Below, piece after piece: positions 1 to 64,000 of a stretch of DNA of 64,000 nt (within the stretch, counting starts at the first letter, position 1; each line of letters begins with the position of its first letter). Both the position numbers and the translations under genes were made by a program. This DNA comes from Pseudomonas sp. SORT22 (lineage in GTDB: Bacteria > Pseudomonadota > Gammaproteobacteria > Pseudomonadales > Pseudomonadaceae): the NCBI RefSeq assembly GCF_018417635.1, contig NZ_CP071007.1, positions 124,001-188,000 on the forward strand, read 5' to 3'. The notes below the pieces were generated by a model, which was given only the letters and a program-made list of their open reading frames with translations, was not told the origin of the DNA and did no database searches.

Positions 1-915
1 GAGCCGGCAGCGCCCGGCCCGCAGCAGGTTCGCGTGCGAAACCAGGCGATCGGCCTGAACTTCATCGACACCTACTTTCGCAGCGGCCTCTATGCTCCGC
101 CGTCGCTGCCCTCCGGGCTGGGTACCGAAGGCGCCGGGGTGGTCGAGTCGGTAGGCGAGCAGGTCAGCCGGCTCAAGGTTGGCGATCGCGTCGCCTACGC
201 CGGCGGCCCGCTCGGAGCCTACAGCGAAGTGCACGTGCTGCCCGAAGCCAATCTGGTCAAACTCCCCGACAGCATCAGCTTTGAGCAGGCGGCGGCGGTG
301 ATGCTCAAGGGCCTGACCGTGCAGTACCTGCTCAAGCAGACCTACGCAGTGCAGCCGGGCGAGACCATTTTGTTCCACGCCGCCGCCGGTGGCGTCGGTT
401 CCCTGGCCTGCCAATGGGCCAAAGCCCTGGGCGCCAGGTTGATCGGTACTGTCAGTTCTGCCGAGAAAGCCGAGCGGGCCAAGGCCCTGGGCGCATGGGC
501 AACTATCGACTACAGCCGGGAAGACGTCGCCCAGCGAGTGCTGGAACTGACCGACGGCAAGAAATGCCCGGTGGTGTACGACGGCGTTGGCCAGGACACC
601 TGGCTGACCTCACTGGACTGCCTGGCGCCGCGCGGGCTGATGGTCAGCTTCGGCAATGCCTCAGGGGCGGTGAGCGGGGTCAATCTGGGAATACTGGCGC
701 AGAAGGGCTCGCTGTATGTCACCCGGCCAACCCTGGCCAGCTACGCCAACAACGCCGAGAACACCCAGGCCATGGCCGACGACCTGTTTGCGATGATCGC
801 CAGCGGCAAGCTGGCTGTGGATATCCACCAGCGTTATCCACTGAGCGAGGCAGCCAAGGCGCAGAGCGAGCTGTCGGCGCGCAGGACAGTGGGGTCGACG
901 GTGTTGCTGCCTTGA
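1..915 (+). CDS. qor: NADPH:quinone reductase (zeta-crystallin type), 5'-truncated
   Basis: The frame is open from base 1, so the true start lies upstream of the window; roughly 20 N-terminal residues are missing. Visible is a medium-chain dehydrogenase/reductase of the zinc-less quinone oxidoreductase branch: the GTEGAGVV segment of the GroES-like domain, then a Rossmann fold with the AAAGGVGS dinucleotide-binding motif and a VGSTVLLP-type end. The family reduces quinones one electron at a time with NADPH in the cytosol. It ends next to convergent tsaC, the order seen around the Pseudomonas origin. The internal GTG at 34 is in frame but starts after conserved residues and is not the real start. 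Confidence 0.9.
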   Translation, partial: EPAAPGPQQVRVRNQAIGLNFIDTYFRSGLYAPPSLPSGLGTEGAGVVESVGEQVSRLKVGDRVAYAGGPLGAYSEVHVLPEANLVKLPDSISFEQAAAVMLKGLTVQYLLKQTYAVQPGETILFHAAAGGVGSLACQWAKALGARLIGTVSSAEKAERAKALGAWATIDYSREDVAQRVLELTDGKKCPVVYDGVGQDTWLTSLDCLAPRGLMVSFGNASGAVSGVNLGILAQKGSLYVTRPTLASYANNAENTQAMADDLFAMIASGKLAVDIHQRYPLSEAAKAQSELSARRTVGSTVLLP

Positions 916-930
916 AACAGTAGTCAATTG

Positions 931-1000
931 ATCGCGGGACAAGCCCGCTCCTACACAGTCGCTAGGAGCGGCGGTGCGGCGACCCGACTTGTCCCGCGAT
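931..1000. repeat. REP-like inverted repeat between qor and tsaC
   Basis: A 13-bp arm ATCGCGGGACAAG (931-943) is repeated in inverted orientation at 988-1000, and a nested pair GCTCCTA (947-953)/TAGGAGC (963-969) lies inside. The GCGGGxCAAGCCCGCTCCTAC wording is typical of Pseudomonas repetitive extragenic palindromes. It sits between convergent genes and could act as a bidirectional terminator or mRNA 3' stabiliser. Confidence 0.75.
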
Positions 1001-1005
1001 TGGCC

Positions 1006-1563
1006 TCAACCAGCCCGCACAACCTCACCGCTCGCCAAATCGCGAATCACACTCGGGTTACGCCGCCCGCCCAAAGCGCCACCGAGCACCAGGTCCAACT
1101 GTCCACGGAAGTACTGCTCGACGCGCAAGCGGGTCTTGGCTGCCGGGCGACCTTGCGGGTTGGCTGAAGTGGAAATCAGCGGGCCGACCAATGCACAAAG
1201 GTCACGTACCACCGGGTGATCGCTAACGCGCAACGCCACGGTGTCGTGCACCCCGGTTATCCACTCGGGCAGCAGGTTCTGATGTGGCACCAGCCAGGTG
1301 TTCGGCCCCGGCCAGGTGGCAGACATGCGGTCGAGCCAGGTTTCAGGGAAATCCTCGAAAAGGAAGTCGAACTGGCGGATATTGTCGGCGATCAGGATCA
1401 GACCCTTATCGACCGAACGCGACTTGATCGCCAGCAGGCGATCCACCGCCTCTTCGTTCCATGGGTCACAGCCCAGGCCCCAGACCGCCTCGGTCGGATA
1501 GGCAATCACCGCACCGGCCCGAATTTCACGCGCGGCTTGTTGCACACGCCAACTGCTCACCAT
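1006..1563 (-). CDS. tsaC: Threonylcarbamoyl-AMP synthase (YrdC/Sua5 family)
   Basis: 185 residues, the usual length of short TsaC proteins. It makes L-threonylcarbamoyladenylate from threonine, bicarbonate and ATP, the first step of the universal t6A37 modification of ANN-decoding tRNAs. The YrdC fold is shown by the [13 protein letters not shown] start of the domain, the KSRSVDKG substrate-binding segment and STSAN. The frame stays open 24 codons further upstream, but the ATG at 1563 is preceded by GGAGTG at good spacing and gives the standard N-terminus MVSSWRV. It lies 37 bp downstream of dprA on the same strand, probably co-transcribed. Confidence 0.95.
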
Positions 1564-1600
1564 TGTTTTCACTCCGCATAAAGGCAGATGAGCAGTGTAC

Positions 1601-2701
1601 TTAGCCGGGCCGGGCAAACCAACGTCCGGCTTCACTACAGACCCTTCCAGCCAGTTCCAGCTCGGTCAGCGCCGCCAGCACCCGGGGCAACGGCCAGCCG
1701 CTGCTGCTGGCCAGGCCCTCGGTAGTTTGCGGTGCGGCCAGCAACAGATCGACCAGTTCATGGCCGGCAATGGCGTCCACCTGCAACGGCGGCAAGCGTT
1801 GCCAACCCTGCAGGGTTTCGACGATCTGATCGACAGTCTCCACCAGCAAGGCGCCGTCGCGAATCAACTGGTGACACCCCTTGGAGCCCGGGTGATGAAT
1901 CGAACCCGGAATGGCATATACCTCGCGGCCTTGCTCGGCCGCCAAACGCGCGGTGATCAGCGAGCCACTGGCAAGGCTCGCCTCGACCACCAATACACCC
2001 AGCGACAGGCCACTGATGATCCGGTTACGCCGGGGAAAGTTGCCCGCAACGGGCCCGGCATCCAGCGGAAACTCGGAGACCACCGCGCTACCTTGCTCGA
2101 TCATCGCCGCCGCCAGCGCTCTGTGCCGCTGTGGATAAAGTATTTGCAGCCCTGTGCCGAGCACGCCGATGGTCTGCCCGCCAGCGTCCAGGGCAGCCTG
2201 GTGTGCGGCGCCATCGACGCCCAGGGCCAGGCCGCTGGTAATGACAAAACCACCCCGAGCGAGGCTGCGCGAGAAGGCCGCAGCCGTATCGAGCGCCGGC
2301 CTCGATGCCCTGCGGCTGCCGACGATCGCCAGCTGGGGTTTTTCCAGAATCGCCGGGTTGCCGGCGATGAACAGCAGCGGTGGGGCGTCGCCCAGTTCCG
2401 CCAGCAAACCTGGATAGCCAGGGTCGTCCCACATCAGTAAATGCTGGTCGCGGGCCTCTAGCCAGCGCATTGCCGCAGCGACGCCTTCGCGTACTTCAAG
2501 GCTGCGCCGGGCATCGCTGCTGTCTGCGGGTACGCCCAGCGTACGCCAGGCCGTGGCCGGCGCACTGAGCGCTGCCGAGGCATTGCCAAAGGCCTGGATC
2601 AATGTGTGAAAACGCCGCGGCCCTAGGGACGGCAGCAAGTGAAGGCGCAATCGCGCTTCGAGTTCGGCGGGAGAACACGCCGGCGATAAGGGTTGCGACA
2701 T
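1601..2701 (-). CDS. dprA: DNA processing protein DprA/Smf
   Basis: 366 residues. DprA binds incoming single-stranded DNA and loads RecA during natural transformation; it is kept in many bacteria that are not known to be competent. The extended Rossmann domain shows [24 protein letters not shown] and [12 protein letters not shown], followed by a C-terminal winged-helix region (about residues 305-366). I chose ATG 2701 because AAGGA lies 8 nt upstream; an ATG three codons earlier (2710) has no room for a Shine-Dalgarno. In many Pseudomonas a LysM-domain gene separates dprA from def; none is present here. Confidence 0.95.
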
Positions 2702-2942
2702 GACGATCATCCTTGATCGGGAAGCTTGGGCCAGCCGTGAACAAGCTGTGGATAACTCTGTTGATAATACTTTGACAACCGGTTGACGGATTTCCCTCGG
2801 CGGCATTCTTTCAGGCTTGGCGCCATGGGTGGAAAAGCACCCTGAAACCTTAGCTGACCTTTGCCAGGTGCCGAATGCGCCGAATCCCTTTATTATGTGT
2901 ACTCATGTTTGTAATTCATCGCACAGTGCAGCTCATACGCTT
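2702..2942. other. Divergent intergenic region dprA/def, no gene
   Basis: About 240 bp between divergent dprA and def. It contains one perfect DnaA box (2748-2756, TGTGGATAA) and a TATTAT that could be a -10 element for def (2891-2896), but no convincing -35 at 16-18 bp. No ORF with LysM-like features was found on either strand. Confidence 0.6.
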
Positions 2943-3449
2943 ATGGCCATTCTGAACATCCTCGAATTCCCGGACCCGCGCCTTCGCACCATCGCCAAAC
3001 CGGTGACCGAAGTCGACGACGGCGTTCGCCAGTTGATCGATGACATGTTTGAAACCATGTACGAAGCCCCTGGCATCGGCCTTGCCGCTACCCAGATCAA
3101 CGTGCACAAGCGCATCGTGGTCATGGACCTGAGCGAAGATCGCAGCGAGCCACGGGTGTTCATCAACCCCGAGCTCGAGATGCTGACCGACGAAATGGAC
3201 CAGTATCAGGAAGGCTGCCTGTCGGTGCCCGGCTTCTACGAGAACGTCGACCGCCCGGTGCGGGTCAAGGTCAAGGCGCTGGACCGCGACGGCAAGCCGT
3301 ACGAGCTGATCGCCGAAGGCCTGCTGGCGGTGTGCATCCAGCACGAATGCGATCACCTCAACGGCAAGCTGTTCGTTGATTACCTGTCGACGCTCAAACG
3401 CGACCGGATCAAGAAGAAGCTGGAAAAACAGCATCGCCAGCAAGCTTGA
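2943..3449 (+). CDS. def: Peptide deformylase
   Basis: 168 residues, normal for type 1B bacterial deformylases. It removes the formyl group from nascent N-termini at the ribosome exit, using a ferrous ion. All three signature motifs are intact: GIGLAATQ (44-51), EGCLSVP (90-96, metal ligand Cys92) and HECDH (134-138, metal ligands His134/His138, catalytic Glu135). The open frame extends 42 codons upstream, but the start at 2943 gives the family N-terminus [14 protein letters not shown]. Followed by a hairpin terminator and then fmt, which supplies the formyl group that Def removes. Confidence 0.97.
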
Positions 3450-3461
3450 TCTGCTCTTCCC

Positions 3462-3487
3462 AAAGGCTTGCTCCGGCAAGCCTTTTT
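3462..3487 (+). terminator. Rho-independent terminator between def and fmt
   Basis: Perfect 10-bp stem AAAGGCTTGC (3462-3471) / GCAAGCCTTT (3476-3485), tetraloop TCCG, followed by a T run (3483-3487). It lies between the def stop and the fmt start, so it probably attenuates read-through rather than separating unrelated units. Confidence 0.85.
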
Positions 3488-3506
3488 CTTTTTAAGCGAG
3501 AACTCC

Positions 3507-4439
3507 ATGCGCATTGTCTTCGCAGGCACCCCAGAGTTTGCCGCCGAACACCTCAAGGCCCTGATCGCCAGCCCCTATGAAGTGGTAGCGGTCTACACCC
3601 AACCGGACCGTCCGGCCGGTCGTGGGCAAAAACTGATGCCCAGCGCGGTCAAGCAATTGGCTGTGGATAACGCCATTGCGGTGCTGCAACCAGCGACCCT
3701 GCGCAATGCCGAGGCCCAAGCGGAGCTGGCGGCGCTCAAGCCGGACCTGATGGTAGTGGTCGCCTATGGCCTGATCCTGCCCCAGGCGGTCCTGGATATT
3801 CCGCGCCTGGGCTGCATCAACAGCCACGCCTCGCTGCTGCCGCGCTGGCGTGGCGCAGCGCCGATCCAGCGCGCGGTCGAAGCTGGTGACAGCGAAAGCG
3901 GCGTCACCGTGATGCGCATGGAAGCAGGCCTGGACACCGGGCCAATGCTGCTCAAGGTCAGCACCCCGATCAGCGCCAACGACACGGGTGGCAGCTTGCA
4001 CGACCGCCTGGCCGAAATGGGCCCGCCGGCCGTGCTCGAGGCCGTTGCCGGTCTCGCCGCGGGCACCTTGCAGGGTGAAGTCCAGGACGACAGCCTGGCC
4101 ACTTATGCACACAAGCTGAACAAGGACGAAGCGCGCCTGGACTGGAGCCGCCCGGCCGTTGAGCTGGAGCGCCTGATTCGCGCCTTCAACCCGTGGCCGA
4201 TCTGCCACAGCACCCTCAACGGTGAAGCGCTGAAGGTGCTCGGCGCGAACTTATCCACAGGCTCCGGCAACCCGGGTGAAATCCTCTCTGCCAGCAAGGA
4301 CGGCCTGATCGTCGCCTGCGGCGAGCAGGCGCTGTGCCTGACCCGCCTGCAATTGCCGGGTGGCAAGGCGCTGAACTTCAGCGACCTGTTCAACAGCCGC
4401 CGCGAGAAATTCACCACCGGCACGGTGCTTGGCCAATGA
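3507..4439 (+). CDS. fmt: Methionyl-tRNA formyltransferase
   Basis: 310 residues. It transfers a formyl group from 10-formyltetrahydrofolate to initiator Met-tRNA. The N-terminal formyltransferase domain has the Asn105-x-His107 catalytic pair and the [13 protein letters not shown] folate-binding motif (109-121); the C-terminal beta-barrel tRNA-binding domain occupies roughly residues 205-310. Start chosen at 3507 ([11 protein letters not shown]); the longer frame begins inside the terminator. Its stop overlaps the rsmB start by 4 bp (ATGA), so the two are translationally coupled. Confidence 0.97.
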
Positions 4440-5746
4440 ATCCACGTCTGGCAGCCGCCCGCGCCCTGGCGGCAGTACTCAGTGGCAAGGCGTCGCTGAA
4501 CAGCTCGCTGCCAAGCCAGCTGGACAAGGTCGAAGTGCGTGACCGTGGCCTGACCCAGGACATGGCCTTCGGCACTGCGCGCTGGCAGCCACGGCTGTCG
4601 GCCCTGGCCGAACGCCTGCTGCAAAAACCGTTCAAGGCCGCCGATGCCGACGTCGAGGCGCTGCTGCTGGTCGGCCTGTACCAGTTGCTCTACACGCGCA
4701 TCCCCGCCCACGCCGCCATCGGCGAGACCGTCGGCTGCGCCGACAAGCTGAAAAAGCCCTGGGCCAAGGGTTTGCTCAACGCCGTGCTGCGCCGTGCGCA
4801 ACGCGAAAGCGGCGATATCTTCGCCGAGCTTGAGCGCGACCCGGTCGTGCGCACCGCGCACCCGCGCTGGCTGCAAAAGTCGCTCAAGGCGTTCTGGCCC
4901 GAGCAGTGGGAGGCCATCTGCGCCGCCAACAATGCCCACCCGCCGATGATCCTGCGGGTCAACCGACGCCATCACAGCCGTGATGCCTACCTCGAACTGC
5001 TGGGTGAAGCCGGCCTTGAAGCGGCGCCGTGCCAGTTCAGCGGCGACGGCATCTTGCTCGCTGAAGCCTGCGATGTACGTGGCCTGCCCGGTTTCGACCA
5101 GGGCTGGATCAGCGTCCAGGACGAAGCCGCACAACTGGCCGCCGACTTGCTCGACCTGGCCCCCGGCCAGCGCGTGCTCGACGCCTGCTGCGCCCCGGGC
5201 GGCAAGACCTGCCATCTGCTCGAAGCCCAGACCGGGCTCGACGCCGTGGTCGCCATCGACCTGGAAGCCAAGCGCCTGACCCGCGTGCGCGAGAACCTCG
5301 ATCGTCTCGGCCTCGACGCCCAGTTGATCGCCTGCGACGCCCGCGACACCGCCAGCTGGTGGGACGGCAAGGGCTTCCAGCGCATCCTGCTCGACGCGCC
5401 GTGCTCGGCCACCGGCGTAATCCGCCGCCATCCGGACATCAAGCTGACCCGCCAGGCCGATGACATTGCCGCCCTGGCCAGCCTGCAAGGCGAGCTGCTG
5501 GACGCCCTGTGGCCAACCCTTGAGGTCGGCGGCATCCTGCTCTACGCCACCTGCTCGACGCTGCCGACGGAAAACACCGAAGTGATCGAGGCCTTCCTCG
5601 CCCGCACTCCCGGCGCCCGTGAGCTGGACCTGGCGACCCAGGCCGGTATCCGCCAGCCCCATGGCCGCCAGTTGCTGGCCCAGGCAGGCGGACACGACGG
5701 CTTCTACTATGCCAAGCTGATCAAAATCGCCGCCGCGCGCGGATAA
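4436..5746 (+). CDS. rsmB: 16S rRNA (cytosine967-C5)-methyltransferase
   Basis: 436 residues, also known as Sun/Fmu. It methylates C967 of 16S rRNA with SAM. The N-terminal NusB-like RNA-binding domain (about 1-140) is followed by the SAM-binding Rossmann domain with [10 protein letters not shown]. The two cysteines of m5C enzymes are present in DAPCSATG and YATCS. It starts 4 bp inside fmt and is followed by trkA after 19 bp, forming a def-fmt-rsmB-trkA block. Confidence 0.96.
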
Positions 5747-5765
5747 CAAGAGAAAGGAACAGCGG

Positions 5766-7139
5766 ATGAAGATCATCATCCTCGGCGCAGGGCAGGTCGG
5801 CGGCACGCTGGCTGAACACCTGGCCAGCGAAGCCAACGATATCACCGTGGTCGACACCGATGGCGACCGCCTGCGCGACCTCGGCGACCGCCTCGACATC
5901 CGTACCGTGCAGGGCCGCGCCTCCTTCCCGACCGTGCTGCGCCAGGCCGGCGCCGACGATGCCGACATGCTGGTGGCGGTCACCAACAGCGACGAGACCA
6001 ACATGGTCGCCTGCCAGGTTGCCCATACCCTGTTCCACACCCCGACCAAGATCGCCCGGGTGCGCGAATCGGCCTACCTGACCCGCGCCGGGCTGTTCGA
6101 CAACGACGCCATTCCGGTCGACGTGCTGATCAGCCCCGAGCAGGTGGTCACCCACTACATCAAGCGCCTGATCGAACACCCCGGCGCCCTGCAGGTGATC
6201 GACTTCGCCGAGGGCAAGGCCCAGCTGGTAGCCGTCAAGGCCTACTACGGCGGGCCGCTGGTGGGCCAGCAATTGCGCCAGATCCGCGCGCACATGCCCA
6301 ATGTCGACACCCGCGTAGCGGCAATCTTCCGCCGCGACCGGCCGATCCTGCCGCAGGGCGACACGGTCATCGAAGCCGACGACGAAGTGTTCTTCATTGC
6401 CGCCAAGGCGCACATCCGCGCGGTGATGGGTGAGTTGCGGCGCATCGACGAAACCAACAAGCGCGTGGTCATCGCTGGCGGCGGGCAAATCGGCGAGCGC
6501 CTGGCCGAGGCGATCGAAAGCCGCTACCAGGTGAAAATCATCGAGATGAACCCGGCCCGTTGCCGGCACCTGTCCGACACCCTGGAAAGCACCGTGGTGT
6601 TGCAGGGCAGTGCCTCGGACCGCGACCTGATGCTTGAAGAGAACATCGCCGAAGCCGACATCTTCCTGGCCCTGACCAACGACGACGAAGCCAACATCAT
6701 GTCCTCGCTGCTGGCCAAGCGCCTGGGCGCGCGCAAGGTGATGACCATCATCAACAACCCGGCCTACGTCGACCTGGTCCAAGGCGGCGAAATCGACATC
6801 GCCATCAGCCCGCAGCTGGCCACCATCGGCACCTTGCTGGCCCACGTGCGCCGCGGCGATATCGTCAGCGTGCACTCACTGCGCCGCGGTGCGGCCGAGG
6901 CCATCGAGGCGATCGCCCATGGCGACTCGAAGTCGAGCAAGGTAATCGGCAAGGCCATCGAAGACATCGCCCTGCCACCAGGCACCACCATCGGCGCAAT
7001 CATCCGCGACGAAGAAGTGCTGATCGCCCATGACGACACGGTGATCGAAGCGGGCGACCACGTGATCCTCTTCGTTGTGGATAAAAAGTACATCCGTGAC
7101 GTCGAGAAGCTCTTCCATGTAGGGTTGAGCTTCTTCTAA
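5766..7139 (+). CDS. trkA: Trk potassium uptake regulatory subunit TrkA
   Basis: 457 residues with two tandem RCK units. Each has an NAD-binding Rossmann half ([12 protein letters not shown] near the N-terminus; [13 protein letters not shown] near residue 238) followed by a TrkA-C half. TrkA is a peripheral membrane protein that gates the TrkH/TrkG potassium channel in response to nucleotide. The start is supported by AAGGA 8 nt upstream. The channel subunit is not in this window. A DnaA box overlaps codons near the 3' end (7077-7085). Confidence 0.96.
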
Positions 7140-7152
7140 AGAGGGAGCTGGA

Positions 7153-7464
7153 ATGCGCGAATCACTGGAAAAGATGCTGGCCAAGGGTGTGGATAACGCC
7201 CTGTTGCGCTTTGGCCTGGGCAAGGCCTGGCTCGATGAAGGCAACGGCGCCGAGGCGGCCGTGCATTTACAGCGCTGCGTCGAGCAGGACCCGAAGTATT
7301 CGGCGGCGTGGAAGCTGCTGGGCAAGGCGCATCAGCTCGAGGGTGACCTGGCAGCTGCGCGCAAGGCCTGGGAGCAGGGGCTGGAAGCGGCTCGCGCGCA
7401 CGGCGACAAGCAGGCAGAGAAAGAGATGACGGTGTTTCTGAAGAAGCTCGATAAGGCTGGTTGA
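7153..7464 (+). CDS. Small TPR-repeat protein
   Basis: 103 residues, 13 bp after trkA and preceded by AGGGAGCTGG. Helical repeats with TPR character can be read at about residues 15-50 (FGLGKAWLDEG...AVHLQRCVEQDP) and 50-85 (AAWKLLGKAHQLEGDLAAARKAWEQGL). No signal peptide, no enzyme motif. Proteins of this size sit beside trkA in other pseudomonads. TPR units mediate protein-protein contact; the partner is unknown. Confidence 0.85.
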   Translation: MRESLEKMLAKGVDNALLRFGLGKAWLDEGNGAEAAVHLQRCVEQDPKYSAAWKLLGKAHQLEGDLAAARKAWEQGLEAARAHGDKQAEKEMTVFLKKLDKAG

Positions 7465-7467
7465 GCC

Positions 7468-7532
7468 ATCGCGGGGCAAGCCCGCTCCTACAGGGATTGT
7501 GGATAACTGTGGGAGCGGGCTTGCCCCGCGAT
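7468..7532. repeat. REP/BIME pair with 21-bp perfect arms
   Basis: The arm at 7468-7488, beginning ATCGCGGGGCAAG, is repeated perfectly in inverted orientation at 7512-7532. The 23-bp loop contains a perfect DnaA box (7499-7507). It is in the REP family, like 931-1000, and sits between the convergent TPR and acyltransferase genes, where it can terminate or stabilise both transcripts. Confidence 0.85.
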
Positions 7533-7539
7533 AGGGCTT

Positions 7540-8427
7540 TCAATACCAGCGCGGCTCGCCCGGCGGGCGCTTCTTGAAGCGCTTCATGCTCCACATGTAC
7601 TGGCTCGGATACGCCCGCACATAGCGCTCGACCACCTGGCTCATGGCCGCCGCCGAGGTCTCGGTGTCTTCGCTGTACATCGCCTCGGGCGCGGCTTCCA
7701 GGATGACCTTGAAGCCCGAACCATCCGGCAGGCGCAAGGCATGCAGGAACACCCCTACCGCCTTGCCGCCAGCGAGCATGTTCGGCACGAACTTGCTGGT
7801 CAGCGCCTTGGTGGCGAAGAACGGCACGAAGATACCCGCCGACTCGGCCGGCTCCGGGTCGGCCGGAATGCCCACCTGACCGCCTTTGCGCACTTCCTTG
7901 ATGATGCTCAGGATGCCTTCCTTGGTCGACGCCGCGACGCGGTTGCCCAATTGCACGCGCTGTTCGCGCAGCAGGTCATCGACCGCCTTGAGCTTGGGCG
8001 GGCGGTAGAAAATGATCGGTTTGCACTGGCTGCAATAGAAGTGGTTGAGCACTTCCCAATTGCCCAGGTGGCTGGTGATGCCAACCACGCCCTTACCCGA
8101 TGCCAGGGCCGCCTCAAGCACTTCCAGGCCTTCGACCTCGCGCACCAGGTCGAGCGAACGCTGGGCCGGCCAGATCCAGGCGCAGGCGCTTTCGGTAAAG
8201 GACTTGCCGATGTCCATCAGGGTCCGGCCCACCAGTTGCTCACGGGCAACCGGGTCCATTTCCGGGAAGCATTTGGCCAGGTTGATGCGCACCACGTTGC
8301 GCGAACTGTTCGGCACCTTCCACATGATCCAGCCGATGGCCGCGCCGACCCGCTGTACCGCGCCCCAGGGGAGCTTGGCAAACAACCGCAACGCCCCGAC
8401 CATCAAGGCGCCCTTGAATTTATCCAC
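7540..8427 (-). CDS. Lipid A biosynthesis (late) acyltransferase, LpxL/HtrB family
   Basis: 295 residues. The family transfers a secondary acyl chain from acyl-ACP to lipid A at the inner membrane. An N-terminal hydrophobic segment (about 8-35) anchors the protein, and the HX4(D/E) catalytic motif is HLGNWE (His120-Glu125). Pseudomonas carry two LpxL-type paralogues with different positional specificity, so a numbered symbol is not assigned. The start is a GTG at 8427 with AGAGGAAC upstream; a later ATG (8403) is less well placed. Confidence 0.92.
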   Translation of the reverse strand: MDKFKGALMVGALRLFAKLPWGAVQRVGAAIGWIMWKVPNSSRNVVRINLAKCFPEMDPVAREQLVGRTLMDIGKSFTESACAWIWPAQRSLDLVREVEGLEVLEAALASGKGVVGITSHLGNWEVLNHFYCSQCKPIIFYRPPKLKAVDDLLREQRVQLGNRVAASTKEGILSIIKEVRKGGQVGIPADPEPAESAGIFVPFFATKALTSKFVPNMLAGGKAVGVFLHALRLPDGSGFKVILEAAPEAMYSEDTETSAAAMSQVVERYVRAYPSQYMWSMKRFKKRPPGEPRWY

Positions 8428-8466
8428 AGGCTGGTTCCTCTTTCTGCAAGCCGGCCATTGTAACCC

Positions 8467-9018
8467 TCAGCGCAGCAGAGCGGCGTAGCGATCACAATCG
8501 GTGGTGTGGTCCATGACCATGCCGGTGGCCTGCATGAAGGCATAGCAAATGGTCGGTCCGACAAAGGTGAAGCCAGCTTTCTGCAGCGCCTTGCTCATTG
8601 CCTTGGCCTCGTCGGTGACCGCCGGCACCTCGCTGCGCTGGACGAAATGATTGATCTTCGGCGCGCCGCCGACGAACGACCAGAGCCATTGCCCGGGGTT
8701 TTCCAGCGCCAGCCAGGCCCGCGCATTGCGCCGCGCGGCGTTGAGCTTGAGGCGGTTACGGATGATGCCCGGATCAAGCATGCGCTCTTCAATTTCGTCG
8801 TCGCTCATCTGCGCCAGACGCTCTGGGTCGAAGCCGAACAGCACCTGGCGGTAGCGTTCGCGCTTTTTCAGCACGGTAATCCACGACAACCCGGCCTGGA
8901 AGCCTTCGAGCAGGAGCATCTCGAACAGCTGGCGCGGATCGCGCTGCGGCGTGCCCCATTCCTGGTCGTGGTACGCCTGGTAAAGCGGATCGTCGGTACA
9001 CCAAAAGCAACGTGGCAT
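8467..9018 (-). CDS. tag: DNA-3-methyladenine glycosylase I
   Basis: 183 residues. It excises 3-methyladenine from alkylated DNA. The zinc-snap ligands of the Tag family are present: Cys4 and His17 at the N-terminus, and the His and Cys of GMVMDHTTDC at the C-terminus; the catalytic Glu sits in LLLEGFQAGLSW. Divergent from glyQ over an 82-bp spacer. Constitutive Tag in this location is standard for Pseudomonas. Confidence 0.96.
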   Translation of the reverse strand: MPRCFWCTDDPLYQAYHDQEWGTPQRDPRQLFEMLLLEGFQAGLSWITVLKKRERYRQVLFGFDPERLAQMSDDEIEERMLDPGIIRNRLKLNAARRNARAWLALENPGQWLWSFVGGAPKINHFVQRSEVPAVTDEAKAMSKALQKAGFTFVGPTICYAFMQATGMVMDHTTDCDRYAALLR

Positions 9019-9100
9019 AAGGCTCCAAGGGTAGAGGCCTGCGCGAATCGGGTTATACTCCCGCTCTTTATATTCGCAGCCCTAGAAACAGGTGAATTTC

Positions 9101-10048
9101 GTGAGCCAGCCTACGCCAGCCGTGCGTACCTTCCAAGACTTGATCCTCGCCCTGCAGAACTACTGGGCCGAGCAAGGTTGTGTGGTGCTTCAGCCCTACG
9201 ATATGGAAGTAGGCGCCGGCACTTTCCATACTGCCACGTTCCTGCGCGCCATCGGCCCGGAAACCTGGAACGCCGCCTATGTGCAGCCTAGCCGTCGTCC
9301 GGCGGATGGCCGTTATGGCGAAAACCCGAACCGCCTGCAGCACTACTATCAGTTCCAGGTGGTCCTCAAGCCGAACCCGGCGAATTTCCAGGAACTGTAC
9401 CTGGGCTCGCTGAAAGCCATCGGCCTCGACCCGCTGGTGCACGACATCCGTTTCGTCGAAGACAACTGGGAATCGCCGACCCTCGGCGCCTGGGGTCTGG
9501 GTTGGGAAATCTGGCTCAACGGCATGGAAGTCACGCAGTTCACCTACTTCCAGCAAGTGGGCGGCATCGAATGCTTCCCGGTCACTGGTGAAATCACCTA
9601 CGGCCTGGAGCGCCTGGCCATGTACCTGCAGGGCGTAGATTCGGTCTACGACCTGATCTGGACCGACGGCCCGTTCGGCACGGTGACCTACGGCGACGTG
9701 TTCCACCAGAACGAAGTGGAGCAGTCGACCTACAACTTCGAGCACGCCAACGTCGAGAAGCTGTTCGAACTGTTCGACTTCTACGAAAGCGAAGCCAACC
9801 GCCTGATCGAGCTGGAACTGCCGCTGCCGACCTATGAAATGGTCCTCAAGGCCTCGCACACCTTCAACCTGCTCGATGCCCGTCGCGCCATCTCGGTGAC
9901 CGAGCGTCAGCGTTACATCCTGCGCGTACGGACCCTGGCCCGGGCCGTGGCCCAGAGCTACCTGCAAGCCCGCGCCAAGCTGGGCTTCCCGATGGCGTCC
10001 CCTGAATTGCGTGATGAAGTGTTGGCTAAGCTGGAGGCTGCACAATGA
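9101..10048 (+). CDS. glyQ: Glycyl-tRNA synthetase alpha subunit
   Basis: 315 residues. Catalytic subunit of the heterotetrameric class II glycyl-tRNA synthetase; class II motifs lie in the [19 protein letters not shown] region. I start at GTG 9101 ([12 protein letters not shown]), with AGGTG 9 nt upstream; the upstream in-frame GTG at 9092 lacks this spacing. The stop overlaps the glyS start by 4 bp. A TATACT hexamer at 9054-9059 is a possible -10, without a good -35. Confidence 0.97.
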
Positions 10049-12099
10049 GTGCTCAAGATTTCCTGGTTGAACTGGGCACCGAAGAACTGCCACCCAAGGC
10101 CCTGAGCAGCCTCGGTGACGCCTTCCTCGCCGGTATCGAGAAAGGCCTGCAGGCCGCTGGCCTGAACTACACCGACAAGCAGGTGTTCGCCGCGCCGCGC
10201 CGCCTGGCCGTACTCATCCGCAACCTCGACACCCAGCAGCCGGACCGCAGCGTCAACCTCGACGGCCCGCCGCGTCAGGCCGCCTTCGACGCTGACGGCA
10301 ACCCGACCCAGGCCGCCCTGGGTTTTGCCAAGAAGTGCGGTGTAGAGCTGTCGGATATCGACCAGAGCGGCGCCAAGCTGCGCTTCTCCCAGCACATTCC
10401 GGGCAAGGCCACCGCCAGCCTGCTGCCAACCATCGTCGAAGACTCGCTCAACGACCTGCCGATCCCCAAGCGCATGCGCTGGGGTGCGCGCAAGGAAGAG
10501 TTCGTGCGTCCAACCCAGTGGCTGGTGATGCTGCTCGGTGACGAGGTGGTCGACTGCACCTTGCTGGCGCAGAAAGCCGGTCGCGAATCCCGTGGCCACC
10601 GCTTCCACCACCCGGAAAACGTGCGCATCAGCGCCCCGGCCAATTACCAGGAAGACCTGCGCAAGGCCTACGTGCTGGCCGATTTTGCCGAGCGCCGCGA
10701 GCTGATCAGCAAGCGTACCGCCGAACTCGCCCTGCAGCAGGAAGGCAGCGCCATCGTGCCGCCAGCCCTGCTCGATGAAGTGACCGCCCTGGTTGAATGG
10801 CCTGTGCCGCTGGTGTGCTCGTTCGAAGAGCGCTTCCTGGAAGTGCCGCAAGAAGCGCTGATCACCACCATGCAGGACAACCAGAAGTACTTCTGCCTGC
10901 TGGATGCCGACGGCAAGCTGCTGCCGCGCTTCATCACCGTGGCCAACGTCGAGAGCCGCGATCCGAAGCAGATCGTCGAAGGCAACGAGAAGGTCGTGCG
11001 CCCGCGCCTGACCGACGCCGAGTTCTTCTTCAAGCAAGACAAGAAGCAGCCGCTGGAAAGCTTCAACGAGCGCCTGCAGAACGTGGTGTTCCAGGCCCAG
11101 TTGGGCAGCGTCTTCGACAAGGCCGAGCGGGTTGCCAAACTGGCCGCCTTCATCGCCCAGCGCATCGGCGGCGACGCCCAGCGCGCGGCGCGTGCAGGTT
11201 TGCTGTCGAAGTGCGACCTGGCCACCGAGATGGTCGGTGAATTCCCTGAAATGCAGGGTGTTGCCGGTTACTACTACGCCCTCAACGACGGCGAGCCGCA
11301 AGACGTCGCCCTGGCCCTGAACGAGCAATACATGCCGCGCGGTGCCGGTGCCGAACTGCCGTCGACCCTGACCGGCGCGGCCGTGGCGATTGCCGACAAG
11401 CTCGACACCCTGGTCGGTATCTTCGGTATCGGCATGCTCCCGACCGGTAGCAAAGACCCGTATGCCCTGCGTCGTGCAGCGCTGGGCGTACTGCGCATCC
11501 TGATCGAGAAGCAGCTGGACCTGGACCTGAACGAAGCAGTGAACTTCGCCGTCAGCCAGTTCGGTGCCAAGGTCAAGGCCGCAGGCCTGGCCGAGCAGGT
11601 GCTGGAATTCGTCTTCGATCGTCTGCGTGCCCGTTACGAAGACGAAGGCATTGACGTTGCCACCTACCTGTCGGTGCGTGCCCTCAAGCCAGGCTCGGCC
11701 CTGGACTTCGACCAGCGCGTGCAGGCCGTACAGGCCTTCCGCCAGCTGCCGGAAGCCGCTGCCCTGGCCGCGGTGAACAAGCGCGTGTCGAACCTGCTGA
11801 GCAAGGCCGAAGGCGCTGTCGCCACCACGGTCGAGCCGAAGTACTTCGACAACGCCAACGAGTTCTCCCTGTACTCGGCGATCCAGCAAGCCGACCAGGC
11901 CGTTCAGCCAATGGCTGCGGCGCGCCAGTACAGCGAATCGCTGGCACGCCTGGCCGCTCTGCGTGAACCGGTCGACGCCTTCTTCGAGGCGGTGATGGTC
12001 AATGCCGACGACGCCAATGTCCGCGCCAACCGTTATGCCCTGCTCAGCCGCCTGCGCGGTCTGTTCCTGGGCGTGGCCGACATTTCGCTGCTGGGGTAA
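10045..12099 (+). CDS. glyS: Glycyl-tRNA synthetase beta subunit
   Basis: 684 residues, the normal beta-subunit length. It carries the tRNA-recognition functions of GlyRS: the N-terminal region with [15 protein letters not shown], a central HD-like segment and the C-terminal anticodon-binding DALR-like domain (about 570-684). Translationally coupled to glyQ through a 4-bp overlap, in line with fixed subunit stoichiometry. Confidence 0.97.
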
Positions 12100-12102
12100 G
12101 TC

Positions 12103-12636
12103 TTGAAGCTGCTGATTCTCGATCGGGACGGGGTGATCAACCAGGACTCCGACGCCTACATCAAGTCGCTGGACGAGTGGATTCCGATCCCGGGTTCGAT
12201 CGAAGCGATTGCGCAGTTGAGCAAAGCCGGCTGGACGGTGGCGGTTGCCACCAACCAGTCCGGCATTGCCCGTGGCTACTACGACCTGCCGACCCTCGAG
12301 GCCATGCACGCGCAATTGCGCACGCTGGTGGCCGAGCAGGGCGGCGAGGTCGGGCTGATCGTCTATTGCCCGCACGGGCCCGATGAGGGCTGCGCCTGCC
12401 GCAAACCCAAGCCGGGCATGCTCACCACCATTGCCGCGCACTACGGCGTGAATCTGGCCGGCGTGTGGTTTGTCGGTGATAGTAAGGGTGACCTGGAAGC
12501 CGCTTTGGCCGTCGATGCTCAACCAGTTCTGGTAAAAACCGGAAAAGGCGAGAAGACCCTGAGCAAGGGAATTCCAGAAAACACGCTGATTTTCGATGAT
12601 CTGGCAGCCATCGCCAGAGAACTTATCCACAAATAG
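12103..12636 (+). CDS. gmhB: D-glycero-beta-D-manno-heptose-1,7-bisphosphate 7-phosphatase
   Basis: 177 residues, HAD superfamily. It removes the 7-phosphate in ADP-heptose synthesis for the LPS core. Catalytic aspartates are Asp7 and Asp9 in LDRDGVIN; TNQSGIARG is motif II, and the zinc loop specific to GmhB is formed by Cys89, His91, Cys97 and Cys99. The start is TTG at 12103, three bases after the glyS stop. A DnaA box covers the last codons (12623-12631). Confidence 0.95.
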   Translation: MKLLILDRDGVINQDSDAYIKSLDEWIPIPGSIEAIAQLSKAGWTVAVATNQSGIARGYYDLPTLEAMHAQLRTLVAEQGGEVGLIVYCPHGPDEGCACRKPKPGMLTTIAAHYGVNLAGVWFVGDSKGDLEAALAVDAQPVLVKTGKGEKTLSKGIPENTLIFDDLAAIARELIHK

Positions 12637-12667
12637 CGCGTCTGCATAACAGGCGCACTTTTACTAG

Positions 12668-12681
12668 GCGGGCAAGCCCGC
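12668..12681. repeat. Short GCGGGC/GCCCGC palindrome (REP core)
   Basis: GCGGGC-AA-GCCCGC, the core of the longer REP elements at 931 and 7468, stands alone between gmhB and plsC. It may be a degenerate REP. Confidence 0.5.
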
Positions 12682-12697
12682 AACGGTACATGCCGCT

Positions 12698-13468
12698 ATG
12701 TCGATCTTGCAGGCGATCAGAATTTTTCTTTTTTACCTGCTGCTGGGTACCAGCTCCTTGCTGTGGTGCACCCTGAGCTTTTTTATCGCGCCGTTTTTGC
12801 CTTTCAGCGCCCGCTACCGCTTCATCAACGTCTACTGGTGCCGCTTTGCGCTGGTGTTGGTACGGGTGTTTCTCAACATCAAGGTCAAGGTCACCGGGGC
12901 TGAAAACATCCCCAAGCAACCCTGTGTGATCCTCTCTAACCACCAGAGCACCTGGGAAACCTTTTTCCTTTCCGCCTATTTCTCGCCCTTGAGCCAAGTG
13001 CTCAAGCGTGAACTGCTGTACGTGCCGTTCTTCGGCTGGGCCATGGCCATGCTGCGGCCGATCGCCATTGACCGCGATAACCCCAAGGCAGCCTTGAAGC
13101 AAGTCGCCAGCAAGGGCGATAAATTGCTCAAGGAGAACGTCTGGGTGCTGATCTTCCCCGAAGGCACCCGTGTGCCGTTCGGCCAGATTGGCAAGTTCTC
13201 GCGCAGCGGGGCCGCGTTGGCGGTCAACGCTGGCCTACCGGTACTGCCGATCGCCCACAACGCCGGCAAGTTCTGGCCCAAGCAGGGCTGGGGCAAACGT
13301 GCCGGCACCATCGAGGTGGTAATTGGCGCCCCGATGTTTGCCGAAGGCAGCGGCCCACGGGCGATTGCCGAGTTAAACGATCGTGCTGCAGCCTGGAATG
13401 AACAGACCCAGCGCGAGCTCGGCTCACTGCCTGCAGCGGCGCCGAACGCGGCGCAGGGCGTGGCCTGA
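12698..13468 (+). CDS. plsC: 1-acyl-sn-glycerol-3-phosphate acyltransferase
   Basis: 256 residues. It acylates lysophosphatidic acid to phosphatidic acid at the inner membrane. One or two N-terminal membrane segments (about 8-34) precede the catalytic HX4E box NHQSTWE (81-87) and the FPEGTR phosphate-binding motif (153-158). This paralogue next to gmhB is the origin-proximal one often called lptA in P. aeruginosa. The C-terminus ends in an Ala-rich tail. Confidence 0.93.
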   Translation: MSILQAIRIFLFYLLLGTSSLLWCTLSFFIAPFLPFSARYRFINVYWCRFALVLVRVFLNIKVKVTGAENIPKQPCVILSNHQSTWETFFLSAYFSPLSQVLKRELLYVPFFGWAMAMLRPIAIDRDNPKAALKQVASKGDKLLKENVWVLIFPEGTRVPFGQIGKFSRSGAALAVNAGLPVLPIAHNAGKFWPKQGWGKRAGTIEVVIGAPMFAEGSGPRAIAELNDRAAAWNEQTQRELGSLPAAAPNAAQGVA

Positions 13469-13595
13469 CCGATCTGTGGATAACTTGTGTACAGTATTTG
13501 GATTTCTTAACGAAAAATGCGCTAAGTGATTAATTTAGCTACTTATTTCTCTGTATGACTGTTTTCTGAAAATCGTGCATAAGTTTTTTCGCGGC

Positions 13596-13630
13596 ATAAA
13601 AAAACCGGCGCTTACGCCGGTTTTTTTTAT
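13596..13630. terminator. Bidirectional Rho-independent terminator
   Basis: A-run plus CCGGCG (to 13610), loop CTTA, CGCCGG plus eight T (13615-13628). The poly-A/poly-T flanks let it work on both strands; it lies between plsC (+) and the MHS transporter (-) and marks the left edge of the accessory block. Confidence 0.92.
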
Positions 13631-13642
13631 GCCTGTAAATCC

Positions 13643-15265
13643 TCACACCTTGTCGATATCCACATCACGGGTTTCTTTCAGGCAGAACAGCCCCACCACC
13701 AGGCTGATACCGGTGATCAGTACCGGGTACCAGAGCCCGTAGAAGATGTCGCCGGTGTACACCACCAGGGCAAAGGACACGGTGGGCAGGAAGCCGCCGA
13801 ACCAGCCGTTGCCAATGTGGTAGGGCAGCGACATCGAGGTGTAGCGGATACGCGTTGGGAACAGCTCGACCATCACCGCCGCCAGCGGGCCGTAGGTCAT
13901 GGTCGCGATCAGGATCATGGCGACGATCAGCACCACCACCATCGGCTGGTTGACGCTGGCTGGATCGGCCTTGGCCGGGTAGCCGGCTTTTTCGATCGCT
14001 GCACGCAGGGCTGCTTCGTCAAACCCATTGATCTTCTGCTCGCCAATGCTCACCACCACTTCGGCACCAGCAGCCGCTTCAGCCGAGCTGTAGGGCAGGC
14101 CCTGTTTGACCAGGAAGGTTTTGACCTTGTCGCAGGGGCTGTCAAAACGCGCCTTGCCCACCGGATCGAACTGGAAGGTGCAGCCTTGCGGATCGGCCAT
14201 CACCACAATCGGGGCCTGGCGGCTGGCGGCGTCGATCTGCGGGTTGGCGTAATGGCTCAGAGCCTTGAACAGTGGGAAGTACAGTACCGTGGCCAGCAGC
14301 AAGCCGAGCATCAGGATTGGCTTGCGCCCGACCCGGTCCGACAACCAACCGAAGAACACGAAGAACGGCGCGCCGATCACCACGCTGATAATCAGCAAAG
14401 TGTTGGCCTGGGCCGGGTCCATCTTGAGCATCTGGGTAAGAAAGAACAGCACATAGAACTGCGCGGTGTAGAAGGTCACCGCTTGCCCGGCGTTGATGCT
14501 GAACAGGGCAGTGAGTACCACTTTGAGGTTGGGCCAGGAGCCGAACGATTCACGGATCGGCGCTTTACTGGCCTTGCCCTGGGCCTTCATCTTCACGAAG
14601 GCTGGCGACTCGTGCATGCTCATGCGGATCCAGGTGGAAATCCCCAACAGCACGATCGACAGCAGGAACGGCAGGCGCCAGCCCCAGACTTCGAACTGGT
14701 CGCCACTGATGTAACGGCTGCCGAGCACCACCAACAACGACAGCAGCAGGCCGAGGGTCGCGGTGGACTGGATAAAACCGGTGTGGAAGCCGCGTTTGCC
14801 AGGTGGTGCGTGTTCGGCAACGTAAGTCGCCGCGCCGCCGTACTCACCACCCAGCGCCAGGCCCTGCAGCATGCGCAACACCACCAGAATGATCGGTGCA
14901 GCAATGCCGATGCTGGCGTAGGTCGGCAACAGGCCGACGGCAAAGGTCGACAAGCCCATCAGCACGATGGTCACCAGGAAGGTGTACTTGCGCCCGATCA
15001 TGTCGCCCAGGCGGCCGAACACCAGCGCGCCGAAGGGCCGCACGAGAAAGCCGGCGGCAAAGGCCATCAAGGCAAAGATAAAGGCAGTGGTGTCGTTCAC
15101 CCCGGCAAAGAACTGCTTGCTGATGACCGCGGCCAATGCCCCATAAAGAAAAAAGTCATACCACTCGAAAACTGTCCCGAGGGATGACGCGAAAATGATC
15201 TTGCGTTCTTCCCGGCGGCTGGTGCTCGCCGTTGCAGCGCCCTGCTCTTGAATGTAATCCGACAT
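13643..15265 (-). CDS. MFS transporter, metabolite:H+ symporter (MHS/KgtP-ShiA-like) family
   Basis: 540 residues, about 100 longer than usual MHS proteins. The family signature is in FEWYDFFLYGALA (about 33-45), RPFGALVFGRLGDMIGRK (loop 2-3) and LSDRVGRK (loop 8-9); about 12 membrane helices. An extra hydrophilic segment of roughly 100 residues (about 340-440) with two cysteines interrupts the second half. These symporters import organic acids, osmolytes or betaine-like solutes; the substrate cannot be told. It is 100 bp downstream of the GMC oxidoreductase on the same strand, suggesting uptake plus oxidation of one substrate. Confidence 0.88.
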   Translation of the reverse strand: MSDYIQEQGAATASTSRREERKIIFASSLGTVFEWYDFFLYGALAAVISKQFFAGVNDTTAFIFALMAFAAGFLVRPFGALVFGRLGDMIGRKYTFLVTIVLMGLSTFAVGLLPTYASIGIAAPIILVVLRMLQGLALGGEYGGAATYVAEHAPPGKRGFHTGFIQSTATLGLLLSLLVVLGSRYISGDQFEVWGWRLPFLLSIVLLGISTWIRMSMHESPAFVKMKAQGKASKAPIRESFGSWPNLKVVLTALFSINAGQAVTFYTAQFYVLFFLTQMLKMDPAQANTLLIISVVIGAPFFVFFGWLSDRVGRKPILMLGLLLATVLYFPLFKALSHYANPQIDAASRQAPIVVMADPQGCTFQFDPVGKARFDSPCDKVKTFLVKQGLPYSSAEAAAGAEVVVSIGEQKINGFDEAALRAAIEKAGYPAKADPASVNQPMVVVLIVAMILIATMTYGPLAAVMVELFPTRIRYTSMSLPYHIGNGWFGGFLPTVSFALVVYTGDIFYGLWYPVLITGISLVVGLFCLKETRDVDIDKV

Positions 15266-15365
15266 CGTTGCTGTCCTCGGCCTGCAGGCCCCAGTGATTA
15301 TTCTTGTTGTTCCACTGTCGACGCCGGCAGACTGCGTCCGGTGTCGTTGTTGCTACGCACCCTGG

Positions 15366-17015
15366 TCAGGGCGTCGGTACTGCGTTTTTTTTATCGATGC
15401 GGCTTGTGGATAAGCTTTCCCGGCGAATCAATTGCGCCGCCTTTTCGGCAATCATCAGGGTAGGGGAGCAGGTATTGCCGGAGACGATTTGCGGCATGAT
15501 CGAGGCGTCGGCAACCCGCAACCCCGGCACGCCGTGCACGCGCAACTGGTCGTCGACCACATCCAGCGGCCCGTTGCCCATACGGCAGGTGCCTACCGGG
15601 TGGAAAATGGTAGTGCCGATCTGCCCGGCGGCTTCATGCAACTGCTGTTCGCTTTGCAGGTCGGGGCCTGGCAGATACTCACGCGGGCTGAACGCCGCCA
15701 GGGCAGGGGCCTGGACGATCTTGCGGGTCAGGCGAATGGCTTGGGCGGCGACGCGCAGGTCTTCAGGGTCGCTCAGGTAGTTGGGGTCGATCAGTGGCGC
15801 GTCGTCCGGGTTGGCCGAGCGGATATCGATACGCCCGCGGCTGGCCGGGCGCAGGTTGCACACCGAGGCGGTAAACGCCGGGAAGCGGTGCAGCGGCTCG
15901 CCAAAGCGCTCCAGCGACAAGGGCTGCACGTGGTACTGCAGGTTGGCCGAAGCCTGCTCCGGACCGGAGCGCACGAACGCCCCCAACTGGCTCGGCGCCA
16001 TCGCCAGCGGGCCGCTGCGATCGTAAAGGTAACGCAGGCCCATGCCGAGCTTGCCCCAGGGACTGTTGGCAACCTGGTTGAGGGTGCGCGCCTGGGTAAC
16101 CTGGTAGATCAGGCGCAGTTGCAGATGGTCCTGCAGGTTGCCGCCAACCCCGGGCAATTCGTGGCTAACAGTTATCCCCAGGCTCTCGAGCAAGCCACGC
16201 GGGCCGATGCCCGAGCGCTGGAGAATACCGGGTGAACCCACGGAGCCGGCACACAGGATAATCTCCCGGCGTGCGCTGAAGTTCTGCCAATTGCCTTGCC
16301 AGCGAGCACGTACCTGCGAAGCGCGGCCTTCTACCAGCACCACCTGGTCAACCAGCACATCGGTCAGTACCGTCAGATTGGGGCGCTTACGGATCGGGCG
16401 CAAAAACGCCTTGGCCGAGTTCCAGCGAATGCCGGAACGCTGGTTGACCTGAAAGTATCCACAGCCCTGGTTATCCCCAGTGTTGAAGTCAGCAACGTTA
16501 GGGATGCCACTCTGCGCCGCGGCTTCGCGGAAGGCATCGAGGATCGGCCAGGAGTAGCGCTGCTGCTCGACCCGCCACTCGCCTTCGTTGCCATGGGCTT
16601 CGCTGGCGCCACCGAAGTGGTTTTCGCTGGCCTTGAACAGTGGCAGCACATCCTTCCACGCCCAACCGGCATTGCCCTGCTCGGCCCAGCGATCGTAATC
16701 GCCCGCCTGGCCACGCATGTAGATCATGCCGTTGATCGAAGAACAGCCACCGAGCACCTTGCCCCGTGGATAACCCAGGGCACGGCCATTGAGGCCGGGT
16801 TGCGCTTCGGTCTTGAAGCACCAGTCGGTGCGTGGGTTGCCGATGCAGTAGAGGTAACCCACCGGAATGTGAATCCAGGGGTAGTTGTCGCGCCCACCCG
16901 CTTCGAGCAACAGCACCCGGCAGCCTGGGTCGGCGGATAAGCGATTGGCTAGCAGGCACCCGGCAGGACCGGCACCAACCACCACATAGTCGTAGACAGG
17001 ATCGGCTGATGGCAT
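15366..17015 (-). CDS. GMC-family FAD-dependent oxidoreductase (choline dehydrogenase-like)
   Basis: 549 residues. The GMC fold is shown by VVVGAGPAGCLLANRLS at the N-terminus (ADP-binding), the GMC signature around PRGKVLGGCSSINGMIYMRG, the second signature GSVGSPGILQRSGIG, and the conserved C-terminal HPVGTCRMG with catalytic His, ending near VSGNTCSPTLMIAEKAA. It oxidises an alcohol, with choline or long-chain/aromatic alcohols possible; choline identity is not demonstrated and no betaine aldehyde dehydrogenase is nearby. ATG 17015 has GAGG 6 nt upstream; the longer frame would use TTG. Confidence 0.88.
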   Translation of the reverse strand: MPSADPVYDYVVVGAGPAGCLLANRLSADPGCRVLLLEAGGRDNYPWIHIPVGYLYCIGNPRTDWCFKTEAQPGLNGRALGYPRGKVLGGCSSINGMIYMRGQAGDYDRWAEQGNAGWAWKDVLPLFKASENHFGGASEAHGNEGEWRVEQQRYSWPILDAFREAAAQSGIPNVADFNTGDNQGCGYFQVNQRSGIRWNSAKAFLRPIRKRPNLTVLTDVLVDQVVLVEGRASQVRARWQGNWQNFSARREIILCAGSVGSPGILQRSGIGPRGLLESLGITVSHELPGVGGNLQDHLQLRLIYQVTQARTLNQVANSPWGKLGMGLRYLYDRSGPLAMAPSQLGAFVRSGPEQASANLQYHVQPLSLERFGEPLHRFPAFTASVCNLRPASRGRIDIRSANPDDAPLIDPNYLSDPEDLRVAAQAIRLTRKIVQAPALAAFSPREYLPGPDLQSEQQLHEAAGQIGTTIFHPVGTCRMGNGPLDVVDDQLRVHGVPGLRVADASIMPQIVSGNTCSPTLMIAEKAAQLIRRESLSTSRIDKKNAVPTP

Positions 17016-17152
17016 GGGCAACCTCGCGCCTGATTATTATTCTTGTCCCAGCCCATGTTATTGATTAATTTCGGGATGAAAACGTTAGATTTCACTCAAG
17101 TGCTGTGCGTTTTAACACAACGTCCGTGAACACCTGATTCACAAGGAAAAGC

Positions 17153-18040
17153 ATGTTCGACTGGAATGATCTGCGGTTTTTTCTCGAGTTGCAGCGCAGC
17201 GGCCGGCTGCTGACTGCGGCCAAACGTCTGAACACCACCCACAGCACCGTGGCCCGGCATATCGACAATATCGAACAGAGCCTGGGTACCGCCTTGTTCG
17301 TCCAGCACGCCCAGGGCTACGAACTGACGCCCTCCGGCCAGGCCCTGCTCAAGCACGCCGAAGCCATGGAAAACGTCGCCCTGCTGGCCCAGGAAGAAAT
17401 CACCCAGGCCATCACCCCGCTGGGCAAGATTCGCCTGGGAGTCACCGAAGGCATCGGCATCATGTTCTTCACCCCGCGCATGGGCAGCCTGTTCGAACGC
17501 TACCCAGGCCTTGAGGTGGAGCTGGTGGCGGTACCGCGGTTTGTCAGCATCCTCAACCGCGAAGCGGAGATCAGCATTCACCTGGAGCGGCCCAACGCCG
17601 ACCTGTTGATAACCCGCAAACTTACCGATTACCGCTTGGCGCTGTACGCCAGCCCCGAGTACCTGGCCCAGGCACCAGCGCTCAATCACCGCGAAGACCT
17701 GGCCAAGCACAGCTGGATCGGCTACGTCGACGACCTGCTGTTCAGCCAGGAGCTGCTGTTTTTGAACAGCTTCTGCCGGGCACCCAACGTGGTGTTTCGC
17801 AGCACCAGCGTGATCGCCCAGCAACAAGCGGCCCGCGCCGGCCTGGGCATTGCCGTGTTGCCCAACTACATGGCCCGCCACGATCCGGCGCTGGTGCGGG
17901 TGCTGCCCAGCGAGACCATCCAGCGTAGCTACTGGATCTGTACCCGCCGTGAGCTGCACAAGTCGGTGCGCCTGCGCGTGGTCTGGGATTTTCTCCTGGC
18001 CCTGTGCGCGCAGGAGCAGGACGCCTTGCTGGCGGAGTAG
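17153..18040 (+). CDS. LysR-family transcriptional regulator
   Basis: 295 residues. N-terminal winged HTH (about 5-64: LRFFLELQRSGRLLTAAKRLN...TVARHIDNIEQSLGTALF) and a periplasmic-binding-like effector domain (about 90-290). Divergent from the GMC oxidoreductase over 137 bp, so the likely target is the GMC-MHS pair. The intergenic region has an interrupted palindrome TGTG-N8-CACA at 17104-17119 that could be an operator; unproven. The effector is unknown. Confidence 0.93.
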   Translation: MFDWNDLRFFLELQRSGRLLTAAKRLNTTHSTVARHIDNIEQSLGTALFVQHAQGYELTPSGQALLKHAEAMENVALLAQEEITQAITPLGKIRLGVTEGIGIMFFTPRMGSLFERYPGLEVELVAVPRFVSILNREAEISIHLERPNADLLITRKLTDYRLALYASPEYLAQAPALNHREDLAKHSWIGYVDDLLFSQELLFLNSFCRAPNVVFRSTSVIAQQQAARAGLGIAVLPNYMARHDPALVRVLPSETIQRSYWICTRRELHKSVRLRVVWDFLLALCAQEQDALLAE

Positions 18041-18044
18041 GGCC

Positions 18045-18863
18045 TCAGCCGCCCAGGGTTTTCGCCGCCAACAGCACTGCCGCAAAGATACCCACGGTCG
18101 CAAACATCTGCTGCAGTCGTGGCCCGGCCAGTTTGCTGGCGACCTGACGCGCCAGCAGCAGCCCGAGCACCGCACCGCCGGCAAACGGCGCGCCCACAGA
18201 CCAATGCATGACGCCGCCAACCGTGGCGCTGACCACGCTGCCGGTCGACACCAGGGCGATCACCGCCAGCGAAGTGGCAACGATGCTCTTCATGTCCAGG
18301 TTGGTGTAACGGCTCAGCGCCGGAATGATCACAAAGCCGCCGCCAACCCCGAGCAACCCCGACAGCAATCCGGACATCGCGCCGGTAAACGCCAGGGCGC
18401 GTGCGCAGGGCAGGGTCCAGCGCAGCCGCCCCTGCAAGGGGTTGAGCACACAGGGCATGACCATGCGTTGGCCCAGTGGTGGCTGGCCACGGAGTTCGCG
18501 GTGCGCCTTGAGCAGCATGCGTGCACAGGCATAGACCAGCACCACGGCGAAAGTCAGAGCCAACGGCCCGTTCGGCAAGCGATGGGCAAGCATCAAGCCG
18601 AAGGGCGCAATCGCAATGCCGATCACCGCCACAAACAACGCCGCACGATAACGCACCAGACCTTGGCGCAGGCCCAACAGGGCACCCACCGCCGCCGCCA
18701 TGCCGACGGCGAGCAAGCCGACTGGCGCCGCCTCGACCATCGACAAGCCCAGACCGAATACCAGCAAGGGTACGGCCAGAATGCCGCCACCGGCGCCAGT
18801 CAGCGCCAGCACCGCACCAATGATCGCGCCCAGCCCAGCCGCAAGAAATTGATGCTCGATCAC
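18045..18863 (-). CDS. Sulfite exporter TauE/SafE family protein
   Basis: 272 residues, about eight membrane helices in two repeats; the duplicated TauE motif is visible in GAVLALTGAGGGILAVPLL and SGLLSGLLGVGGGFVIIPAL. The family exports sulfite or sulfoacetate, or imports thiosulfate. Start chosen at GTG 18863, which overlaps the stop of the upstream SQR-like gene in a GTGA arrangement (4 bp); a longer frame to 18902 would overlap far more. Position after SQR and persulfide dioxygenase genes fits disposal of the sulfite they make. Confidence 0.9.
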   Translation of the reverse strand: MIEHQFLAAGLGAIIGAVLALTGAGGGILAVPLLVFGLGLSMVEAAPVGLLAVGMAAAVGALLGLRQGLVRYRAALFVAVIGIAIAPFGLMLAHRLPNGPLALTFAVVLVYACARMLLKAHRELRGQPPLGQRMVMPCVLNPLQGRLRWTLPCARALAFTGAMSGLLSGLLGVGGGFVIIPALSRYTNLDMKSIVATSLAVIALVSTGSVVSATVGGVMHWSVGAPFAGGAVLGLLLARQVASKLAGPRLQQMFATVGIFAAVLLAAKTLGG

Positions 18864-20137
18864 CGCAGGCCCTCGGCGGCAACCCGCGGCTTGGCCAGCC
18901 ACTCACGGCCCTTGAGCATGCACCGCCAGTACAGCGGTGGCAGGATCTGCGCCTTCAGAAGCCAAGCCAGGCGCGTTGGCCGGCGACCATCGAGCAGCCA
19001 ACGCGGGAAGCTCGGCGCCAGCTTGCCGCCATAGGTAAATTCGGCCAGCACGATCTTGCCGCGTTCGACAGTCAACGGGCAGGAGCCATAACCATCGTAG
19101 TGGGCGAGGTTGGGCAGGCGCCCCAGCGCCACCAGCACATTGTTGGCCACCACCGGCGCTTGCTTGCGCGCAGCCGCTGCAGTCTTGGCATTGCTGGTGT
19201 TGATGCCATCGCCCAAGGCGTGGATGTTGCCATAGCGTTTATGACGCAGGGTAGCCGGGTCGACATCGATCCAGCCGGCCTGGTCAGCCAGTGGGCTGTT
19301 GCGAATAAAATCAGGGGCAACCTGCGGCGGCACCACATGCAGCATGTCGAAAGGCTGCACCCGGGTTTCGCTGCTGCCATCGGGCAAGGAGCGCACAAAG
19401 GTAGCGCGCTTGCCCGGGCCATCGACCGCCACCAGGCGATGCGCGTACTGCAGGTCTACCGCGTACTTGTCGATGTACTCCATCAAGGCCGGCACATAGT
19501 CAGGCACCCCGAACAGCACGCCACCGGCATTGAAAAACTGCGCCTGGATGTTGCCCAGCCGACCGTTGCGCAGCCAGTGGTCACACGACAGGTACAGGGC
19601 CTTTTGCGGTGCGCCGGCACATTTGATCGGCATCGGCGGCTGGGTGAACAACGCCCGGCCTTCACGCAGGTTCTGCACCAGTTGCCAGGTGTAGGGCGCC
19701 AGGTCATAGCGGTAGTTGGAAGTCACGCCGTTACGCCCAAGGGTTTCGCTCAAGCCCTCGATGGCATCCCAGTCGAGCTTCAGCCCAGGGCAGACCACCA
19801 GCTGTTCGTAACTGAGCAGTCGCCCGTCATTCAGCGTCACCGTTTGCGCCTGTGGATCAAAGCTCTCGACCCGCGCCTTGATCCACTGCACGCCGCCGGG
19901 AATGGTCGAGGCCATGGTGCGCGCCGTCGAAGGCGCCTGGAAGATACCGGCGCCGACCATGGTCCAGCCCGGTTGGTAATAGTGCACATCGGCCGGGTCG
20001 ATGATCGCGACATCCAGCGAAGGGTCGCGGCAGATCAAGCTGGAGGCGGCAGCGACACCGGCAGCACCGGCACCGACGATCAGCACTTTATGGTGGTCGC
20101 CTTTCGGCACCTCGGCAGGGGAGGGTTGAGCAAGCAT
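18860..20137 (-). CDS. sqr: Sulfide:quinone oxidoreductase-like FAD flavoprotein
   Basis: 425 residues. FAD-binding VGAGAAGVAAAS (GxGxxG at 22-27), YYQPGWTMVGAG, and the second dinucleotide motif IHALGDGINTSNAKTAAAARKQAPV match type II sulfide:quinone oxidoreductases, which oxidise sulfide to sulfane sulfur (GSSH or polysulfide) and reduce quinone at the inner membrane face. Candidate redox cysteines are in VVCPGLKLDW and PIKCAGAPQK. Second gene of a pdo-sqr-tauE operon. A general NAD(P)H dehydrogenase function is less likely given the neighbours. Confidence 0.88.
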   Translation of the reverse strand: MLAQPSPAEVPKGDHHKVLIVGAGAAGVAAASSLICRDPSLDVAIIDPADVHYYQPGWTMVGAGIFQAPSTARTMASTIPGGVQWIKARVESFDPQAQTVTLNDGRLLSYEQLVVCPGLKLDWDAIEGLSETLGRNGVTSNYRYDLAPYTWQLVQNLREGRALFTQPPMPIKCAGAPQKALYLSCDHWLRNGRLGNIQAQFFNAGGVLFGVPDYVPALMEYIDKYAVDLQYAHRLVAVDGPGKRATFVRSLPDGSSETRVQPFDMLHVVPPQVAPDFIRNSPLADQAGWIDVDPATLRHKRYGNIHALGDGINTSNAKTAAAARKQAPVVANNVLVALGRLPNLAHYDGYGSCPLTVERGKIVLAEFTYGGKLAPSFPRWLLDGRRPTRLAWLLKAQILPPLYWRCMLKGREWLAKPRVAAEGLR

Positions 20138-20173
20138 GGCAGGGTCCTTCTAATAAAAATTCTGGGGTGAAAC

Positions 20174-21058
20174 TCAGAGCACGTTGAGCGGGATCTTCAG
20201 GTAGCGCACTCCGTTGTCTTCAGGTTCAGGTAGTTGGCCGCTGCGCATGTTGATCTGCACCGAAGGCAGGATCAGTACCGGCATCTCCAGGGTGGCGTCG
20301 CGGGCTTCGCGCATGCTGACGAAGCTGTCTTCGCTGATGCCTTCACGGATGTGGATGTTGCTGGCGCGCTGTTCGGCCACCGTGGTCATGTAGCGCAGTT
20401 CGCGGCCACCCGGCAGGTAGTCGTGGCACATGAACAGGCGCGTCTCGGCGGGCAGGGCAAGGATGCGCTGGATCGAGCGATACAAAGTGCGCGCACTGGC
20501 GCCAGGGAAGTCGCAACGGGCGGTGCCGTAATCGGGCATGAACAGCGTGTCGCCGACAAAGGCGATGCTTTGTCCGTCGACCTCCACCACGTAGGTCATG
20601 CACGCCGGCGTGTGGCCGGGCGTGTGCAGGGCACGTGCCTTGAGGTTGCCGATGGTGAAGGGCTGCTCGTCGTCGAACAGCACATCGAACTGGCTGCCAT
20701 CGCGGGCGAAGCCGCCATCGGCATTGAACAGCGCACCGAAGACTTTCTGCACCTGGGTGATCTGGCTGCCAATGGCAATCTGGCCGCCCAGCGCCTGCTT
20801 GAGGTAAGCCGCCGCCGACAGGTGATCGGCGTGCACGTGGGTTTCGAGAATCCACTGGACCTTGCCGCCCAGTTCAGTCACCCGCTCGATCAGCTTGTCT
20901 GCCGAAGCACTGCTGGTGCGTCCGGACTTCGGATCGTAATCCAGCACACTGTCGATCAAGGCACAGTCGCCACTGCTCCGGTCCATCAGCAAATAGCTGA
21001 TGGTCGAGGTGACACTGTCGAACAGTGCCTCCACATACAAGTTGCCGCCGATGATCAT
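20174..21058 (-). CDS. Persulfide dioxygenase-like metallo-beta-lactamase-fold hydrolase
   Basis: 294 residues. The metal-binding THVHADH (73-79) and a later HTPGH with FVGDTLF are the ETHE1/Blh-type arrangement; these non-heme iron enzymes oxidise glutathione persulfide to sulfite. First gene of the operon, divergent from a FisR-like regulator. The position next to SQR and the regulator supports persulfide dioxygenase over glyoxalase II. No fused rhodanese domain is seen. Confidence 0.88.
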   Translation of the reverse strand: MIIGGNLYVEALFDSVTSTISYLLMDRSSGDCALIDSVLDYDPKSGRTSSASADKLIERVTELGGKVQWILETHVHADHLSAAAYLKQALGGQIAIGSQITQVQKVFGALFNADGGFARDGSQFDVLFDDEQPFTIGNLKARALHTPGHTPACMTYVVEVDGQSIAFVGDTLFMPDYGTARCDFPGASARTLYRSIQRILALPAETRLFMCHDYLPGGRELRYMTTVAEQRASNIHIREGISEDSFVSMREARDATLEMPVLILPSVQINMRSGQLPEPEDNGVRYLKIPLNVL

Positions 21059-21123
21059 TTACCACGCTCCGAATTCATCACAGGTGCCAACTATCAAGCC
21101 TTGCTGGCAATGGACAGGCTGTC

Positions 21124-21139
21124 ATCAAGATATGTGCCA
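21124..21139 (-). promoter_or_regulatory. Possible sigma-54 promoter of the pdo-sqr-tauE operon
   Basis: On the minus strand TGGCAC (21139-21134), 5 nt, then TTGAT (21128-21124). The -24 half is perfect, the -12 half reads GA where GC is expected. It would start transcription about 50-55 nt before the dioxygenase gene. Weak on sequence alone; the case rests on the divergent sigma-54 activator. Confidence 0.4.
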
Positions 21140-21211
21140 TCGAACCGGTAGGCTGTTTCCCAATGTTCGCGGGCTGCGTAGGGAAAAACACTGCCAGACT
21201 GTCAGCATAGT

Positions 21212-21258
21212 TGGCAGTGACATGGCAGCAGTTGGCAGTTTTTGGCAGTCCCTGGCAG
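21212..21258 (+). promoter_or_regulatory. Phased array of five TGGCAG repeats (putative FisR upstream activating site)
   Basis: TGGCAG begins at 21212, 21223, 21233, 21243 and 21253, i.e. steps of 11, 10, 10 and 10 bp, about one helical turn each; an inverted copy CTGCCA lies at 21191-21196. It sits 40-85 bp before the regulator gene and 75-120 bp behind the proposed promoter of the divergent operon, the right place for enhancer binding of a sigma-54 activator. Confidence 0.6.
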
Positions 21259-21297
21259 CTTCAGTTAAGCTTCGCCCGAGTTTGCCCAGGTGTCGCC

Positions 21298-22611
<1,314 letters not shown>

Positions 22612-22763
22612 GACTGACGCAAGACAACCAACTGCGGCTTTTTCTTCTACGCTGAAACTGCTCACCCACCGCAGAGCGTTCCATGCGTCGATTGCCGAGT
22701 CGGTAACCAGGTGCCAGGACGCCTGACGTTCCGCTCTGTCTTTTCTGCCACAGGAGCATCGTC

Positions 22764-24269
22764 ATGTCTTCCTGCCTTCACCGGGCGATCCTGCTCAGCA
22801 TCGCCATGCTCGCGCTTTCTGGTTGTTTCGAAGAGGACGCGCAACCCAAGGCCACGGCTACGGCACCCGCAGCGGCTGCACCGGCTACACCAGCCGCGCC
22901 GGCGGCGCCGAGCGAGGCGGTGTTCAGCACCGAACAGCTCGATCAAATGCTCGCACCGTTGGCGTTGTATCCGGACGCTTTACTCGCACAGGTGCTGATG
23001 GCCACCACCTATCCAGGCAATGTCGCCGACGCGGTTGCCTGGTCCAAGGCGCATCCGAACGTCAGCGGTGATGCCGCGGTCAAGCAGGTCGCCGAGCAGC
23101 CGTGGGACCCCAGCGTGCAATCCTTGGTGGCTTTCCCGCAGGTGCTGGCGACACTTGGCCAGGACCCGGTCTGGGTGCAGCGCGTCGGCGATGCCTTTCT
23201 CGCCCAGCCCGACGCGGTGATGAACTCGGTGCAGCGCCTGCGCGCCAAGGCCAAGGCTGCCGGGCACCTGGAGTCCAACGAACAGCAGACGGTTATCGTG
23301 CAACCATCAAGCGCCCCCGCAGGCGGCACGACAACGGTGGTACAAGGTGCCGCGCCAGCACAGACTATCGTTATCCAGCCTACCAACCCGCAGGTTGTAT
23401 ACGTACCAAGCTACAACCCCTCCGTGGTGTACGGCAGTTGGTCCTCGCCGTCCTACCCACCCGCGTATTATCCGCCGCCACCGGGGTATGCCATCGGCAC
23501 GGCGTTAGCCTCCGGCCTGGCTTTTGGTGCAGGCGTCGCAATCGTCAATTCACTCTGGGGGGATTGCGACTGGGACGATCATGACGTCGATATCAACGTC
23601 AATCGCTACAACAATATCAACAACGTCAACCGCAGGCTCGATGCCAACCAGAACACCTGGCGCCATAATCCTGCGTATCGCGACGGCGTCCCGTACCGCG
23701 ACCAGGCCAGTCGAGCCCAGTTCGACCGACGCTTACCCGGCAGTGCAGAGCGCACAGCCTACCGCGGTGACACCCCGGCCCGGGTCGAAGATCGCGCACG
23801 AGCCCGTGAAACCCTGGCACAGCGCGGCATCGAAGCACCGGCAACCAGCAACCTTGAAGCCCGCCAACGGGTGCAGAGTGCCGACCGCGAGCGCGCCCAA
23901 CAGCGCCTGGAAAAACAGGGCATCAACCCGTCCGGCAACGCACGCGAGCGCGCTCAGGTTGCCGACCGCCAACTGAAAAATGACGGTCAGGCCCGCCAGC
24001 GAGCACAGGCGCCGCAGAACAACCGCCAGCCTCAGCAAACGGGGCGCAACCAACAAGTACGCCAGCAAGCTCGTCAGCAACATGTTAGCGCCCAGGCACC
24101 GCGCAACAATGCGTTGGCCGGTGTGCGCAACCCTTCGCAGTCACGCATCGCAAGCAATCGTGGCCAGCTCAGCCAACGCAGCGCCAGCCGACCATCTGCA
24201 GCCGCTGCGGGCCACCAGGTACAACGACCCGCGCGGATGCAATCCGGCGGTGGCGGCCGTCGCCGTTGA
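22764..24269 (+). CDS. DUF3300 lipoprotein with long Arg/Gln-rich tail
   Basis: 501 residues. A lipoprotein signal peptide ends in the lipobox LSGC (Cys about residue 20). An Ala/Pro-rich linker leads into the DUF3300 domain (about 50-190: LDQMLAPLALYPDALLAQVLMA...), then a Tyr/Pro-rich stretch, a Gly-rich hydrophobic segment (about 240-260) and a basic Arg/Gln/Asn tail (about 300-501) of low complexity. Function unknown; probably anchored in the outer membrane facing the periplasm or surface. 14 bp before the DUF2950 gene, a pairing that recurs in Proteobacteria. Confidence 0.85.
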   Translation: MSSCLHRAILLSIAMLALSGCFEEDAQPKATATAPAAAAPATPAAPAAPSEAVFSTEQLDQMLAPLALYPDALLAQVLMATTYPGNVADAVAWSKAHPNVSGDAAVKQVAEQPWDPSVQSLVAFPQVLATLGQDPVWVQRVGDAFLAQPDAVMNSVQRLRAKAKAAGHLESNEQQTVIVQPSSAPAGGTTTVVQGAAPAQTIVIQPTNPQVVYVPSYNPSVVYGSWSSPSYPPAYYPPPPGYAIGTALASGLAFGAGVAIVNSLWGDCDWDDHDVDINVNRYNNINNVNRRLDANQNTWRHNPAYRDGVPYRDQASRAQFDRRLPGSAERTAYRGDTPARVEDRARARETLAQRGIEAPATSNLEARQRVQSADRERAQQRLEKQGINPSGNARERAQVADRQLKNDGQARQRAQAPQNNRQPQQTGRNQQVRQQARQQHVSAQAPRNNALAGVRNPSQSRIASNRGQLSQRSASRPSAAAAGHQVQRPARMQSGGGGRRR

Positions 24270-24283
24270 GAGGAGAATCAGTC

Positions 24284-25174
24284 ATGAATGCTGCTAGCCG
24301 AATTGTGCTGATTCTGCTGCTGTGCTGGACGTCCAGCAGCTACGCTCAGGAACATTTCCCACACCCCGAAGCCGCCGGCGAAGCACTGGTGCAGGCGCTT
24401 GGTAGCGAAAAGGCCGATAGCCAACTGTTGGCGAAATTGCTTGGCAACGACTGGGAGAGTTACATCCCGACCAAGAACATCGATCGCAAAGATGTCGATG
24501 CCTTTCTCGCCCTCTACAAGGAAAAACATCAGGTTCAGTCCGACAACCCGAAGCGTGCACATCTGGTCGTCGGCGACACGCCCTGGGTGTTCCCGATTCC
24601 CATCAGACACAGTACTGACGGTTGGGCATTCGACACCAAAGCCGGCGCCGCGGAAATCCGCCTGCGCCGCATCGGACGCAACGAGCTGGCGACCATTCAA
24701 TCAGTGCGCGCCTATCACGACGCGCAGATGGATTACGCCGAGGTTGATCGCAATGACGATGGGATACTCGAGTACGCGCAGAAACTCATCAGCAGCGACG
24801 GGCAGTTCGACGGTTTGTACTGGCCGCAAGAGGAGGGCGTTGAAGAAAGTCCGCTCGGACCGCTTTTTGGTGATACCGCAAAGGGCGATGATTGGCACGG
24901 CTACCACTATCGCATCCTCACTGGCCAAGGCCCTTCGGCGCCGGGCGGCGCCTATGACTACAAGATCGGTAATCACATGACCCGCGGCTTTGCCGTGATC
25001 GCCTGGCCGGCGGACTATGGCGACACGGGCGTGATGAGCTTCATGATCAGCCACGACGGCGGACTGTTCGAGAAAGACCTCGGCCGCGACAGCGCCAAGC
25101 GCGCTGCCGCGATTACCCGTTTCGACCCCGACAGCAGTTGGAGCGAAGTAAAGGACGAGGAAGAGGGGCGCTGA
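24284..25174 (+). CDS. DUF2950 secreted protein
   Basis: 296 residues. Signal peptide of about 22 residues ending near SSSYAQ. The mature part carries the DUF2950 region: WVFPIPIRHSTDGWAFDTKAG, RNELATIQSVRAYHDAQMDYA, and YHYRILTGQGPSAPGGAYDY near residues 215-235. Periplasmic, function unknown. The start at 24284 has AGGAGA 9 nt upstream. Probably co-transcribed and functionally paired with the DUF3300 lipoprotein. Confidence 0.85.
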   Translation: MNAASRIVLILLLCWTSSSYAQEHFPHPEAAGEALVQALGSEKADSQLLAKLLGNDWESYIPTKNIDRKDVDAFLALYKEKHQVQSDNPKRAHLVVGDTPWVFPIPIRHSTDGWAFDTKAGAAEIRLRRIGRNELATIQSVRAYHDAQMDYAEVDRNDDGILEYAQKLISSDGQFDGLYWPQEEGVEESPLGPLFGDTAKGDDWHGYHYRILTGQGPSAPGGAYDYKIGNHMTRGFAVIAWPADYGDTGVMSFMISHDGGLFEKDLGRDSAKRAAAITRFDPDSSWSEVKDEEEGR

Positions 25175-25211
25175 ACCGAACAGCTCAACACAGGAAAAAC
25201 AGCACAACAAA

Positions 25212-25231
25212 AAGCCCGCGTGAGCGGGCTT
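25212..25231 (-). terminator. Terminator of the gyrB transcript
   Basis: 8-bp stem AAGCCCGC/GCGGGCTT with a 4-nt loop. Read on the minus strand it is followed by TTTTTG, so it ends the dnaA-dnaN-recF-gyrB transcript; it may also serve the convergent DUF2950 gene. Confidence 0.8.
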
Positions 25232-25264
25232 GATGATGTTGCTTTACTTTGAACCTACAGCTGA

Positions 25265-28790
<3,526 letters not shown>

Positions 28791-28809
28791 CTAGAGTCTG
28801 CTGGACAAA

Positions 28810-29913
28810 TTACAGACGCATCGGCATGACAACGTAAGCGGAGTCGTCGTTGTCAGCTTCCTGCAGCAGGGCGCTGCTGTTGGAGTCCGACAGGATCAGA
28901 CGAACCTGCTCAGTGGTCATGACACCCAGGACGTCGAGCAAGTAGCTGACGTTAAAGCCGATTTCCAGCGAGCTACCGTTGTACTCGACGCTGATTTCTT
29001 CTTCCGCTTCTTCCTGCTCAGGGTTGTTGGCCTGGATCTTCAACTGGGCATTGGCCAGTTGCAGACGGATGCCGCGGTACTTCTCGTTGGACAGAATCGC
29101 GGTACGGCTGAAGGCCTCGCGCAGTGCCTGGCGGTCACCGACGACCAGCTTGTCACCGCCCTTGGGCAGCACGCGCTCGTAGTCCGGGAACTTGCCATCG
29201 ACCAGCTTCGAGGTGAAGGTGAACTCACCAGTAGTAGCACGAATGTGATGCTGACCCAGCACGATGCTGACCATGCCATCCGGCTCAGTAAGCAGGCGCG
29301 CCAGTTCGAGGATACCTTTGCGCGGCACGATGACCTGGTGACGATCAGCCTGGCCGATATCGGCACGCATCGAGCACATGGCCAGACGGTGACCGTCGGT
29401 GGCGACAGCGCGCAGGGTGTCGGTGGACACTTCCAGCAGCATGCCGTTGAGGTAGTAGCGTACGTCCTGCTGGGCCATGGCGAAGCTGGTGCGCTCGATC
29501 AAGCGGCGCAGACGGCTTTGCTCCAGGTTGCAGGTCAGCGAGCCTGGGCCTTCTTCGACAGTCGGGAAGTCATTGGCCGGCAGGGTCGACAGGGTGAAGC
29601 GGCTACGGCCAGCCTTGACCACGAGCTTCTGCTCATCGAGCTTGATGTCGATCAGCACGTCGTTGGGCAGGCTTTTGCAGATATCCATCAGCTTGCGCGC
29701 AGGCACGGTGATTTCGCCTGGCTCGGCCGGCTCTTCCAGTTGCACGCGGCCAACCAGTTCCACTTCCAGGTCAGTACCGGTCAGCGACAATTGCTGACCC
29801 TGTACCACCAGCAGTACGTTGGACAGTACCGGCAAGGTCTGGCGGCGCTCGACGACGCCTGCGACCAGTTGCAGGGGTTTCAACAGGGCTTCGCGTTGAA
29901 TGGTGAAATGCAT
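28810..29913 (-). CDS. dnaN: DNA polymerase III beta sliding clamp
   Basis: 367 residues with three clamp domains; begins MHFTIQREALLKPLQLVAGV and ends in YVVMPMRL, the usual clamp terminus. It forms the dimeric ring that tethers replicative and translesion polymerases; the DinB-like protein at 58 kb ends in a motif expected to dock on it. 40 bp downstream of dnaA. Confidence 0.98.
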   Translation of the reverse strand: MHFTIQREALLKPLQLVAGVVERRQTLPVLSNVLLVVQGQQLSLTGTDLEVELVGRVQLEEPAEPGEITVPARKLMDICKSLPNDVLIDIKLDEQKLVVKAGRSRFTLSTLPANDFPTVEEGPGSLTCNLEQSRLRRLIERTSFAMAQQDVRYYLNGMLLEVSTDTLRAVATDGHRLAMCSMRADIGQADRHQVIVPRKGILELARLLTEPDGMVSIVLGQHHIRATTGEFTFTSKLVDGKFPDYERVLPKGGDKLVVGDRQALREAFSRTAILSNEKYRGIRLQLANAQLKIQANNPEQEEAEEEISVEYNGSSLEIGFNVSYLLDVLGVMTTEQVRLILSDSNSSALLQEADNDDSAYVVMPMRL

Positions 29914-29953
29914 GGTCTAGTCCCTTGCCTTTAATAAGCTGCGCTGACGTTCA

Positions 29954-31471
29954 TCAAGTCGTCAGAGTCCGCAGCAGGTTCTTGTAGTCCTCGCGGATAT
30001 CCGCGTCGGATTCCTTGAGTTCGTTGATCTTGCGGCACGCATGCAACACGGTGGTGTGATCGCGGCCGCCGAATACGTCGCCGATCTCCGGCAGGCTGTG
30101 GTTGGTCAGCTCTTTGGACAAGGCCATGGCGACCTGCCGCGGACGGGCTACCGAACGGGAACGACGTTTGGACAACAGATCGGAGATCTTGATCTTGTAG
30201 TACTCGGCAACGGTGCGCTGGATGTTATCCACACTCACCAGTTTGTCCTGCAGTGCCAGAAGATCCTTGAGCGATTCGCGAATCAGCTCGATGGTGATGT
30301 CGCGGCCCATGAAGTGTGAATGTGCAATCACCCGCTTCAGGGCGCCTTCGAGTTCACGCACGTTCGAGCGAATACGCTGGGCGATAAAGAAAGCCGCATC
30401 GTGGGGCAGGTCGACCTTGGCCTGGTCGGCCTTCTTCATCAGGATCGCTACCCGGGTTTCCAACTCCGGAGGCTCTACCGCAACGGTCAGGCCCCAGCCA
30501 AAGCGCGACTTCAGGCGCTCTTCCAGGCCTTCGATTTCCTTCGGATAACGGTCGCTGGTCAGAATGACTTGCTGGCCGCCTTCGAGCAGGGCGTTGAAGG
30601 TATGGAAAAACTCTTCCTGGGAACGCTCTTTACGGGCAAAGAACTGAATGTCATCGATCAGCAGCGCGTCGACCGAACGGTAGAAGCGCTTGAATTCGTT
30701 GATGGCATTGAGCTGCAGCGCCTTGACCATGTCGGCGACGAAACGCTCGGAGTGCAGGTACACCACCTTGGCATTCGGGTTCTTCTTGAGCAGGTGGTTA
30801 CCCACAGCATGCATCAAGTGCGTTTTACCCAGGCCCACGCCGCCGTACAGGAACAGCGGGTTGTAGCCATGCTTGGGGTTGTCGGCAACCTGCCAGGCCG
30901 CGGCGCGGGCCAGCTGGTTGGACTTACCTTCGACGAAGTTCTCGAAGGTAAAGGTGCGGTTCAGGTAGCTGGTGTGCTTGAGCGCACCTTCGACCTGCAC
31001 GGTGCGTTGTTCGGTGCGGCCACTTGGAGCTGGCGCGGCGTTGGCCTCGCCCATGGAATCGAAGCTGTCACGCGAAGGCGCTTGCTCGACTTCTGCCACC
31101 GGTGCCGGCGCTGCAACAGGTGCGGCGACCGGTTCGCTGACCACCGCGGTTTGGGCAGCCTGGGCCTGCGAGGCGGCGACGGCTGCAGCCAGCGGCGCAT
31201 TGGGTGCGGCACGTGGTGCCGAACTGCGTCTGCTGCCTATTAATAAGGAAAGGGCAGGCGCAATACCGTTGCCGTGTTCACCCAGCAGTTCGAGCAGACG
31301 GCTCAGGTACTTTTCATTGACCCAGTCGAGAACGAAACGGTTAGGCGCATAGACGCGCAACTCGTCGCCTTCGGCTTCGACCTGTAGCGGACGGATCCAG
31401 GTGTTGAATTGCTGGGCAGGCAGTTCATCGCGCAGAAGCTCCACGCACTGCTGCCAAAGTTCCACTGACAC
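29954..31471 (-). CDS. dnaA: Chromosomal replication initiator DnaA
   Basis: 505 residues. Domain I (1-about 85), a variable Ala/Pro-rich domain II (about 90-165), the AAA+ domain III with Walker A GGVGLGKT and Walker B LLIDDIQF, and domain IV with the DnaA-box recognition helix in [15 protein letters not shown]. The start is GTG 31471 ([13 protein letters not shown]) with GGGGAT upstream; the frame is open 25 codons further but that part is origin DNA. Transcribed away from the origin, first gene of dnaA-dnaN-recF-gyrB. Confidence 0.98.
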
Positions 31472-31538
31472 GGATATCCCCTGAGTTGAAAGCCGGTGAG
31501 GCAAAAACAAGCGCCCATTGTACCCAGCGCCAGCGCAG

Positions 31539-31890
31539 TTATCCACATGCAGCTGCGTTGAGGATGGCGATAAATCAGCAGTTTAGTGACCAAAATGTCG
31601 TTTTGAGCTTGTGAATAAGCCCTGTGGATAACCGACCCTGAGGTCTTTGCACAACTGGGGGTCGAAATCGGTGGATAACCCGCCTGTGGATAACAGGCCA
31701 TTTGATCCACAGCTTTTCCGAGGCTACAGCACAGTCAGAGCACCTCTTCTCGACAGAGTTTCTTTTCTCTGTACATACGATATTTAAAGGGCTGTAGCGT
31801 GTTATCCACAGAAATCTTCCACATAAGCTTTATAAGATTCACTAAAAAGCTTTAAATAAGTCCTCTCTTTTTTTCTATGTTTAAGTGATC
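31539..31890. other. Replication origin candidate oriC1 (dnaA-rpmH intergenic region)
   Basis: The 592-bp spacer between dnaA and rpmH has four perfect DnaA boxes (31539-31547, 31623-31631, 31685-31693, 31802-31810) plus near matches (GGTGGATAA about 31672; TGATCCACA 31703-31711), followed by an AT-rich stretch (about 31815-31885) that could be the unwinding element. In P. aeruginosa a functional origin was mapped in this position. The stretch 31614-31850 has a sequence twin in the mnmE-mnmG spacer. Confidence 0.9.
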
Positions 31891-31974
31891 CGTTACTCGC
31901 AACCTGTCAGCACACCCCGAGCGGTGCCTGGAACGAAGCCGATTTTCCGTCCATAAGGAAAAGCTGGTTGGAAA

Positions 31975-32003
31975 TTGACCTACGGCCCTGCTTTCTCTAG
32001 AAT
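31975..32003 (+). promoter_or_regulatory. rpmH promoter
   Basis: TTGACC (31975-31980), 17-bp spacer, TAGAAT (31998-32003): a near-consensus sigma-70 promoter, giving a leader of about 55 nt before rpmH. Confidence 0.85.
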
Positions 32004-32063
32004 CGCCGGTCTCTTAAAACGGGGGCCATTCCGGCCCGTTGTCGACGAACCAGGTAACACGCC

Positions 32064-32198
32064 ATGAAACGTACTTTCCAACCAAGCACCATCAAGCGCG
32101 CTCGCACTCACGGTTTCCGTGCCCGTATGGCCACCAAGAACGGTCGTGCCGTTCTGTCGCGTCGCCGTGCCAAAGGCCGTAAGCGCCTGGCAGTTTGA
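32064..32198 (+). CDS. rpmH: 50S ribosomal protein L34
   Basis: 44 residues, highly basic, beginning [20 protein letters not shown] and ending [12 protein letters not shown], the canonical L34. First gene of the rpmH-rnpA-yidD-yidC run on the right side of the origin; strong promoter upstream. Found by direct reading because of its short length. Confidence 0.98.
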
Positions 32199-32211
32199 TT
32201 TTTCGGCACTG

Positions 32212-32616
32212 GTGGTGAGTCAGGACTTCAGTCGGGAAAAGCGTCTGCTTGTTCCCCGACACTTCAAAGCGGTCTTCGACTCCCCAACCGGCAAGGTTCC
32301 AGGGAAATGCCTGCTGATCCTTGCTCGCGAGAACGGTCTTGATCATCCCCGCCTGGGGCTTGTGATCGGGAAAAAGAGCGTCAAGCTCTCCGTTCAACGC
32401 AATCGCCTGAAACGCCTGATGCGCGATTCGTTTCGCCTGAACCAGCATTCGCTTGTTGGTTGGGATATCGTGATCGTCGCGCGCAAAGGGTTGGGCGAGA
32501 TTGAAAACCCAGAATTGCACCAACATTTTGGCAAGCTCTGGAAGCGCCTTGCACGCAGTCGGCCCGCTCCAGTGGTTAACACCGACTCTGTGGGGGTAGA
32601 CAGTCAAGATGCGTAA
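32212..32616 (+). CDS. rnpA: Ribonuclease P protein component
   Basis: 134 residues. Protein subunit of RNase P, which matures tRNA 5' ends. The signature [13 protein letters not shown] lies near residues 60-75, after [14 protein letters not shown]. The start is GTG 32212 ([13 protein letters not shown]), 13 bp after rpmH; the open frame upstream overlaps rpmH and is not used. No clear Shine-Dalgarno, so coupling to rpmH translation is likely. Confidence 0.95.
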
Positions 32617-32854
32617 ACTGGCGCTCGTTCCGATCCAGTTTTACCGCTATGCCATTAGTCCACTGATGGCCAGTCACTGTCGTTTCTACCCCAGTTGCTC
32701 CTGCTATGCGTACGAAGCCATCGAAACACATGGCCTTTTACGCGGCGGGTGGCTTACCGTTCGTCGCCTGGGGCGTTGTCATCCGTGGAATGCCGGTGGT
32801 TTTGACCCGGTTCCACCTGCCTCCTCTTCCCGTACTTCTTCGATAGCCGAGTAA
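32609..32854 (+). CDS. yidD: Membrane protein insertion efficiency factor YidD
   Basis: 81 residues. Small membrane-associated protein that assists YidC insertion. It has the family pattern [23 protein letters not shown], with clustered cysteines, followed by [24 protein letters not shown]. Overlaps rnpA by 8 bp and ends 2 bp before yidC. Confidence 0.95.
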
Positions 32855-32856
32855 TC

Positions 32857-34539
32857 ATGGATATTAAACGCACGATCCTGATCGTCGCCCTGGCAATCGT
32901 GTCCTACGTCATGGTCCTTAACTGGAACCAGGACTATGGCCAGGCTGCCCTGCCGACTCAGAATACTGCTGCCAGCAACGTTGCCCCGGCCCTGCCGGAC
33001 ACCGCGCAGGCCGGTAACACTGGCGCCAGCGCCGATGTACCGAGCGCCAACGCTGAATCCAGCCCAGCAGAACTTGCCCCGGTAGTGGTCAGCAAGGACC
33101 TGATTCGGGTCAAGACTGATGTCCTCGATCTGGCTATCGATCCAAACGGTGGTGATATCGCCCAGCTGACGCTGCCGAAATACCCACGCCGCCAGGATCA
33201 TCCGGACATTCCGTTCCAGTTGTTCGACAACGGTGGCGAGCGTACTTACCTGGCACAGAGCGGTCTGACTGGCGCCAACGGCCCGGATGCGCGTTCGTCC
33301 GGCCGTCCGCTGTATGCCGCTGATCAGAAAAGTTTCCAACTGGCCGATGGTCAGGACCAACTGGTCGTCGACCTGAAGTTCAGCGATGCCGGCGTCAACT
33401 ACATCAAGCGCTTCAGCTTCAAGCGCGGTGAGTACGACCTGACCGTCACCTACCTGATCGACAACCAGAGCGCCCAGCCCTGGACCGGTAACCTGTTCGC
33501 GCAACTCAAGCGCGACGCGAGCTCGGATCCTTCCTCGAGCACCGCAACCGGTACCGCGACTTATCTCGGTGCGGCCCTGTGGACAAGTTCGGAGCCCTAC
33601 AAAAAGGTGTCGATGAAAGACATCGACAAGGGAAATCTGAAAGAAAATGTTACCGGCGGCTGGGTTGCCTGGCTGCAGCACTACTTTGTAACTGCCTGGA
33701 TTCCAAACAAGTCTGACAACAACATCGTTCAGACCCGTAAAGACAGCCAGGGCAACTACATCATCGGTTTCACCGGCCCGGCACTGAACGTTGCCGCTGG
33801 TGGCAAAGGCGAAACCAGCACCATGCTGTACGCCGGTCCCAAGATCCAGGAGAAGCTCAAAGAGTTGTCCCCAGGTCTGGAACTGACCGTCGACTACGGC
33901 ATCCTGTGGTTCATTTCCCAGCCAATCTTCTGGCTGCTGCAACATATCCACAGCCTGCTCGGCAACTGGGGCTGGTCGATCATCGTCCTGACCATGCTGA
34001 TCAAAGGTCTGTTCTTCCCGCTGTCGGCTGCCAGCTACCGTTCGATGGCGCGCATGCGTGCCGTTGCGCCGAAACTGGCAATCCTCAAAGAGCAGCATGG
34101 CGATGACCGGCAGAAAATGTCGCAAGCCATGATGGAGCTGTACAAGAAAGAGAAGATCAACCCGCTGGGCGGCTGCCTGCCGATCCTGGTGCAGATGCCG
34201 GTCTTCCTCTCGCTGTACTGGGTTCTGCTGGAAAGCGTCGAGATGCGTCAGGCGCCGTGGATGTTCTGGATCACTGACCTGTCGATCAAGGATCCGTTCT
34301 TCATCCTGCCGATCATCATGGGCGCAACCATGTTCATCCAGCAGCAACTGAACCCGACTCCGCCGGATCCGATGCAGGCCAAGGTGATGAAGCTGATGCC
34401 AATCATCTTCACCTTCTTCTTCCTGTGGTTCCCTGCAGGTCTGGTGCTGTACTGGGTTGTGAACAACTGCCTGTCGATCGCACAGCAGTGGTACATCACC
34501 CGCAGCATCGAAAAGGCTACCAAGAAAGCCGCTGCTTGA
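32857..34539 (+). CDS. yidC: Membrane protein insertase YidC
   Basis: 560 residues. N-terminal membrane anchor (about 5-22), a large periplasmic domain (about 60-340, beta-supersandwich), then the conserved five-helix insertase core (about 355-555) with GWSIIVLTMLIKGLFFPL, the charged cytoplasmic loop and LGGCLPILVQMPVFLSLYWVL. It inserts and folds inner-membrane proteins with or without SecYEG; the F0 subunits encoded 8-10 kb downstream are classic substrates. Confidence 0.97.
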   Translation: MDIKRTILIVALAIVSYVMVLNWNQDYGQAALPTQNTAASNVAPALPDTAQAGNTGASADVPSANAESSPAELAPVVVSKDLIRVKTDVLDLAIDPNGGDIAQLTLPKYPRRQDHPDIPFQLFDNGGERTYLAQSGLTGANGPDARSSGRPLYAADQKSFQLADGQDQLVVDLKFSDAGVNYIKRFSFKRGEYDLTVTYLIDNQSAQPWTGNLFAQLKRDASSDPSSSTATGTATYLGAALWTSSEPYKKVSMKDIDKGNLKENVTGGWVAWLQHYFVTAWIPNKSDNNIVQTRKDSQGNYIIGFTGPALNVAAGGKGETSTMLYAGPKIQEKLKELSPGLELTVDYGILWFISQPIFWLLQHIHSLLGNWGWSIIVLTMLIKGLFFPLSAASYRSMARMRAVAPKLAILKEQHGDDRQKMSQAMMELYKKEKINPLGGCLPILVQMPVFLSLYWVLLESVEMRQAPWMFWITDLSIKDPFFILPIIMGATMFIQQQLNPTPPDPMQAKVMKLMPIIFTFFFLWFPAGLVLYWVVNNCLSIAQQWYITRSIEKATKKAAA

Positions 34540-34565
34540 CGGGTTAGCCAGCTAACCTGTGGATA

Positions 34566-34588
34566 AACGCCCCCTCGTGGGGCGTTTT
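34566..34588 (+). terminator. Terminator between yidC and mnmE
   Basis: 8-bp stem AACGCCCC (34566-34573) / GGGGCGTT (34579-34586), 5-nt loop, then T tract to 34588. Directly preceded by a DnaA box (34559-34567). Confidence 0.85.
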
Positions 34589-34622
34589 GCTATCTGTCGT
34601 TTTTGTCGTGAGGCCTTCGAGC

Positions 34623-35993
34623 ATGAACACTGTGCGTGAAACCATTGCCGCCATCGCTACCGCCCAGGGACGTGGGGGTGTGGGGATCGTGCGGCTATCC
34701 GGGCCTCTGGCCAAACAAGCCGGGCTGGCCATCTGTGGAAAACCGCTAACACCGCGGCACGCCCATTACGGCCCGTTCCGCGCGGAAGATGGCCTGGTGC
34801 TGGATGAAGGCATCGCGCTGTTTTTCCCCGGGCCCAACTCTTTCACCGGTGAAGACGTGCTGGAGCTGCAGGGCCACGGCGGCCCGGTGGTGCTCGATAT
34901 GCTCCTGCAGCGCTGTGTACAACTGGGTTGCCGCCTGGCGCGCCCGGGTGAATTCAGCGAGCGTGCGTTCCTCAATGACAAACTCGACCTGGCCCAGGCC
35001 GAGGCAATCGCCGACCTGATCGAAGCCAGTTCTACACAGGCGGCGCGTAATGCCTTGCGCTCGCTGCAGGGCGAATTTTCCCGTCGTGTGGATAACCTCA
35101 CGGAGAAATTGATCAGCCTGCGCATCTACGTGGAAGCTGCGATCGACTTCCCCGAGGAGGAAATCGACTTTCTCGCCGACGGTCATGTACTGAGCATGCT
35201 CGATGACGTGCGCAATAATTTATCCACAGTGCAGCGTGAAGCCGGGCAGGGCGCCTTGCTGCGTGACGGCATGACAGTGGTGATTGCCGGCCGGCCGAAT
35301 GCCGGCAAGTCGAGCCTGCTTAACGTACTGGCGGGTCGCGAGGCAGCGATTGTCACCGATATCGCCGGTACCACCCGCGACATCCTGCGCGAACATATCC
35401 ACATCGACGGTATGCCGCTGCATGTGGTCGACACCGCCGGGTTGCGCGACACCGACGATCATGTGGAAAAGATCGGTGTGCAGCGCGCCCTCAAGGCCAT
35501 CAACGAAGCCGACCGGGTGTTGCTGGTGGTGGATTCCACAGCGCCGGAAGCCAGTGATCCGTTTGCCCTGTGGCCGGAATTCCTCGATCTGCGTCCGGAT
35601 CCGGCCAAGGTCACGCTGATTCGCAACAAGGCTGACCTGAGCGGCGAAGCCATTGCCATGGAGCAGAGCGAAGATGGCCACGTCACCATTACCCTCAGTG
35701 CCAAGGACAGCGACATGGGCCTGGAGCTGCTGCGCGAGCACCTGAAGGCCTGCATGGGTTATGAACAGACTGCCGAAAGCAGCTTCAGCGCCCGCAGGCG
35801 CCATCTGGAGGCATTGCGCCAGGCTAGCGCGCACCTGGAGCACGGTCGTGCGCAGTTGACCCTGGCCGGTGCGGGTGAGCTGCTGGCAGAGGATCTACGC
35901 CAGGCACAACAGGCCTTGGGTGAAATTACCGGGGCTTTCAGCTCCGATGACTTGCTCGGGCGAATCTTCTCCAGCTTCTGCATCGGCAAGTAA
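34623..35993 (+). CDS. mnmE: tRNA modification GTPase MnmE
   Basis: 456 residues. N-terminal folate-binding domain (about 1-118), helical domain with an inserted G domain whose P-loop is GRPNAGKSS (223-231), G4 NKAD, and the C-terminal CIGK signature with the functional Cys. With MnmG it installs carboxymethylaminomethyl on U34 of certain tRNAs. Start at 34623 ([13 protein letters not shown]). The partner mnmG lies just across the second origin-like spacer. Two DnaA boxes lie inside the gene (35088, 35220). Confidence 0.97.
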
Positions 35994-35999
35994 AGGTCG

Positions 36000-36420
36000 T
36001 TATCCACAGCCGGGTCTGCAACGGACCCGGCTGCAGCATCAAATTTTCACCAATCCTCTCTCCTGGTCAGTACAGCCACAGTGCTCGCGCTGTACTCACT
36101 CCTGCGTGTCTATCCACAATTCTCTGAAATAAGCCCTGTGGAAAACCCACCTTCAGCTCCGTTGATAACTGGCCTTCAAAGCTGGAGATAACTGCGCTTG
36201 TGGGTAACTGGCCATTTAATCCACAGGCTTAAAGCGCTTATCCAGAACGCTCATGTCCGGTAGACCACAGGGTTTTGAATCTCTGTACATAAGATAAATA
36301 AAGGCCTGTAGAACCTTATCCACAGAAAGGTGGCTGACTAAGAATAAACATAAAAACAAAGCTTTAATAAATTTCTCTCTTTTAATTTCTATTGCACGCC
36401 ATTCATCCACAGCCTGGTTA
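36000..36420. other. Second origin candidate oriC2 (mnmE-mnmG intergenic region)
   Basis: A 518-bp spacer with two perfect DnaA boxes (36000-36008, 36316-36324) and many one-mismatch boxes (TGTGGAAAA 36137, TGTGGGTAA 36199, TAATCCACA 36217, TTATCCAGA about 36238), then a strongly AT-rich tract (about 36330-36400). Segments match oriC1 at a constant offset of 4,514 bp. A second origin beside gidA (mnmG) has been described in P. aeruginosa. Confidence 0.8.
36007..36033 (+). terminator. Hairpin after mnmE
   Basis: Perfect 10-bp GC-rich stem CAGCCGGGTC (36007-36016) / GACCCGGCTG (36024-36033) with a 7-nt loop, but no T tract directly after. It starts at the end of a DnaA box (36000-36008), 14 bp after the stop codon. 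Confidence 0.6.
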
Positions 36421-36511
36421 AATTTTGTGCAAAAGGTTCCTTTAGAGGGGGGTAAGTCCCTATACTTGTGCGTTATCCCTATCTATTCCCGAAACAGGCA
36501 CGAGGTGCGTG

Positions 36512-38404
36512 GTGGATTTCCCTTCCCGTTTTGAAGTGATCGTCATCGGCGGCGGCCATGCCGGTACCGAGGCTGCGCTTGCGTCTGCACGCATGGGTGT
36601 AAAAACCCTGCTGCTGACCCACAACGTGGAAACCCTCGGTCATATGAGTTGCAACCCAGCCATCGGTGGCATCGGCAAGAGCCACCTGGTCAAGGAAATC
36701 GATGCGCTCGGCGGTGCCATGGCACTGGCCACTGACAAGAGCGGTATCCAGTTCCGTGTGTTGAACAACCGCAAAGGCCCGGCCGTGCGCGCTACTCGCG
36801 CCCAGGCCGACCGCGCCATCTACAAATCGGTGGTGCGCGAGATTCTCGAGAACCAGCCCAACCTGTGGATATTCCAGCAGTCGTGCGACGACCTGATTGT
36901 CGAGCAGGACCAGGTACGCGGCGTCGTGACACAAATGGGTCTGCGTTTTCTCGCCGACTCCGTGGTATTGACCACCGGCACCTTCCTTGGCGGACTTATC
37001 CACATCGGTTTGCAGAATTACTCCGGTGGCCGTGCCGGCGATCCACCCTCGATTGCCCTGGCGCGCCGCCTGCGGGAATTGCCGCTGCGTGTTGGCCGGC
37101 TGAAAACCGGCACGCCGCCACGCATCGATGGTCGCTCGGTGGATTTCTCGGTCATGACCGAGCAACCGGGGGATACGCCGATTCCGGTGATGTCGTTCAT
37201 GGGCTCCAAGGAACAGCACCCGCGTCAGGTCAGCTGCTGGATTACCCATACCAACGCCCGTACCCACGAGATCATTGCCTCGAACCTCGATCGTTCGCCG
37301 ATGTACTCCGGCGTCATCGAAGGCATCGGCCCGCGCTATTGCCCGTCGATCGAAGACAAGATCCACCGCTTTGCCGACAAGGAAAGCCACCAGGTGTTCA
37401 TCGAGCCGGAAGGCCTGAACACCCACGAGCTGTACCCGAACGGGATATCCACATCCTTGCCGTTCGATGTGCAGTTGCAGATCGTGCGTTCGATCCGCGG
37501 CATGGAAAACGCCCACATCGTGCGCCCGGGCTATGCCATCGAGTACGACTACTTCGATCCGCGTGATCTCAAGTACAGCCTGGAAACCAAGGTCATCGGC
37601 GGCCTGTTCTTTGCTGGCCAGATCAACGGCACCACCGGTTACGAAGAAGCCGGCGCCCAGGGTTTGCTTGCCGGGACCAACGCCGCGTTGCGCGCCCAGG
37701 GCCGTGAAAGCTGGTGCCCGCGTCGCGACGAGGCGTATATCGGTGTGCTGGTCGACGACCTGATTACCCTGGGTACCCAGGAGCCCTACCGTATGTTCAC
37801 TTCGCGGGCCGAGTACCGGCTGATCCTGCGCGAAGACAACGCCGACCTGCGCCTGACCGAAAAAGGCCGCGAGCTGGGCTTGGTCGATGACGCGCGCTGG
37901 GCCGCATTCAGCGCCAAGCGCGAAGGCATTGCCCTGGAAGAGCAGCGCCTGAAGTCCACCTGGGTACGCCCAGACACCGCGCAAGGCCAGGCAATTGCCG
38001 AAAAATTTGGCACGCCGTTGAGCCATGAATACAACCTGCTCAACCTGCTGACCCGTCCGGAAATCGATTACGCCGGGCTGATGGAAGTCACCGGCGGCTC
38101 GGATATCGACCAGCAAGTCGCCGAACAGGTCGAGATCAAAACCAAATACGCCGGCTACATCGACCGGCAACAGGAAGAAATCGCCCGGCTGCGCGCCAGC
38201 GAAGACACCCGCCTGCCCGACGATATCGACTACAGCGGTATTTCCGGGTTGTCCAAGGAAATCCAGGGCAAGCTCGGCCAGACCCGGCCCGAGACCCTGG
38301 GCCAGGCTTCGCGTATCCCCGGCGTGACCCCGGCGGCGATTTCCCTGTTGCTGATTCATCTGAAAAAACGCGGCGCAGGCCGCGAGTTGGAGCAAAGCGC
38401 TTGA
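36512..38404 (+). CDS. mnmG: tRNA uridine-5-carboxymethylaminomethyl modification enzyme MnmG (GidA)
   Basis: 630 residues. FAD-binding GGGHAG at 13-18, the two GidA signatures around [19 protein letters not shown] and [17 protein letters not shown], and a C-terminal helical domain that contacts MnmE. I prefer GTG 36512 (MDFPSRFEV) over the adjacent GTG 36509 because the family begins MDFP. Overlaps rsmG by 4 bp. Confidence 0.97.
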
Positions 38405-39045
38405 GTTCTCAGGTCACCCCTCAACACGCCGAAGAGTTGTCCACAGGCGCCCGCCAGCTCGGTGTCGAGCTGAGCGAGGCCCAGCATGCACAACTGCTGG
38501 CCTACCTGGCCTTGCTGATCAAGTGGAACAAGGCCTACAACCTGACCGCCGTGCGCAATCCGGACGAAATGGTGTCCCGCCATCTGCTCGACAGCCTCAG
38601 CGTCATGCCGTTTATCCACAGCGAGCGCTGGCTGGATGTCGGCAGCGGCGGTGGCATGCCGGGCATTCCATTGGCTATCCTGCATCCGCACAAGCAAGTC
38701 ACGGTGCTCGACAGCAACGGCAAGAAAACCCGCTTCCTGACCCAGGTAAAGCTGGAGCTCAAACTGGATAACCTCACAGTTATCCACAAGCGGGTCGAGG
38801 AGTTCCAACCGGAGCTGCCTTTCACCGGAATTGTTTCCCGTGCTTTCAGCAGCATGGAGAACTTCACCAACTGGACGCGCCACCTCGGCGACGCCCAGAC
38901 GCAGTGGCTGGCAATGAAAGGGCTGCATCCTGCCGATGAGCTGGTAGCATTGCCGGCAGATTTCAGAGTGGATAGCGAGCAGGCCTTGACCGTTCCGGGT
39001 TGCCAAGGCCAACGCCATCTGCTGATACTGCGCCGCACGGCATGA
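38401..39045 (+). CDS. rsmG: 16S rRNA (guanine527-N7)-methyltransferase
   Basis: 214 residues, formerly GidB. SAM-binding motif [16 protein letters not shown] after [12 protein letters not shown]. It methylates G527 in the 530 loop of 16S rRNA. Start codon TTG at 38401 overlaps the mnmG stop (TTGA), so translation is coupled. Two DnaA boxes fall inside (38612, 38780). Confidence 0.95.
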
Positions 39046-39063
39046 TTGGGAACACAAGCAAGA

Positions 39064-39855
39064 ATGGCTAAGGTATTCGCTATCGCGAACCAGAAAGGTG
39101 GTGTGGGCAAAACCACCACCTGTATCAATCTCGCAGCATCGCTGGTGGCAACCAAGCGCCGCGTGCTGCTGATCGATCTCGATCCACAGGGCAACGCCAC
39201 CATGGGTAGCGGTGTGGATAAACACGTCCTGGAACATTCGGTCTATGACCTGTTGATCGGCGAATGCGACCTGGCCCAGGCCATGCACTTCTCCGAGCAC
39301 GGCGGCTATCAACTGCTGCCGGCCAACCGCGACCTGACCGCTGCCGAAGTGGTTCTGCTGGAAATGCAGATGAAGGAGAGCCGCCTGCGCACCGCGCTGG
39401 CGCCGATCCGCGAGAATTACGACTACATCCTGATCGACTGCCCGCCGTCGCTGTCGATGCTGACCCTCAACGCCCTGGTCGCTGCCGATGGCGTGATCAT
39501 TCCGATGCAATGTGAATACTTTGCCCTGGAAGGCTTGAGCGACCTTGTGGATAACATCAAGCGGATCGGCGAGCGTCTGAACCCGCAGCTCAAGGTCGAA
39601 GGCCTGCTGCGGACCATGTACGACCCGCGCCTGAGCCTGATCAACGATGTGTCCGCGCAGCTCAAGGAACACTTCGGCGACCAGCTGTACGACACCGTGA
39701 TTCCACGCAACATCCGCCTGGCCGAGGCTCCGAGCTTCGGCATGCCGGCCCTGGCCTACGACAAGCAATCGCGTGGCGCCCTGGCGTACCTGGCCCTGGC
39801 CGGGGAACTGGTTCGTCGCCAACGTCGTCAAACCCGCACTGCACAGACAACGTAA
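39064..39855 (+). CDS. parA: Chromosome partitioning ATPase ParA (Soj)
   Basis: 263 residues. Deviant Walker A KGGVGKTT (11-18) and Walker B IDCPPSLS. It binds nucleoid DNA with ATP and moves ParB-parS complexes. Start at ATG 39064 (MAKVFAIANQ); the frame opens six codons earlier, at the rsmG stop. parB follows after 9 bp. Two DnaA boxes in the gene (39213, 39546). Confidence 0.97.
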   Translation: MAKVFAIANQKGGVGKTTTCINLAASLVATKRRVLLIDLDPQGNATMGSGVDKHVLEHSVYDLLIGECDLAQAMHFSEHGGYQLLPANRDLTAAEVVLLEMQMKESRLRTALAPIRENYDYILIDCPPSLSMLTLNALVAADGVIIPMQCEYFALEGLSDLVDNIKRIGERLNPQLKVEGLLRTMYDPRLSLINDVSAQLKEHFGDQLYDTVIPRNIRLAEAPSFGMPALAYDKQSRGALAYLALAGELVRRQRRQTRTAQTT

Positions 39856-39864
39856 GGAATCCGC

Positions 39865-40737
39865 ATGGCCGTTAAGAAACGGGGTCTCGGACGTGGGTTG
39901 GATGCACTGCTCAGTGGTCCGACCGTCAGCGCGCTCGAAGAGCAGGCTGTCCAGGTCGACCAAAAGGAACTGCAACACCTGCCGCTCGACCTGATCCAGC
40001 GCGGCAAGTACCAGCCGCGCCGGGACATGGACCCGCAGGCACTGGAAGAACTCGCCCACTCGATCAAGAGCCAGGGCGTGATGCAGCCGATCGTGGTGCG
40101 CCCGATCGCCGACAACAAATTCGAGATCATCGCCGGTGAACGCCGCTGGCGCGCGAGCCAGCAGGCCGGCATGGACACCATCCCGGCCATGGTCCGCGAT
40201 GTGCCCGATGAAGCGGCCATCGCCATGGCCCTGATCGAGAACATCCAGCGCGAAGACCTCAACCCGGTGGAAGAGGCCATTGCCCTGCAGCGCCTGCAGC
40301 AGGAGTTCCAGCTGACCCAGCAACAGGTCGCCGATGCCGTGGGCAAGTCGCGGGTTACTGTGGCCAACTTGCTGCGCCTGATCTCGTTGCCGGAAGTGAT
40401 CAAGACCATGCTGTCCCACGGCGACCTGGAGATGGGTCACGCCCGGGCATTGCTCGGATTGCCGGATGAACAGCAGGTCGACGGGGCGCGTCACGTTGTC
40501 GCACGCGGCCTGACCGTACGCCAGACCGAAGCACTGGTTCGCCAGTGGCTCAACGGCAAGCCTGAGGCTGCAGAACCTGCCAAGCCGGACCCGGACATCA
40601 CCCGCCTTGAACAGCGTCTGGCAGAGCGTCTGGGCTCGGCCGTACAGATTCGCCACGGCAACAAGGGCAAGGGCCAGTTAGTTATCCGTTACAACTCACT
40701 AGATGAGTTGCAAGGTGTCCTTGCTCACATCCGCTGA
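39865..40737 (+). CDS. parB: Chromosome partitioning protein ParB (Spo0J)
   Basis: 290 residues. ParB/Srx CTPase domain with GERRWRA (91-97) and ENIQREDLNPVEEA, then the HTH that recognises parS (about 150-210), and a C-terminal dimerisation domain. Its target palindromes lie in recF, 11-13 kb away. The N-terminal KKRGLGRGLDALL is the ParA-contact peptide. Confidence 0.97.
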   Translation: MAVKKRGLGRGLDALLSGPTVSALEEQAVQVDQKELQHLPLDLIQRGKYQPRRDMDPQALEELAHSIKSQGVMQPIVVRPIADNKFEIIAGERRWRASQQAGMDTIPAMVRDVPDEAAIAMALIENIQREDLNPVEEAIALQRLQQEFQLTQQQVADAVGKSRVTVANLLRLISLPEVIKTMLSHGDLEMGHARALLGLPDEQQVDGARHVVARGLTVRQTEALVRQWLNGKPEAAEPAKPDPDITRLEQRLAERLGSAVQIRHGNKGKGQLVIRYNSLDELQGVLAHIR

Positions 40738-40782
40738 AACAATTCCTTTTGTAGCGCGCAGTCGGAAATCACTACCCGGCAG

Positions 40783-40811
40783 TTGAATAGGGGTTAAACC
40801 GCCCCTATACT
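40783..40811 (+). promoter_or_regulatory. Promoter of the ATP synthase operon
   Basis: TTGAAT (40783-40788), 17 bp, TATACT (40806-40811), giving a leader of about 70 nt before atpI. The spacer and -10 contain an interrupted palindrome AGGGG-N8-CCCCT (40789-40806) that could bind a regulator; not assigned. Confidence 0.82.
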
Positions 40812-40886
40812 CTGCGCGCATTTTGTCGGCACAAATTATGCCAAGTCATAGCTGACTGGTTGGTCGACTTTCGAGGAGCAGTTGTG

Positions 40887-42180
<1,294 letters not shown>

Positions 42181-42308
42181 GACCGCCTGGCGTGTCTGAT
42201 GACCCTTCCGCCAGCACGGGGGAGGGTCGAAAAAGTCCGCAAGGGCAGCTGTACCAAACGATTTTGTTTTACCGCTTCAAACTAAAAAACCTAACCAATA
42301 CGACGTAA

Positions 42309-42581
<273 letters not shown>

Positions 42582-42638
42582 TCACTCGAATTCTCGAGTG
42601 GTTTGGTGTGATGGACAAAGAACGAGCGAGGTGTTGGC

Positions 42639-43109
42639 GTGAACATTAATGCAACCCTGATTGGTCAGTCCGTTGCGTTCTTCATTTTTGTGCTGTTCTG
42701 CATGAAGTTCGTGTGGCCTCCGGTCATCGCGGCATTGCAAGAACGTCAGAAGAAGATCGCGGATGGACTGGACGCTGCCAACCGAGCAGCTCGCGACCTG
42801 GAGTTGGCCCAAGACAAAGCGGGTCAGCAACTGCGCGAAGCGAAAGCTCAGGCAGCCGAAATCATTGAGCAAGCCAAGAAGCGCGGTGCTCAGATCGTCG
42901 AGGAAGCCCGTGATCAGGCCCGCGTCGAAGCTGACCGTGTGAAGGCTCAGGCTCAGGCCGAGATCGAACAGGAAATTAACGGTGTCAAAGACGCCCTGCG
43001 TGCCCAAGTGGGTCTGCTGGCTGTCGGCGGTGCTGAAAAGATCCTTGGCGCCACAATCGATCAAAACGCGCATGCGGAGCTGGTTAATAAACTGGCCGCT
43101 GAAATTTAA
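42639..43109 (+). CDS. atpF: F0F1 ATP synthase subunit b
   Basis: 156 residues. One N-terminal membrane helix (about 5-27) and a long Ala/Glu/Lys/Gln-rich coiled coil that forms the peripheral stalk. Starts with GTG at 42639 preceded by GCGAGGTG. Confidence 0.97.
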
Positions 43110-43121
43110 GCGAGGGCGATC

Positions 43122-43658
43122 ATGGCAGAACTGACCACGTTGGCCCGACCTTACGCTAAGGCGGCCTTTGAGCACGCCCAGGCCCATCAGCAACTGGCCA
43201 ATTGGTCAGCCATGCTCGGCCTGGCTGCTGCAGTGTCGGAAGACGACACGATGCAGCGCCTGCTCAAGGCCCCGCGACTGACGAGCGCAGAAAAGGCCGC
43301 CACGTTTATTGACGTGTGCGGTGACAAGTTCGATGCACAGGCACAGAATTTCATTCATGTTGCCGCGGAAAACGACCGTCTCCTGCTGTTGCCGGAGATT
43401 TCGGCTTTGTTCGACCTGTACAAGGCTGAACAAGAGAAATCCGTGGACGTGGAAGTCACTAGTGCTTTTGCGTTGGACCAAGAACAGCAAGACAAACTCG
43501 CCAAGGTTCTCAGTGCACGGCTCAGCCGGGAAGTGCGCCTGCATGCGACGGAGGACGCCTCCCTTATCGGTGGTGTCGTGATCCGCGCCGGCGACCTGGT
43601 AATCGATGGCTCGGTTCGCGGCAAAATCGCGAAACTGGCCGAAGCATTGAAATCTTGA
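43122..43658 (+). CDS. atpH: F0F1 ATP synthase subunit delta
   Basis: 178 residues, OSCP/delta family: N-terminal [13 protein letters not shown] and C-terminal [21 protein letters not shown] signature. Connects the b stalk to the alpha-beta hexamer. Confidence 0.97.
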
Positions 43659-43679
43659 GTTTGAAGGGGCAGCAGAGCA

Positions 43680-45224
43680 ATGCAGCAACTCAATCCTTCC
43701 GAAATTAGTGAAATCATCAAGGGTCGCATCGAGAAACTCGACGTGACCTCCCAAGCCCGCAACGAGGGTACCGTCGTCAGCGTTTCTGACGGTATCGTGC
43801 GGATTCACGGTCTGGCCGACGTCATGTACGGCGAAATGATCGAGTTTCCAGGTGGCGTGTTCGGTATGGCCCTCAACCTGGAGCAAGACTCCGTTGGTGC
43901 GGTAATCCTGGGCGCCTACGACACCCTCGCTGAAGGCATGAGCGCCAAGTGCACCGGCCGCATCCTCGAAGTTCCAGTTGGTAAGGAACTGCTGGGTCGC
44001 GTTGTTGACGCACTGGGCAACCCAATCGACGGCAAAGGCCCACTGGGCAACACCGAGACCGACGCGGTCGAGAAAGTTGCTCCGGGCGTGATCTGGCGTA
44101 AGTCGGTAGACCAGCCTGTACAGACTGGCTACAAATCCGTCGACGCCATGATCCCGGTCGGCCGTGGCCAGCGCGAGCTGATCATCGGTGACCGTCAGAT
44201 CGGTAAGACCGCCATGGCGATCGACGCCATCATCAACCAGAAAGACTCCGGTATTTTCTGTGTTTATGTTGCTGTCGGCCAGAAGCGTTCCACCGTTGCC
44301 AACATCGTTCGCAAGCTGGAAGAAAACGGCGCCCTGGCCAACACCATCGTGGTGGTTGCCAGTGCTTCGGAATCCGCCGCACTGCAATTCCTGGCGCCAT
44401 ACGCCGGTTGCACCATGGGCGAGTTCTTCCGTGACCGCGGTGAAGACGCGCTGATCGTATACGATGACCTGTCCAAGCAGGCCGTTGCCTACCGTCAGAT
44501 CTCCCTGCTGCTGCGCCGTCCACCAGGACGTGAAGCGTACCCAGGTGACGTGTTCTATCTCCACTCCCGTCTGCTGGAGCGTGCATCGCGCGTTTCCGAA
44601 GAGTACGTCGAGAAGTTCACCAACGGTGCTGTAACTGGCAAGACCGGTTCCCTGACCGCACTGCCGATCATCGAAACCCAGGCTGGCGACGTTTCCGCGT
44701 TCGTTCCGACCAACGTGATTTCCATCACCGACGGTCAGATCTTCCTGGAATCGGCCATGTTCAACTCGGGCATCCGCCCTGCAGTGAACGCCGGTGTTTC
44801 GGTATCCCGTGTGGGTGGTGCCGCTCAGACCAAGATCATCAAGAAGCTCTCCGGTGGTATCCGTACCGCTCTGGCTCAGTACCGTGAACTGGCGGCATTC
44901 GCCCAGTTCGCTTCTGACCTGGACGAAGCCACCCGTAAGCAACTCGAACACGGTCAACGTGTTACCGAGCTGATGAAGCAGAAGCAATACGCTCCAATGT
45001 CCATCGCGGACATGGCGCTGTCGCTGTATGCCGCTGAGCGTGGGTTCCTGACCGACGTTGAAATCGCCAAGATCGGTAGCTTCGAACAAGCACTGATCGC
45101 TTACTTCAACCGTGATCACGCCGAACTGATGGCGAAGATCAACGTGAAGGGTGACTTCAACGACGAAATCGACGCTGGCATCAAAGCCGGTATCGAGAAG
45201 TTCAAGGCCACCCAAACCTGGTAA
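43680..45224 (+). CDS. atpA: F0F1 ATP synthase subunit alpha
   Basis: 514 residues. Non-catalytic nucleotide-binding subunit; P-loop GDRQIGKT (170-177) and the alpha/beta signature [11 protein letters not shown]. Codon use is that of highly expressed genes. Confidence 0.98.
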
Positions 45225-45229
45225 GCCGC

Positions 45230-45253
45230 AGCGGGGGCTTTGCGGCCCCCGCT
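45230..45253 (+). other. GC-rich hairpin between atpA and atpG
   Basis: 9-bp perfect stem AGCGGGGGC/GCCCCCGCT, 6-nt loop, no T tract. More likely an mRNA processing or stability element that sets the alpha:gamma ratio than a full terminator. Confidence 0.65.
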
Positions 45254-45274
45254 TGCTAACCTGATAGGTGTTAC

Positions 45275-46135
45275 ATGGCAGGCGCAAAAGAGATTCGCAG
45301 TAAGATTGCGAGCATCAAAAGCACGCAAAAAATTACCAGCGCCATGGAAAAAGTGGCGGTCAGTAAAATGCGCAAGGCACAAATGCGCATGGCTGCTAGC
45401 CGTCCTTACGCGGAGCGTATCCGCCAGGTTATCGGTCATCTGGCCAACGCCAACCCGGAATACCGCCACCCCTTCATGATCGAACGCGAAGTAAAGCGCG
45501 TCGGTTATGTCGTCGTGAGCAGTGACCGTGGTCTGTGCGGTGGCTTGAACACCAACCTGTTCAAGGCCCTGGTCAAGGACATGGCGGTCAACCGCGAGCA
45601 AGGTATCGAGATCGATCTTTGCGTGGTTGGCAGCAAGGGTGCGGCGTTTTTCCGCAGCTTCGGCGGTAACGTCGTTGCAGCGATCAGCCACCTGGGCGAA
45701 GAGCCGTCGATCAATGATCTGATCGGCAGCGTCAAGGTCATGCTGGACGCTTACCTGGATGGTCGTATCGATCGTCTGTCCGTGGTATCGAACAAGTTCG
45801 TCAATACCATGACGCAAACCCCAACGGTCGAGCAGTTGATTCCGTTGGTTGCAACCCCGGATCAAGAACTCAAGCACCACTGGGACTACCTCTACGAACC
45901 TGACGCCAAAGAGCTGCTGGACGGCCTGATGGTGCGTTACGTGGAGTCGCAGGTCTACCAGGCGGTGGTCGAGAACAACGCAGCTGAACAAGCTGCCCGG
46001 ATGATCGCGATGAAGAACGCCACCGACAACGCCGGTGACCTGATCAGCGAATTGCAGCTGATCTACAACAAGGCGCGTCAGGCTGCGATCACCCAAGAGA
46101 TCTCGGAAATCGTCGGCGGCGCTGCCGCGGTTTAA
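45275..46135 (+). CDS. atpG: F0F1 ATP synthase subunit gamma
   Basis: 286 residues; the rotating central shaft. Conserved N-terminus [20 protein letters not shown] and C-terminus [14 protein letters not shown]. Confidence 0.97.
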
Positions 46136-47539
<1,404 letters not shown>

Positions 47540-47544
47540 TCCCG

Positions 47545-47562
47545 GCGCCCCGCAAGGGGCGC
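47545..47562 (+). other. GC-rich hairpin between atpD and atpC
   Basis: GCGCCCC-GCAA-GGGGCGC: 7-bp stem with a GNRA tetraloop and no T run. Probably tunes the beta:epsilon ratio by mRNA stability or partial attenuation. Confidence 0.65.
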
Positions 47563-47583
47563 TAATCAGGTTGAGGCAAGCAG

Positions 47584-48003
47584 ATGGCTATGACAGTCCA
47601 TTGCGATATCGTCAGCGCGGAAGGGGAAATTTTCTCCGGTCTGGTCGAGATGGTGATTGCGCACGGCAACCTGGGTGATCTTGGTATCGCTCCAGGCCAC
47701 GCCCCGCTGATCACTAATCTGAAGCCAGGTCCGATCACGCTGACCAAGCAGGGTGGCGCCCAAGAGGTGTTCTACATCTCTGGTGGTTTCCTCGAGGTTC
47801 AGCCGAACATGGTCAAGGTGCTTGCCGATACCGTGCAACGTGCCAGCGACCTGGATGAAGCTCAGGCTCAGGAAGCCCTCAAGGCTGCCGAGAACGCCCT
47901 GAACGAAAAAGGCGCGGAGTTCGACTACGGCGCCGCTGCCGCACGTCTGGCCGAGGCCGCAGCCCAGCTGCGTACCGTCCAGCAAATTCGCAAAATGAAG
48001 TAA
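47584..48003 (+). CDS. atpC: F0F1 ATP synthase subunit epsilon
   Basis: 139 residues. N-terminal beta sandwich (about 1-87) and C-terminal helical hairpin with [20 protein letters not shown]. Inhibitory and coupling subunit; last gene of the operon. Confidence 0.97.
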
Positions 48004-48040
48004 CCGGCACTCGCCGATCACTTTCTGTTGCGATTGAGTT

Positions 48041-48066
48041 AAAGGGTAGCCTCGGCTACCCTTTTT
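48041..48066 (+). terminator. Terminator of the atp operon
   Basis: 11-bp stem AAAGGGTAGCC (48041-48051) / GGCTACCCTTT (48054-48064) with a very tight loop, followed by TTCTTTTT. Confidence 0.9.
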
Positions 48067-48126
48067 CTTTTTCCGAATTTCTTCTTCTGGTCACAGCGCT
48101 GACCTTCCAGGATTGGTAGCCAGTCA

Positions 48127-49494
48127 ATGTCTCTCGATATCGTAATTCTCGCCGCCGGCCAAGGTACCCGCATGCGCTCGGCGCTGCCCAAGGTACTGCA
48201 TCCGGTCGCCGGCGACTCCATGCTCGGCCATGTTATCCACAGCGCCCGCCAGTTGCAGCCGCAGGGCATTCATGTGGTGATCGGGCACGGTGCGGAGCTG
48301 GTACGTGAGCGCCTGGCCGCCGATGACCTTAATTTTGTCCTCCAGGACAAGCAACTGGGTACCGGCCACGCCGTCGCCCAGGCACTGCCGGCGTTGAGCG
48401 CCGAAACCGTACTGATCCTTTACGGTGACGTTCCGCTGATCGAAGTCGATACCCTCAAGCGCCTGCTTGCCAAGGTCACCCCACAGCAGCTCGGCCTGCT
48501 GACTGTGACCCTCGATGATCCGACCGGTTATGGCCGTATTGTCCGTGATGCGCAGGGCCAGGTGGCAGCGATCGTCGAGCACAAAGATGCCAGCGACGCA
48601 CAGAAAGCCATCAAGGAAGGCAACACCGGTATTCTCGCCGTCCCGGGCGCGCGCCTGGCTGACTGGCTGGGCCGTCTGTCGAACAACAACGCCCAGGGCG
48701 AGTACTACCTCACTGACGTCATCGCCATGGCTGTAGCCGATGGCCTGGTGGTCGCGACCGAGCAGCCGCTGGACCCGATGGAAGTGCAGGGCGCCAATGA
48801 CCGTCGTCAGCTTGCCGAGCTGGAGCGTCACTACCAGTTGCGCGCAGGCCGCAGTCTGATGGCCCAGGGTGTGACCCTGCGTGACCCGGCGCGCTTCGAT
48901 GTGCGCGGTGAGGTGACCGTTGGTCGCGATGTGCTCATCGATATCAACGTGATCCTTGAAGGCCGCGTGGTGATCGAAGACGACGTGGTCATCGGCCCGA
49001 ACTGCGTGATCAAGAACAGCACCCTGCGCAAAGGCGTGGTGGTCAAAGCCAACAGCCACCTGGAAGGCGCAATCATGGGTGAGGGCAGCGATGCCGGCCC
49101 GTTTGCCCGCCTGCGCCCTGGCAGCGTTCTCGACGCTCGCGCCCATGTGGGTAACTTTGTTGAACTGAAGAACGCCCACCTCGGTGAAGGCGCCAAGGCC
49201 GGTCACCTGACTTATCTGGGCGATGCCGAGGTCGGCGCACGCACCAACATCGGTGCCGGTACCATCACCTGCAACTACGATGGCGCCAACAAGTTCAAGA
49301 CAGTACTTGGCGCAGACGTATTCATCGGTTCGAACAACTCATTGGTCGCGCCTGTGGATATCCTCGACGGCGCTACCACTGCCGCCGGTTCGACCATTAC
49401 TCAGAACGTCGAGGCGGCGCAGCTGGCAGTCGGTCGAGCGCGTCAGCGCAACATCGATGGCTGGAAGCGGCCGGAGAAGCTCAAAAAGAGCTGA
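48127..49494 (+). CDS. glmU: Bifunctional N-acetylglucosamine-1-phosphate uridyltransferase/glucosamine-1-phosphate acetyltransferase
   Basis: 455 residues. N-terminal pyrophosphorylase domain (about 1-228) with [20 protein letters not shown]-terminal left-handed beta-helix acetyltransferase (about 250-455) with hexapeptide repeats and the active-site region around [12 protein letters not shown]. It makes UDP-GlcNAc for peptidoglycan and LPS; GlmS, 1 kb downstream, makes its precursor. Confidence 0.97.
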
Positions 49495-49516
49495 GTTACT
49501 CACAGCTAACAGAAAG

Positions 49517-49549
49517 GGCCGACTGTATTGTGCATAAGTCGGCCTTTTT
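49517..49549 (+). terminator. Terminator after glmU
   Basis: 8-bp stem GGCCGACT (49517-49524) / AGTCGGCC (49537-49544), 12-nt loop, then TTTTT. Confidence 0.8.
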
Positions 49550-49681
49550 CGTTCTGTGGATAAAATTTTGCTGCTAGGCAAGTTATTCACAGGAAGATTT
49601 TTTCTCCGCTGTTCTTGACGCATCAGCCACTATAGGTTTTGATTGGCATCATTATCTTTCGAATCGAAACTTAAGCGCGCC

Positions 49682-50460
49682 ATGTCGAAACGTAACACCC
49701 CCCAACGACGTCATAACATCCTGGCTTTGCTCAATGAGCAGGGCGAGGTGAGCGTCGACGCCTTGGCCAAGCGTTTCGAAACCTCCGAAGTGACCATTCG
49801 CAAGGACCTCGCAGCCCTCGAAGCCAATGGCCTGCTGTTGCGCCGCTACGGTGGGGCAGTGACCCTGCCGCAGGAACTGTTTACCGAACAGGGCCAGCCG
49901 GTTTCGCTTTATAAACAAGCGATCGCCAAGGCTGCCGTAAGCCGTATCCGCGAACATGCCCGCATCATCATCGACAGCGGCAGCACCACCGCCGCGATGA
50001 TCCCGCAGCTGGGTCATCAACCGGGCCTGGTGGTCATGACCAACTCGTTGAATGTGGCCCGCGCCCTTAGCGAGCTGGAGCATGAGCCGGTACTGTTGAT
50101 GACCGGCGGTACCTGGGACCCGCATTCCGAATCGTTCCAAGGCCAGGTGGCCGAGCAGGTACTACGCTCATACGACTTCGACCAACTGTTCATTGGCGCC
50201 GACGGCATTGACCTGGCGCGCGGCACCACCACGTTCAACGAACTGCTGGGCCTGAGCCGGGTGATGGCTGAAGTCGCCCGGGAAGTGATCGTCATGGTCG
50301 AGTCCGACAAGGTCGGGCGCAAGATTCCCAACCTTGAGCTGCCCTGGAGCAGCGTCAACACCCTGATTACCGATGAGCGCCTGCCCCATGAGGCACGCGT
50401 ACAGATTGAAGCCCGCGGCATCAACGTGATTTGCGCCGCTATCACCCAGGAGCATGAATA

Positions 50461-50461
<1 letters not shown>
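49682..50461 (+). CDS. glmR: DeoR-family transcriptional regulator (GlmR-type)
   Basis: 259 residues. N-terminal DeoR HTH (about 6-60: [35 protein letters not shown]) and a C-terminal sugar-phosphate sensor domain with DSGSTTAAM and [10 protein letters not shown]. In pseudomonads this protein sits before glmS and controls amino-sugar genes. Start at 49682 ([10 protein letters not shown]). Its stop shares one base with the glmS start, so glmS is translationally coupled. Confidence 0.93.
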
Positions 50462-52296
<1,835 letters not shown>

Positions 52297-52766
52297 CGAG
52301 TGCTGTGCCTGGTCCCTTTTCCTGACAGTGATGGGAGCAGGGGCCTGGTTTCTGATTCTCAGGCAGCGGCTGATTCCGGACGCTGCCTGTTGATCAGCAG
52401 TGCTGAAATCGACTCGCTTGTTCGTAGCCAATCGTTCGGTTTTTTGTGCTACGTGAGCGATTCGGCGTGCCAGAAAAATACTCGACCTCGCGTCAGACAC
52501 ACTTTTTTTCGCATCTTCTTCCCCGCCTATGCTTGTGCGAAAAGGACTACTTCACTGTGAGTGGAGCGGTAGCCAATGCCCATTTCCATGGAGCATCTTG
52601 AAGGCAGCACGTTAGCTAATTGTTTGGAAACGTCGGCGATATTTAAAGTGTAACTCGCTTAGAAAGATTTATTTACAAATTTCGACTTTTCCGCGAAATA
52701 CTTCCTGCTAGTTTTGTGACGCCTGCTGTTACAGGCCAACTCAAAATCTTAAACAAGGAATGTATT
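52297..52766. other. 470-bp non-coding spacer between glmS and the island operon
   Basis: No credible gene; an 86-codon frame (52300-52560) has no ribosome binding site or protein-like composition. A 9-bp inverted repeat CAGGCAGCG/CGCTGCCTG (52360-52389) may be the glmS 3' hairpin, though a T run is missing. From about 52600 to 52700 the DNA is clearly AT-rich and probably holds the operon promoter, but I could not identify a convincing -35/-10 pair. Confidence 0.6.
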
Positions 52767-52838
52767 ATGAACTCTGCAATTGACCTGTTTCAAACTGAAG
52801 TGACTGGCGTTACCACCAAGGGTGTTTGCTTGTGGTAA
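52767..52838 (+). CDS. 23-residue peptide: putative modified-peptide precursor or regulatory leader peptide
   Basis: ATG at 52767 has an ideal Shine-Dalgarno AAGGA seven bases upstream. The peptide begins MNSAIDLF and ends TTKGVCLW before TAA; it has one Cys (21) and one Trp (23), both in the last three residues. It is followed after 9 bp by a perfect terminator hairpin and then by the AdoMet decarboxylase gene. Two readings fit: a precursor peptide modified by the radical SAM enzyme (precursors are often set apart by a leaky terminator, and PqqA is about the same size), or a leader peptide whose translation controls read-through, as TnaC and the ornithine-sensing SpeFL do for other operons. 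I recognise no homologue. Confidence 0.6.
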   Translation: MNSAIDLFQTEVTGVTTKGVCLW

Positions 52839-52847
52839 GAGCGTGAT

Positions 52848-52880
52848 AAAAGAGGGGGAAAGAAATTTCCCCCTCTTTTT
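52848..52880 (+). terminator. Strong terminator/attenuator between the 23-residue ORF and the enzyme genes
   Basis: Perfect 14-bp stem: AAAAGAGGGGGAAA (52848-52861) and TTTCCCCCTCTTTT (52866-52879), GAAA tetraloop, ending in a run of five T. Only 9 bp after the ORF stop and 44 bp before the next start, so every operon transcript must pass it. Confidence 0.93.
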
Positions 52881-52924
52881 AATTGTACTTACTCGACCTC
52901 TCAGGGACAGGAGCAACGACCTTC

Positions 52925-53314
52925 ATGGACGACTTTGGCTATCATACTATTTGGGATATTACCGGTGCTGATGCACGCTTGTTGAAGGACGCGCCGGCGT
53001 TGCATAACTTTTTCCTCGGTACCTTGCAACGTTCGCGTTTCACGGTGTTGGACCATTTGACGCACAAGTTCAGTGCCGGAGGTGAAGGCGTTACCGGTCT
53101 GTACTTGTTGTCTGAGTCGCACCTGTCCTACCACACCTACCCGGAAACTCATTACATCAGCATCGACGTTTATACCTGCGGTTCCAACAATGTCTCAATC
53201 AATGAAGGCATTCAGGGCTTCTTCGGCAACGAAGTGCAGATAACGACGCGCACGTTGCTGCGCGGCAGTCATGTGCTTGTGGAAGAAGGGGTGGTGAATG
53301 AAACTTGTCAATAA
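52925..53314 (+). CDS. S-adenosylmethionine decarboxylase-like pyruvoyl enzyme (short SpeD type)
   Basis: 129 residues, the length of the class 1B bacterial/archaeal AdoMet decarboxylases. The self-cleavage site is intact in LLSESHLSYHTYPE: cleavage before Ser65 would create the pyruvoyl group; His70 and Cys85 (in DVYTCG) match the conserved catalytic His and Cys. The family makes decarboxylated SAM, the aminopropyl donor for spermidine; some homologues have shifted to ornithine or arginine. AGGAG lies 11 nt before ATG 52925; a TTG at 52883 sits inside the terminator and is rejected. No aminopropyltransferase gene is in the operon. Overlaps the next gene by 17 bp. Confidence 0.85.
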   Translation: MDDFGYHTIWDITGADARLLKDAPALHNFFLGTLQRSRFTVLDHLTHKFSAGGEGVTGLYLLSESHLSYHTYPETHYISIDVYTCGSNNVSINEGIQGFFGNEVQITTRTLLRGSHVLVEEGVVNETCQ

Positions 53315-54704
53315 CGGAATGGTCAAGTTCGATTACCAGTTCCCCTTGTACAATTTCTTTTTTCCTTCGCAATCACTGGACGTGTTTCGCCCCAGTGAAA
53401 CACAACTGACGACGCTGCTGAACCATGCCAACAGCCAATCAACCTCACGGGCGTTGTACTTTCATATTCCGTTCTGTGAAGCGATCTGTTCGTTCTGCCC
53501 GTTCACCCGCGGCTTGTACAAAAACGAAGAGGATATTAACCGTTACACCAAGGCGCTGATCAAGGAAATTGAGTACAAATCGCGCTTGGTCGACTTCAAG
53601 GCAGTACCGGTCAGGGCCATTTTCTTTGGCGGGGGAACGCCGTCGCTATTGTCGCCGCGGAATATCTATGACATCGGTGAGGCATTACACCACTACTTCG
53701 ATATGTCGACGGTGGAAGAGTTCTCCTTCGAGTTCAATATCACCAGTGTCACCCGAGAACGCACCCTTGCACTCGCGGACATTGGCGTGACCCATGCCCG
53801 CTTCGGTTTGCAGACCATCGACCCGACCTGGCGCAAGCTGTTTAACCTGAATGAGGACATCCGCGAAATCGAACGCGCCGCCGCGTTGCTGGTGCCGACC
53901 TTCAGGCACGTGTTGTGCGACATCATGTATGGGATGAACGGCAGTAACGAAAACCAGACCCTGTGTGACATCGACAAAGCGGTCGAACTGGGCCTGAGCA
54001 ATATCGACATTTACCCGATCAACAATGTCGCCACCTCGGTAAAGCTGCACAAGCAAATCAGGGAGCGTACGGCGGAAGTGTTCCCGGCCATGCGCAAGCT
54101 GAACATGAAGCTGATGATTGACGAGCATATGCGCCACAAGGGTTTTGTCCCGTATAACGGCCATGGCTACGTGCGCCAGGCGAGCGCAGCGTCGCCTCTG
54201 ATCACCCGCGACTACTCGTTCATTTACCACGAGCACGTCTATGGCTATACAAACCATGACCTGCTGGGCTTCGGCGTCGGCGCCATCTCGTCGGTGGCTG
54301 AAAATGTGATTACCAACACCTCATTGCGTGAGCAATACATCGCCAAGATGACCGCAGGTGACTATGTCTGCCAGGTCAGCCAGCATGCTCCGGTGCTTGA
54401 TCTGGTCAAGCCACTGGTACTGCGCCTGCCGTATCACGGCGAAATCGAAAAATCCAAAGTGGCGATGAGCCAGATGCCGCAAGGGCTACTGGACAGGGTT
54501 CAGGAACTGGTCAAGGCCGACCTGATAGTTGAAACGGATGCGACCTTCGAACTGACCAGGCTGGGTTGGTTATGGTACAGCAACATTATGTTTTACTTAA
54601 TTCCTGAAAGTGAACAAAACATCTTGAAAAAGATAGTCTTCGAGAAGCTTAATGCCAACGGACGCGACATTACTCGGGACGAGTTAATCTACTCCGCAGG
54701 CTAG
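53298..54704 (+). CDS. HemN-like radical SAM enzyme
   Basis: 468 residues. The 4Fe-4S motif CEAICSFC (Cys60, Cys64, Cys67) follows YFHIPF, the form seen in HemN/HemW and in class C radical SAM methylases and cyclopropanases, not in SPASM peptide-modifying enzymes. FFGGGTPSLLSP is the SAM-binding GGE-like region. The C-terminal part (about 370-468) resembles the HemN C-terminal helical domain. Not coproporphyrinogen dehydrogenase: the context is wrong and sequence is divergent throughout. The substrate is unknown; carbon methylation, cyclopropane formation or another radical step on an amine or peptide is possible. ATG 53298 lies within the preceding gene; ATG 53319 is an alternative. Confidence 0.85.
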   Translation: MKLVNNGMVKFDYQFPLYNFFFPSQSLDVFRPSETQLTTLLNHANSQSTSRALYFHIPFCEAICSFCPFTRGLYKNEEDINRYTKALIKEIEYKSRLVDFKAVPVRAIFFGGGTPSLLSPRNIYDIGEALHHYFDMSTVEEFSFEFNITSVTRERTLALADIGVTHARFGLQTIDPTWRKLFNLNEDIREIERAAALLVPTFRHVLCDIMYGMNGSNENQTLCDIDKAVELGLSNIDIYPINNVATSVKLHKQIRERTAEVFPAMRKLNMKLMIDEHMRHKGFVPYNGHGYVRQASAASPLITRDYSFIYHEHVYGYTNHDLLGFGVGAISSVAENVITNTSLREQYIAKMTAGDYVCQVSQHAPVLDLVKPLVLRLPYHGEIEKSKVAMSQMPQGLLDRVQELVKADLIVETDATFELTRLGWLWYSNIMFYLIPESEQNILKKIVFEKLNANGRDITRDELIYSAG

Positions 54705-54720
54705 AACCACCCAGCAGGCA

Positions 54721-55941
54721 ATGGATATGCAGGCACTAGCGTTAAACCACGGTACACAACGGCTGTCAGCCGCCTACTTTTTTTCAAAATGCGGTGAGTT
54801 TGCTTTCGAAACAGCCTTTGCAGTGGCCGTGGTGACCTTGACTGAGGCCGACTTTTTGCTGATTGGCCTGGTGTACTTTTTTCGTTACTTGCCCAGTGCA
54901 TTGTTTTCGCCGATTGGTGGCTGGCTAGCAGACCATCGGCAGAAAAAACACACACTGATTTCGGCAGAACTTTTAAAAAGCGTAGTGGCCGCACTGCTGT
55001 TTGTGTTGTTTGAATTTGCCGAGGCCACGGTGGCGGTGGTTATTATCGCCTCGATGGTGATGACCGCACTTGATTGCCTGTACACGCCGAGCTTTCGTGC
55101 CTATTTCCCCGATATAGTGGACGACGGCCATCTGGCGTCGGTAAACAGCGGGGTGCAAGTGATCGAAGATGTGTCTTCGATTATCGGACCGTTGATATTT
55201 TCACTGATTTCGATCGTGCTCGATGCCAGTTATGCGTTTGCGTTTTTCTCGGTCAGTTTGTTGCTGTCGGCCGCCTGTAGCGCCACCCTGGTCTCGAGCG
55301 TGACAACTTCGAAGGGGCGCTTCGATGTTTGGGCAATCTACAAGGACACCACACGCAGCGTGGGTAGTTTACGCAAGCTCAATACACCCCTGTTTACCGT
55401 GATCTGTTGCACCACCGTGTGTGCAATGTTTGCCACGTCGGTTATTCGCTTCATATTGCCGGCATCGGTTATGGACCATTTTCAGTCCGAGGCTGCGGTG
55501 GGGTATATCTTTTCCCTGCTGGCTTTCGGTACGGTTATCGGTGGCATGCTGTATGTAACACTCAACAAGTCAACCACCGCCCGCTCGGTGATTATTTATT
55601 GGTTACTGTATGGCGGGCTATTTTTACTGGCTGCCGTCGCCCTGCAGTTCAATACGTACCTGTTTATAGTTCTGTTGCTGTGCGTGGGTTTTGTCGGCGC
55701 CTTTGTTGATATTGCCATCATTACCAATATCCAGACGCTGTCCAGTCCCAATGAAGTCGGCAAGAATTTTTCCCTGTACTACTTCACGGCGGTTATTGGT
55801 GATGCAGTGTCCGGGCTGATCGCCAGCCTTATGTTTCTGCTTGTGGGGCCGGCTACGTTTGTTGGCATGACGTTCATGCTGTGTATTGCACCGCTAGGTT
55901 GGAGCGCAAAAAAAGATGTTACAGACAAGGATTGTTTGTAG
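54721..55941 (+). CDS. MFS exporter (EntS-like MFS_3 type)
   Basis: 406 residues with about 12 membrane helices. The loop 2-3 motif is GGWLADHRQKK, and the overall pattern resembles EntS/MFS_3 exporters of siderophores and small secreted metabolites. Membership in the operon suggests export of the product, which is also a common self-resistance route. Starts 16 bp after the radical SAM gene; a second ATG (54727) has the better spaced AGCAGG. The last 26 bp overlap the decarboxylase gene. Confidence 0.88.
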   Translation: MDMQALALNHGTQRLSAAYFFSKCGEFAFETAFAVAVVTLTEADFLLIGLVYFFRYLPSALFSPIGGWLADHRQKKHTLISAELLKSVVAALLFVLFEFAEATVAVVIIASMVMTALDCLYTPSFRAYFPDIVDDGHLASVNSGVQVIEDVSSIIGPLIFSLISIVLDASYAFAFFSVSLLLSAACSATLVSSVTTSKGRFDVWAIYKDTTRSVGSLRKLNTPLFTVICCTTVCAMFATSVIRFILPASVMDHFQSEAAVGYIFSLLAFGTVIGGMLYVTLNKSTTARSVIIYWLLYGGLFLLAAVALQFNTYLFIVLLLCVGFVGAFVDIAIITNIQTLSSPNEVGKNFSLYYFTAVIGDAVSGLIASLMFLLVGPATFVGMTFMLCIAPLGWSAKKDVTDKDCL

Positions 55942-58060
55942 TGCGGCAGTCGGGATTGAAGCACTTCCCGGCGTGGCGCTTGGGACATTTGCAGGGCGCG
56001 GTCAGTTGGCGTCAGCATCGGCGTTGGTGCTGTGCGTTGAGGATGCGCTGTCGGCAGATGTGGTCGATTGCGTCGCGGCCTGGGGCACGCCACTGTTTGT
56101 GCTCCATGGCAACGGGTACGCTGCACTTCCGGCAGTGCTTGCGGATCTTCAACCAACCTTGCTCCAGGTACCGCTGAGTGCGCACGATATTGCGCGGGTA
56201 GTTGAAACTGCCAAGGCATTTGACCTGGCTTCACTGCCACCTTTTACCTCGGCAGTCGCAGAGTTTGTCTCGCGCAAACGGCCTACCTTTGCTTGCCCCG
56301 GGCATCAGGGCGGCCAGTGCCTGGACCTGCATCCGGCCGGGCTGCGCTTCAAGCAATTGCTTGGCAGCGAGGTATTCAAGGTCGATGTGCCGCACGCGGC
56401 TCCCGAGCTGGGTGACGTACTCAGCCATGAAGGTCCGGTGGCCCAGGCTGAACGGCTGGCCGCAGAAGTGTTCAACGCCGATGAAACCTACTTCGTGCTC
56501 AATGGTACTTCCACCGCAAACAAAGTCGTCACCAGCGCGTTGCTGGCTGCGGGCGATCTGGTATTGATGGATCGCAACAACCACAAGTCGGTGTACCTGG
56601 GCGCATTGGTACAAAGTGCCGCCAGGCCGGTATACCTCGATAATTTCCGCGATGGGTGTGGCGTGCTGGGTGGCTACAAAAGACATGCCCTGGATGAGCA
56701 ACAACTACGCCTGAAGGCGGCCCGTATCGATCCGTCCAAGGCGCGGCAGCAGCGCCCATTTCGTCTGGCAGTTGTTCAGCACGCAACCTGCGATGGCGTT
56801 GTGGTCGACGCCGCTGCTCTGCTGCAACGGATTGGTCACCTGTGTGACTACGTACTCTTCGATTCCGCCTGGTTGGGCTACGAACCTTTTGTTGAGCTAC
56901 TGGCGCAGCGCTCGCCGTTGAACATTGCCCTGACGGCGGATTGCCCGGGGATCATCGTCACGCAATCGGTCCACAAGCAGATGTCAGGCCTGTCCCAGAC
57001 CTCGCAGATCCATAAAAAAGACAGTCACATACGTAACCAGCCACGCTACTGCTCACGATCGGTATTCAACAGCGCGTTCATGCTGCACGCCTCGACCAGC
57101 CCGTTCTATCCATTGTTGATGTCATTGGAAGTCAATGCCGCGATCCATGCCAATGGCAACGGCAAGCGCGCGTGGAGTGCGGCAGTGGCAATGGCCATGG
57201 GTTTCAGGCGCGAGGTTGCCCAGCGTTGCCGTGTTATTCAGCCTTACTATGGCGACAGGCGGTTGCCGGCGGGGCAGGGCGATACATCGCTGGAGGTGTA
57301 TGCCCAAGTGTTTCAACCGGTTCGCCATGAGACGCTGGGGGCCAGCCCGATCGAGTCTGACTTGCACTACCTGGACCCTTGCAAGGTCATCTTTACAACG
57401 CGCAAGTTGCACACTGACGAGCAGGGCGGGTTGCCCGCTATTCCAGCGAGTATCGTCACCGCCTACCTGCGCGAGATGAATTTCACTCCGGAGAAATCTG
57501 ACTTCTACAACGTTACCCTGTTGGTTTCGCCCTCTACCGAGGCTGCGCAGCTCTCTCGCCTGGCGCACACTCTGGCGCAACTTGAGCAGATGATCGAGGG
57601 TGAAGTCCCGGTGGCTGAGGCGTTACCTTCACTGGCAAGCGGCCAAGCTCGCTATAACGATTTATCGCTGCGCGAATTGTGCTGCGCCATCAACACCCTG
57701 TTCTCGCAGTATCAGATTGAGCAACTGCAATCAGACATTTTCAGTTCGGTGACGTCGGCGCAGGCCGAGTTGACGCCCTATGCGGCGCAGCAGGCTTTCA
57801 TCCGTGGTAACTACCAATTGGTCGCACTCGAACAAGCTTTAGGCTGTATTGCCGCAGAAGGCGTAATCCCTTACCCGCCGGGGGTTATGTGCATCGCGCC
57901 TGGGGAACGCTGGAACAGCTCGTTGATTCGCTACCTGAGCGCCATTGAAGCACTGAGTAACCAATACCCGGAATTTGCTCCGCATATTCAAGGCGTATAC
58001 CAATGCCTTAACAATGACGCCAGCGTGAGCCTGCAGGTTCACGTTCTGGCCACTGGCTGA
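55916..58060 (+). CDS. PLP-dependent ornithine/lysine/arginine-type decarboxylase
   Basis: 714 residues, the length of inducible fold-type-I decarboxylases (SpeC/SpeF/CadA). N-terminal wing domain (about 1-120), CPGHQGG near 129, the Schiff-base Lys354 in SVHKQMSGLSQTSQIH, and YPPGVMCIAPGERW near residue 660. Ornithine is the best guess, as sequence around the Lys looks like SpeC/SpeF, but substrate residues cannot be resolved by eye. Housekeeping ornithine decarboxylase of pseudomonads is a different copy elsewhere. GGAG lies 11 nt before ATG 55916. The stop overlaps the next start (TGATG). Confidence 0.87.
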   Translation: MLQTRIVCSAAVGIEALPGVALGTFAGRGQLASASALVLCVEDALSADVVDCVAAWGTPLFVLHGNGYAALPAVLADLQPTLLQVPLSAHDIARVVETAKAFDLASLPPFTSAVAEFVSRKRPTFACPGHQGGQCLDLHPAGLRFKQLLGSEVFKVDVPHAAPELGDVLSHEGPVAQAERLAAEVFNADETYFVLNGTSTANKVVTSALLAAGDLVLMDRNNHKSVYLGALVQSAARPVYLDNFRDGCGVLGGYKRHALDEQQLRLKAARIDPSKARQQRPFRLAVVQHATCDGVVVDAAALLQRIGHLCDYVLFDSAWLGYEPFVELLAQRSPLNIALTADCPGIIVTQSVHKQMSGLSQTSQIHKKDSHIRNQPRYCSRSVFNSAFMLHASTSPFYPLLMSLEVNAAIHANGNGKRAWSAAVAMAMGFRREVAQRCRVIQPYYGDRRLPAGQGDTSLEVYAQVFQPVRHETLGASPIESDLHYLDPCKVIFTTRKLHTDEQGGLPAIPASIVTAYLREMNFTPEKSDFYNVTLLVSPSTEAAQLSRLAHTLAQLEQMIEGEVPVAEALPSLASGQARYNDLSLRELCCAINTLFSQYQIEQLQSDIFSSVTSAQAELTPYAAQQAFIRGNYQLVALEQALGCIAAEGVIPYPPGVMCIAPGERWNSSLIRYLSAIEALSNQYPEFAPHIQGVYQCLNNDASVSLQVHVLATG

Positions 58061-59166
58061 TGTTGAAAGGTGCAAGGGCGCCATTGGTGGAATCAACCAA
58101 AGGTACGAACGAGCGCAAATTCATCCATGTCGACATGGACTCGTTCTTTGTCTCAGTAGAACTTCTGGATGCTCCGCACCTGGTTGGGCGCCCTGTGGCC
58201 GTGGGCGGGACAGCGGCTGAGCGAGGGGTGATCAGCACTGCGAACTACCTGGCCAGGGAATATGGAGTAAGAAGTGGTATCGCCACTGCAACGGCACAAC
58301 GGCTCTGCCCGGATCTGGTCCTGCTGCCGACCCGGTTTGAAGTGTATGAAGCCGTGACTCGAAGGCTCGATGCAATATTCCGACGCTATACCGACAAGGT
58401 TGAGTTCCTGTCACTGGATGAGGCGTCGCTCGAGGTCACCGGTCAGTCTGCATTCAACGGCTCGGCAACTCATATGGCCATGCACATCCGTGCTGCGATC
58501 GAGCAGGAGCTGGGGCTGACGGCTTCTGCCGGAGTCGCGCCGTTGAAGTACTTGGCAAAAATCGCCTCCGAGGTGCAAAAGCCCAATGGCCTGTTTGTCA
58601 TCGTGCCCAAGGATGTCCGCGGCTTTCTCGATGAACTTGATGTACGCAAGATTCCTGGCGTTGGTCCCAAAACTTACGCCGTGCTTGAGAACCTGGGCTG
58701 TCGGCAATGCAAACACGTCACCGAAGAGAAAATCCCGTTGCTCATGCGCTACCTCGGCGTGCATGGGTTTTATGTGTGGGAGCGATGTCAGGGAATAGAA
58801 GAGCAGGAAGAGCGAGTAACCCACATCAAGTCGATTGGTATTGAACGAACACTCCCCTTCGATTGCCACGATTTTTCCAGCTGCCTGCAAGAGCTGGACA
58901 GATTGCTGGAAGGTCTGAGGGAACGCATTTCCGAAATGGGCGATGACTACCTGATCATCAAAAACCTGGTAAAGCTCAAGTTCTCGGACTTCTCGATTTC
59001 GTCGACCGAGGCGGCTTCCAACACCCTCAGTCAGGAGACAGTGACCACCCTGTGCCGGTTGCTCTGGGACACCAGGCGCGAGGGCCGCTCGGTGCGTTTG
59101 ATCGGGTTGTCGGTAAAGGTCAAAAGAAAGATCCAGGACGATATTCAATTAGAGCTTCCCTGGTAA
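58060..59166 (+). CDS. DinB-like Y-family DNA polymerase IV (operon-linked paralogue)
   Basis: 368 residues with a complete Y-family fold. Catalytic Asp25 in IHVDMDSFF, steric gate Phe30, SLDEA with Asp120/Glu121, TASAGVAPLKYLAKIAS, helix-hairpin-helix KIPGVGPKTYAVLE, little-finger domain (about 240-355) and a C-terminal QLELPW that fits the beta-clamp docking consensus. An extra 18 residues precede the usual DinB start (an in-frame later start has no ribosome binding site). Its ATG shares an A with the decarboxylase stop, so it is translationally coupled to a metabolic gene, unlike the chromosomal dinB. Expected to bypass N2-dG or alkylation lesions. Confidence 0.88.
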   Translation: MLKGARAPLVESTKGTNERKFIHVDMDSFFVSVELLDAPHLVGRPVAVGGTAAERGVISTANYLAREYGVRSGIATATAQRLCPDLVLLPTRFEVYEAVTRRLDAIFRRYTDKVEFLSLDEASLEVTGQSAFNGSATHMAMHIRAAIEQELGLTASAGVAPLKYLAKIASEVQKPNGLFVIVPKDVRGFLDELDVRKIPGVGPKTYAVLENLGCRQCKHVTEEKIPLLMRYLGVHGFYVWERCQGIEEQEERVTHIKSIGIERTLPFDCHDFSSCLQELDRLLEGLRERISEMGDDYLIIKNLVKLKFSDFSISSTEAASNTLSQETVTTLCRLLWDTRREGRSVRLIGLSVKVKRKIQDDIQLELPW

Positions 59167-59200
59167 CCAACAAGTAAACCCGAGTGGCAGGAGGCCCCGA

Positions 59201-59542
59201 ATGGTTAGGCGCTACGAACTCCCCAATGCGGCGTGGATATTGATCATGGATCTGGTTTCAACCACACAAAAGACCGGCCGGCCTCGTAATGACGACCGGC
59301 AGATGATCAACGGCATCTTCTGGATTCTTTGCTCTGGCGCAGCCTGGCGTGACTTGCCGGAACGCTTTGGCGCTTGGTCGACGGTGTATCAACGTTTTCG
59401 CGACTGGCGTGACGATGGCACCCTGGATCGTGTACTGGACCGGCTGCATGTTCGCCTCACCGAAGAGGGCCTGATCGACATGGACACCTGGACCCTCGAT
59501 CCTGTCACTGTCAGGGAGCAACTGGTCAAATGTTGTGCCTGA
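59201..59542 (+). pseudogene. IS5-family transposase remnant (first ORF, 3' truncated)
   Basis: 113 codons. The N-terminus YELPNAAWILIMDLV...RPRNDDRQMINGIFWILCSGAAWRDLPERFG is the DUF4096/helix-turn-helix part of IS427-group IS5 transposases. After LHVRLTEEGLIDMDTWTLDPVTVRE the reading ends; the DDE catalytic half is missing and nothing like it follows. A decayed insertion sequence at the junction between the island operon and hcnABC. Confidence 0.8.
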
Positions 59543-59631
59543 TGTACAGCTGTGCCACGAGTGGATGACAGCGTCCATGACGATGGCCTGAGCGCAGTAC
59601 TGCCAGTTTGTCCGGCAATCGGACCCTTTAG

Positions 59632-59645
59632 CTGGCCTGGATCAA
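59632..59645 (+). promoter_or_regulatory. Putative ANR (FNR-type) box of the hcn promoter
   Basis: CTGGC-CTGG-ATCAA: the right half-site is perfect, the left differs from TTGAT. Centre at 59638.5; a -10-like CTTAGT at 59666-59671 would put the start site near 59680, i.e. the box near -41.5, the class II position. HCN synthesis is known to need ANR at low oxygen. Confidence 0.55.
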
Positions 59646-59693
59646 TAGTCCTGACGCGCGCTTGGCTTAGTGTGCGCAGTCCATGTTTCTTTT

Positions 59694-59703
59694 TCACGGA
59701 CGA
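59694..59703 (+). promoter_or_regulatory. RsmA/RsmE binding site over the hcnA Shine-Dalgarno
   Basis: TCACGGACGA matches the consensus (A/U)CANGGANG(U/A) at every position. Its GGA is also the ribosome binding site, 9 nt before ATG 59710. Repression by RsmA/RsmE and relief by the GacA-controlled small RNAs is the known control of hcnA. Confidence 0.85.
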
Positions 59704-59709
59704 AAAGCT

Positions 59710-60024
59710 ATGCAGACTCTGGAGCGAAAGCTAGATATCCAGCCCCTGTCGCGGGCGGACATGACCATCGAACTCAACGGCCAGGCGGTGGCGGTCGCTG
59801 CCGGTGAAACCGTGCTCAGCGTGCTTAACGCCGTGGGCCTGCGCCAGGTGGCGCTTAACGATCACCAACAATTGACCGGCGCTTTCTGCGGCATGGGCGT
59901 GTGCCATTGCTGCCTGGTGTCGATCAACGGCCGGCCCAAGCGCCGCGCCTGCCAAACCGAGGTACAGCCGGGCATGCGGGTCGAAACCGGGACTAACCGT
60001 TTTGCCGGGCAGGAGGCACCATGA
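59710..60024 (+). CDS. hcnA: Hydrogen cyanide synthase subunit HcnA
   Basis: 104 residues. [2Fe-2S] ferredoxin-like subunit: Cys60, Cys65, Cys68 and Cys81 in FCGMGVCHCCLV...ACQT. With HcnB and HcnC it oxidises glycine to HCN and CO2 at the membrane. I start at ATG 59710 (MQTLERKLDIQPLSRAD), where the Rsm/Shine-Dalgarno site fits; an in-frame ATG nine codons upstream (59683) would be read through that site. Overlaps hcnB by 4 bp. Confidence 0.95.
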   Translation: MQTLERKLDIQPLSRADMTIELNGQAVAVAAGETVLSVLNAVGLRQVALNDHQQLTGAFCGMGVCHCCLVSINGRPKRRACQTEVQPGMRVETGTNRFAGQEAP

Positions 60025-61415
60025 GCTTGCGTCCAGTTATTGTCGGTGGTGGTTCGGCAGGTATGGCAGCGGCGATCGAGCTGGCCAGGCACGGTGTCTC
60101 GAGCCTGTTGTTTGATGAAGCCTCACGCCCGGGTGGCGTGGTGTTTCGCGGACCGCTGCGCAGCGGCGTCGACCTGGGCTACCTGGGTGCCCGCTACAGT
60201 AAGGCGCTGAAAAAACTGCACAAGGACTTCGCCGCCTGCGCCGATCGCATCGACCTGCGCCTGAACAGCCGTGTGGTCGGTGGGGACGAGCAGCGCCTGA
60301 TGGTACTCGATGGCGAAGAAACCCTGCACGAAATCGATTTTTCCCATCTGTTGCTGTCGGCCGGTTGCCACGAGCGCAACGTCCCGTTTGCCGGCTGGAC
60401 CTTGCCGGGTGTGATGTTGCTCGGCGGGCTTCAGTTGCAGATCAAAAGCGGTGTGGTCAAACCCCTGGGCAGTACCGTGATCGCTGGCACCGGGCCGTTG
60501 TTGCCGTTGGTGGCCTGCCAGTTGCACGCGGCCGGGGCGAAGGTTGCCGGCGTCTATGAAGCCTGCCCGTTCAGCAAGATTGCCCGTGAAAGTCTGGCGC
60601 TGATGAACAAGCCGCAGCTGTTCCTCGATGGCCTGAGCATGCTTGGCTACATGAAGCTCAACGGCATCCCCATGTACTACGGCTGGGGGATTGTCGAAGC
60701 CAAGGGTGAGGGTGAGCTGGCTGAAGTGACCGTGGCGCCCTACGGTGACGATTGGCAGCCGGACCTTTCCCGCGCCCAGCGCGAGCCGGCGCAAACCCTG
60801 GCGGTGGGCTACGGTTTTATCCCGCGCACCCAGCTCAGCCAGCAACTGGGCCTGGACCATGGCTTCAACGAAGACGGCTACCTGCGTCCAGAAAGCAACG
60901 TCTGGCAGCAAAGCAGCCAGCCGCACATCCACCTGGCCGGTGACATGGGCGGCATCCGTGGTGGTGAGGCGGCAATGCTCACCGGGCGCATCGCGGCTGT
61001 TTCGATCCTGCTGCAGCAGGAGGTACTCAACGCAGAAGAGGCGATCGAACTGCGCGAGAAATACCTCGGCCAGCTGGCAGCGATCAAACGCTTTCGCGCC
61101 GGGGTAGAGCGCTACACCCACCGCGGCACCAAGCAGATCGAGCTGCCGCAGGCGGACACGGTGATCTGTCGTTGCGAGCATGTCACCCGCAGCGACATCG
61201 ATCGCGCCCTGGAGCAGGGCGTCGAGGACATGGCCGGGTTGAAGATGCGCACCCGGGTGAGCATGGGCGACTGCCAGGGGCGCATGTGCGTCGGCTATTG
61301 CAGCGATCGCCTGCGCGAAGCGACCGGACGCGCCGATGTCGGCTGGCTGCGGCCGCGTTTCCCGATCGACCCGATTCCATTCTCTGCATTCCAGCAACTC
61401 GGCACGGAAGCCTGA
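60021..61415 (+). CDS. hcnB: Hydrogen cyanide synthase subunit HcnB
   Basis: 464 residues. FAD-binding GGGSAG (9-14) and a second nucleotide-binding part (AGDMGGIRGGEAAMLTG), then a C-terminal BFD-like [2Fe-2S] domain with Cys383, Cys385, Cys418 and Cys423. Electron-transfer flavoprotein of the complex. ATGA overlap with hcnA. Confidence 0.96.
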   Translation: MSLRPVIVGGGSAGMAAAIELARHGVSSLLFDEASRPGGVVFRGPLRSGVDLGYLGARYSKALKKLHKDFAACADRIDLRLNSRVVGGDEQRLMVLDGEETLHEIDFSHLLLSAGCHERNVPFAGWTLPGVMLLGGLQLQIKSGVVKPLGSTVIAGTGPLLPLVACQLHAAGAKVAGVYEACPFSKIARESLALMNKPQLFLDGLSMLGYMKLNGIPMYYGWGIVEAKGEGELAEVTVAPYGDDWQPDLSRAQREPAQTLAVGYGFIPRTQLSQQLGLDHGFNEDGYLRPESNVWQQSSQPHIHLAGDMGGIRGGEAAMLTGRIAAVSILLQQEVLNAEEAIELREKYLGQLAAIKRFRAGVERYTHRGTKQIELPQADTVICRCEHVTRSDIDRALEQGVEDMAGLKMRTRVSMGDCQGRMCVGYCSDRLREATGRADVGWLRPRFPIDPIPFSAFQQLGTEA

Positions 61416-61418
61416 AGC

Positions 61419-62675
61419 ATGAACAGAACCTATGATGTGGTCATCGCCGGTGGCGGTGTGATCGGTGCGTCCTGCGCCTACCAGCTGTCCAAACGCAAGA
61501 ACCTGAAGATCGCCCTGATCGATGCCAAGCGCCCGGGCAATGCCACCCGCGCGTCTGCCGGCGGCCTGTGGGCCATTGGTGAGTCCGTGGGCCTGGGCTG
61601 CGGGGTAATCTTCTTTCGCATGATGTCGGCCAAGCACAAGCGTGAAGCCCATGGCGCGGCAGTGGCGGTGGATTCGAGCACGCCGCACATCCTGCCGCAG
61701 TCGTTCTTCGACTTTGCCTTGCAGTCCAACGCACTTTATCCACAGCTGCACCGCGAGCTGATCGAGCGCCACGGCATGGACTTCAAGTTCGAGCGCACGG
61801 GCCTCAAGTACGTGATTTACGACGATGAAGACCGCCTCTACGCCGAGCACATCGTTGCGCAGATCCCGCACCTGGCCGACCAGGTGCGCTGGCTCGACCG
61901 CGATGCCCTGCGCCAGGCCGAACCTGCGGTGAGCCATGAGGCCCATGGTGCCCTGGAGTTTCTCTGCGATCACCAGGTCAGCCCGTTCCGCCTGGCTGAT
62001 TCCTATATGGAGGCGGCGCGCCAGAACGGTGTCGACCTGTTCCACAACACCAACATTACGGGTGTGCTGCATCAGGGTTCGCGGGTCAGCGGCGTGCAAA
62101 CCGCCGAAGAGGGCACCTTTCACTGCGATACCCTGATCAACGCCGCCGGCGCCTGGGCCGCAGACTTGAGCGAGTGGGCCACGGGCCTGCGGATTCCGGT
62201 CAAGCCGGTCAAAGGCCAGATCATCCTCACCGAGCGCATGCCCAAGCTGCTGCAAGGCTGCCTGACCACCAGCGACTGCTACATGGCGCAGAAGGACAAC
62301 GGTGAGATCCTGATCGGCAGCACCACCGAAGACAAAGGCTTCGACGTCAGCAACACCTTCCCGGAGATCAACGGCCTGGTTCAGGGCGCGGTGCGCTGCG
62401 TGCCGGAGCTGGCGCAGATCAACCTCAAGCGCACCTGGGCCGGCTTGCGCCCGGGCTCGCCGGACGAGCTGCCGATCCTGGGGCCGGTCAGCGAAGTCAG
62501 TGGCTACGTGAATGCCTGTGGACACTTTCGCACCGGCATCCTTACCTCGGCCATCACTGGCGTGCTGATCGACAAGGTCGTGAACCAGGAAACCCTGCCG
62601 CTGGATATCACCCCGTTCCTGGCCTCGCGTTTTGACCTGCTGGCTGTGGAAAACCAACAGGCTGCCCTGGCCTGA
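61419..62675 (+). CDS. hcnC: Hydrogen cyanide synthase subunit HcnC
   Basis: 418 residues. D-amino acid oxidase/glycine oxidase family, dinucleotide motif GGGVIG (11-16) and the C-terminal TWAGLRPGSPDELPILGP. Carries out the glycine dehydrogenation. Three bases after hcnB; ends before a shared hairpin. Confidence 0.96.
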   Translation: MNRTYDVVIAGGGVIGASCAYQLSKRKNLKIALIDAKRPGNATRASAGGLWAIGESVGLGCGVIFFRMMSAKHKREAHGAAVAVDSSTPHILPQSFFDFALQSNALYPQLHRELIERHGMDFKFERTGLKYVIYDDEDRLYAEHIVAQIPHLADQVRWLDRDALRQAEPAVSHEAHGALEFLCDHQVSPFRLADSYMEAARQNGVDLFHNTNITGVLHQGSRVSGVQTAEEGTFHCDTLINAAGAWAADLSEWATGLRIPVKPVKGQIILTERMPKLLQGCLTTSDCYMAQKDNGEILIGSTTEDKGFDVSNTFPEINGLVQGAVRCVPELAQINLKRTWAGLRPGSPDELPILGPVSEVSGYVNACGHFRTGILTSAITGVLIDKVVNQETLPLDITPFLASRFDLLAVENQQAALA

Positions 62676-62683
62676 TTGTGGAT

Positions 62684-62713
62684 AAGCCGGCCTTCAGCCT
62701 TGAAGGCCGGCTT
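62684..62713. terminator. Hairpin between convergent hcnC and lpd
   Basis: Perfect 13-bp palindromic arms AAGCCGGCCTTCA (62684-62696) and TGAAGGCCGGCTT (62701-62713), 4-nt loop. T tracts are short on both sides, so efficiency is uncertain; position supports a bidirectional terminator. A DnaA box (62678-62686) abuts it. Confidence 0.75.
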
Positions 62714-62737
62714 CATCCGTTCGACCGGACTGACTGA

Positions 62738-64000
62738 TCAGACCTGCATCGCCTTGCCGTCGACGTTCATCGCCGCCTGGCGCAGGGCTTCGGAGCGCGT
62801 CGGGTGCGGGTGGCAGGTGAGGGCGATGTCTTCAGCCGAGGCGCTGAACTCCATGGCCACGCAATACTCACCGATCATCTCGCTGACGCTTGGGCCAACC
62901 AGGTGCACGCCCAACACTTCATCGGTACGGGCATCTGCGAGGACCTTGGCGAAGCCTTCGGTCTCGTGGTTGATCTTGGCCCGGCTGTTGGCGCTGAAGG
63001 GGAACTTGCCGACCTTGTACTCGCGGCCTTCGGCCTTGAGCTGCTCTTCGGTCTTGCCGACGCTGGCCAGTTCCGGGCGGGTGTAGATGACCGCCGGAAT
63101 CAGGTTGTAGTTGACCTCGTGGGCCTTGCCGGCAATCTGTTCGATGCAGGAGATAGCCTCGTCCTCGGCCTTGTGCGCGAGCATCGCTCCGGAGGTGACA
63201 TCGCCAATTACCCACACCCCCGGGACGCTGGTGCGGTGGTGCCGGTTGGCGAGCATGCCGCGCTTGTCGGTTTCCAGGCCGACGCTTTCCAGGCCAAGGC
63301 CCTGGGTATAGGGGCGCCGGCCGATGGCAACCAGTACGTAGTCGGCCTCGAGGGTTTCGGCGCTGCCGCCTGCGGCAGGCTCCAGGCTCAGGTTCACCCC
63401 TTGCGCTGAAGCGCTGGCCTGGGTGACCTTGCTGCCGAGCTTGAACTTCATGCCTTGCTTGGCCAGGGCGCGTTGCAGGGTTTTTGCCGCTTCTTCATCA
63501 GTACCGGGGCAGATGCGATCGAGGTACTCGACCACGGTCACCTGGCTGCCCAGCCGGCGCCACACCGAACCCAGCTCCAGGCCGATGACCCCGGCGCCGA
63601 TTACCACCAGGTGCTTGGGCACTTCACTCAGGGCCAGGGCGCCGGTGGAGTCGATGATGCGCTGGTTGTCGATGGTCACGCCAGGCAGCGGCGTCGGTTC
63701 GGAGCCAGTGGCAATGACGATGTCCTTGGCCTCCAGCTCAGTTACCGCGCCCTGGTCGTCGGTCACCTTGACCCGACCAACTCCATCGAGCTTGCCCCAG
63801 CCCTTGATCCAGTCGACCTTGTTCTTGCGGAACAGGAACTCGATACCCTTGGTCAGGCCGCTGACGCTCTCATCCTTCTGCTTCATCATCTGCGCAAGGT
63901 TGAGGGTCGGTTTGACCTCGATGCCGAGGTTGGCGAACTCGCTGCCAACCGCCGCCTCATACAACTCGGAGGCATGTAGCAGGGCCTTTGACGGCATGCA
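62738..64000 (-). CDS. lpd: Dihydrolipoamide dehydrogenase, 5' part outside window
   Basis: 420 codons visible; about 50-60 N-terminal residues with the FAD GxGxxG motif lie beyond base 64000. The window edge cuts in the redox disulfide: the second Cys codon (63998-64000) and MPSKALLHASELY are present. NAD-binding VIGAGVIGLELGSVW, IGDVTSGAMLAHKAEDE and the C-terminal HPHPTRSEALRQAA with the catalytic His-Glu are intact. E3 of 2-oxoacid dehydrogenases or the glycine system; pseudomonads have several, and this resembles the stand-alone copy called lpd3. Confidence 0.93.
   Translation of the reverse strand, partial: CMPSKALLHASELYEAAVGSEFANLGIEVKPTLNLAQMMKQKDESVSGLTKGIEFLFRKNKVDWIKGWGKLDGVGRVKVTDDQGAVTELEAKDIVIATGSEPTPLPGVTIDNQRIIDSTGALALSEVPKHLVVIGAGVIGLELGSVWRRLGSQVTVVEYLDRICPGTDEEAAKTLQRALAKQGMKFKLGSKVTQASASAQGVNLSLEPAAGGSAETLEADYVLVAIGRRPYTQGLGLESVGLETDKRGMLANRHHRTSVPGVWVIGDVTSGAMLAHKAEDEAISCIEQIAGKAHEVNYNLIPAVIYTRPELASVGKTEEQLKAEGREYKVGKFPFSANSRAKINHETEGFAKVLADARTDEVLGVHLVGPSVSEMIGEYCVAMEFSASAEDIALTCHPHPTRSEALRQAAMNVDGKAMQV

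Follow-up and report, generated by a model that had tools for sequence, protein, structure and literature searches.

A mobile six-gene block of Pseudomonas sp. SORT22 as a candidate cluster for a RiPP-like metabolite

Organization of the locus

The window analysed here, that is, the whole stretch of DNA examined, comprises 64,000 nucleotides of Pseudomonas sp. SORT22 (contig NZ_CP071007.1, positions 124,001 to 188,000). Six collinear ORFs and one hairpin were found in it, with overlaps of 17, 26 and 1 bp and a gap of 16 bp, all at the positions given by the original prediction:

52767-59166, + strand: six-gene block of collinear ORFs
52767-52838, + strand: peptide ORF of 23 aa, MNSAIDLFQTEVTGVTTKGVCLW, with AAGGAA ahead of it
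52848-52879, + strand: terminator-like hairpin past the peptide stop codon, with a 14-bp stem and a T-rich 3' arm
52925-53314, + strand: SpeD-type AdoMet decarboxylase proenzyme of 129 aa (PF02675, 1.4e-22)
53298-54704, + strand: HemN-like radical SAM enzyme of 468 aa (Pfam/NCBIfam), overlapping the SpeD gene by 17 bp
54721-55941, + strand: predicted MFS exporter of 406 aa (PF07690, 5.2e-26), 16 bp after the radical SAM gene
55916-58060, + strand: ODC-type PLP enzyme of 714 aa (OKR_DC_1, 5.3e-116), overlapping the MFS gene by 26 bp
58060-59166, + strand: DinB-type Y-family DNA polymerase (IMS/IMS_C), overlapping the ODC-type gene by 1 bp

The Pfam families recognized in the block proteins (AdoMet_dc, Radical_SAM, MFS_1, OKR_DC_1 with its C-terminal domain, and IMS/IMS_C) agree with the assignments proposed earlier from the sequence. 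Translation of the SpeD gene most likely begins at ATG 52925, the start shared by its homologues, rather than at the upstream TTG at 52883. Pfam searches of the block proteins revealed no peptidase, no further aminopropyltransferase, no thiopeptide genes and no MccB-like or ThiF-type adenylyltransferase. No PqqD/RRE-type match was obtained at E <= 0.001, and in the radical SAM model the pLDDT is <50 over residues 1-32.

Distribution and mobility

The search covered sampled genomes, one genome-contig scan, plasmids, phages and viral contigs. The same six genes were found together in 10 other Pseudomonas genomes; the grouping is therefore not peculiar to SORT22, a point on which the original prediction depended. 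They were also present in Xenorhabdus and Photorhabdus, but rearranged or frameshifted. The flanking genes vary from group to group, and the 11 six-gene Pseudomonas loci occupy about six different sites. Given these differing flanks, the block is, as judged from its sequence context, mobile and horizontally spread.

A form lacking the ODC-type and DinB genes (peptide, SpeD, radical SAM, P450 and MFS) was located on Glaesserella plasmids, and the same P450-type core, broken, on Klebsiella plasmids. An MFS homologue was found in 14/14 ODC-type loci as well as in loci L021 and L022. Comparison of the loci indicates that the core is the peptide, SpeD, the radical SAM enzyme and the exporter, with the ODC-type decarboxylase (mostly accompanied by DinB) or the P450 as variable additions.

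More distant radical SAM relatives occur in Alicyclobacillus and Cytobacillus, preceded by ORFs of 10 and 15 codons, respectively. The Alicyclobacillus gene in the SpeD slot may be a dead SpeD; it is only doubtfully SpeD-like (Pfam E = 0.08; negative profile comparison) and devoid of the catalytic residues. Another distant relative, at locus L034, has no SpeD and no short peptide was seen there; it adjoins an ApyD-like RiPP radical SAM gene (275.5 bits, under the cut-off of 750). In Deefgea, a SpeD of 44% identity lies next to a DUF3419 gene. Viral contigs yielded a single 22% match, to the radical SAM domain, and none to the Cytobacillus protein. A match was obtained in 34 phage records, with identities of 22-29% among the 20 listed, and in E. 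coli genomes the Klebsiella radical SAM gene had no match at the DNA level.

The peptide and the hairpin

The peptide was present in the 10 other Pseudomonas loci at 61-96% identity and was read from short ORFs in Photorhabdus, Xenorhabdus, Glaesserella and Klebsiella. It precedes the genes at every SpeD-linked relative with an intact 5' end, so the 23-codon ORF singled out by the original prediction is indeed conserved. A C-terminal Trp was found in 17/18 peptides, the exception being the Cytobacillus ORF, and the Trp-ending peptides of the SpeD-linked core span 23-29 codons. The median dN/dS was 0.094 (44 scorable of 55 pairs), and the peptide is under purifying selection. An N-terminal M-x-SAIELF-like stretch is shared by the Pseudomonas, Photorhabdus, Xenorhabdus, Klebsiella and Glaesserella copies and was not found in G070, Alicyclobacillus or Cytobacillus. 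In two distant relatives the peptides contain repeated motifs (MRDIVWDIVW and MKKEWVALKNEWVAL). The occurrence of the peptide tracks that of SpeD and the radical SAM enzyme and not that of the ODC gene, as the Glaesserella and Klebsiella copies keep it without ODC. As in RiPP clusters, a gene-encoded precursor, with a leader and a core delimited by conservation, appears to lie beside modifying enzymes. A RiPP-like metabolite is taken to derive from the peptide, with the C-terminal Trp as the likely target of modification. A hairpin follows the peptide in all 18 loci inspected, with stem sequences that differ.

SpeD, the radical SAM enzyme and the accessory proteins

The cluster SpeD scored 81.4 bits against TIGR03330, over the cut-off of 75.65; its motifs LLSESH...HTYPE...TCG are intact, and the nearest solved structures are AdoMetDC proenzymes. 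Glu64-Ser65, His70 and Cys85, which we take to be the self-cleavage and catalytic residues, are intact in 11/12 aligned rows. It is the sole PF02675 match in its own genome and the only one in 8/9 Pseudomonas hosts. A strong spermidine-synthase match was found only in the ninth host, G070; Spermine_synth matches over the family cut-off occur in 9/9 hosts, weak except in G070, so another user of decarboxylated SAM (dcSAM) is possible.

In the radical SAM enzyme the CX3CX2C cysteines correspond to Cys60/64/67, and GGGT is present. The Tyr that stacks on the second SAM and the Asp that contacts both SAMs, residues whose roles in class C enzymes are described in section 6 of PMC12871812, were found in 29/29 aligned HemN-family rows. 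The nearest solved structures are HemN (1olt) and then NocN (9p2u); 1olt was also the top Foldseek match of the AlphaFold model, which is of low confidence (mean pLDDT 56) and usable for the barrel only. At the position of NocN Arg153, one of the residues that bond the methionine part of the second SAM (PMC12871812), all clade rows (17/17) carry a His followed by Arg two positions later (His166-x-Arg168), whereas the other HemN-family rows (12/12) have Arg, with Ser two residues on. It must be noted that the use of this Arg as a marker derives from our own alignment, and PMC12871812 does not call Arg153 defining. The second-SAM pocket thus appears to be altered clade-wide, from R-x-S to H-x-R, and Arg168 could stand in for the lost Arg. 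The 17 rows form one clade, so the change may be a single event. In addition, the clade, as well as L024 and L034, has Leu at NocN Arg171, a residue that holds the first SAM, and therefore the changed site may be that of the first or of the second SAM.

The ODC-type enzyme has intact PLP-site motifs, including SVHKQ, and falls under the curated ODC (SpeF) cut-offs (PRK13578, 686.3 vs 794; also 648.4 vs 1310). The cluster DinB scored 393.6 against PRK02406 (cut-off 256), a DNA polymerase IV match, and contains the VDMDSFF and SLDEASL motifs with the catalytic acidic residues. It is a second copy, with 42% identity to the other dinB of the genome.

Proposed pathway

On balance, the block is probably a mobile RiPP-like biosynthetic cluster in which dcSAM made by SpeD feeds the radical SAM enzyme, the product is exported and DinB tolerates damage. 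The hairpin would let the peptide be made in excess of the enzymes. The M-x-SAIELF-like stretch would serve for recognition, and the core would consist of the C-terminal residues up to the Trp. SpeD would make dcSAM, most hosts showing no other PF02675 enzyme, and the radical SAM enzyme would hold one ordinary SAM at its cluster, its second SAM being dcSAM. A carbon radical on dcSAM would then be added to the indole or to some other carbon of the core, so that the new side chain carries a free amine. Host peptidases may free a short product or a single modified amino acid; this would be decarboxylated by the ODC-type enzyme or, in the other lineage, oxidised by the P450. The MFS protein would export the product, and DinB would copy past the DNA lesions that it causes in the producer.

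The pathway is supported by the repeated finding of the six genes between different neighbours and by the Trp-ending peptide at all SpeD-linked loci with an intact 5' end, with its low dN/dS. The intact SpeD residues, the scarcity of other PF02675 matches and the H-x-R pocket also speak for it. Against it are the lack of a peptidase and of a PqqD/RRE-type Pfam match in the block, the missing M-x-SAIELF stretch in G070, Alicyclobacillus and Cytobacillus, the doubtful SpeD of Alicyclobacillus and the inconstancy of DinB. The use of a second SAM and of an indole is suggested by the nearest structures, HemN and NocN, both two-SAM enzymes, NocN acting on the indole group of a RiPP (as described in PMC12871812), and the ApyD-like neighbour of the L034 relative points to a RiPP. 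The small exported amine- or peptide-derived compound of the original prediction is retained as regards a coherent pathway block, and a peptide-derived compound is now favoured over an amine-derived one. More specifically, the HemN-like enzyme may graft an amine-bearing unit from SpeD-made dcSAM on the C-terminal Trp, the released Trp-derived, diamine-like compound being DNA-damaging and the translesion polymerase conferring immunity. This detailed version is put forward tentatively and is, as a whole, unlikely.

Alternative explanations

It is conceivable, if somewhat unlikely, that the cluster is RiPP-like but that both SAMs of its radical SAM enzyme are ordinary SAM (for methylation, crosslinking or cyclopropane formation), with SpeD acting later on a SAM-peptide adduct or other intermediate, or providing the dcSAM that an aminopropyl transfer elsewhere would consume. 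Use of two SAMs is described for the characterised class C enzymes in PMC12871812, the free amino acid end of a SAM-peptide adduct could in principle be decarboxylated by a pyruvoyl enzyme, and the Deefgea SpeD lies beside DUF3419. However, the block has no other aminopropyltransferase, and the H-x-R pocket is limited to a mostly SpeD-linked clade. A HutW/ChuW-type haem-degrading function, as automatically annotated in Xenorhabdus, is extremely unlikely: HutW tops the NCBIfam matches, but its 154.9 bits are far under the curated cut-off of 400, the pocket is unlike that of two annotated HutW rows (L065, L066), and no haem gene is annotated close to the Xenorhabdus copy. The short ORF might instead be a regulatory leader that controls hairpin read-through by arrest or attenuation, the signal sensed being ornithine, a polyamine or Trp, and the pathway would then give a polyamine-like compound from free metabolites. 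SpeFL, ahead of speF-potE, and the Trp-type leaders are known peptides of this kind, and a short ORF with a terminal Trp codon and a terminator-like hairpin ahead of polyamine-type genes fits them. Nevertheless, conservation of the N-terminal part of the peptide extends from Pseudomonas to Glaesserella and the enterobacterial copies, the peptide is kept where no ODC gene is seen, and two distant relatives have repeated motifs as in multi-core precursors. Trp-type attenuation was rejected: no shared antiterminator was found, only 1/17 loci (L014) being better than 5% of mononucleotide shuffles, in a test that took the wrong hairpin for two loci (L016 and L025). Moreover, no Rfam leader or riboswitch family was found in 52297-59700, and no Rfam family matched the hairpin at gathering score (mir-627, 22.5 and 23.3 bits vs 86). 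A leader function is accordingly judged improbable.

As for DinB, the chance that it is a passenger or mutator and not a means of self-protection falls a little short of even. A DinB gene is present in 13/14 ODC-type loci and missing around G070/L027 as well as from the P450-type copies; DinB is a frequent, not constant, part of the block. The passenger reading is favoured by these absences and by the divergent, upstream dinB of Xenorhabdus. It is also favoured by the tree: a single origin of all cluster DinBs, obtained in 100% of bootstrap trees when enterobacterial chromosomal DinBs were left out, was rejected once the second Photorhabdus DinB and the E. coli DinB were included (16% of 200 bootstrap trees). 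Against it, DinB is the last gene in 11/11 six-gene Pseudomonas loci at about six sites and lies nearby in both Xenorhabdus and Photorhabdus. Moreover, the Pseudomonas cluster DinB is not of the Pseudomonas chromosomal type and groups with the enterobacterial type (100/98). The resemblance of the Xenorhabdus and Photorhabdus cluster DinBs to enterobacterial chromosomal DinB, on the other hand, counts against the proposed pathway.

Significance and comparison with known systems

If the proposed pathway is true, radical SAM enzymes would have dcSAM as a co-substrate that is, as far as we know, new to their superfamily. SpeD would then act outside polyamine synthesis as well, and biosynthetic clusters would have a novel type of self-protection in the form of a translesion polymerase. 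These claims are directly testable because the core consists of three small genes only.

Searches of open-access full texts gave no description of the gene set, consistent with the initial impression that no described system has it. In the pathways of PQQ (PqqA) and mycofactocin (MftA), a SPASM-type radical SAM enzyme with a peptide chaperone turns the C-terminal part of a short peptide into a small molecule; the block enzyme is HemN-like and a chaperone was not seen. Biarylitides and other P450 RiPPs combine a very short precursor with a P450, like the Glaesserella/Klebsiella form, whereas the constant genes of the block encode the radical SAM enzyme and SpeD, the P450 being optional. SpeFL-speF-potE also has a short ORF before an ODC gene and a transporter, and differs in that the block peptide is kept without ODC and the core is the radical SAM enzyme with SpeD. 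Microcin C derives from the heptapeptide precursor MccA and involves aminopropylation from SAM by MccD/MccE, a decarboxylase, an exporter and a ThiF-type adenylyltransferase, with no radical SAM enzyme or SpeD. It shares with the block the very short ribosomal precursor, the decarboxylase, the exporter and a SAM-derived aminopropyl group, as proposed for the block, and differs in that the block has a radical SAM enzyme and SpeD and no ThiF-type adenylyltransferase. The CC-1065/yatakemycin cyclopropanase C10P + C10Q belongs to a pathway whose product damages DNA, as that of the block may; its scaffold is non-ribosomal, and the HemN-like enzyme has a methyltransferase as partner, where that of the block has SpeD. 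The HemN-like nature of the cyclopropanase is given in PMC6050322. The TvgB system was rejected as a match, being, according to PMC9062424, a different radical SAM system that makes cyclopropylglycine. The class C RiPP methylases NosN/NocN and TbtI share the HemN family and CX3CX2C with the block enzyme; NosN/NocN also act on a peptide substrate with an indole, and among solved structures only HemN is closer to the block enzyme than NocN. In contrast to them, the block pairs its enzyme with SpeD and has an altered second-SAM pocket, a precursor of 23-29 codons and no thiopeptide genes.

Gene organization

The genome carrying the block, of the genus Pseudomonas, consists of a single contig of 5.8 Mb. 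Reading of the ORFs between glmS and a transposase fragment bore out the six collinear plus-strand genes and their previously noted overlaps, and the original observation was confirmed in a stronger form than first stated. The features are as follows:

50461-52296: glmS, on the left of the block
first gene of the block, plus strand: precursor-like peptide, 23 aa
after the peptide: hairpin with a T-rich end
start at 52925 (set from homologues), plus strand: SpeD-type AdoMet decarboxylase, 129 aa
plus strand: HemN-like radical SAM protein, 468 aa
plus strand: MFS protein, 406 aa
plus strand: ODC-type PLP decarboxylase, 714 aa
plus strand: DinB, 368 aa
59201-59542: IS4/5-type transposase fragment (N-terminal), just after dinB, on the right of the block

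Downstream of the block, a three-gene operon (59683-62675) gave only sub-cut-off NCBIfam matches (2Fe-2S, SoxA-like and ThiO-like). Its proteins resemble HcnABC, the hydrogen cyanide synthase.

Occurrence and mobility

The radical SAM family is rare and scattered. The protein query matched 9 of 398 sampled same-genus genomes, its own included (E <= 1e-60), and the profile matched 2 of 369 genomes of the class sample (its own and the one with the distant locus L034) and 1 of 398 of the phylum sample (its own; E <= 1e-50). A scan of named genome contigs yielded eight loci, seven in Pseudomonas (P. lini, P. putida, P. gingeri, P. faucium and three "sp.") and one in Photorhabdus bodei, four of the eight apparently being in genomes already matched in the genus sample. 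The genes co-occur elsewhere: counting that of the window, 11 different Pseudomonas genomes hold all six in identical order. The ninth matching genus genome (G070) carries the peptide, radical SAM, SpeD, MFS and ODC genes in a different order, with no dinB within the 19.5 kb fetched.

Flanking genes were common to the fetched loci L013 and L028 and, separately, to L016, L017, L018, L025 and L026; outside these groups the only similarities were isolated weak matches (23-39%) and the transposase fragment. Judged by this comparison of flanks, the block has its ends at the peptide and dinB and occupies about six distinct sites. Directly after dinB, the transposase fragment recurs in L013 and L028 as in the window (71-77% identity), and may therefore have accompanied the block for a long time.

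Outside Pseudomonas, Xenorhabdus plasmid pXT141 holds all six genes, with dinB divergent and upstream, and in the Photorhabdus copy the reading frames of SpeD, radical SAM and ODC are broken. An 11.6-kb plasmid of Glaesserella parasuis carries the peptide, SpeD, radical SAM and P450 genes, together with an MFS gene that is divided between two frames. The Klebsiella FDAARGOS_775 plasmid has lost the peptide site, and its radical SAM gene is 5'-truncated beside an IS1-like element; an MFS gene and a P450 gene, the latter directly followed by an ISL3 transposase, are also there. Klebsiella INF237 retains peptide and SpeD between IS1-like elements (IS1 named by eye). At the DNA level, the Klebsiella radical SAM gene had no match in 20,395 E. 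coli records.

Two more distant plasmid loci each have a gene annotated MFS, and the window's MFS protein as query matched at neither locus. The one in Alicyclobacillus further holds a radical SAM gene (39% identical) and a 132-aa gene; the one in Cytobacillus, a radical SAM gene (28% identical) and a DinB_2-family gene unrelated to polymerase DinB. The Cytobacillus gene after the exporter (8613-9095 of L024) belongs to the DinB_2 superfamily, with a weak mycothiol-S-transferase match and none to polymerase DinB, and could detoxify an electrophilic product. At L034 (genome G571), a HemN-like protein 33% identical, with one in-frame TAG, adjoins an ApyD-like RiPP radical SAM gene (below the model cut-off) and a CFA-synthase-like gene (labelled by eye); this 6.8-kb contig showed no SpeD match and no likely short peptide ORF.

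The precursor-like peptide and its hairpin

The 23-codon ORF is conserved in the 11 Pseudomonas genomes, where it is kept with a median pairwise dN/dS of 0.094 (44 of 55 pairs scorable). These peptides show few variable positions, and the C-terminus is C-L-W or C-M-W in all 11.

Peptides at the other loci
Xenorhabdus and Photorhabdus: MESAMELFEVDINDCDLQGLCMW
Glaesserella: MENAIELFVSRKNEEHYDFNNVAW
Klebsiella INF237: MESAIELFVTESSAENYDFNSVAW
G070 (Pseudomonas): MNAKSAKGFFKKNQQATSRVKEFGTRACW
Alicyclobacillus: MRDIVWDIVW, preceded by AGGAGGTGA
Cytobacillus: MKKEWVALKNEWVAL, preceded by AGGAGGGGA

A C-terminal Trp was present in 17 of 18 loci, Cytobacillus being the exception; the G070, Alicyclobacillus and Cytobacillus ORFs, which lack the SAIELF stretch, were picked by eye among several short ORFs according to position, ribosome-binding site, ending and following hairpin. 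Comparison of the Pseudomonas peptides with those of the enterobacterial and Glaesserella loci shows a conserved N-terminal part and a variable middle, as would be expected of leader and core.

The stretch after the peptide folds below dinucleotide shuffles in 17 loci (z from -1.2 to -4.8, median -3.1; weaker than -2 in two, L016 and L022), the Klebsiella hairpin having been examined apart. No shared antiterminator was seen across these loci, upstream pairing to the 5' arm being better than the 5% level of mononucleotide shuffles in one (L014), in a test that took the wrong hairpin in two of the 17 (L016 and L025). The peptide/hairpin region matched no Rfam family at gathering score. On the simplest reading, the hairpin would be a partial terminator giving peptide in excess over the enzymes.

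The radical SAM enzyme and its putative second-SAM pocket

The nearest solved structures are those of HemN (1olt) and NocN (9p2u), and HemN also ranked first with the predicted structure, which is confident in the barrel only. The pocket alignment comprised 29 rows, 17 of the His-x-Arg clade and 12 others (Cytobacillus, L034, two own-genome paralogues, NocN, HemN and six plasmid- or phage-record proteins taken with 200-base flanks). SpeD lies in the same locus in 15 of the 17 clade rows, one of them frame-broken; the remaining two are the IS-damaged Klebsiella copy and Alicyclobacillus, with a doubtful SpeD-like gene. For NocN and HemN, SpeD linkage status is taken as background.

According to PMC12871812, NocN binds two SAMs simultaneously and forms on the second a methylene radical that is added to indole; Tyr96, Arg153, Asp196 and Ser225 form the network around the methionine part of the second SAM, and Arg171 holds the carboxylate of the first. 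By our own inference, Arg153 would hold the carboxylate of the second. In NocN numbering, Tyr34 and Asp196 are retained in all 29 rows. Arg153 is replaced by His in 17/17 clade rows, with Arg at 155 (His166 and Arg168 in the window), and the 12 other rows all have Arg at 153 and Ser at 155. At Tyr96 the clade has Phe, and some of the remaining rows have Phe or His there. Ser225 is replaced by Asp in the 16 clade rows that have a residue at the site; L024, L034, two rows annotated as HutW and one unannotated E. coli row share this Asp. Leu takes the place of Arg171 in the clade as well as in L024 and L034, the 10 remaining rows keeping Arg. The pocket change would fit a second SAM without carboxylate, but Arg168 might compensate for the lost Arg, and the changed rows, forming one clade, count as one event.

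SpeD and the proposed supply of decarboxylated SAM

The SpeD protein of the block scores above the curated AdoMetDC cut-off and in the alignment it retains the residues that serve self-cleavage and catalysis in this family. In eight of the nine Pseudomonas hosts (its own and 7 of the 8 others) the cluster SpeD is the sole PF02675 match. The search covered this AdoMetDC family only, and its control matched in 8 of 14 known genomes, among them E. coli. Spermine_synth matches exceeded the family cut-off of 22.9 bits in all nine hosts, the only strong one being in G070 (228 bits; best in the other hosts, 23-39 bits). Hosts G000, G052, G103, G157, G278, G283, G323 and G364 showed no second PF02675 and weak spermidine-synthase-like matches only. 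As far as these two families go, most hosts show neither a further source nor a clear canonical consumer of decarboxylated SAM. This would fit a private use of it by the cluster, although a weak Spermine_synth homologue could be a user as well.

On the Deefgea piscis plasmid (L030, 3492-8012), a SpeD 44% identical lies in a different small cluster, beside a weakly FeeM-like protein, an iron-containing redox enzyme, a DUF3419 protein and a beta-lactamase-fold hydrolase, possibly another use of decarboxylated SAM outside polyamines.

The decarboxylase, P450 and DinB

Since the ODC-type protein falls short of the ODC cut-offs with its PLP motifs intact, it may act on something other than ornithine, and a Trp that carries an amine side chain would be a plausible substrate. 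The Glaesserella P450 has the motif FGVGIHKCIG, of the heme-binding type. The cluster DinB has the catalytic motifs, shares 42% identity with the other DinB of the genome, and groups in the tree with enterobacterial and not with Pseudomonas chromosomal DinB. A single recruitment of the cluster DinBs was unsupported (16% of 200 bootstrap trees). Pseudomonas DinB is reported to take part in alkylation damage tolerance (PMC5261740). Overall, the data argue well for the gene set and its precursor, point with moderate strength to the use of decarboxylated SAM by the block, and hint weakly at a DNA-damaging product.

Relation to known systems

Among the matches listed by title and start of abstract in the open-access literature, no pathway combining SpeD with a radical SAM RiPP enzyme is described, and "adenosylmethionine decarboxylase" does not appear together with two RiPP phrases in the open-access full texts searched. 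A term search of the main text of PMC9177418, a survey of Xenorhabdus/Photorhabdus clusters, gave neither AdoMet decarboxylase nor ornithine decarboxylase nor HemN. The most fitting view of the block is that of a novel RiPP variant.
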